A stretch of 36,465 nt of DNA, taken from positions 1 through 36,465 of the forward strand of contig NZ_RAWI01000049.1 in NCBI RefSeq assembly GCF_003612125.1, written 5' to 3'. Shown in pieces: positions 1-36,465 of this stretch. Source of the DNA: Corallococcus praedator (lineage in GTDB: Bacteria; Myxococcota; Myxococcia; Myxococcales; Myxococcaceae). The notes beneath the pieces are model-generated. The model did no database searches. It was not told the DNA's origin and saw only the letters and a program-made list of their open reading frames with translations. Position 1 is the stretch's first letter. Each line of letters begins with the position of its first letter. The translations under genes and the position numbers were made by a program.

Positions 1-68
1 CCATACGAACGCGCCCGCCCCCAATTGCTTGAGGACGGGCTCGGATTATCCGGATCGGTCTGACATTT

Positions 69-87
69 CCCGGCCCTGGAGGGCGGG
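69..87 (-). terminator. possible weak terminator hairpin after the glycosyltransferase
   Basis: A GC-rich inverted repeat lies just downstream of the stop codon of the glycosyltransferase gene on the minus strand. Its arms are about 8 bases with one bulged C and a two-base loop. No T-run follows, so it is only a possible terminator. The first 95 bases of the window hold nothing else I can support. Confidence 0.3.
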
Positions 88-95
88 TTTCAGGC

Positions 96-1223
96 TCAAG
101 GCAGCTGTGCGACCTGGCGGTACAGGGCGTCGTGCTGACGCACCATCTTCTCCAGGGACAGCTCCCGGGCGACGAAGCCCCGGGCGGCCTTGCCCATCTT
201 CCGGGCCTCCTCGGGGTTGGCCAGGAGCCTGCGGAAGGCCTGGGCGAGCTGGGCGGGCCGCTCCGGGTCCACCAGGAGCCCTCGCTCGCCGTCCACGATG
301 AGGTCGGGATTGCCGCCCACCCGCGTGACGACCATGGGCAGGCCCGCGGCCATGCCCTCCATCACGGCGTTGGACATGCCCTCCGCCGTGGAGCACAGGA
401 CGCCGAAGGTGGCCCGGCCGTAGAGCGCCGGCACGTCCGTGCGGTGCTTGAGGAAGTGCACCCCGTCCGCCACCCCCAGCTCCTGCGCCATCTTCTCCAG
501 CGCGGGCCGGCGCGGGCCGTCTCCCACGAACCAGGCGTTCAGCCGGGTGCCCTCATGACGCAACATGGCAAGCGCGAGGAGCAGATCCTCCTGCCGCTTC
601 ACCGGGTGGCTCATGTTGGCCACGTGCACCACCGTGGGGATGCCGTGCGTTTCGGGCAGCGGGTCCTTGAGCCCTTCCGCGGTGCGCGCGTCGAAGCGGA
701 CCAGGTCCAGGCCGTTGTGGATGACGGAGACGCGGCTTCGGGGCAGCCCCTCCTCCTCCACGAGGAGCGTGCGGATGGCCTCCGCGTTGGCGATGACGTG
801 GTCCGCCATGCGCGTCACCTGCGCGTGCAGCAGGCGGCGGGCCTTGCCCTGCCAGTGGGACAAGTCCAGGCGGCCGACGATGACCTTCGCGCCCGCCAGC
901 TTCGCCGCCGGCACCGCGAGGATGCTGGAGTAGAAGTCGTGCACGTGCACCAGGTGCACGCGGTGCTGCTTCAGCCAGCGCGACAGCCGGTAGATTTGAA
1001 CGAGCGTGTTGGGCTGCGCGAGCGTCCCCTTGAGGGAGAACACCTCGGGCGCGTGGCCCAGCTTCCACACCGAACCGATGAGCGGCCCGGCGTCCTCCAA
1101 CACCGACACCTGCAACCGGTAGCTGGACGGCAAGCCGCGCAGCAACTCCAGCACCTGCACTTCGGTGCCGCCAATGTGGAACGACCGGGTGAACTGCACC
1201 AGTCGGAGGGGCTCCCGCCCCAT
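96..1223 (-). CDS. GT4-family glycosyltransferase
   Basis: This is a cytoplasmic or peripheral glycosyltransferase of the GT-B fold, family GT4, of 375 residues. It would transfer a sugar from a nucleotide-sugar donor during surface polysaccharide synthesis. The N-terminal acceptor half opens with a GGTE stretch (FHIGGTEVQVLELL). The C-terminal donor half has VGDGPRRPALE and the E-x7-E signature in STAEGMSNAVMEGMAAG, followed by GLLVDPERP, all typical of GT4. I chose the ATG at 1223 because GAGGAA lies 6 bases upstream. An ATG at 1244 would extend the protein by 7 residues and overlap the upstream gene. That gene encodes an O-antigen-ligase-like membrane protein and stops 10 bases before this start, so the two are probably cotranscribed. 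The sugar and acceptor cannot be told from sequence. Confidence 0.9.
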   Translation of the reverse strand: MGREPLRLVQFTRSFHIGGTEVQVLELLRGLPSSYRLQVSVLEDAGPLIGSVWKLGHAPEVFSLKGTLAQPNTLVQIYRLSRWLKQHRVHLVHVHDFYSSILAVPAAKLAGAKVIVGRLDLSHWQGKARRLLHAQVTRMADHVIANAEAIRTLLVEEEGLPRSRVSVIHNGLDLVRFDARTAEGLKDPLPETHGIPTVVHVANMSHPVKRQEDLLLALAMLRHEGTRLNAWFVGDGPRRPALEKMAQELGVADGVHFLKHRTDVPALYGRATFGVLCSTAEGMSNAVMEGMAAGLPMVVTRVGGNPDLIVDGERGLLVDPERPAQLAQAFRRLLANPEEARKMGKAARGFVARELSLEKMVRQHDALYRQVAQLP

Positions 1224-1233
1224 CCGTGCTTCC

Positions 1234-2517
1234 TCACGCCGCATGCCCAGACCCCTCCCACGTGGCCGCCGGCGCCTGGTTCAGGGCCGGCTGCCTCCCC
1301 ACCGCCAGGGCTCTGTCCCGCGCCTGCGCGATGCGGTGCGCGCTCGCGGCCAGGCCGAAGAGCACGTAGCAATGCGCGGACAGGATGTAGCCCGAGAACA
1401 AGTCACAGATGAGGTAGCCCGCCACCGACGCGAACAGCGCTCGCGCGATCCACCCCATCTCCGAATCCGAGGACGCCGCCACCGCGCCGCCCACCGAGCC
1501 TCCCGCGAACACCAGGAAGAAGAGCAGGCCAATCCAGCCCAGCTCCCCGATGACGTCGAGGAAGATGTTGTGCGCCACGTAGGCCCGGTGCGCCTCTGGC
1601 GGCGCGTACTCGAACCACGCGTAGCGGAAGCCGCCCGCGCCCACGCCCAGCAGCGGCTTGTCCAGGCTGATGCGGCTGGCCACCTGCCACGCGTACACGC
1701 GGCCCATGGCGGACGCGTCCTCGTGGAAGCTCGCCACCGTCTCATTGCGCTGCCAGAAGCTCTTGGGCGCGAACACCACCAGGCCCAGCACGAACACGCT
1801 GCCCAGCACGATGGCCTGCATGCGGCGCTTCTCGCGGATGGCCCACAGCGCCATCGCCACCGACAGGCCGATGAAGCCACCGCGCGAGTGCGACAGCACG
1901 ATGGCCACCACCGACAGCACCGCGGACAGGCCGCACAGCACGCGGAAGAACCACGGGGTGCTCTTGCGCGCCAGGAAGGCCACCGCGAGCGGCACCACGA
2001 CGACCATGTTCATCGCCATGTGGTTGGGGTCCGCGTACACGCCGACCCAGCGCGAACGGAAGCCCTCCACCATGTTCTCACCGACGATGTACCAGTTGAT
2101 GACGCCAATGGACGTCACGATGGCGCCCACCACCATGGCCGCGCACATCGCCGCCAGCCGCTTGGGCGTGGTGATGACGTTCACGAGCGTCAGATAGATG
2201 GCCGTGAGCTTCAAGAGCTCCACGCCCTGGTAGCGCGTCACTTCCGGATTGACGGACCACGCCACCGAGCAGAACGCCAGCGACGAGAACGCGAGGAGCG
2301 CGATGCCCCGCGCGCCGTCGAAATAGACGGGCTCCGCCTTGCCCAGCCGCCGCATCACCATCAGCCCGGCCGCGAGGCCCGACGTCAGCAGCGCCAGTCG
2401 CAGCGGCGCCAGCGCGGGGATCCACTCACCCGGCACCGCGTACATCACCGCCGCGAACCCCACGAGCAGGAAGAAAGCCAGCACGTCGCGACGCTGCTCC
2501 TGTGCGCCCGGTCCCAT
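1234..2517 (-). CDS. O-antigen ligase / Wzy-type polymerase membrane protein
   Basis: This is a polytopic inner-membrane protein of 427 residues, of the O-antigen ligase / Wzy_C type, which joins or polymerises lipid-linked glycans on the periplasmic side. Hydrophobic segments run through most of it. The signature stretch VAIVLSHSRGGFIGL and, about 120 residues later, VAHNIFLDVIGELGWIGLLF are the two conserved family landmarks; the His of AHN lies in the large periplasmic loop region. I chose the ATG at 2517, preceded by AAGGGGTGGAG. A GTG at 2556 would add 13 residues of unconvincing composition. It sits directly upstream of the GT4 glycosyltransferase, which supports a role in capsule, exopolysaccharide or O-antigen assembly. 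Whether it is a ligase (WaaL) or a polymerase (Wzy) cannot be decided. Confidence 0.88.
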   Translation of the reverse strand: MGPGAQEQRRDVLAFFLLVGFAAVMYAVPGEWIPALAPLRLALLTSGLAAGLMVMRRLGKAEPVYFDGARGIALLAFSSLAFCSVAWSVNPEVTRYQGVELLKLTAIYLTLVNVITTPKRLAAMCAAMVVGAIVTSIGVINWYIVGENMVEGFRSRWVGVYADPNHMAMNMVVVVPLAVAFLARKSTPWFFRVLCGLSAVLSVVAIVLSHSRGGFIGLSVAMALWAIREKRRMQAIVLGSVFVLGLVVFAPKSFWQRNETVASFHEDASAMGRVYAWQVASRISLDKPLLGVGAGGFRYAWFEYAPPEAHRAYVAHNIFLDVIGELGWIGLLFFLVFAGGSVGGAVAASSDSEMGWIARALFASVAGYLICDLFSGYILSAHCYVLFGLAASAHRIAQARDRALAVGRQPALNQAPAATWEGSGHAA

Positions 2518-2762
2518 GAACTCCACCCCTTCGCTGTCGGTCGCTCGTCCCGTCACACGCGTGCCCCTGGCCCTCTTGGAAAGCCGATGGCCGGCCTCTC
2601 ACGCCGCGGGCGGCTCGCGAAGCTGCGAGCGGACCGACGACACAAGGCCAGCGGGCGGGGGCAAAGCAGCGGGCGTGCCAGGGCTTGGGGGCGACAGAAG
2701 CCCGTATCTACGGGCGGTTGCGAGATCGCCCCGGACAGACAGGCCGGGCAAGGCTGAAAAAG

Positions 2763-4424
2763 CTACGGGACCGGCGCGCTCTCCATGGGAAGGACCGCGG
2801 AGGCGATGAGGTCCAGGCGCCCCTCGCGAAGCCACGGCGTGCCCAGCTCCGACAGCAGGCGCGTCAGCGTGACGTTCACCACCCGACGCAGTTCGTCCCG
2901 GGCGCCCTCCGGCACGACCGGGCCCAGCGCGGCCAGCGCGCGCTCCGCCGCGCTCGCGCGCAGGCGTGGAGCCTCCGGGGAGCCCTCGAACAGCCGCTGC
3001 CCCAGCTCCGCCGTGCGCCCCAGCGGCACCGGCCTCACGTCCACGCCCTCCTCCAGGACGGCCATGGCGACCACCGCCGCCCAGAGCCGCTCCACGCCCA
3101 GCACGTCCAGCGACACGCCGAAGCGCGCCAGCACGGTGTGCGCGGGGCCTTCCGCGCCGCCCAGGAGCGCGCCCAGCGCGGCCACCTGTCCTTCCGCGCG
3201 CGCCAGCAGCACCTCCGAACCGGCCACCTCCCGCAGCGACCGGAACGGCACGGCTTCCGCGCCCGGCACGCGCAGCGCGCGGCGGGGACGCTTGCGGCGC
3301 AGGGCCTCCAGCGCCGCGGCTTCTTCCGGCAGCACCAGCGGCACGTCGTCCAGCTTCATGAACGCCAGCTTGAAGAGCCGGTCCGCGCGGTACTTGAGCT
3401 GGAGCGTCAGCGTGAAGCCCACCTGGAAGACGCGGCGCAGGGGCGTGTCGCGCAGCGCGTCCGGCGACCGGGCCGGGTCCCCGCCCGTCAGGTGCTCCAG
3501 GCCCAGCGACAGGTAGTCGCGCACCCATTCACCCACGCGGCGCACGGCATCCAGGTCGCCCGGGTCGCCCAGCTCCGCGACGAGCACCGCGTTGGCCACT
3601 TCGCGCAGCTCGTCCTCCGCGTTCATCCGCTCCACGTAGGACAGGTCGCGGAAGGCCGCCTCCACGTAGTCCACGTGCCCGCCCGGGGCGGTGAGCGCGG
3701 GGGCGGTGGGGCCCGTGGGGCGCGGCGGCACATCCACGCGGCTGAAGAGCGCCAGGGCGTCCTCCAGCGAGGGGAAGCCCAGGTCGGCCAGGCGCGCGCG
3801 ACGGAACTGGAAGGCCGTCTCCTCCAGCTCGGAGGGAATCTCCCAGCGCACCGCTTCGAAGAGGCGCACCGATTCGAAGGGGTTCTCCGCGATGAGGTCG
3901 TTGACGATGGCGCGCATGGCGGACATCTCCACGCCCTCCAGCTTGATCTCCACGAGGTAGCGGCCCTCGGGCGTCTCCACCGTCATGCCCTGGGGGTTCG
4001 CGTCCGGGTCCTCCTCCAGGTCGTACACGGTGGTGAACTCCTTGAGGAGCGTCTCCACGACCTCCAGGTCCACCGCGTGCAGCTTGCGCAGGAAGTCCTC
4101 CGGTTCGTCCCCGCGCGCGGCGCGCAGCCACGTCAGCACCGCGTGGGGCTCCACCTTGTCCTTCACCCACCCGCCCAGGTCCACGAAGGTGCGGAACTGC
4201 GCGGGCGACGCCAGCTGCACCAGCTCCGTGGTGTCCGCGAGGCCGACTTCCTGGATGGTGACGTACAGGTCTTCCGCGGGCAGCGAGCGCACCAGCGCGG
4301 CCGTGTCCTCCGCGTCGAAGAGGGCCTCCACGCGCCTGCGGGGGGATAGCTGCATCAACCGCTGACGCACCTCGCGGGGGGCGAGGGGCGCAGCACCACC
4401 GTTCGTCTTGCCGTTCTGGGACAC
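2763..4424 (-). CDS. DUF6178 family protein
   Basis: A 553-residue soluble protein that I recognise as the DUF6178 type found in myxobacteria and other deltaproteobacteria. Its function is unknown. It starts with a short polar segment and then REVRQRLMQLSPRRRVEALF. The middle is acidic and helical, with leucine-rich segments such as LPAEDLYVTIQEVGLADTTE. There is no signal peptide, membrane span or obvious catalytic motif. The start is a GTG at 4424 without a clear ribosome binding site. The gene lies 39 bases after engB on the same strand, so it is probably the last gene of a cytochrome-engB-DUF6178 unit. The long frame and the recognisable family make the coding call secure. No role should be assigned. 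Confidence 0.85.
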   Translation of the reverse strand: MSQNGKTNGGAAPLAPREVRQRLMQLSPRRRVEALFDAEDTAALVRSLPAEDLYVTIQEVGLADTTELVQLASPAQFRTFVDLGGWVKDKVEPHAVLTWLRAARGDEPEDFLRKLHAVDLEVVETLLKEFTTVYDLEEDPDANPQGMTVETPEGRYLVEIKLEGVEMSAMRAIVNDLIAENPFESVRLFEAVRWEIPSELEETAFQFRRARLADLGFPSLEDALALFSRVDVPPRPTGPTAPALTAPGGHVDYVEAAFRDLSYVERMNAEDELREVANAVLVAELGDPGDLDAVRRVGEWVRDYLSLGLEHLTGGDPARSPDALRDTPLRRVFQVGFTLTLQLKYRADRLFKLAFMKLDDVPLVLPEEAAALEALRRKRPRRALRVPGAEAVPFRSLREVAGSEVLLARAEGQVAALGALLGGAEGPAHTVLARFGVSLDVLGVERLWAAVVAMAVLEEGVDVRPVPLGRTAELGQRLFEGSPEAPRLRASAAERALAALGPVVPEGARDELRRVVNVTLTRLLSELGTPWLREGRLDLIASAVLPMESAPVP

Positions 4425-4463
4425 GCCGGGGGTGCTACCACAGCGTGCCCGGACCCGGGAGAC

Positions 4464-5084
4464 TCAGACGCGGGTGGCCTTGCCGAAGGTGTCCAGCAGC
4501 GTGCCCCACACCTCTTCCACGCCCAGCTTTTCGGTGGAGGAGAACGGAATCAGCGCCTCGCGGGGCAACTCCAACTGCGTGCAGAGGGCGTTGAGCCGGG
4601 GCTTGCGCTGCGCCTTCGTCAGCCGGTCGATCTTCGTGGCCACCACGAGGATGCGGCGGTTGTGCTCCTGAAGGTAGTCGAGCGTGCGCAGGTCCTCCGG
4701 AGACGGCCCCACCTCCGCGTCGATGATGCTCACCACCACCTCCAGCCGGTGACGGTTCTTCAGGTAGGAGGTGATCATCTCCTGCCACTGGGCCTTGTCC
4801 GCCTTGCTCGCCTTGGCGAAGCCGTAGCCGGGCAGGTCCGCCAGCCGCACCGTGTGGCGCTGGCCGTCGCGGTCCAGGTCCACGTCGAAGAAGTTGAGCG
4901 TGCGGGTGCGCCCGGGCGTGTTGGACACGCGCACCAGCTTTCGCCGGTTCGTCAGGGCGTTGATCATGGACGACTTGCCCACGTTGGAGCGGCCGACGAA
5001 GGCGACCTCCGCGGCGTGGTCCGTGGGCAGGCCCTTCAATTCCACGGCGGTGGTGACGAAGCGGGAGTCGAGGATCTTGATCAA
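4464..5084 (-). CDS. engB: ribosome biogenesis GTP-binding protein EngB (YsxC/YihA)
   Basis: A small TRAFAC-class GTPase needed for late assembly of the large ribosomal subunit in the cytoplasm. G1 is GRSNVGKSS (residues 31-39), G3 is DLPGYGFAKA, and G4 is TKIDRL; these identify EngB. I place the start at a TTG at 5084, giving 206 residues and the N-terminus MIKILDSRFVTTAVELKG, the usual EngB form. A start at 5162 would add 26 Arg/Pro-rich residues that read through the end of the cytochrome gene and look like translation of non-coding frame. The TTG follows the cytochrome stop codon by 7 bases. A perfect hairpin with that stop codon in its loop ends immediately before the TTG, which suggests translational coupling. 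Confidence 0.93.
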   Translation of the reverse strand: MIKILDSRFVTTAVELKGLPTDHAAEVAFVGRSNVGKSSMINALTNRRKLVRVSNTPGRTRTLNFFDVDLDRDGQRHTVRLADLPGYGFAKASKADKAQWQEMITSYLKNRHRLEVVVSIIDAEVGPSPEDLRTLDYLQEHNRRILVVATKIDRLTKAQRKPRLNALCTQLELPREALIPFSSTEKLGVEEVWGTLLDTFGKATRV

Positions 5085-5101
5085 GAAGAAGTCACTTCTT
5101 C
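5085..5101 (-). promoter_or_regulatory. hairpin with stop codon in its loop, next to the engB start
   Basis: The sequence GAAGAAG-TCA-CTTCTTC is a perfect inverted repeat with 7-base arms. On the minus strand the three loop bases are the TGA stop codon of the cytochrome gene. The TTG start of engB begins at the next base after the second arm. The first arm, GAAGAAG, is also the only Shine-Dalgarno-like stretch available to engB. The structure is seen directly; a regulatory role is inference. Confidence 0.5.
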
Positions 5102-5604
5102 GCCGTAACGGGTGCCGGCGTGGAGGGGGCCGCGTCCGCGCGGGTCTGCTGCTTGCGGGCACGTTCGGCGGACCAGTGGTCGATGGCCTTCAGCGCTTCC
5201 TTGAAATCAAACGGGCGCAGGGAGGGAGACGAGGCGTCATGGCAGGTGCGGCACTGCTTCTCGGAGGGGTCCACCAGCCCCACCAGCCGCGCCAGCTCCG
5301 GGTCCTTCATCACGTAGGACGGGGAGTAGTACTGCCCTCCCCCGTGACACGTCTCGCAGGTGACGGCGGCCAGCGTCTGCGCCGCCTGGTCCGGGGCGTG
5401 GCAGGACAGGCACCGCGCGTCCTTCTTCTGCGCGTCCGCCAGCGTGTCGGTGGCCCGGGCGTGCTTGGACTTCATCCACGCGTCGTACGCCTCCGGATGA
5501 CACCCCTTGCAGCTGTCGGGACCCGTGAAGTCCGCAGCCCCGGCAAGACCGCCCGAAGCGGCGAGCAGGAGGGCGGAAAAGACCCGGAAGGCACGAGAAC
5601 GCAT
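5092..5604 (-). CDS. four-haem c-type cytochrome, exported
   Basis: A 170-residue periplasmic electron-carrier protein. An N-terminal signal peptide (Arg residues, then FSALLLAASGGLAGA, cleavage near residue 23) is followed by four CxxCH haem-binding motifs: CKGCH (32-36), CLSCH (65-69), CETCH (83-87) and CRTCH (118-122). The spacing resembles cytochrome c554/multihaem proteins. The C-terminus is Lys/Ala/Pro rich and has no membrane anchor. I chose the ATG at 5604 because it opens the signal peptide; an upstream start at 5676 would bury it. Its stop overlaps the engB leader. The redox partners are not in this window. The protein could serve anaerobic or alternative respiration, but the sequence does not say which. 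Confidence 0.88.
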   Translation of the reverse strand: MRSRAFRVFSALLLAASGGLAGAADFTGPDSCKGCHPEAYDAWMKSKHARATDTLADAQKKDARCLSCHAPDQAAQTLAAVTCETCHGGGQYYSPSYVMKDPELARLVGLVDPSEKQCRTCHDASSPSLRPFDFKEALKAIDHWSAERARKQQTRADAAPSTPAPVTAKK

Positions 5605-5623
5605 GGCCTGAGCACGTAGCAGA

Positions 5624-5639
5624 GCCCCCTGGAGGGGGC
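5624..5639 (-). promoter_or_regulatory. GC hairpin in the leader of the cytochrome gene
   Basis: GCCCCC-TGGA-GGGGGC is a perfect 6-base-pair stem with a four-base loop, 20 bases upstream of the cytochrome ATG. It lies in the 137-base gap between two divergent genes, within the predicted untranslated leader. It could damp translation or stabilise the message, or be chance in GC-rich DNA. No convincing -10/-35 pair was found beside it. Confidence 0.3.
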
Positions 5640-5740
5640 AAGGCGTCTCATTCGTGATTGAATAGCGGGTGGACACGCGCGTGCTTCAAAGGGAACGGAC
5701 CTTGAGGCGCGCCTGCCTGATCCGCTAGGGAGGAGTCGAG

Positions 5741-6223
5741 ATGCGGACCCCCGTCATTGTCGTCCTTGTCGCCGTCGCTGCCATCGCCGTCTCCCTGCCT
5801 GCTTCCGCCAAGCCGTGGCAGGGCATTGAACCCGGGTCCTCCAAGAAGGAGGACATCGTGAAGAAGTTCGGCGAACCGTCCCGGACCATGTCCCAGGACG
5901 GAAAGGAGATCCTGGCCTACTTCGCCAAGGAGGCCATCAAGGGCACCACCCAGGCCCAGTTCAAGGTGGACCCGGCCACGCAGTTGGTGGAGCGCATCGA
6001 CGTGTTCCCCGCGCCCGTCATCGAGAAGGACACCATCGAGAACAGCTACGGCCCCGCGTGCCCCGGCGGCGCGGCGCCCGCCACGCCCTGCTACCTGCGC
6101 AAGCTGACGGACGACTTCCGCACCTATTTCCTCTACGTGAAGCTGGGCGTGGCCATCTTCTTCAATGAGGACGGCAAGACGGTGCAGTCCTTCGTCTTCA
6201 CCACGCCCAAGGCCGCGAAGTAA
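5741..6223 (+). CDS. exported BamE/SmpA-like small protein
   Basis: A 160-residue exported protein. Residues 1-22 form a signal peptide (PVIVVLVAVAAIAVSLPASA), and there is no lipobox. The segment after it, GIEPGSSKKEDIVKKFGEPS, has the pattern of the SmpA/OmlA (BamE) fold, in which a Gly-led helix is followed by a GxP turn. The rest is a beta-rich domain ending FFNEDGKTVQSFVF. A ribosome binding site, AGGGAGGAG, precedes the ATG. The stop is three bases before coaE. BamE itself is a lipoprotein of the outer-membrane assembly complex, but this one lacks the lipid-attachment cysteine and is longer. I therefore call only the fold, not the function. Confidence 0.7.
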   Translation: MRTPVIVVLVAVAAIAVSLPASAKPWQGIEPGSSKKEDIVKKFGEPSRTMSQDGKEILAYFAKEAIKGTTQAQFKVDPATQLVERIDVFPAPVIEKDTIENSYGPACPGGAAPATPCYLRKLTDDFRTYFLYVKLGVAIFFNEDGKTVQSFVFTTPKAAK

Positions 6224-6226
6224 CCC

Positions 6227-6823
6227 GTGCACGTCTTCGGACTCACGGGCGGTATCGCCTCCGGCAAGAGCACGGTGAGCCGGATGCTGCGCGAATTGGG
6301 CGCGCGCGTGCTGGACGCGGACGTCATCGCCCGGGAGGTGGTGGAGCCCGGCACGCCGGGCCTCCAGCGCATCTCCGAGCGCTTCCCCGGCGTGGTGGGC
6401 CCCGACGGCCGCCTGGACCGGGTGAAGCTGGGGACCCACATCTTCGCGGACCCCGCTGAACGCGCCGCCCTCAACGCCATCGTGCACCCCCAGGTGCGCG
6501 CCGCGTTCCTGACGAAGCTCCAGGCGCTGGAGGCGGAGGGCATCACCCACGCCGTGTATGACGTCCCGCTGCTCATCGAGACGGGCCTGCACGCGGCCAT
6601 GGAGGGCGTGGCCGTGGTGTGGGTGCCCCGGGACGTGCAGAAGGCGCGGCTGATGGCGCGCGACGGGCTGGACGCGCAGGCGGCGGAGGCGCGGCTGTCC
6701 GCGCAACTGTCCCTGGACGACAAGCGCGCGCACGCCACGTGGGTCATCGACAACAGTGGCGCCCCGGAGTCCACCCGTCCCCAGGTGGAAGCGGTGTGGC
6801 GGGCGATGCTCGCCCACGGCTGA
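6227..6823 (+). CDS. coaE: dephospho-CoA kinase
   Basis: A cytoplasmic kinase that phosphorylates the ribose 3'-OH of dephospho-CoA, the last step of coenzyme A synthesis. The N-terminus VFGLTGGIASGKSTVSRML contains the P-loop GGIASGKST. LDADVIAREVVEPG (the substrate-binding DAD motif) and the lid segment with DVPLLIETGL follow, all diagnostic of CoaE. The length of 198 residues is normal. The start is a GTG at 6227, only three bases after the upstream TAA, so it is probably translated by coupling; no separate Shine-Dalgarno site is visible. The next gene, an SDR reductase, starts 26 bases downstream. Confidence 0.95.
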   Translation: MHVFGLTGGIASGKSTVSRMLRELGARVLDADVIAREVVEPGTPGLQRISERFPGVVGPDGRLDRVKLGTHIFADPAERAALNAIVHPQVRAAFLTKLQALEAEGITHAVYDVPLLIETGLHAAMEGVAVVWVPRDVQKARLMARDGLDAQAAEARLSAQLSLDDKRAHATWVIDNSGAPESTRPQVEAVWRAMLAHG

Positions 6824-6849
6824 CACCGGGCGGGTATGCTGCGCCGCGA

Positions 6850-8016
6850 ATGAGCGCCACGCCCAGGAAGAGTCCCGCAGGCACCTACTTCATCACCGGC
6901 TACCCGGGCTTCATCGGCAAGCGGCTGGTGGAGCACATCGCGCGCGAGGACCCGAAGGGTCACATCTACGCGCTGGTGCAGCCCAAGGCCTTCAAGGAAG
7001 CGCAGGCCCTGGCGGCGAAGGTGCAGGGCGCGAAGGTGGAGCTGCTCACCGGCGACGCGGTGGACATGCACCTGGGCCTGTCCGGCGAGGAGTACCAGCG
7101 CCTGTGCGAGCGGGTGACGGACATCTTCCACCTGGCCGCGGTGTCCCAGCTGGGCGTGCCCAAGGAGACCGCGTGGCGGGTGAACGTGGACGGCACCCGC
7201 AACCTGCTGGAGCTGGCGCGCGACTGCGAGAACCTGTCGCGCTTCAGCCACTTCTCCACCTGCTACGTGTCCGGCGACCGGGTGGGCGTCATCGCGGAAG
7301 ACGAGCTGGACCGGGGCCAGTCCTTCCGCAACGCCTACGAGGAGACGAAGTTCCAGGCGGAGCGGCTGGTGCAGCGCGCCTCGGCCACCCTCCCCGTCAC
7401 CATCTTCCGGCCGTCCAGCGTGGTGGGCGACTCGCGCACGGGCGAAATCGATCGCTTCGAGGGCCCCTACTACCTGGGCATCCTGCTCGTCACGTCGCCG
7501 CTGGTGGTGCCGCTGCCCCTGCCGGGCAACGGCGTCGCGCCCCTCAACGTCGTGCCGGTGGACTTCGTGGTGGAGGCGGTGTGGCGGCTGTCGCGGGATG
7601 AGCGCGCGAAGGGCCGCACCTTCCACCTGGTGGACCCCAACCCCATGAGCGCGCGGCGCGTGTACGAGCTCATCGCGGAGAAGTCCCACAAGAAGCTGCC
7701 GCGCTTCAACCTGTCCGCGCGCGCCGCGGACGTGATGCTGCGGCTGCCCCTCTTGGAGAAGCTGGCCCGGCCCCAGCGCGCGGCCATCAGCTACGTGAAC
7801 CACCTGGCCATCTACAACTGCCACAACACGCTGGAGCTGCTCGACGGCACCGGCGTGCGGTGCCCGCCGCTGTCCACGTATCTGGATCAGCTCGTCGCCT
7901 ACGTCAGGGATCAATACAAGCAGCGGCGCGAGGGCGCGGAGGTGGAGGATCCGCTCGACCACGCCCCCCTTCCCTCCGTCGAGGACAGCAGCCCCGCGCC
8001 TCGCACGCGCCGCTGA
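6850..8016 (+). CDS. NAD(P)-dependent SDR-family reductase/epimerase (NAD_binding_4 type)
   Basis: A 388-residue extended short-chain dehydrogenase. The N-terminal Rossmann motif is YFITGYPGFIGKRLVEHI, and the catalytic Tyr-x3-Lys is in RNAYEETKFQAERLV. The RPSSVVGDSRTGEIDRF segment and the overall order match the NAD_binding_4 group (thioester reductase and fatty acyl-CoA reductase relatives) better than sugar epimerases. The last 35 residues are polar and probably disordered. The ATG at 6850 is chosen because the Rossmann fold begins just after it; earlier in-frame codons lie inside coaE. It ends the coaE unit. The substrate is unknown; an acyl-CoA or acyl-ACP derivative or a sterol-like compound are both possible. 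Confidence 0.85.
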   Translation: MSATPRKSPAGTYFITGYPGFIGKRLVEHIAREDPKGHIYALVQPKAFKEAQALAAKVQGAKVELLTGDAVDMHLGLSGEEYQRLCERVTDIFHLAAVSQLGVPKETAWRVNVDGTRNLLELARDCENLSRFSHFSTCYVSGDRVGVIAEDELDRGQSFRNAYEETKFQAERLVQRASATLPVTIFRPSSVVGDSRTGEIDRFEGPYYLGILLVTSPLVVPLPLPGNGVAPLNVVPVDFVVEAVWRLSRDERAKGRTFHLVDPNPMSARRVYELIAEKSHKKLPRFNLSARAADVMLRLPLLEKLARPQRAAISYVNHLAIYNCHNTLELLDGTGVRCPPLSTYLDQLVAYVRDQYKQRREGAEVEDPLDHAPLPSVEDSSPAPRTRR

Positions 8017-8083
8017 GCAGGGATGCACGCGGGAAGCAAGGGGCGGCGCGCCGTCGCATCCGTGTCTCCGCCTGCCCGCCCGC

Positions 8084-8100
8084 AGGGGGTGTTTCCCCCT
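8084..8100 (+). terminator. possible weak terminator of the coaE-SDR unit
   Basis: AGGGGG-TGTTT-CCCCCT forms a 6-base-pair stem with a T-rich five-base loop, 68 bases after the SDR stop codon. Only CTGG follows, not a T-run, so termination is possible but unproven. Confidence 0.35.
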
Positions 8101-8404
8101 CTGGCGCGGCTTATTCCAGACTGGCAATTGTTACTGGGTTGCTAACGCAAGGATGTGAGCCCCCCCTCTTTTCAACGATCCAGTGTCCTGGTTACCATGC
8201 GCTCCCACTTGAATCCGATCCGGTGAAGACAACCGCGTTCGGAACAGTGAGTTGGAGAGCAGCTTTTGCCAGGAATCGTTGACACGGAATTCGCATCAGC
8301 CACCCCGCCCGTGGGTGTGGCGTTCCGCCTGTCCGCCTCCGAGGAGCGCATCGCGCCCTCCGCGCACGCCCTCTCCGCCCTGACTTCTCGCATCGCGTCC
8401 GGCT

Positions 8405-8420
8405 GTCGCATCCATGCGAC
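8405..8420. promoter_or_regulatory. perfect palindrome upstream of the protease gene
   Basis: GTCGCAT-CC-ATGCGAC is a perfect inverted repeat with 7-base arms and a two-base centre, typical in size for a dimeric repressor or activator site. It sits immediately before the weak promoter-like pair at 8422-8449 and 152 bases upstream of the protease start codon. It is seen directly; the idea that it is an operator is inference. Confidence 0.4.
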
Positions 8421-8572
8421 CTTGGACGTTGGGATGCGTTCCCTATTGGGCTGTCCACCCACGGTCCATCAGCCGTAGGGGGCCCGCCGCCCCGGCGCGC
8501 TCCGCTCCACCGTCGTCGTCTCCCGCAGTCCCCTCTCGTACGGCAGTTCATCACCCCCAAGAAGGAAGGCGC

Positions 8573-11500
8573 ATGCGTCTCAGGGAAAAGCTTTTGACCA
8601 GCCTGCTGCTGGTGCCCATGGCGGGCTCCAGCGCGTGGGCCAAGGAGCGGTCGAACTTCGACGCGTTCCTGGAGCAGAAGGAGTCGCGCCAGCTGGCCGT
8701 GGCCCCCGCCACGGCCGTGTCGCGCGGGCTTCGCATCGAGCAGACCGAGCAGCGGCTCGGCGTGCCCACGTTCGCGTGGGCGGCTCAGGATGGCGTGCAG
8801 TCCAAGTCGGTCATCCGCAATGGCATGACGGCGGAGAGCGCGGCGCGCGCGCACCTGCAGACGGTGGCGGACAGCTACCGCCTGTCGCGGGATGACGTCT
8901 CCGGCGCCACGCTGCGCGCGGTGCACAACACGGGCACCGGGGCGATCATCGCCACGTTCCACCAGACGGTGGCCGGCATCCCCGTCTTCCGCAATGAGAT
9001 CAAGGTCATCATGGGCCAGGACCTGCGCCTGGTGGCCGTCAGCGGCTACCTGGCCCCGTCCGACCTGACGCTCAACGCGCGCCTGAAGGCCCGCAGCGCG
9101 GCGTCGTTCCGCCTGGGCGCCGCGGACGCGCTGTCCGGCGCGTTCAAGGACCTGACGGGCTCCGGCACGCAGGCCTCCTCGTTCGTCAACACCGGCACGA
9201 AGGGCGAGTACACCTTCTTCGAGCTGGCCCCGGCCGCGAAGTCCTCGCTGTCGCAGGACCTGGCCATCCCGGCCCGCGCCCGTCAGGTGTTCTACACGCT
9301 GGCCGACACGCTCGAGCCCGCCTGGTACGTGGAGGTCAACGCCGGCCCGAAGTCGGCGCGCTCCAGTCAGTACTTCTCCTACGTGGTGTCGGCGACCACC
9401 GGCAAGGTGCTCTTCCGCAACGACCTGACGGTGGACGCGGCGGGCACGCCCTTCACCTACAAGGTCTGGGCGGACCAGGCCTCTCCGTTCATCCCGGAGG
9501 ACGGTCCCCAGGGCAACGCCGCGACCCCGCACCCCACGGGCCTGCGCGACGGCTTCCAGATCCCCCTGAACCGCCCGCAGAACGACATCACCATCGCGAA
9601 CTCGCCGTTCAGCCAGAACGACCCGTGGTTGCCGGCGAACGCGTCGCAGACCACCGGTAACAACGTGGACGCGTACGCGGACCTCGCGGCGCCGGACGGC
9701 TTCACGCCCGGCAGCGCGGACCTGCGCGCGGAGACGACGGCGGAGAACACCTTCGGCCACGTCTTCGACCAGTCCCTGGCGCCCAACGCCAACGCCACGC
9801 AGATCAAGGCGGCGGTGGTGAACCTGTTCTACGTGAACAACTTCCTTCACGACTGGTTCTACGACGCCGGCTTCGACGAGGCCTCCGGCAACGCCCAGGC
9901 GTTCAACTACGGCCGTGGCGGCGTGGATGGCGACCCCATCCAGGCGCAGGGCCAGGACTACCTCAGCCGCAACAACGCGAACATGAGCACGCCGGCCGAC
10001 GGTGCGTCGCCGCGCATGCAGATGTACGTGTTCAACGGCACGCCGGAGCTCAGCGTGACGGCGCCGGCGGCGCTCGCGGGCATCTACGACTCCGGTGCGG
10101 CGTCGTTCGGCAAGCAGGTGTTCGACGTGACGGGTGACGTCGTCGCGGCCACCACCAACGGCTGCGCGGCCTTCCCGGCGGACACCTTCGCGGGGAAGAT
10201 CGCCCTCATCGACCGCGGCGGCTGCGACTTCGCCGCCAAGACGCTGAACGCCCAGAACGCGGGCGCCATCGCGACGGTCATCGGCAACAACGCTTCGGGC
10301 GAGGCTCCGGGCCTGGGCGGCACGAACGCCGCCGTGACCATCCCCGCGCAGTCCATCACGCAGGCCGCCGCCACCGAGTGGAAGGCGGCGCTGGCCACCG
10401 AGACCGTCACCGCCAAGATGCGCCGCGTGGCGGCCCTGGATCGCGACGGTACGCTCGACAACGGCATCATCGCCCACGAGTGGGGCCACTACATCAGCAA
10501 CCGCCTCGTCGGTAACGCCGCGGGTCTCATCAACAACCAGGGCCGCTCGATGGGCGAGGGCTGGGGCGACTTCACCGCGCAGCTCATGCAGGTGCGTGAG
10601 AGCGACAAGCTCGTCAGTCACGGCGCCGACTACAAGAACGACAAGTTCCAGGGCGTCTACAGCGCCGCCGGCTACACCTCCAGCGGTGGCAAGAACAACG
10701 GCTACTACTTCGGCATCCGTCGCATCCCCTATTCGACGGACATCACGAAGAACGGCCTGACGTTCAAGCACATCCAGAACTACACCCCGCTGCCGGCCGA
10801 CCAGGTCGCGGGTGCGGCGACGGGCGCGTCCAACAGCGAGGTCCACAACAGCGGTGAGGTGTGGGCATCCATGCTGTGGGAGTGCTACGCCGCCCTCCTG
10901 AACGAGCACCAGTTCCAGGAGGCCCAGGACCGCATGAAGCGGTACCTGGTCGCCGCCTACAAGGCGACGCCCAACGCTCCCACCTTCATCGAGGCGCGTG
11001 ACGCACTGTGGGCCGTGGCCGCGGCGTCGGACCCGGAGGACTACAAGCTCTTCGTGGAGGCGTTCGCCAAGCGCGGCGCCGGCTACGGCGCCAAGGCGCC
11101 GGACCGCAACTCCTCCGACCACATCGGCGTGGTGGAGAGCTTCGCCAAGGGCGGCAACATCGAGATCACCAGCATCAAGCTGGATGACACCGTGGCGGGC
11201 TGCGACCAGGACGGCATCCTCGACGTTGGCGAGCAGGGTGCGCTCAAGATCACCGTGCGCAACGTGGGCGGTGGCGAACTGAGCGCCTTCAGCGGCACGG
11301 TCAGCACCTCCAGCACCACGGCCAGCCTGGCCTTCCCGGCCGGCAACCAGATTTCCGTGCCCGCGCTGTCGCGCGGCGCGGAGGCCACGGTCTCCCTGCC
11401 GGTGAACCTCACCGCGGTGTCCGACGAAAGCGCCCGCGCGGGCCTGAAGATCGACTTCGACGCCCCGTCAATCCCCGACGAGTCGAAGACGGTGAACTTC

Positions 11501-13747
11501 GATGCGCGCGTCAACTACGATGACGTGCCGTCCGTCAGCGCCGCGGAGGCCTTCGAGTCCGGCCTGTCGGCCTGGACGCTGTCGGACAACCTGTCGGCCT
11601 CCGGTGACTTCAACATCGCCGGCCCGGATACCAACCGCTACGTGCACGGCATCAACCCGGCGGTGGCGACGGAGATCACCCTCACCAGCCCCTGGATGAC
11701 GGTGGCCGAAGCGGAAGCCTTCACCATCAGCTACAACTACCGCCACTCCTTCGAGCAGGACTACTCCTCCTCCCCGGCCCAGGCCTACGACGGCGCGGTG
11801 CTGGAGTTCACGGTCGACGGCATCGACTGGATCGACCCCTGGGATCTGTACCCGGTGGTGGACGCGGATCCGGGCTACACGCACCTCATCCCCACGGGTG
11901 GCCTGAACCCCATCGAAGGTCGCCCTGCCATGGGTCTGACCAGCGAGGGCTTCCCGGAGTTCACTTCCGCGAGCATCGACTTCGGCACGTTCTTCCCGGA
12001 CCTGGGCCTCAAGAACGTCCGCTTCCGCTTCCGCATTGGCGCGGACCTCGGGGTGGGCGCGTACGGCCTGGACGTGGATGACGTGACGTTCACGGGCGCC
12101 ACGCCCGTGTTCCCGACGCAGAGGGCGCAGTCGGCCGAAGCGGGCGCCTGCAACCTCCGTCCTATCGCCAACGCGGGACCGTCCCGCGTGGGCCTGGCGG
12201 CGGTCGCCGAGGCCACCCGCGTCGGTGGCGTCTACACGCGCACGAACATCGTCCTGAACGGCACGGGCAGCATTGATCCGGACGCCGCCGCGGGTGACGC
12301 CCTCACCTACGCCTGGACGCAGACAGGCGGCGCCACGCCGGTGACGCTGACGGGCGCGGACACCGCGGCCCCCAGCTTCCTCGCGGACGTGGACTACAGC
12401 GACACCCTCGCCTTCCAGCTCGTCGTCACCGACGCGGCCGGCAAGACGAGCGTCCCGAAGACGGTGGAGATCGAGATCATCAACGTGAACCAGCCGCCGG
12501 TCGCCGCGGCCACCGCGCCCGCGACGGTGGACGAGGGCACCCCCGGGGTGGCGCTGGATGCCTCCGGCTCCACCGACGCGGACCGCGTGGACCGCAACCT
12601 GACGTTCGCCTGGACGCAGACGGGCAGCACGCCCAAGGTGACGCTGAGCGGTGCCGCCACCTCCAAGGCCACGTTCACGGCCCCCGAGGTGACGACGGAC
12701 ACGCAGCTCACCTTCACGGTCACCGTGAAGGACGGCAGCGCGGCGGTGTCGACGAAGGCCGTCGCCGTGACGGTGAAGAACGTGGACCGTGCCCCGGTGG
12801 CCAACGCCGGCGCGGACTTCGAGGCGGACGCCCGCTCCAGCGTGACGCTGGCGGGCTCCGGCTCGGACGCGGATGGCACGGCGGTGACGTACCTCTGGGA
12901 ACAGACCGTGGGCCCGTCCGTCACGCTGACGGGGGCCGACACGGCCTCGGCGAGCTTCACGGCGCCGGACGTCAACACCGCCACCGAGCTGACCTTCCAG
13001 TTCACGGTGACCTCCGGGGGCCAGTCCACCACGGACCTGGTCAATGTCACGGTGCGCAAGCTGAACCGTCACCCGGTGGGTGAGGCTCCGGCCGCGGTGA
13101 GCGCGGACGAGGGCAGCAACGTGGAGCTGGACGCCTCCAGCATCACGGATCCGGACGGTGACGCGCTCACCTACGCCTGGACCCAGGTCGGTGGCCCCTC
13201 GGTGACCGCCACGGGGACCAACGCGGCCGTGCTGAAGTTCACCGCGCCGCAGGTCCAGGCCGACACGGCCGTGGCCTTCAGCCTGGTGGTGACGGACGCG
13301 GACGGCGCGACGGCCGGTCCGTTCGTCTACACCGTGACGGTGAAGCAGGTGAACCAGGCGCCGGTCGCCAAGGCCCGGGTCATCTCCGGCGTCCGTGGCG
13401 GTGAGCTGGTGAAGGTGGACGCCTCGACGTCCACCGACCCGGACCACGAGACGCTGACGTACGCGTGGGCGCAGACCGGCGGCTCCTCCGTGAGCCTGAC
13501 GGGTGCCAACGCGGCTGAAGCCAGCTTCACGCCGGCGAAGAAGAAGACCGCGGAGACCTACTCCTTCACCGTGACGGTGACGGACGCGGCCGGTGCCACC
13601 AGCACCGCCGAGGTGAAGGTCAACGTGCCGAAGTTCGAGGAAGAGGGCGGCGGCTGCTCGTCCGCCGGCGGCTCCGTGGGCGGGATGGCTCCGCTGATGG
13701 CGCTGTTCGCGGCCATGGGCATGCTGCGCCGTCGCAAGTCGGCGTAA
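8573..13747 (+). CDS. secreted M36 (fungalysin) metalloprotease with PA insert, PKD-like repeats and MYXO-CTERM-like tail
   Basis: A 1724-residue secreted zinc protease. Order: signal peptide (residues 1-23, ending GSSAWA); FTP-type propeptide; M36 catalytic domain with HEWGH (635-639) and the third zinc ligand Glu662 in SMGEGWGDF; within it, a PA-like insert near residues 500-610 (KIALIDRGGCDFAAKTLNAQ). Next come a CARDB-like segment, a jelly-roll-like region, five PKD-like modules (about 1197-1690) and a C-terminal tail. The tail has GGGC with Cys1695, a Gly/Ser run, a short hydrophobic helix and RRRKSA. This Cys-helix-Arg tail resembles MYXO-CTERM, which is processed by myxosortase and leads to surface anchoring. 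The ATG at 8573 follows GAAGGAAGG. Likely role: extracellular protein breakdown in a predatory bacterium, with the PKD stalk displaying the enzyme. Confidence 0.93.
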   Translation: MRLREKLLTSLLLVPMAGSSAWAKERSNFDAFLEQKESRQLAVAPATAVSRGLRIEQTEQRLGVPTFAWAAQDGVQSKSVIRNGMTAESAARAHLQTVADSYRLSRDDVSGATLRAVHNTGTGAIIATFHQTVAGIPVFRNEIKVIMGQDLRLVAVSGYLAPSDLTLNARLKARSAASFRLGAADALSGAFKDLTGSGTQASSFVNTGTKGEYTFFELAPAAKSSLSQDLAIPARARQVFYTLADTLEPAWYVEVNAGPKSARSSQYFSYVVSATTGKVLFRNDLTVDAAGTPFTYKVWADQASPFIPEDGPQGNAATPHPTGLRDGFQIPLNRPQNDITIANSPFSQNDPWLPANASQTTGNNVDAYADLAAPDGFTPGSADLRAETTAENTFGHVFDQSLAPNANATQIKAAVVNLFYVNNFLHDWFYDAGFDEASGNAQAFNYGRGGVDGDPIQAQGQDYLSRNNANMSTPADGASPRMQMYVFNGTPELSVTAPAALAGIYDSGAASFGKQVFDVTGDVVAATTNGCAAFPADTFAGKIALIDRGGCDFAAKTLNAQNAGAIATVIGNNASGEAPGLGGTNAAVTIPAQSITQAAATEWKAALATETVTAKMRRVAALDRDGTLDNGIIAHEWGHYISNRLVGNAAGLINNQGRSMGEGWGDFTAQLMQVRESDKLVSHGADYKNDKFQGVYSAAGYTSSGGKNNGYYFGIRRIPYSTDITKNGLTFKHIQNYTPLPADQVAGAATGASNSEVHNSGEVWASMLWECYAALLNEHQFQEAQDRMKRYLVAAYKATPNAPTFIEARDALWAVAAASDPEDYKLFVEAFAKRGAGYGAKAPDRNSSDHIGVVESFAKGGNIEITSIKLDDTVAGCDQDGILDVGEQGALKITVRNVGGGELSAFSGTVSTSSTTASLAFPAGNQISVPALSRGAEATVSLPVNLTAVSDESARAGLKIDFDAPSIPDESKTVNFDARVNYDDVPSVSAAEAFESGLSAWTLSDNLSASGDFNIAGPDTNRYVHGINPAVATEITLTSPWMTVAEAEAFTISYNYRHSFEQDYSSSPAQAYDGAVLEFTVDGIDWIDPWDLYPVVDADPGYTHLIPTGGLNPIEGRPAMGLTSEGFPEFTSASIDFGTFFPDLGLKNVRFRFRIGADLGVGAYGLDVDDVTFTGATPVFPTQRAQSAEAGACNLRPIANAGPSRVGLAAVAEATRVGGVYTRTNIVLNGTGSIDPDAAAGDALTYAWTQTGGATPVTLTGADTAAPSFLADVDYSDTLAFQLVVTDAAGKTSVPKTVEIEIINVNQPPVAAATAPATVDEGTPGVALDASGSTDADRVDRNLTFAWTQTGSTPKVTLSGAATSKATFTAPEVTTDTQLTFTVTVKDGSAAVSTKAVAVTVKNVDRAPVANAGADFEADARSSVTLAGSGSDADGTAVTYLWEQTVGPSVTLTGADTASASFTAPDVNTATELTFQFTVTSGGQSTTDLVNVTVRKLNRHPVGEAPAAVSADEGSNVELDASSITDPDGDALTYAWTQVGGPSVTATGTNAAVLKFTAPQVQADTAVAFSLVVTDADGATAGPFVYTVTVKQVNQAPVAKARVISGVRGGELVKVDASTSTDPDHETLTYAWAQTGGSSVSLTGANAAEASFTPAKKKTAETYSFTVTVTDAAGATSTAEVKVNVPKFEEEGGGCSSAGGSVGGMAPLMALFAAMGMLRRRKSA
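12160..13640 (+). repeat. five tandem PKD-like protein modules inside the protease gene
   Basis: Five degenerate modules begin near 12160, 12490, 12787, 13066 and 13355, about 93-110 residues each. Each opens with a Pro-Val/Ile-Ala type start (QPPVAAA, RAPVANAG, RHPVGEA, QAPVAKA) and contains a core such as LTYAWTQTGG followed by a V/T-rich strand and an SF or KF pair. They are Ig-like beta sandwiches that usually act as spacers or bind polymers. The DNA is diverged, so these are old duplications. Confidence 0.8.
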
Positions 13748-13787
13748 GGCACCCAGGCTTCGGTCGCACTGAAGCCCTGAAGTAAAC

Positions 13788-13830
13788 GAGGGGCGGTTCC
13801 CGACACGGGAGCCGCCCCTCTCTTCTTTCC
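13788..13830 (+). terminator. strong intrinsic terminator after the protease gene
   Basis: A 15-base-pair stem (13788-13802 with 13806-13820, one G-T wobble) with a three-base ACA loop is followed by TCTTCTTTCC. This is the clearest rho-independent terminator in the window. It lies 41 bases after the protease stop. A smaller hairpin (13756-13776) precedes it. Confidence 0.85.
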
Positions 13831-13872
13831 ACCGGACACCCGTGCACGGGGGGCGGTAGGCTTGCCCGCCTC

Positions 13873-14268
13873 ATGGCACGCACGTTCCAGGTGGGAGACA
13901 CCTTCACGCACGTCCGCCAGTGCGACCGGCTGCGGCCGGTGTATTACGCGGGCGCTTCCGGGGACTACAACCCCATCCACATCGACCCGGAGGTGGGCAG
14001 GCTCGCCGGCTTCGACGGCGTCATCCTCCAGGGCCTCTGCACGCTGGGCTGGGCCGTGGAGGCCGTTGCCGTCTTCGTGGGGGACCCGGGCCTCGTGCGC
14101 CGCGTCCGGGTGCGCTTCTCCCGGCCGGTGCTGCCGGAGGACACCGTCACCTTCCAGGGCCGCGTCACCGCCATCGCGGAGGGCCGGCTGAGCACGGAAG
14201 TCACCGCCACCAACCAACGCGGCGAGCCCGTCCTCCGGGGCGCCGTCGTCGAAACCTCGCTCGGATAG
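13873..14268 (+). CDS. MaoC-like hotdog dehydratase (catalytic, HadB-like subunit)
   Basis: A 131-residue single-hotdog protein of the MaoC / (R)-hydratase family. The catalytic hydratase motif is YYAGASGDYNPIHIDP, with the Asp31 and His36 pair expected for dehydration of 3-hydroxyacyl thioesters. The hotdog helix continues as GFDGVILQGLCTLGW. The gene is followed two bases after its stop by a second MaoC-like gene that lacks this motif. That order and split match the HadB/HadA-type heterodimers, in which one subunit is catalytic and the other structural. The protein would act in the cytoplasm on acyl-ACP or acyl-CoA. Start: ATG at 13873; the frame does not extend usefully upstream past the terminator. 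Confidence 0.85.
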   Translation: MARTFQVGDTFTHVRQCDRLRPVYYAGASGDYNPIHIDPEVGRLAGFDGVILQGLCTLGWAVEAVAVFVGDPGLVRRVRVRFSRPVLPEDTVTFQGRVTAIAEGRLSTEVTATNQRGEPVLRGAVVETSLG

Positions 14269-14270
14269 CC

Positions 14271-14753
14271 ATGCCCCTGGACCCGAAGTTCGTCGGCCGC
14301 GCGTACGGCCCCTTCACCTACGAAATCGGCCGGGAGAAGCTGCGCGAGTTCTCCCTCATCCTGGGCGGCTCCGTCCCCTCCGCGGGCACCTTCGGAGAGC
14401 CGCCCGCGCACGTCAGTCCCCTGCTCTACGCGGACGACGTGGCGAAGGCGGGGCCCTACGGCGACGTCATCGCCTTCCCCAGCTTCGCGGTGGTGTTCGC
14501 CATCCGCCCCTTCAGCGCCGCCATCGCGGATCCGGAGCTGGGCGTGGACCGCGTGCGCCTGGTGCACGGGGAGCAGGAGCTGGAGCTGCTGGGCGTGATG
14601 CGCCCCGGGGACGTGCTCACCACCACGGGCCACATCCGGGAGCTCTACCGCAAGGCCGGGATGGACTTCCTCGTCGTCAGCACGGAGACGCTCAACGCTC
14701 GCGGCGAGCCGGTGGTGCGCGGCGTGTGGACGGCCGTCATCCGCCCCGCGTAG
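14271..14753 (+). CDS. MaoC N-terminal / FAS1-like dehydratase domain protein (HadA-like subunit)
   Basis: A 160-residue protein of the FAS1-like dehydratase (MaoC_dehydrat_N) type. It starts FVGRAYGPFTYEIGREKLRE, as in HadA-type subunits, and has the hotdog strands VRLVHGEQELELLGVMRPGD and ending RGVWTAVIRP. The Asp-x4-His hydratase motif of its neighbour is absent, so it is probably the partner subunit that binds the acyl chain. It starts two bases after the neighbour's stop, clearly one operon. Its last 17 bases overlap the end of the convergent TPR gene on the other strand, and there is no room for a conventional terminator between them. Confidence 0.82.
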   Translation: MPLDPKFVGRAYGPFTYEIGREKLREFSLILGGSVPSAGTFGEPPAHVSPLLYADDVAKAGPYGDVIAFPSFAVVFAIRPFSAAIADPELGVDRVRLVHGEQELELLGVMRPGDVLTTTGHIRELYRKAGMDFLVVSTETLNARGEPVVRGVWTAVIRPA

Positions 14754-15522
14754 AGACGGGCGATCCGCCGGGGGCGATGATGCCCTCGTCCAGCAGCTGC
14801 GCCAGGATGCGCGCGGTGTCCAGCCGCGACATCCCCGACAGCGCGAAGAGGTCGTCGAAGCTCACCGCGCCGTCAATCTGCGCGAGCACGAAGCCGGCGC
14901 GGTGATCCAGGTTGAGCCAGATGATGTCATCCGGCTGCAACCGCACGCGGGGCATCCGGTCCAGGTCCCCCAGGCGGGCCTCCAGCATGGCCACCAGGAT
15001 GCGCTCGCTGCGGTCGCGCAGGGCCTCCACGCGCGGATCCTCCGGCGCCAGCGACTGGGCCCGGCGCAGCAGGTCCACCGCGCCGGAGTGGTCGTCCAGC
15101 GTCAGGAGGTCCTCCGCCCCCTTCAGCAGGCACTCCACCTCCGAGCCCTGGGGAAGCGGCCCCATCCCGGCGTAGCTCTCCGGGAGGCCGAACTCCTGCG
15201 TGCGGTGCGCCTCCGCGATGAGGTCCAACGCGTCCCCCGGCGTCCCCGTCCCCTCCGGCAGGTTCACGGACTCGGGCAGCGGCTCCGCGGGGCCGGGGCT
15301 GGACGCATCCGCCCAGGCGCCCCAGTCCCCCTCCATGTCGGGCGCGGCGATGTTCACCGGCGCGGTGGAGCCGCCCCCCGGGGTCAGCAGCTGGCGCGCG
15401 CGCGCGTTTGCGGGATCCAGCTCCAGCGCCCGGACGAAGAGCTTCTCCGCGCCCGGAATGTCGCCACTCAGTCGCAACAGCAACCCGGCTTCGACCAGTT
15501 GCCTGGCCCGGAGCGTGTTCAT
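14737..15522 (-). CDS. TPR protein with C-terminal winged-helix-like domain, partner of the Hsp70 cluster
   Basis: A 261-residue soluble protein. Residues 1-45 form a TPR-like hairpin (LVEAGLLLRLSGDIPGAEKL, then ALELDPANARA). A Pro/Gly-rich linker follows, then a second TPR-like segment near 133-165 (LLTLDDHSGAVDLLRRAQ). Residues 205-251 are a compact helical domain (AGFVLAQIDGAVSFDDLFAL ... ARILAQLLDEGII). A related domain forms the N-terminus of the J-domain protein at the other end of this cluster. The ATG at 15522 is 41 bases after the Hsp70 stop, so it is the last gene of the unit. Likely an adaptor or client-recruiting partner of the Hsp70 next door. Exact function unknown. Confidence 0.8.
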   Translation of the reverse strand: MNTLRARQLVEAGLLLRLSGDIPGAEKLFVRALELDPANARARQLLTPGGGSTAPVNIAAPDMEGDWGAWADASSPGPAEPLPESVNLPEGTGTPGDALDLIAEAHRTQEFGLPESYAGMGPLPQGSEVECLLKGAEDLLTLDDHSGAVDLLRRAQSLAPEDPRVEALRDRSERILVAMLEARLGDLDRMPRVRLQPDDIIWLNLDHRAGFVLAQIDGAVSFDDLFALSGMSRLDTARILAQLLDEGIIAPGGSPVSTRGG

Positions 15523-15563
15523 GGGGGACTCCCTCGCGGAGCGTGAAGGCCGGGCATGCGCGG

Positions 15564-17408
15564 CTACCGTCCCGGCGTCCCGCGCGGACTGGCCGCGCGC
15601 AACTGCGGCAGGCTCTGGGAGAGCGCCTCGCAGGCCCGCGTGAGCGCGCCCACGTCCTCGCCTCCGCGCACCTGCCGCGCGTGGTCCAGGGCCTGCTCCG
15701 CGCGTGCCACGACGTCGGGCGACAGCCCTCCGGCACCGGGCAGCAGCCGCACGCGGGAGAGCGCGTCCACCAGGTCGCGGGCCAGGATGTCCAGCTCCAC
15801 GCGCCGGGTCTTCAGCTCCTCCGACGCGCGCGCGGTGACGAGCCAGTCGCGCTGTTCCTCCATGATGCGGCGCAGCTCGTCCTCCGTGAGGCCGCTGGAC
15901 GCGGTGACGGTGATGGACTGGCGCAGGCCCGTGTCGCGGTCCCTCGCGGAGACGGACACGATGCCCTCCGCGTTGATGTCGAACGTCACCTCGATCTCCA
16001 CCTGGCCGCGCGGCGCCTCGCGCAGGCCGGTGAGGAGGAACTCGCCCAAGAGCTCGTTGTGGTGCGCCAGCTCGTGCTCGCCCTGGAGCACCATGATCTT
16101 CACCGTGCGCTGGAAGTCCTTGGACGTGGCGAACACCTCCGTCGCGGACGTGGGCACGGTGGTGTTGCGCGGAATCAGCCGGCGCACGTAGCCGCCCGCG
16201 ATGGCCACGCCCATGCTCTGCGGCGTGACGTCCAGCAGCAGCAGTTCGCTCTCCTGCGCCACCAGCGCGTGCGCCTGGATGGCGGCGCCCAGGGCCACCA
16301 CCTCCTCGGCGTGCACGCCCTTGCAGGGCTCGCGGCGGAAGTACTGGCGCACCTGCTCCACGATGCGGGGCATGCGCGACATGCCCCCCACCAGGATGAC
16401 CTCCTTGAGCTCCGAGGGGCGCACCTTCGCCTCCCCCAGCACCTCGGAGGTGATGCCCACCAGGCGCTCGCCCAGGTCCGCCGTCAGGTCCTCCAGCTTC
16501 TCGCGGGTGAGCGTGGCCTGCAGGTGCAGCGCGGCGCCTCCGCCCGGCGGCGTGCAGATGAAGGGCAGGTGCACCTGCGTCTCCTTCACAGACGACAGCT
16601 CCACCTTGGCCTTCTCCGCGGCGTCCTTCAGCCGCTGCAGCGCCATGCGGTCCTTGCGCAGGTCGATGCCGTGTTCCTTGGCGAAGCCGAACACCATCCA
16701 CTCGATGATGCGGTGGTCCCAGTCCTCGCCGCCCAGGAAGGTGTCGCCGCCTGTCGCCACCACGTCGAAGATGCCGTTGTTGATCTCCAGCACCGACACG
16801 TCGAAGGTGCCGCCGCCCAGGTCCAACACGGCGATCTTCCCGTTCACCGTGCGCCCGAAGCCGTACGCCAGGGCGGCCGCGGTGGGCTCGTTGATGATGC
16901 GCAGCACCTCCAGCCCAGCGATGCGGCCCGCGTCCTTGGTGGCCTGCCGCTGGCCGTCGTTGAAGTAGGCCGGCACGGTGATGACCGCCTGGGTGACGGG
17001 CCGGCCGAAGTGCGCCTCCGCGTCCGCCTTCAGCTCGGCCAATATCATCGCGCTGACCTCCGGCACGGCCAGGTCGCGGCCCGCCAGCCGGATGCGCACG
17101 TCGTCGTGGGCGCCGCACACCACCTGGTACGTCAGGGCGCGCATCGCGTCCTGGACGGGGTGCGAGGAGAACTTGCGGCCGATGAGGCGCTTGGCCGCGG
17201 ACACCGTCTCCTGCGGGTTGGTGATGGCCTGCCGCTTGGCGATGCCGCCCACCAGCCGCTTGCCGTTCTTCGACACCGCCACCACGGACGGGGTGAGGGG
17301 CGCGCCGGTGCGGTTCTTGATGATGAGCGGCTGGCCGTCCTGCACGGTCGCGACGAGGCTGTTCGTCGTGCCCAGGTCGATGCCAATCAGCGGTCCGGAC
17401 TCAGCCAT
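15564..17408 (-). CDS. Hsp70-family chaperone (DnaK paralogue)
   Basis: A 614-residue ATP-driven chaperone. The ATPase domain has [14 protein letters not shown] (phosphate 1), [14 protein letters not shown] (phosphate 2), [14 protein letters not shown] and [11 protein letters not shown] (adenosine). The linker reads [12 protein letters not shown] in place of the usual LLLDVTPLSLG. A beta substrate-binding domain and a helical lid follow. The lid ends [11 protein letters not shown], without the acidic EEVD-like tail of housekeeping DnaK. The ATG at 17408 follows GAGGTG. No grpE is adjacent, and the partner J-protein differs from DnaJ, so I regard this as a specialised paralogue rather than the main DnaK. 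M. xanthus has such paralogues (SglK, StkA) in motility and polysaccharide control; I cannot equate this one with either. Confidence 0.92.
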
Positions 17409-17423
17409 GGGGACGCATGCACC

Positions 17424-18513
17424 TCACGTGAACGTCCAACGCAACTTCTTGAGGGCCGCACGGGCCTCCGCGTTGTCCGGATCCAGGCGCACGACCTCCT
17501 CGTAGTGATGCTTGGACTGCTTCTTCTGCCCCGCCGCCAGCAGCAGGTGGGCCAGCAGCAGGTGGTAATCCGCGCGGCCCGGTTTCAATTCCACCGCGCG
17601 CTGCGCGAGCGCCCGCACCTCGTTGACGTCATGCGCCAGCTCGCGGCCCACACGAGCAGCCTGGAAGGCCGCCTCAGGGTTGTCCCCGTTGAGCGACACG
17701 GCCAGCTTGTAGGCCGCGTGCGCCCCGGCGAAATCCCCGCCCATCTCCATCTGCTGGCCCCGCTCCACCTCCGCCTGCGCGCGGTGCAGGTCGTGCTTGC
17801 GGCGCGCGTCCACGAGCAGCGCGGCGACCTCGCGGTTCTTCGGATCCAGGCCCAGCACGTGGTTGAAGTCCTGGTAGGCCCGCTCGAAGTCCCCGCGCGC
17901 GGTGGCCGCCCTGCCCCGGGCGACGAGCTCCGTGAGCTTGTGCGTGCGCGCCATGTACGGGTGGCGCGCGAGCCGGGCCTGACGCTCGGCGCGGCGGGCC
18001 TCCGACTCCGCGTCCACGGGCCCGGGCGCGGAAGCTGCCCAGGTTCTTGCCGAAGTAGCGGTCCGGGTGGAAGCGCCGGGACGCGTTGTAATAGGCCTGC
18101 TTCACCTCCGCGGCGGTGGCGCCCCGGGGCACGCCCAGCACCGCGTGGTGGTCCATCCCGTCCAGCGCGCGCTCCAGGTCGATGATCTCGCGCTTCTGTT
18201 CGGGCTCCAGGTCCACCTCCTCCGCCATGGAGGCGTCCACGGCCGGGGCGGCGGGGGTGGCGCGTTGCACCACGCGCGCGGGGACGATGGCGCCCTTGGC
18301 GCGCAGGGACAGCAGCACGGCGATGGTGCGGGCCTCGCCCAGCGTGGAGCGGGACAGCACCGCGTCGATGCGCTCGACGCGGCCCACGAGCGACAGCACC
18401 GTGCCCTCCTCCGGGCTGAGCTGGAGGCGGGACGGGTCCAGGTGGGGCACCGTCGCGATGTGGTCGGTCCGGCCCCCCAGGCCGACGATGGGGTTGGGCG
18501 CGCTCAAGGTCAC
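17424..18513 (-). pseudogene. J-domain/TPR co-chaperone gene, broken by deletion and frameshift
   Basis: The GTG at 18513 opens a frame with a helical domain (residues 32-78, LSPEEGTVLSLVGRVERIDA ...) and then a J domain (about 121 on: HHAVLGVPRGATAAEVKQAY ... FHPDRYFGKNLGSFRAR). The HPD motif is at 149-151. At about 18017-18030 this frame turns into Arg/Gly/Pro-rich nonsense. A second frame takes over with VDAESEARRAERQARLARHP and runs to 17424 as TPR-type helices (ALLVDARRKHDL, VVRLDPDNAEARAALKKL). J-domain helices III-IV, about 25-30 residues, are missing at the junction, so a deletion rather than a single-base slip is implied. The gene ends 15 bases before the Hsp70 gene. It is either a true pseudogene or an assembly/sequencing error at a GC-rich palindromic site. 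Confidence 0.8.
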
Positions 18514-18606
18514 ACGTTCCGCGGCAGGCGAATCCCAAAGTGTAGGTGTCCGGGACGCAAGGCGTCAAACGCCCCGGCTGTGACGGGCCCCCTCGCGGGA
18601 AGGCGA

Positions 18607-19836
18607 CTAGAGGGAAGCCAGCACACGCTGGAGGATGCCCAGGGCTTCGTCCAGTTCCTGCCGGGTGATGATGAGCGGAGGGGCGAACCGCAGCGTCGTG
18701 TCCCCCGCCGAGTTCACCAGCAGTCCGGCGTCGCGCAGCTTCGCGATGACGGGCGCGGCCTCCCGGTCCAGCTCCACGCCCAGCAGCAGGCCCCGGCCCC
18801 GCACGGCCTTGATGCGCCCTTCCGGCAGCGCGGCCTGGAGCGCCCGCGCGCCCGCGAGGAAGTGCTCGCCCTTCGCCTGCACGTCCGGCAGCAGACCGGG
18901 CTGGCGCAGGAGGCGCAGGACGACGTTGGCCGCGGCGGCGGACACCAGGTTGCCGCCGAAGGTGGAGCCGTGGGTGCCGGGCGTGAGGCTCTTCGCCAGC
19001 TCCTCGCGGCACAGCATGGCCCCCATGGGCAGGCCGTTGCCCAGGGCCTTGGCGATGCTGATGGCGTCCGGCTGGATGCCGTCGTGCATGAAGCCGAACG
19101 GCAGGCCGGTGCGGCCCATGCCCGTCTGGACCTCATCCACGAGCAGCAGCAGGCCGTGCTCGTCGCACAGCGCGCGCAGGCCCTGGAGGAAGCCCGGGGG
19201 CGACATGCGCACCCCGCCCTCGCCCTGGATGGGCTCCACCAGGATGGCGGCGGTGGAGGGGCCCACGGCGCGGCGCACCGCCTCCAGGTCCCCGTACGGC
19301 ACGTGCTTGAAGCCCGCGGGCAGCGGCTCGAAGCCCGCGTGGTACTTCGGCTGGCCGGTGGCGGTGACGGTGGCCAGCGTGCGGCCGTGGAAGCTCTTGT
19401 CGAAGGTGATGAGTTCGAAGCGCTCCGGCGTGCCCCGGTCCTTCATGACCTTGCGGGTCAGCTTGATGAGCGCCTCGTTGGCCTCCGCGCCGGAGTTGCA
19501 GAAGAACGCGCGCGGCAGGCCCGCCCACTCCGTCAGCTGCTCGGCCAGGTCGATCTGCGGCTGCGAGTAGAAGACGTTGGAGACGTGCCACAGCAGATCC
19601 AACTGCGCCTTCGCCGCCGCGACCACCTCCGGGTGGCAGTGGCCCAGGGCGCACACGGCGATGCCGCCGATGCAGTCCAGGTACGCCTTGCCGTCCGCGT
19701 CCCACACCCGCGTGCCCTGCCCTCGCACCAGGGCGATGGGTTGCTGCTTGTAGTTCTGCAGCAGGTGCTGCTTCGCCTTCTGCATGAGGGCGTCGTTGCC
19801 AGGGGAGGCGACGGGGGATGGCGACGGTTGCGACAA
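18607..19836 (-). CDS. argD: acetylornithine/class III aminotransferase
   Basis: A 409-residue PLP enzyme of aminotransferase class III, of the acetylornithine transaminase type, interconverting N-acetylornithine and N-acetylglutamate semialdehyde in arginine synthesis. Family marks: LGHCHPEVVAA, WHVSNVFYSQPQIDLAEQL, FFCNSGAEANEALIKL, FHGRTLATVTATGQ, LLLLVDEVQTGMGRTG, the PLP lysine in SIAKALGNGLPMGAM, and GTHGSTFGGN. I favour the TTG at 19836 because AGGAAG lies 6 bases upstream and it gives MSQPSPSPVASPGN. A GTG at 19851 would overlap that ribosome site. Related ornithine or succinylornithine transaminases cannot be excluded. It sits between hslU and the J-domain gene on the same strand. 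Confidence 0.85.
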   Translation of the reverse strand: MSQPSPSPVASPGNDALMQKAKQHLLQNYKQQPIALVRGQGTRVWDADGKAYLDCIGGIAVCALGHCHPEVVAAAKAQLDLLWHVSNVFYSQPQIDLAEQLTEWAGLPRAFFCNSGAEANEALIKLTRKVMKDRGTPERFELITFDKSFHGRTLATVTATGQPKYHAGFEPLPAGFKHVPYGDLEAVRRAVGPSTAAILVEPIQGEGGVRMSPPGFLQGLRALCDEHGLLLLVDEVQTGMGRTGLPFGFMHDGIQPDAISIAKALGNGLPMGAMLCREELAKSLTPGTHGSTFGGNLVSAAAANVVLRLLRQPGLLPDVQAKGEHFLAGARALQAALPEGRIKAVRGRGLLLGVELDREAAPVIAKLRDAGLLVNSAGDTTLRFAPPLIITRQELDEALGILQRVLASL

Positions 19837-19893
19837 GGTGGTCTTCCTCACGATTCGTGCTGCGCGGGGGACAACGGCGGGGACGCTAGCGCG

Positions 19894-21291
<1,398 letters not shown>

Positions 21292-21303
21292 GGGGCGGTC
21301 CTC

Positions 21304-21831
21304 TCAGAGCTCTTCGTAGGTGACGTTGGAGTTCGTGTAGACGCAGATGTCCGCGGCGATGGCCATGGACTGCGTGCAGATGTCGCGGGCCGACATCTGC
21401 GTGTTCGCCTGCAGCGCGCGCGCGGCGGACAGCGCGTAGGAACCACCGCTGCCCACGGCGGCGATGCCGTGGTCGGGTTCGATGACGTCGCCCGCGCCGG
21501 AGAGGATGAACGTCTTCTCCCGGTCCGCGACGATGAGCAGCGCCTCCAGGCGGCGCAGGAAGCGGTCGGTGCGCCAGTCCTTGCCCAGCTCCACGCAGGC
21601 GCGGGTCAGGTTCTTCTGGTGCTCCTTGAACTTGGCCTCGAAGCGCTCGAAGAGCGTGAAGGCGTCCGCGGTGCTGCCCGCGAAGCCGGCGAGCACCTGC
21701 CCGTCGCCAATGCGGCGCACCTTGCGCGCCGTGTTCTTCATGATGGTCTTGTCGAGGCTGACCTGGCCGTCGCCCGCGATGACGACCTTCTGGTCGCGGC
21801 GGACACAGAGGATGGTGGTGCCGTGGAACAT
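21304..21831 (-). CDS. hslV: ATP-dependent protease subunit HslV
   Basis: The peptidase subunit of the HslUV (ClpYQ) proteasome-like protease, a threonine protease of 175 residues. The N-terminus [22 protein letters not shown] places the nucleophile Thr5 after a short leader that must be removed. [10 protein letters not shown] and the late motif [14 protein letters not shown] are the HslV signatures. The ATG at 21831 has no good Shine-Dalgarno sequence. Instead a GGCGGG/CCCGCC hairpin lies just upstream. Its stop is 12 bases before hslU, the classical operon order. If the amber codon in hslU is real, HslV would lack its unfoldase. Confidence 0.95.
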
Positions 21832-21924
21832 GGCGGGAGGTTTAACAAGCCCGCCCCGCCCCCACCAGCAAACACGGCCCGGCTGTCCGCTCCCTCACCC
21901 TCCCCAGAACTTCCACGCCGCCCT

Positions 21925-22314
21925 TCAGGCCACGGTGGCCTGGATCCACCGGCCCACCAGCTTCACCAGGGCCGCCTTCTTCGCCTTCACGTCCTTCGCG
22001 TCCTGGAGCGTGACGATGCCCCGGTCCACCGCGGCCCACTTCACCAGGCCCGAGTCGTCCTCGAAGGCGAAGCCCGCCGTGTCCTTCACCTTCGCGCCCC
22101 GGTGGAGGATGACCTGGAAGATGCCCTTGGGGGCCAGCCGAAACGTCACCCGGTCATCGCCGCCGTGACAGAAGCTGGGGGCCTTCCACTTGATGCGCTC
22201 GGTGAGCGTCTTGTCGGAGGCCAGGATGGCGCTGCGCACGGCTTCGATCTCCGCCTTCAGCGGATGTTCGAGCTCCGCCATGAACGCTTCAACTTCATCA
22301 CTCCGGTTCGACAT
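21925..22314 (-). CDS. DUF1801 (YdhG-like) protein
   Basis: A 129-residue soluble protein of the DUF1801 type. Typical marks are the opening helix EVEAFMAELEHPLKAEIEAV, then TERIKWKAPSFCHGGDDRVT and a late strand-helix region. Family members share an iron-chaperone-like (frataxin-like) fold in some reports, but the biochemical role is not settled. It lies between xerC and hslV on the same strand, 21 bases after xerC. In Bacillus the equivalent genes (codV-clpQ-clpY) are directly adjacent, so this gene looks like an insertion into a conserved order. Confidence 0.85.
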   Translation of the reverse strand: MSNRSDEVEAFMAELEHPLKAEIEAVRSAILASDKTLTERIKWKAPSFCHGGDDRVTFRLAPKGIFQVILHRGAKVKDTAGFAFEDDSGLVKWAAVDRGIVTLQDAKDVKAKKAALVKLVGRWIQATVA

Positions 22315-22335
22315 GCCCCTGCCCTTCCAACCGCG

Positions 22336-23238
22336 TCACGCGCGAGGGTGCGCGGCGTCGTAGACTTCCTGCAACTGTTCGAAGGTCACGTGGGTGTACT
22401 TCTGCGTGGTGGACAGGCTCGCGTGGCCCAGCAGCTCCTGGATGCTGCGGATGTCCGCACCGCCGCCCAAGAGGTGCGTGGCGAACGAGTGGCGCATCGC
22501 GTGCGGGCTCACCTTTCGCGCCAGCGCGAGCTGGAGCACGTACGCATCCAGGTGCCTCGCGATGCTCCGGGGCGTCAGCCGGCCGCCGCGGAAGTTGAGG
22601 AACAGCGCGTCCGGATCCTGCCCCGCGTGCACCGTGGCCAGCAGCTCGCCGCGCCTCGCGAGGTATGCCTCCAGCGCGCGGATGGACTTCGCGTTGAGCG
22701 GGATGAGGCGCTCCTTGCTGCCCTTGCCCATCACCCGGACGATGCGGCTGCTGCGGTCCACGCCCAGCAGCGACAGGCCGCACAGCTCGCTGATGCGCAG
22801 GCCGCCGCCGTAGAGCATCTCCAGGATGGCCTTGTCGCGAAGCCCCAGCACCGTGTTCACGTCCGGCAGGTCGAGGATGGCGAACACCTCCTCCACCGGC
22901 AGCACCTTGGGCAACGTCTTCGGCAGCTTGGGGCTCTTCACCAGCTTCGCGGGACTGGCGGACAGGAGCTTCTGCCGCACCAGGTACTTGTAGAAGGACT
23001 TGATGCTCGCCAGCCGCCGCGCGCGACTGGACGGAGCGTGGTCCACGCTCAGCGTGCCCAGGTAGCCCCGGATGGCCGCGTGCGTGCCGGCCAGCAGCGA
23101 CGACTTCATCCGCTCCACGAGGTAGCGCTCATAGTCCACCAGGTCGATGAGGTAGTTGCGCACCGTGTGCGGTGACGCGTCCTTCTCGTCTTCCAGGTGG
23201 GCGCGGAACTTCTCGAGGAGCGGAGACAGGGTCGACAT
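22336..23238 (-). CDS. xerC: tyrosine recombinase XerC/XerD type
   Basis: A 300-residue site-specific recombinase that resolves chromosome dimers at dif, acting with FtsK. An N-terminal core-binding (SAM-like) domain (about 1-95) precedes the catalytic domain. The catalytic set is complete: Arg148 in GGGLRISELCGL, Lys172 in GKGSKERLIPL, His246 and Arg249 in HAMRHSFATHLL, His272 in LLGHASLSTTQKYTH, and nucleophile Tyr281. The position upstream of hslV and hslU matches the conserved xerC(codV)-hslV-hslU order, which favours XerC over XerD or a mobile-element integrase. The ATG at 23238 has a hairpin just upstream. Confidence 0.9.
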   Translation of the reverse strand: MSTLSPLLEKFRAHLEDEKDASPHTVRNYLIDLVDYERYLVERMKSSLLAGTHAAIRGYLGTLSVDHAPSSRARRLASIKSFYKYLVRQKLLSASPAKLVKSPKLPKTLPKVLPVEEVFAILDLPDVNTVLGLRDKAILEMLYGGGLRISELCGLSLLGVDRSSRIVRVMGKGSKERLIPLNAKSIRALEAYLARRGELLATVHAGQDPDALFLNFRGGRLTPRSIARHLDAYVLQLALARKVSPHAMRHSFATHLLGGGADIRSIQELLGHASLSTTQKYTHVTFEQLQEVYDAAHPRA

Positions 23239-23241
23239 GGT

Positions 23242-23265
23242 CGGGGAAGCCTAGGGGCCTCCCCG
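23242..23265 (-). promoter_or_regulatory. strong hairpin directly upstream of the xerC start codon
   Basis: CGGGGAAGCC-TAGG-GGCCTCCCCG forms a 10-base-pair stem (one G-T wobble on the minus strand) with a four-base loop. It ends three bases before the xerC ATG and 36 bases after the stop of the EF-hand gene. It could terminate that gene. Its first arm on the minus strand also holds GGGGAGG, the only Shine-Dalgarno-like stretch for xerC, so it could instead control xerC translation. Confidence 0.45.
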
Positions 23266-23301
23266 AGCCTCGCAAGATTCACGACGGCGCGCGAGCGCGG
23301 C

Positions 23302-25560
23302 CTACTTCGCGGGCACCGGGGCCGGAGCGGCGGGGGCCACCACCGGCGCCCCCGGCAGTTCAGAAGGCACCAGCTTGGGCAGGAACACCCGGCAACTGTC
23401 CTCGGACAGCCAGCGGTGCGTGCACATCCACTCCGTGATGGACACGCGCACCTGCCACAGCAGGATGAACAGCACGAGCAGCGTCAGGCCGAGGCGGGCT
23501 CCCACGGACATGCCGTCGCTCTCGTCGTCGTCCTGGGTGTGGCGCAGCGCCCCGCGCACCAGGTCCGAGCGATCCACGCGCGCGTTCTTCGGCAGCTTCG
23601 GACGGCGGGTGATGAGCGTCGCCACGCCCCGGGTGAGCATCAGCCGATCATTGAGCGCCCAGCCAGAGCCCTCCAGGAGCAGCGCCAGGTTGCGCCGCCT
23701 CAGCTTCAGCCACCCGAGCAGGCCCGCGGGCGCCATCACCACGATGGCCAGGATGGTCGCCGCGGTGATGACGTCCACCAGCGTCAGCGACTTGACCTGC
23801 GTGAGGATGAACGCCAGCGACGAACCCAGCGCCGCGAACGCGATGCCACCCGCCGCGAGCACTCCAGCGAGTCCTCCCGCCGCGGGCGCCGCCGGGGCCG
23901 CCGCCGCGGGAGCCGCACCGGCCGGGGGCGCCGTCACCGTCTGCGTGTAGCCGTGCTCCAGCGTCGAATCGAATTCCTTCTCGCCCGACGCCGCCAGCTT
24001 CTCCACCTTGCCGGAGATGAACGCGCCGATGCGCATGAACGGCATCGTCATGGACTCCCAGAGCGACACCGGCTGGCGGACCACCTGCGTGACGATGGCG
24101 TCACTCTCCACGCCGTCCACGTCGTAGAACACGCCGCGCTTGCCCACGACGAGCTCCGTGCTGCGGCCGGCCGTGACGGGCACCGCGACCTCGTAGCCCT
24201 CCGCGCCGTCCTTGGGCAGCACCTTCACGTAGAGGATGCAGGTGGTGCCCTGCCCCGTCAGCGCCGAGTGCGCCGCCCGGTCCTTCACCAGCACCGACAG
24301 CGTGTACTTGCGACCAGCCAGGATGAGCGTGCCCCGCTCCATCAGCGCCCGGCGCTTGGGCAGGTACAGGCTGGGCATGCTGATGAAGTTGTTGGCGAAC
24401 ACCAGGAGCCAGCGCTGGTACAGCACCAGCCGCTCCAGCTCCGCGATGACGTCCAGCGTGCCCTTGAGCGACAGGTCCTCGCGGCTCGCGGCCTCCAGCG
24501 CGTCCAGCTCCTCGTCCGACACGGTGGAGAGCGTGTCCGCCACCGCGTGCAGCGCGTGCGTGTCCCGCTTCGCCTGCCACGCGAGGATGGCCTCCGCCTT
24601 CGTGGACAGCTCCTTCCACGCCGTGTCCGTCAGCTTCACGCCGTCGCCCAGCAGCGGCGTCGCCACCTCCTGATGGAAGGCCTCCAGCCGCTCGTAGCCG
24701 GGGCCCCGGTACAGCCGCGCCCACACGAGCACGCCCGACGGGTCCGGCGGCGCGATGGGCAGCTCACCCACGGCCTTGCCCATGGCGCCCACGTCGCCCA
24801 GCGCCCCTTCCACCCGCTCCGCGCGCAGGCGCAGGCTGGCCGCGGCCTCCGGCTGCGCGGCGACGAGCCGGCACTGCACGAAGTAGCCATCCAGGAGCGG
24901 CGCCACGTCATGCACGCGCTTCGCCTGCTCCAGGCTCGCCGTGCCCCAGGTGAACACCGAGTCCCGTCCGGACAGGTGCGCGAGCAGCGCCGTCCGCTCC
25001 TCGCGGAAGCGCTTCACCAGCTCCGCGTTCACGCCCACCAGCCCCGCGCGGTTCGTCACCGCCGGGAAGGCCGCGATGATGGCCTGCGCCAGGGGCCGCA
25101 GCCGCTCCGGCAGCGACGTGGGCGCGATGATGCCGTCGCCGTTCGTGCCCGCGTCGCGCAGCGCCTTGTCACTGGTGCGCAGCTGCTCCAGGGACAGGCG
25201 CGTGACGTCCGGCGCGTGCAGCGTGCGCAGCACCAGCTCCGCCGCGCCGCGCAGGTTGTTCGCCGTGTCGGAGAGCGCCGCCAGCTCCAGCACGTCGCTG
25301 CCCGCGTCCGCGCCCTTGGCGTCCTTCAGCCGCGCCGCCGTCCAGTCCACCGCGGCGCGCAGCTCCTCCACCCGGATGCGGCCGTTGCCGTCCGCGTCCA
25401 TCAGCGTGAGGAAGCGCGGGTCGCACGCGATGCCCTCCAGCGGACACGCGAGCGCCATCCACTGCGTCGCGGGAATCCGCACCGCCTCGGTGAGCGTGTG
25501 GAAGTCGGGGATGTCGACCTGGAGGGAGCCGCCGTAGCGCCGATAGACGAGTTGTGCCAT
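23302..25560 (-). CDS. EF-hand membrane protein of unknown function
   Basis: A 752-residue protein I cannot name. Residues 55-66 (DADGNGRIRVEE) form a canonical calcium-binding EF-hand loop, and TNGDGIIAPTSL farther on is a degenerate second one. A long soluble, mostly helical region follows (about 100-570), containing beta segments such as GTLILAGRKYTLSVLVKD. After an Ala/Pro-rich linker come three hydrophobic segments, including TAATILAIVVMAPAGLLGWL and LGLTLLVLFILLWQVRV, and an Ala/Pro-rich tail. There is no signal peptide, so the large domain is probably cytoplasmic and anchored by its C-terminus. The ATG at 25560 opens MAQLVYRRYGGSLQVD; an earlier in-frame codon at 25671 reads GC-rich spacer. 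It may be a calcium-responsive membrane protein, which is inference only. Confidence 0.8.
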   Translation of the reverse strand: MAQLVYRRYGGSLQVDIPDFHTLTEAVRIPATQWMALACPLEGIACDPRFLTLMDADGNGRIRVEELRAAVDWTAARLKDAKGADAGSDVLELAALSDTANNLRGAAELVLRTLHAPDVTRLSLEQLRTSDKALRDAGTNGDGIIAPTSLPERLRPLAQAIIAAFPAVTNRAGLVGVNAELVKRFREERTALLAHLSGRDSVFTWGTASLEQAKRVHDVAPLLDGYFVQCRLVAAQPEAAASLRLRAERVEGALGDVGAMGKAVGELPIAPPDPSGVLVWARLYRGPGYERLEAFHQEVATPLLGDGVKLTDTAWKELSTKAEAILAWQAKRDTHALHAVADTLSTVSDEELDALEAASREDLSLKGTLDVIAELERLVLYQRWLLVFANNFISMPSLYLPKRRALMERGTLILAGRKYTLSVLVKDRAAHSALTGQGTTCILYVKVLPKDGAEGYEVAVPVTAGRSTELVVGKRGVFYDVDGVESDAIVTQVVRQPVSLWESMTMPFMRIGAFISGKVEKLAASGEKEFDSTLEHGYTQTVTAPPAGAAPAAAAPAAPAAGGLAGVLAAGGIAFAALGSSLAFILTQVKSLTLVDVITAATILAIVVMAPAGLLGWLKLRRRNLALLLEGSGWALNDRLMLTRGVATLITRRPKLPKNARVDRSDLVRGALRHTQDDDESDGMSVGARLGLTLLVLFILLWQVRVSITEWMCTHRWLSEDSCRVFLPKLVPSELPGAPVVAPAAPAPVPAK

Positions 25561-25617
25561 TCGGCGGGCAAGACACCACACCCGCCCCGACTGTGCACGC
25601 ATCAACAGCGCCGGCCG

Positions 25618-25647
25618 GCCCCTAAGGGGCGGAAGGCGAAGCCGCCC
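25618..25647 (-). terminator. paired GC hairpins, possible terminator of the lipoprotein gene
   Basis: Two overlapping inverted repeats lie downstream of the lipoprotein stop on the minus strand: GCCCC-TAA-GGGGC (25618-25630) and GGGCGG ... CCGCCC (25627-25632 with 25642-25647). They share bases and so could be alternative structures. No T-run follows; termination is possible only. Confidence 0.35.
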
Positions 25648-25677
25648 TCCACCCCCCGGGTCAACGGCCACTGCTGA

Positions 25678-27300
25678 TTACTGCGGTGACGCGATGGCGC
25701 TGTACACGCCGGGGTTCTGCCCCTGGCCGATGATGTAGACGGCGCGGGCGTCGTCCTTGCCCGCGAAGTACGTGGGCACCTGCACGCCCTGGTCGAGCGT
25801 CTTGCGGGCCCCCGTCTTCACGTCATAGACGGCGACGTCGTAGGTGTCCGAGTCCATGCGCGCGTACGTCGCGAGGATGCGGGCCCCGTCGTTGGAGATT
25901 TTATAGCTGAAGATGCCCTGCATCCACGTCTTCGCCTCGGTCTGCTTCTCGCCCAGGTCCAGCGCCTTGAAGTCGCACGCGCGGCCGTTGCGGATGCAGT
26001 TGGTGCGGAACACCACCGCGCCGTTGTTCGGCATGAAGCCGTAGCCGAACACGCCCGGCTGCACCTTCTCCGCCTTCTCCTGGCCCAGCGCGTACAGCAT
26101 CAGGTCCACGGAGAACACCGGCTTCACGAAGCGCGACAGGAACGCCACGTAGCGGCTGTCCGAACCCCACACGAAGTTGGGCACCCGGTCCCCCACCCGC
26201 TTCGGCGCGCCGTCCGGCAGCGTCGCCACGCTCATCGCGCCCGCGCGCGACGGCTGGTCGTACTTCTCCAGGAAGCCCACCGCCTTGGAGTCCGGCGCGA
26301 ACGCCATCTCCTCCACCGCCTCGCCCACCTTGCGCCCCGGCCCACCGGACGCCGGGCCCACGTACAGGTCGCCCAGCTGCTCCGGCTTGCCGTTCTCCGT
26401 GCGCGCCAGCCACTGGCCATCCGGAGAGAAGCCGAACACCTTCGAGCCCACCGCGAGCCGCTGGCCCTTCAGCGCCGGCACGTCCGCCAGGTACAGGTCA
26501 TACATGCCGCGCACGGCCTCGCTGCGCACCTGGTACGCCACGCGCTTGCCGTCCGACGACACCTCGTAGTCGCCCACCTGATCCGCCAGCTTGCGCGGCG
26601 GTTCGTTGGAGCCCACCGTCACCGCCGCCAGCCCGCTCGCGGCCGACAGCCGGCGCTTGAAGAGCAGCGTCTTGCCGTCCGGCGTGAACTGCGCGGTGCT
26701 CACCTCCGCCGCCACGTCCTGGAACGGCCCCGCGGGCAGCGGGCCCAGCTTCAGCACGCCGCCGTCCACGAAGGCCACGCTGACGCCGTCGGGCGAGGGC
26801 AGGAGGTAGCTCACCGCCGTGCCCAGCGTCGCCGGCTCCGCCGCCGCGTCCGTCAAGGCCAGCGCGTGCAGCTCACCCGACTGCGAGGCCGGGTTGTAGC
26901 CCGTCACGTACAGCAGGTGCCGGGAGTCCGCGGAGAACAGCAGGCTGCCCGGCACGTTCGTCACGCCGTCGCCCAGCGCACGCGGCTTGCCGCCCGCGAC
27001 CGGCACCACGTACAGCGCGCCCACCAGCATCTGCGGCGGGATGCCGTCCAGCCGGGGCTTCTGTCCGTTGAGCAGGTACGTGGCGAACTGCCCGTCCGGC
27101 GACAGGCGCAGGTCCGCGGCGCGGCCCGCCGCCAGCAACTGTCCCTGCCCGCCCACCAGCGCCGCGCCCTTCGCCGCGCTGCGGACCGTGTCGTCCTTGG
27201 CGGCGCTGCGCTGCGAGGGGGCGGCGCCGTCGTCGCCCTTCTTGTTGCACCCCACCACCGCCAGCAGGGCCACGAGGCCCCACATCCCAGGTCGCTTCAT
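25678..27300 (-). CDS. lipoprotein with WD40/TolB-like beta-propeller repeats
   Basis: A 540-residue probable lipoprotein. The signal peptide [20 protein letters not shown] ends in a lipobox (VVGC, Cys18). The mature part is a chain of beta-propeller blades, each with a Ser/Ala-Pro-Asp-Gly/Ser type turn: [94 protein letters not shown]. This is the PD40/TolB-like pattern. The ATG overlaps the trmFO stop as ATGA, so translation is coupled to trmFO. Such propellers usually bind proteins or peptidoglycan-associated partners at the envelope; no partner is evident. The lipid anchor and fold are well supported, the function is not. Confidence 0.85.
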
Positions 27301-28682
27301 GCGCTCCTCTGTTCTTCCGTCGGGTCCGTTGCTTGGGGCGCGCCCGCTGCCGCGACGCCCGCGTGTGGCAGCCAGGCCGCCAGGTCCTGCTTCGCCCGCG
27401 CCGAGTAGGCCGCGCGCTTGTCCGCCTTCTTCATCCGCCCGGACAAGGGCGGGAACAGGCCGTAGATGACGTTGGTGGGCTGGTGCGGATGGTCCGGCGG
27501 GTGCGCTTCCCCCGTGACATGCCGGTACAGCGACCCCAGCGCCGTCGTCGCGGGCGGCGGCACGAACGCCGTGCCGGTGAGGCGCGCGTGCACCGCCAGC
27601 GCAACCAGGTAGCCGCACGCCGCGCTCTCCACGTAGCCCTCCACCCCCGTCACCTGCCCCGCGAAGAACACCCGCCGCTGCGTCTTCAGCGACAGGTCCT
27701 CCGCCAGGAGGCGCGGCGAGTCGATGAACGTGTTGCGGTGGATCTGCCCCATCCGCAGGAACTCCGCGTTCTGCAGGCCCGGGATGCAGGACATGAAGAT
27801 GCGCTTCTGCTCGCCCCACGTCAGGCGCGTCTGGAAGCCCACCATGTTCCACGCCGTGCCGGCCTTGTCCTCCATGCGCAGCTGCACCACCGCGTAGGGG
27901 TCCTTCCCCGTGCGCGGATCCTTCAGCCCCACCGGCTTGAGCGGCCCGAAGGCCAGCGTGTCGTCTCCGCGCTCCGCCATCACCTCGATGGGCAGACACC
28001 CTTCGAAGTATTTCGGTTCCTCGAAGCTGTGCGGCACCAGCTTCTGGCCCGCCTTCACCTCGTTGACGAAGCGGTAGTACTCGTCGCGGTTCATCGGCAG
28101 GTTGAGGTAGTCATCCCCGCCGCCCTTGCCGTAGCGGCTCTGGCGGAACGCCACCTCCATGTCGATGGAGTCCCCGGACAGGATGGGCGCGATGGAGTCG
28201 TAGAAGTAGAGCTTCGTGCCCACGTGGCGCTCCAGCTCCGCCGTGAGCGCGTCCGACGTCAGCGGCCCCGTGGCCACCACCACCACGCCCTCGTCCGGAA
28301 GGTGCTCCACCTCGCCGCCGACAATCTCCACGCCCACGCCCTCCTGGAGCCGGGTGGTGATTTCGCGGGAGAAGCCCTCGCGCTCCACCGCCAGCGCGTC
28401 ACCGGCGGGCACGCGGTGCATGTCCGCGCTGCCCAGCACCAGCGAGCCCAGCGCGCGCAGCTCCGCGTGCAAGAGGCCAATGGCGCTCTCCGGGTTGTCC
28501 GAGCGCAGGGAGTTGCTGCACACCAGCTCCGCGAGCGTGTCCGACTTGTGCGCGGGGGAGCGCTTGTGCGGCTTCATCTCGCGCAGCACCACCGGCACGC
28601 CGCGCCGCGCGAGCTGGTACGCGCACTCGGTGCCCGCCAAGCCCCCGCCAATCACCGTCACCCGCTGCTTCACATCCGACAT
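27297..28682 (-). CDS. trmFO: tRNA (uracil-54-C5)-methyltransferase TrmFO (folate/FAD dependent)
   Basis: A 461-residue flavoprotein that methylates uridine 54 in the T-loop of tRNA using methylene-tetrahydrofolate and FADH2. The N-terminal FAD motif is [30 protein letters not shown] and [16 protein letters not shown] contain conserved cysteines, the second being the expected catalytic one. [20 protein letters not shown] and [19 protein letters not shown] are further TrmFO signatures that separate it from the related GidA. The ATG at 28682 follows GGGGAGG. It overlaps the downstream lipoprotein start by four bases. Length is close to the family norm, with a short Ala/Pro tail. Confidence 0.96.
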
Positions 28683-28985
28683 GCAACCTCCCCACGCACC
28701 GGGTGCGTCTTGAGACTCCAGGGCGCCCGGGGCGTCCCTGTTAGCAGGAAGGTCGCGCCCTTTCCCAGCCGTGAAAGCACCAGCGCAACCCCGCGTTCTC
28801 TTTCCACTTCCCGGCCTGCCCACGGCTGGCTGCCTGCCCTGCGTCCCACCATGCGTGCAGACGGGGAGGTGAGGTTTCCCCACCTGGGATCCAACCCTAG
28901 GTTTCTCGCGGTCTTCGCGCCGGGATGCCACACCACCGGCCGCGAGCGCCCTTCAACCGCGAACCGGGATGGGAGTGACGCAGCC
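28683..28985. other. 303-base divergent intergenic region between trmFO and the DksA-like gene
   Basis: The region must carry promoters for both directions, but I find no convincing -35/-10 pair on either strand. Small imperfect palindromes are present, for example AACCCTAGGTTT and a AGGTG ... CACCT pair around 28867-28884. Shine-Dalgarno stretches sit at both ends (GGGGAGG for trmFO, GGGAG for the plus-strand gene). No gene or RNA is supported here. Confidence 0.5.
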
Positions 28986-29378
28986 ATGAGCCGAGCCAAG
29001 GACTTGTTGATGATCCGTGAGCTTCTGCAGAAACGCCGCAAGACGACCGAGGACGCCCAGGCAGGCGCTCGCCGGGAGCTGATGGCGCTGAAGGACCAGG
29101 AGCGCGATCCCGAGTACGAGGAACAGGCCCAGGCGGAGCTGGCGGACTACACCCTGTCCACGCTCATCGAGGCCCAGCGCCGGGAGATCATGCTGATTGA
29201 CGCCGCGCTGCGCCGCATGGACACGGACGTGTTCGGCGAGTGCGTGGACTGCGGCAACGAAATCTCCCTGGACCGGCTGGAGGCCATGCCCTTCGCCATC
29301 CGCTGCGAGGAGGACGCCGCCCTCCACGAGCAGGAGACGCGGGACGCCGCCCGCCACACGGGCAGCCTGTCCCTCTAG
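28986..29378 (+). CDS. DksA/TraR-family protein with three-cysteine zinc site
   Basis: A 130-residue coiled-coil zinc-finger protein of the DksA/TraR group, whose members bind the RNA polymerase secondary channel. Residues 1-80 are a charged helical hairpin. The finger reads CVDCGNEISLDRLEAMPFAI then RCEED: Cys86, Cys89 and Cys107, with Asp110 where the fourth cysteine normally lies. The coiled-coil tip (ERDPEYEEQAQAELADY) lacks the DxxDxA motif that E. coli DksA uses. It could bind zinc through three Cys and one Asp, or be less dependent on zinc. The ATG at 28986 follows GGGAG. It is a single-gene unit facing the motor operon. Role in stringent-response control is inferred from the family. 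Confidence 0.88.
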   Translation: MSRAKDLLMIRELLQKRRKTTEDAQAGARRELMALKDQERDPEYEEQAQAELADYTLSTLIEAQRREIMLIDAALRRMDTDVFGECVDCGNEISLDRLEAMPFAIRCEEDAALHEQETRDAARHTGSLSL

Positions 29379-29393
29379 CGAAGGCATCAGGCG

Positions 29394-29424
29394 CTCCCCC
29401 GTGTGTCCATCCCGCGCGGGGGAG
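29394..29424. terminator. possible bidirectional terminator between convergent genes
   Basis: CTCCCCCG (29394-29401) pairs perfectly with CGGGGGAG (29417-29424) across a 15-base loop. It sits in the 72-base gap between the stops of two converging genes, where a shared terminator is expected. There is no T-run on either side. Confidence 0.45.
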
Positions 29425-29450
29425 TCGTGTGTCCAGCAGGCCGGGTGCGG

Positions 29451-30035
29451 CTACTCCGAGTCGCGCTGGAGCACGATGAAGCGGTAGTTCTCCAGCTCGT
29501 TCTGCCCCGCCGTGTAGAGCACGGTGACGAGCAGGTCGTACGGCACCATCTTGTCCGCGATGACGGACAGCTCGTGGCTGAACGGCGCCGCCGGGTTGCG
29601 CTCGGCGATGAACTTGAGCTTCTTCACTTCCTTCTTCAGCTGCTCATCCAGCCCCAGCACCAGCCGCTTGTTGTCCTCGGGGAACTGCGTCTCCGGGATG
29701 CGCCCGTCCTTCAGCCGCACCACTTCGCGGTCCCCCACCAGGATGTTCTTGGGGGTGATGGTGATGGCCACCGTGTCCTTGGGCGTCGCGCGCGTGGAGG
29801 ACACCGGCGGACGGACGTCCTCGGACGCGGTGATGGCCGCGGAGGACGACGCGAAGGACTTCAGGAGGAACACCAGGATGATGGTCATCATGTCCATCAT
29901 CGCGGTGATGTTGAGCTCCTTCACCTCCGAGGCGGCCTCGCGCTCCTTGCGCTTCTTGCGCGCGAGGGCCCGGCGGTAGCGCATGCGCGCGAGCTGTTCG
30001 GCTTCGGCGGCGGTCGGGGGCGCGGTGTCGGACAT
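29451..30035 (-). CDS. aglS: ExbD/TolR-family motor subunit (AglS-like)
   Basis: A 194-residue inner-membrane protein with one N-terminal span and a periplasmic domain, of the ExbD/TolR family, part of a proton-driven motor. A basic N-terminal segment leads into KELNITAMMDMMTIILVFLL, in which Asp48 is the proton-carrying residue. The periplasmic part ends YDLLVTVLYTAGQ and a beta strand, as in TolR. It starts two bases after the preceding TolR-like gene. The order TolQ-TolR-TolR matches the aglR-aglQ-aglS gliding-motor operon of Myxococcus. The family is certain; the agl name is an inference from operon shape and lineage, since myxobacteria have other TolQR sets. Confidence 0.85.
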   Translation of the reverse strand: MSDTAPPTAAEAEQLARMRYRRALARKKRKEREAASEVKELNITAMMDMMTIILVFLLKSFASSSAAITASEDVRPPVSSTRATPKDTVAITITPKNILVGDREVVRLKDGRIPETQFPEDNKRLVLGLDEQLKKEVKKLKFIAERNPAAPFSHELSVIADKMVPYDLLVTVLYTAGQNELENYRFIVLQRDSE

Positions 30036-30037
30036 GG

Positions 30038-30568
30038 CTACAGGGTGCTCAGGGTGACGTCGGGGAAGAGCAGCTTGCGCTCGGTGGGGCCCGCCGTTTC
30101 GCGCAGGGCGTCCATCGTCTGGATGAGGGCGTCGTAGGGGATGTTCGGATCCGCCGCCACGATGACCTTCGTCTCCTGGGGGAACTCCGCCTTGATCTTC
30201 ACCAGGCGCGCGTTGAGCGCCGCGTAGTCATAGGTGCCGTCCGCGCGCCGCGGCAGCGTGGGCGCATCCCCCTCCGGCGCCGCGGCCTCCTTGCCGTTGC
30301 CCCGGACATAGAGGCCCTTCTCGGAGATGAGCACCTGGAGCATCAGCTTGGGCGCGTCCGCCTCCGCCAGGCCCGCGCTGGCGGAAGCTCCGCCGCCATA
30401 CGTGGGCGCGGACACGTTGAGCGCGCCAAAGGCCGTGAGGCCCGTGATGGAAAGCAGCATGAAGATGATGAGGTTCATGAGGATGTCGAGGTACGGGACG
30501 ATGTTCAGCTCGCCCCCCTCTTCCTCTTCCCTCGGCTTCAGCTTGCGGCGGGAGTAGTAGAACGCCAT
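30038..30568 (-). CDS. aglQ: ExbD/TolR-family motor subunit (AglQ-like)
   Basis: A 176-residue TolR/ExbD protein with one membrane span. The N-terminus MAFYYSRRKLKPREEEEGG is followed by ELNIVPYLDILMNLIIFMLL, in which Asp28 is the conserved channel-facing acid. As I recall, published work on M. xanthus AglQ uses the substitution D28N to stop gliding; the same residue number here supports the assignment. The periplasmic domain ends NIPYDALIQTMDALRETAG, a TolR hallmark. GGAG lies about 9 bases before the ATG. The gene is 25 bases after the TolQ-like gene and two bases before the second TolR-like gene. Confidence 0.87.
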   Translation of the reverse strand: MAFYYSRRKLKPREEEEGGELNIVPYLDILMNLIIFMLLSITGLTAFGALNVSAPTYGGGASASAGLAEADAPKLMLQVLISEKGLYVRGNGKEAAAPEGDAPTLPRRADGTYDYAALNARLVKIKAEFPQETKVIVAADPNIPYDALIQTMDALRETAGPTERKLLFPDVTLSTL

Positions 30569-30593
30569 GCGTGGCTCCGGAAGCCAGCGGGGA

Positions 30594-31346
30594 CTACGAC
30601 GCCGCCCGGACGTCGTCGTCCGCGGGGACGACTTCCAGCGAGCCGCGCCGCGACAGCAGGTTCTCCAGCTTCAGCGCGTTGAGCTCCACCGACTCCACCA
30701 TGTTCTTCGAGTACGTGTGGAAGAACAGGTGCGACACGATGCAGAGCACCGCGATGGAGAGCCCGAAGCCCGTGTTGTACATGGCCTCCGAGATGCCGTT
30801 GGAGAGCAGCGCCTGCTTCTGCTCCGCCGGCACGTTGCCCAGCGCGCGGAAGGTGCCGATGAGGCCCACGATGGTGCCGACGAGGCCCACCAGCGTCGCG
30901 ATGTTCGCGAGCGACCACAGCCACTGCACCCGGCGCGAGACGTGCGGCGTGTACTCCGCCAGCGCCTCCTCCACGGCCTTGGCCACTTCCAGCTCGCCGC
31001 GGTTCGCGTTGATGAGCCCCGCGCGGATGACGCGGGCCAGCGGCGAGCGCGGCGCCATGCCGCAGAACTTCACCGCGCGGTCCAGGTTGCCGCTGCGCAC
31101 CATCTTGTGGACCTGTTCGATGAACGCGCTCGCGTTGAGCCGGTAGCGGAACAGCAGCGTCACCGCGCGCTCCCCGATGACGGCCATGGACGCGGCCAGC
31201 CAGAACAGGTTCACGAACATGAACGGACCGCCGGCCTTGAAGGCGCCGACGATGAAATCCCCCAGGCCTCCGGAGGAAGCATGGCCGGCCGCGGGAGCCG
31301 CCTCGGCCAAGACCATGCTCAACAACGCGTTCACGGAGGGATTCAT
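30594..31346 (-). CDS. aglR: MotA/TolQ/ExbB proton-channel protein (AglR-like)
   Basis: A 250-residue inner-membrane channel protein with three hydrophobic segments. The first is near FMFVNLFWLAASMAVIGERA. The last two carry the family signature NIATLVGLVGTIVGLIGTFR and MYNTGFGLSIAVLCIVSHLF. It assembles with TolR-type subunits to turn proton flow into motion. I chose the ATG at 31346, with AAAGGACG about 11 bases upstream; a start at 31382 would add 12 residues. It is the first gene of the three-gene unit, and a consensus -35 promoter lies about 90-120 bases upstream. By operon shape it is the AglR candidate. Confidence 0.88.
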   Translation of the reverse strand: MNPSVNALLSMVLAEAAPAAGHASSGGLGDFIVGAFKAGGPFMFVNLFWLAASMAVIGERAVTLLFRYRLNASAFIEQVHKMVRSGNLDRAVKFCGMAPRSPLARVIRAGLINANRGELEVAKAVEEALAEYTPHVSRRVQWLWSLANIATLVGLVGTIVGLIGTFRALGNVPAEQKQALLSNGISEAMYNTGFGLSIAVLCIVSHLFFHTYSKNMVESVELNALKLENLLSRRGSLEVVPADDDVRAAS

Positions 31347-31435
31347 CGCGGAGTGCGTCCTTTCGCTGCCCCCCGCGCGCACCCCTGCCGCGTACGGGCA
31401 GGAGGCTTGCGATCACGGGCTGGGAGCAATCAGGA

Positions 31436-31465
31436 CTTCTAGGACTTCGCCCGCGAGGGTGTCAA
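31436..31465 (-). promoter_or_regulatory. candidate sigma-70-type promoter for the TolQ-TolR-TolR operon
   Basis: On the minus strand a perfect TTGACA (-35, 31465-31460) is followed after 18 bases by TAGAAG (-10, 31441-31436, 4 of 6 matches to TATAAT). Transcription would start near 31428, giving an 80-base leader before the motor genes. It lies just after a hairpin that could end topA, so the motor operon can be expressed independently. Confidence 0.6.
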
Positions 31466-31466
31466 G

Positions 31467-31492
31467 CCAGGGGGGTCCAGCCAGCCCCCTGG
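31467..31492 (-). terminator. possible terminator hairpin after topA
   Basis: CCAGGGGG (31467-31474) pairs with CCCCCTGG (31485-31492), a perfect 8-base-pair stem with a 10-base loop, 18 bases past the topA stop on the minus strand. CTTGACA follows rather than a T-run. Its position between topA and the motor promoter supports a terminator role. Confidence 0.5.
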
Positions 31493-31510
31493 AATGACTC
31501 AGCTTTCCGC

Positions 31511-34129
31511 TCAGGCCGCCGAAGAAGGCGGGGGAGCGACCGGTGCCTCGCCAGCAGCCCCCACGGCTGCCTCCGTCGGAGCGCCCAGGCCGCCCTGCTC
31601 CACCACCTCGCGGCGGTAGTCGCATTCCTTGTTCGGGCAGGAGATGTAGGCGCCGTCCCGCTTGGAGTACTTCTGCAGGAGGTACGGCGACGCGCACTGA
31701 GGGCACGCCTCCGCGAGCGGCCGGTCCCACGCGGCGAACTTGCACTCCGGATACCGGTTGCAGCCGAAGAAGATCTTCCCCCGGCCACTGCGGCGTTCGG
31801 TGAGGTAGCCCACCTTGCACTCCGGGCAGTTCACCCCGATGGAGATGGGCTTGGACGTCTTGCAGTCCGGGTAGCCCGAGCACGCCATGAAGCGTCCGAA
31901 CCGGCCGCGCTTGATGACCATGGGCTTGCCGCACTTCTCGCACTTCTCGTCCGTGGTCTCCTCCTCCACGATGACGATCTTCCCCTCGGCGTCCCGCTTG
32001 AAGTCCTTGGTGTTCTTGCAGTCGGGGTAGTTCGAGCAGGCGAGGAAGTGGCCCATCTTCCCGAACTTGATGACGAACGGGTTGCCGCACTTCTCGCAGG
32101 CGATGTCGGTCTTGATCTCCTCGCGCTTGACGTCGCGCATCTCCGCTTCGGCCTTCTCCAGGGTCTCCTTGAAGGGCCCGTAGAAGTCGTGGAGGACGGT
32201 CTTCCAGCTGGCGCCGCCGTCGGAGATCTGATCGAGCTTCTCCTCCATGCTGGCCGTGAACGACACGTCCAGCTCGTGGGGAAAGTGCTTCACCAGCAGC
32301 TCGTTGGTCATCTGCCCCAGGTCCGTGGGCCGGAAGCGGCTCTCCAGCTTCTCCACGTACTTCTTGTCCTGGATGTTGGAGAGGATGGCCGCGTACGTGG
32401 ACGGGCGCCCGATGCCGCGCTCTTCCAGCTCCTTCACCAGCGTGGCCTCGCTGAAGCGCGGGGGCGGCTGGGTGAAGTGCTGCTCGTTGAGCAGCTTGTG
32501 CAGGGCCAGGACTTCGCCCTCGTTGAGGGGCGGCAGTTCGCCCACCACGTCCTCGGCGCCGTCTTCACCGGCGGCCTTGGCCTTGTCGCGCTCGGACTCC
32601 TCTTCCGGCGTGAGGCCGGCGCCGTACACGCCCAGGTAGCCCGGGAACTTCAGGGTGCTGCCGGACGCGCGGAACGTGGCGCGGCCCGCGGTGATGTCCG
32701 CGGCCGTCTGGTCGTACACGGCGGGCTTCATCTGGCACGCGACGAAGCGGTTCCAGATGAGCTCGTAGAGGCGGAACATGTCCGACTCGTCCATCGCGTC
32801 GAAGAAGGGACGCACGCGCTCGGGCGGGTACTCCAGGGACGTGGGCCGGATGGCCTCGTGCGCGTCCTGGGCGCTCTTGCGGCTCTTGTAGACCATGGGC
32901 TCCGGCGGCAGGTAGTCCGCGCCGTACTTCTGGCCGATGAACTCCCGCACCTGCGTGACGGCGTCGTCCGACAGACGCGTGGAGTCCGTACGCATGTACG
33001 TGATGAGCGCCGTCTGGCCCTCTTCACCCAGCGGCACGCCTTCGTACAGCTTCTGCGCCAACGTCATCGTCTTCTTGGCGGTGAAGTGCAGACGGTTGGC
33101 GGCCTCCTGCTGGAGCTTGGAGGTGATGAACGGAGCGGGCGCGTTGCGGCGGCGCTCCTTGCGGTCCACCTTGGTGACGGTGAAGGGCGCGTCCTTCAGC
33201 TCCGCGACCAGCCCGTCCGTGGTGGCGCGGTCCTTCAGCTCCACCTTCTTGCCGTCCACGCGGGACAGCTTGGCCTTGAAGGGCGGAGGACCCTGGGGGC
33301 CCTGCACCAGCGCGTCCAGCGTCCAGTACTCCTCCGGCGTGAAGGCCTTGATCTCCGTCTCGCGCTCCACGATGAGGCGCACGGCGACGGACTGCACGCG
33401 GCCGGCGGACAGGCCCCGGCGGATCTTCTTCCAGAGCAGCGGCGAGATTTGATAGCCGACGAGCCGGTCCAGGATGCGCCGGGTCTGCTGCGAGTCGTAG
33501 TTGTCCTGGTTGAGCTCGCGCGGATTGGCGATGGCTTCCTGCACCGCCTTCTTGGTGATCTCGTTGAAGGTCACCCGGAGGGAGTCGGGGTGGGCCAGTT
33601 CCTCCTTGATGTGCCAGGCGATGGCCTCGCCCTCGCGGTCGGGGTCCGTCGCGAGGAACACGCGGTCCACCGTCCTGGCCGTCTTCTTCAGCTCGTTGAG
33701 GACCTTCTCCTTGCCCTTGATGACCGTGTACTCGGGCTTGAAGTCGTCCTCCACGTCGACGCCAATCTTGCTCTTGGGCAGATCCTTCACGTGCCCCACG
33801 GACGCCTTCACCGTGTAGCCGCTGCCCAGGTACTTCTTGATGGTCTTGGCCTTGGCGGGAGACTCCACCACCACCAGGTAGTGCGGGCCCTTGCCACGGC
33901 GCTCGGGGACTTCCTCCTCCGCGTCGGCATCCGCGTCCACGGTGGGCAGTTCCTCGCCGTCCGCGCCACGGCGACGGGCCGCCGTCTTCTTCTTGGCCGA
34001 GGCCTTCTTCGCCGCCGTCTTCTTCTTGGCGGGCGCCTTCTTGGCAGCCGGCTTCTTGGAGGCCGCCTTCTTGGGCGTCTCCTCCGCCGCTTCCGTCTGC
34101 GCCGCCTGTGTCTTCTTCCGCGTGGCCAT
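31511..34129 (-). CDS. topA: DNA topoisomerase I (type IA)
   Basis: An 872-residue type IA topoisomerase that relaxes negative supercoils through a 5'-phosphotyrosine link. Residues 1-80 are a Lys/Ala-rich tail (KKAASKKPAAKKAPAKKKTA ...), then an acidic patch. The Toprim domain starts at about 84 (HYLVVVESPAKAKTIKKYLG) with the metal-binding DPDREGEAIAWHI. The active-site Tyr378 is in ALITYMRTDSTRLS. Four C-terminal zinc ribbons follow: CEKCGNPFVIKFG, CEKCGKPMVIKRG, CPECKVGYLTERR and CPQCASPYLLQKYS, each with a second Cys pair; E. coli TopA has three plus others degenerate. The ATG at 34129 follows AGGAGAG, 23 bases after the dprA stop, so both are probably one unit. The histone-H1-like tail is unusual but found in some actinobacterial and myxobacterial DNA-binding proteins. 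Confidence 0.96.
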   Translation of the reverse strand: MATRKKTQAAQTEAAEETPKKAASKKPAAKKAPAKKKTAAKKASAKKKTAARRRGADGEELPTVDADADAEEEVPERRGKGPHYLVVVESPAKAKTIKKYLGSGYTVKASVGHVKDLPKSKIGVDVEDDFKPEYTVIKGKEKVLNELKKTARTVDRVFLATDPDREGEAIAWHIKEELAHPDSLRVTFNEITKKAVQEAIANPRELNQDNYDSQQTRRILDRLVGYQISPLLWKKIRRGLSAGRVQSVAVRLIVERETEIKAFTPEEYWTLDALVQGPQGPPPFKAKLSRVDGKKVELKDRATTDGLVAELKDAPFTVTKVDRKERRRNAPAPFITSKLQQEAANRLHFTAKKTMTLAQKLYEGVPLGEEGQTALITYMRTDSTRLSDDAVTQVREFIGQKYGADYLPPEPMVYKSRKSAQDAHEAIRPTSLEYPPERVRPFFDAMDESDMFRLYELIWNRFVACQMKPAVYDQTAADITAGRATFRASGSTLKFPGYLGVYGAGLTPEEESERDKAKAAGEDGAEDVVGELPPLNEGEVLALHKLLNEQHFTQPPPRFSEATLVKELEERGIGRPSTYAAILSNIQDKKYVEKLESRFRPTDLGQMTNELLVKHFPHELDVSFTASMEEKLDQISDGGASWKTVLHDFYGPFKETLEKAEAEMRDVKREEIKTDIACEKCGNPFVIKFGKMGHFLACSNYPDCKNTKDFKRDAEGKIVIVEEETTDEKCEKCGKPMVIKRGRFGRFMACSGYPDCKTSKPISIGVNCPECKVGYLTERRSGRGKIFFGCNRYPECKFAAWDRPLAEACPQCASPYLLQKYSKRDGAYISCPNKECDYRREVVEQGGLGAPTEAAVGAAGEAPVAPPPSSAA

Positions 34130-34152
34130 GGCTCTCCTACCTCGGACTGCCT

Positions 34153-35277
34153 TCAAACCTTCTCGTACCGTTTACCCGGGTGCTGGACCACCAGCCCCGA
34201 CAATTCCAACTCCACCAGGGCGCTCGTGAGCGCGGCGGGGGACAGCGGACTCTGGGCGAGCACCTCGTCAAAAGACCGGGGAACCCTGTCCAACAGTCCA
34301 TAAGCCCCGCGCGCTTCCACGGACAGCGCCTCCCACCAACCTCCTTCACGCCCCGCGGGCACCGCCCGGCCGGGATGAACGCCCACCACCGCGCAGATCG
34401 CTTCAGCGGACGTACAGGCCCGGGCCCGCCCGTCCGCCAGCAGGGCGTTGCAACCCGCCGCCGCCGGCTGCCAGACATCTCCAGGCAGGGCGAACACCGG
34501 CCGCCCCTGCGCCCGGGCCGCGTCCGCCGTGTACAGGCTCCCGGACTCCAGCCCGGCCCGCATCACCAGCACCGCGTCCGACGCCCCAGCGATGAGTCGG
34601 TTGCGCCGGGGGAAGGTCGTCGTGCTCGCCCGGACTCCCGGCGGCAGCTCGCTGAAGAACACCCCTCCCTGTCCCAGGAAGTGGGGCAGCAGCCGGGCCT
34701 GGGCCGGGTCCAGCGCGTCCAGCGCCGACCCCAGGAAGGCCCACGTCTCCCCCGCCGCGTCCAGGGCGCCCCAGTGGCACGCCCTGTCCACGCCCTCCGC
34801 CGCGCCCGACACCACCCCCACACCCGCCTCCGAAACCTTCCGGGCGAACGTGCGGGCGAACGGCAGGAAGCCCTGGTCGGGGTGACGGCTGCCCACCATC
34901 GCCAGGCGCCGCCGGGGCGGTCCAGGCTCACCCCGGTAGAACAAGAGCGGCGGCGCGTCCTCCAGCCCCACCAGCCGGGCGGGATGGGCCGGCGAGCCCG
35001 CGAAGGCCACCCGGATGCCCGCCACGTCGCAGGCGGACTCCACGCGCGAGGCCACGTCGTCCAGCGAAGCGACGGCCGCCAGGCGCTGACGGACGGGTGC
35101 GGGCACCGGAACGTCGGACACCCAGTCCCGAACCGGGGCGGACGCGAGGCGGGCCAGCTCCCCTCCAGCGAACGCACGCACGGCGGCCAACGTCCGGGGC
35201 CCCAGGCCAGGGATGGCCCAGAGCGCCAGGCAGGCGCGGCGTTCTGCGGTGGGTGTGCCCGTGTCGGTCTCTGTCAT
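34153..35277 (-). CDS. dprA: DNA-processing protein DprA (Smf)
   Basis: A 374-residue cytoplasmic protein that loads RecA onto single-stranded DNA taken up in natural transformation. Order: an N-terminal SAM/HhH-like region (LWAIPGLGPRTLAAV), a Rossmann-fold core (RRLAMVGSRHPDQGFLPFA, VGVVSGAAEGVDRACHWGAL, FPRRNRLIAGASDAVLVMRA) and a C-terminal winged helix (PRSFDEVLAQSPLSPAALTS ... LSGLVVQHPGKRYEKV). The ATG at 35277 follows GGGGGAC; a start at 35301 would add 8 residues. It precedes topA, an order known from several bacteria. A palindrome with a TATATA core lies 21-38 bases upstream of the start and is the likely promoter or operator. Confidence 0.95.
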   Translation of the reverse strand: MTETDTGTPTAERRACLALWAIPGLGPRTLAAVRAFAGGELARLASAPVRDWVSDVPVPAPVRQRLAAVASLDDVASRVESACDVAGIRVAFAGSPAHPARLVGLEDAPPLLFYRGEPGPPRRRLAMVGSRHPDQGFLPFARTFARKVSEAGVGVVSGAAEGVDRACHWGALDAAGETWAFLGSALDALDPAQARLLPHFLGQGGVFFSELPPGVRASTTTFPRRNRLIAGASDAVLVMRAGLESGSLYTADAARAQGRPVFALPGDVWQPAAAGCNALLADGRARACTSAEAICAVVGVHPGRAVPAGREGGWWEALSVEARGAYGLLDRVPRSFDEVLAQSPLSPAALTSALVELELSGLVVQHPGKRYEKV

Positions 35278-35297
35278 GCCCGTCCCCCGCCTGTTTC

Positions 35298-35315
35298 CCA
35301 CCTATATAGAGGTGG
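35298..35315 (-). promoter_or_regulatory. palindrome with TATATA core before dprA
   Basis: CCACCT-ATATAG-AGGTGG has perfect 6-base arms around a six-base AT-rich core, in otherwise GC-rich DNA. On the minus strand its centre, TATATA, sits about 30 bases before the dprA ATG, a good place for a -10 box. A matching -35 is weak (TGTCAC). It may be a promoter overlapped by an operator. Confidence 0.45.
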
Positions 35316-35360
35316 ACCGGGAGGGGCGTGACACATAACACCGGAACATCGGTGGTCAAG

Positions 35361-35385
35361 CGGCCCGCCCCTCCAGGGCGGGCCG
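35361..35385 (-). terminator. GC hairpin after the LysM gene
   Basis: CGGCCCGCCC (35361-35370) pairs perfectly with GGGCGGGCCG (35376-35385) around CTCCA. It lies 35 bases after the LysM gene stop and upstream of the dprA promoter region. The stem is strong; the following CTTGACC is not a good T-run. Confidence 0.55.
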
Positions 35386-35419
35386 GAATGCAGCTTTCCT
35401 GCCGTTCGGAGGCCCGTGC

Positions 35420-36465
35420 CTAGCGGCTGGCGGTGGGGGCCCCGTCCTTGCGCATGGTGGCGCGGTCGCCCGCGGAGATCTCCACCAGGGACCGGGTGAG
35501 GAGGCAGTTGGAGGTGCGCTCACGCACTTCCGTGACCATGCACTGGGCCACGCCCTCCCACGGGTAGACGCGCTGGCCCTTCTTGACCTCGCCCGGCTTC
35601 GTATCGCTGCGGCCGAGCACGTCGAGGCTGGGGTCGCCCTTGCGCTCGATGGTGAAGATGTTGCCCACCTGCACGCCGTCCGCGGTGCCGCGGTCCACGA
35701 CGATGAAGTGGTGCTCGCCCATCAGCGTCTGGCCCGGCGTCATCGGCGTCAGCACGTAGCCGGGGATCTCCTTGGAGTTCGGCTTGGGAGCGACGCGCTC
35801 CGACAGCCGCTCGCTGGAGGGGCCCACGTAGTTGCCACGCTCGATGGGGTCCCAGGTCTCCATGATGCGCGCGGTCACCACGTCATCGTTGATGGCGGTG
35901 ACCTGCACCGTGCCCAAGAGCTCCGTGAGGAAGCCCGCCTTGGCGCCCGTCACCGGGTGCTTCACCGGCTCCACGGTGTGGAAGATGACGTAGCGGTCAC
36001 CCACCTTGGCGGCGCCCTTCTTCTTGAAGCGCAGGTACACGCGCTCCGGGGCCGACAGCATCAGCGCCTCGGAGGGGGAGCCCTCGATGCGGCCCGCCTC
36101 GTCCAGTTCGCGCGCCGTCACGAAGCCCTTGGTCGTCACCGGCCGGGACGTGGACGGGTCGTAGCCGATCTTCCCCACCACCGACACCAGGCTGCCGCCG
36201 CTCACGTCCTGGGGCGCCTGCACGTCGTCGGAAGGAAGGTCGCCGGCCTCCACGCGCGACGGGACTTCCTCGCCGCCGGGGAAGAACTTCACGTTGTTGC
36301 CCGGGTAGATCCAGTGCGGGTTGGCGATCTGCGGGTTGTAGGACCAGACCTTGGGCCAGTACCAGGGGCTGCCCAGGTAGCGCTGGGACAGGTCCCACAG
36401 CGTGTCGCCACCCTCCACCGTGTGCACCTGACCGGGGGCGCTTTCGCGGCCCTGGGGGGCACCGG
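35420..36465 (-). CDS. LysM-domain protein, 5' end outside the window
   Basis: A partial gene of at least 348 residues. A LysM peptidoglycan-binding module is seen near the visible N-terminus: VHTVEGGDTLWDLSQRYLG, then WPKVWSYNPQIANPHWIYPG. A long beta-rich region follows (VYLRFKKKGAAKVGDRYVIF, HHFIVVDRGTADGVQVGNIF), with repeated G-D-x-hydrophobic patterns typical of surface or secreted LysM proteins. The frame is open to the edge of the window. The residues before VHT (GAPQGRESAPGQ) look like a linker after a signal peptide, so the GTG at 36427 is an internal Val codon and not the start. It binds cell-wall glycan by family knowledge; its further job is unknown. Confidence 0.85.
   Translation of the reverse strand, partial: GAPQGRESAPGQVHTVEGGDTLWDLSQRYLGSPWYWPKVWSYNPQIANPHWIYPGNNVKFFPGGEEVPSRVEAGDLPSDDVQAPQDVSGGSLVSVVGKIGYDPSTSRPVTTKGFVTARELDEAGRIEGSPSEALMLSAPERVYLRFKKKGAAKVGDRYVIFHTVEPVKHPVTGAKAGFLTELLGTVQVTAINDDVVTARIMETWDPIERGNYVGPSSERLSERVAPKPNSKEIPGYVLTPMTPGQTLMGEHHFIVVDRGTADGVQVGNIFTIERKGDPSLDVLGRSDTKPGEVKKGQRVYPWEGVAQCMVTEVRERTSNCLLTRSLVEISAGDRATMRKDGAPTASR

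Follow-up and report, generated by a model that had tools for sequence, protein, structure and literature searches.

The gene for a J-domain/TPR protein of Corallococcus praedator has a broken reading frame in the 36,465-nt stretch of DNA analyzed here (the window), and the break is most probably an assembly collapse in a GC-extreme linker. In the organism itself, the co-chaperone gene is very probably intact. Its intact product is a co-chaperone composed of an N-terminal region, a J domain, a Pro/Ala-rich linker, and TPR repeats; with the J-domain proteins of Pfam family PF00226 that carry TPRs it shares the HPD loop, a conserved J-domain start, and the C-terminal position of the repeats. Just downstream of it on the minus strand is an intact gene for a DnaK-like Hsp70 of 614 aa (15564..17408), and no gap was observed relative to the congener G014 over positions 15547–18025. 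From this adjacency, the Hsp70 is likely the partner of the J protein. By eye, the J protein's N-terminal region (18270–18507) also resembles the C-terminal portion of the gene that follows the Hsp70 gene downstream (14737–15546, minus strand), the stretches in question being LQLSPEEGTVLSLVGR... and LQPDDIIWLNLDHRAGFVLAQIDG..., so that a shared small domain is possible.

As assembled, the J-domain/TPR gene consists of two parts on the minus strand. The 5′ part (18022..18507) encodes the N-terminal region, helices I and II, HPD, and the beginning of helix III, and ends in FRAR. It starts at a TTG at 18507, a position common to all four intact loci examined, a GTG at 18513 also being possible. 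This frame holds HPDRYFGKNLGSFRAR, with HPD at window position 18069 and FGKNLGSFRAR in frame, and its last in-frame codon ends at 18022. From there the open reading frame runs on out of frame for ~115 codons, to a stop at 17674 (17674..18021), in what appears to be a product of the junction. The 3′ part (17424..18008), whose frame holds ESEARRAERQARLARHPYMAR, begins at 18008 in another frame with ESEARRAER and continues into the TPR repeats; counted from a GTG at 18017, it figures among the ORFs as an entry of its own, of 197 aa. In this ORF (17424–18017), TPR_19, TPR_2, and others exceed the Pfam cut-off, as expected of a TPR protein. The switch of frame is located at CGCGCCCGGGCCCG (18017–18030), within the interval 18010–18040 of the original prediction, which had read the J domain as intact through HPD and FGKNLGSFRAR and the next frame as resuming in TPR-type sequence. 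Both readings were borne out.

With helices assigned by alignment to Pfam and from the known structure of J domains, the window copy falls short of a complete PF00226 J domain, in which HPD lies between helix II and helix III. HPD is present, but the Pfam DnaJ match covers positions 1–33 of 63, whereas in three intact orthologues the match reaches positions 57–59. The predicted structure of the intact orthologue, from three sequences, was poor in the J domain (pLDDT ~40–47) and was not used.

The two parts belong to the same gene as the intact J-domain/TPR orthologues of Corallococcus and other Myxococcaceae (for example, those of Corallococcus sp. CA053C, C. interemptor AB047A, and Corallococcus sp. 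AS-1-6). When aligned to the 1359-nt gene of CA053C, the 5′ part corresponds to positions 1–486 (94% identity) and the 3′ part to positions 752–1359 (87% identity), and the two window pieces overlap by 10 nt; the 10 nt at 18022–18031 align to both sides of the missing stretch. At the junction (18009..18031, minus strand), the spacing from FRAR to ESEARR is 13 nt (18009–18021), versus 225–288 nt in the nine Corallococcus orthologues that are contiguous. The net loss is thus 212–275 nt; the upper value, relative to CA053C, is not divisible by three, and the window copy is out of frame. Aligning the orthologues, as had been suggested for sizing the missing stretch, upheld the claim that the J domain carries a deletion and a frameshift, with the frame broken at 18022. 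A DNA search of 29 relatives gave the same picture, the matches within the genus coming in two pieces (query positions 1–492 and ~483–1090) with extra bases between them.

The lost piece encodes LERIFKRLTDAQNALSR, which is the rest of helix III, and the Pro/Ala-rich linker. In the nine congeners the GC content of the missing stretch is 0.798–0.829, with a peak of 0.85–0.91 over 100 nt, and that of the flanks is mostly ~0.73 (excluding the masked right flank of G006, where the gene's 3′ end is given as N). In G014, the stretch contains a 42-nt repeat in 2.9 copies.

If relatives had the same short form, the gene would not be broken at all. Among 15 congeners, both pieces were found on one contig in nine, three of them single-contig genomes, and the frame was open across the spot in all nine. 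In the family, a DNA search matched 59 of 96 genomes at E 1e-20, and 43 of these were examined (nine Corallococcus and 34 from other genera). Excluded were the window's own genome, matches split over contigs or ending at a contig end (G003, G004, G005, G012, G015, G042, and G068), and partial weak matches (G048, G049, G050, G052, G053, G054, G093, and G094). In every one of the 43 contiguous orthologues, a single open frame leads from HPD to HPYL or HPYM over 79–162 codons, and a short or split form of the gene, sought in the same 43, was found in none. Because the distance from HPD to HPYM in the window is 118 nt, not a multiple of three, and the shortest natural span is 79 codons, the frame switch is more than a chance irregularity. 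G029 was considered as a possible short natural orthologue, its linker being much shorter, yet it retains helices III and IV and an unbroken frame. G007, the closest relative by hslU (98%), could not serve as arbiter, since its assembly is without the whole gene region.

The same spot is where several assemblies of sister species fail. In five of the 15 congeneric assemblies (G003, G004, G005, G012, and G015), contigs end inside the linker. From contig counts and genome sizes, 0.18–0.20 contig ends would be expected in such a stretch over 15 genomes, giving a probability of five or more of ~3e-7 to 5e-7, a post hoc value that takes contig ends to be randomly placed. On the left, the contigs of three species (G005, G012, and G015) reach 71–74 nt beyond the break point, and that of G003 reaches ~110 nt beyond it, as measured from the match start; the left half of the gene was not found in G004 by DNA search. 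The right contigs begin 12 to 200 nt ahead of the shared part. Contig ends of this kind were found at six of nine named loci, those of C. terminator, C. llansteffanensis, C. carmarthensis, C. sicarius, C. exercitus, and Citreicoccus inhibens, five of which are likely the same assemblies as those counted above, and contigs of the family drafts G042 and G068 also end near this spot. As a control, a 692-nt stretch of the nearby hslU was unbroken in all 16 genomes.

High-GC sequence can be lost in short-read assembly through GC bias, and SPAdes may join the tips of contigs that share an overlap of ~10 nt. We infer that the linker DNA (~80–83% GC, up to ~90% over 100 nt, with short repeats) was poorly covered by short reads and that the assembler would have falsely joined the two sides over an overlap of ~10 nt, CCGCGCCCGG or close to it. 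Such a join would drop the 212–275 nt and shift the frame. In the C. terminator contig, the first right-hand bases match the junction at nine of 10 positions over a short overlap, so that a join over ~10 nt would explain the window sequence. The GC-extreme linker, which also breaks the contigs of sister species, is the likely cause of the lesion. As expected of an assembly collapse, sequence is missing from the window's assembly alone, at a place where other assemblies break off. The original prediction had left the choice between deletion and assembly collapse undecided and had placed either at a palindrome in the junction, CGGGCCCG. The evidence favors collapse, and the palindrome was rejected as the cause, for it has two copies in the window versus a mean of 4.88 in shuffles, without excess.

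The sequencing history is partly in keeping with this reading. The window's genome assembly has 10,509,589 bases in 1491 contigs, and the draft of C. praedator CA031B is given as 1491 contigs and 10.51 Mb in a table of PMC9323933, so that the genome is likely that of strain CA031B. According to the sequencing details in PMC6306037, the assemblies of these strains were made with SPAdes 3.7 from 2×250 Illumina reads, and contigs below sevenfold coverage were removed. The same details give CA031B a mean coverage of 74-fold, which counts against the collapse reading and makes the coverage hole a matter of inference. Compared with known losses through GC bias, the GC-extreme stretch and the coinciding contig ends of sister drafts are shared features, but the window assembly does not end there and runs on past the stretch, minus part of its sequence. 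It also speaks against a collapse that the sister drafts broke at the linker, with no misjoin there.

The alternative that survives best is a genuine recent deletion in the strain, with short GC-rich matches as the substrate of slippage or recombination, which we consider unlikely. The J domain would then be truncated in helix III and the frame shifted, and the co-chaperone would be either lost or split in two, a TPR piece and an N-terminal piece of no use. The short match between the two sides of the junction is of the sort left by real microhomology deletions. The missing sequence, moreover, was not found on other contigs of the same assembly, where the matches at the gene were the junction edges only and two weak matches (76% identity) lay on other contigs; its absence fits a coverage hole and equally a true deletion. 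Substitution rates in the remaining halves are similarly two-sided. The dN/dS was 0.16–0.45 for the left half and 0.15–0.40 for the right half (the highest value of the latter being against C. terminator), well under 1, which speaks against old decay; a very recent true deletion would look alike. It counts against a deletion that none of the 43 contiguous orthologues shares it and that its position coincides with the contig ends in five of 15 sister assemblies.

A second apparent lesion on the same contig also bears on this alternative. The gene hslU (19894..21291, minus strand) has an in-frame TAG (20794–20796) in a Pro-rich, GC-rich stretch 2.8 kb away, and all 11 translated copies from other species read on in frame past that position. 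Relative to four aligned copies, the TAG is a single-base difference with no indel, and it may be a sequencing error or a real nonsense mutation. Collapse during assembly does not account for this stop, and if the mutation is real, a real lesion in the J-domain gene would be less odd beside it. A candidate for a second collapse, at 22313–22333, where G014 has an extra 443 nt beside a gene that we take to be xerC, was rejected: its GC content is 0.64, it holds a small ORF, and it looks like an ordinary difference in gene content. The extra 443 nt of G014 had no match in the window's genome.

Helices III and IV had both been predicted to be missing as a result of the break. The second half of helix III is indeed cut by it, but helix IV is absent from every Corallococcus J domain that could be read. 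In all 34 orthologues from other genera, a helix IV-like stretch (on the pattern DKR-AYLKA-PAL) comes after helix III, whereas this sequence is absent in all 13 readable Corallococcus J domains, that is, the nine contiguous ones and four broken copies. In the latter (G003, G005, G012, and G015), NALSR runs straight into Pro-rich sequence, although three of these four broken ends stop within ~10 residues after NALSR. The remaining three of the 16 genomes of the genus (G004, G007, and the window, which is cut before that point) are unreadable for helix IV. The absence was seen in three single-contig genomes, and L050:2227-3582, L049:2281-3588, and L052:2290-3582 are examples among Corallococcus loci that are alike in this respect. 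By sequence comparison, the loss of helix IV appears to be genus-wide and independent of the break in the window.

PMC1906734 reports that helix IV of DnaJ has been suggested to be dispensable, with conflicting results, and that Leu57, at the end of helix III, is needed. That HPD alone would not suffice to stimulate Hsp70, as had been stated, is reasonable by analogy if the break is real, since the truncated form would be without the region of Leu57. A composite scenario, in which Corallococcus really lost helix IV and erosion in C. praedator then truly deleted through helix III, the J function of the dedicated pair being given up with the TPR part and the Hsp70 still under selection, seems distinctly improbable. 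Scarcely credible is a functional split into two working proteins, one with the N-terminal region and half a J domain and one with the TPR part: a GTG (18017) does stand at the start of the TPR frame and the sequence of the TPR part is conserved, but the half domain would be without the end of helix III, where PMC1906734 reports Leu57 of DnaJ as essential, the 5′ ORF continues for its ~115 codons out of frame, and no examined relative shows the split within one contiguous contig.

An assembly collapse at the linker carries a caution for related genomes, as Pro/Ala linkers in very GC-rich bacteria can drop out of short-read drafts, and sound genes then look broken. For the J-domain proteins themselves, the absence of helix IV across Corallococcus could help to test the role of this helix.
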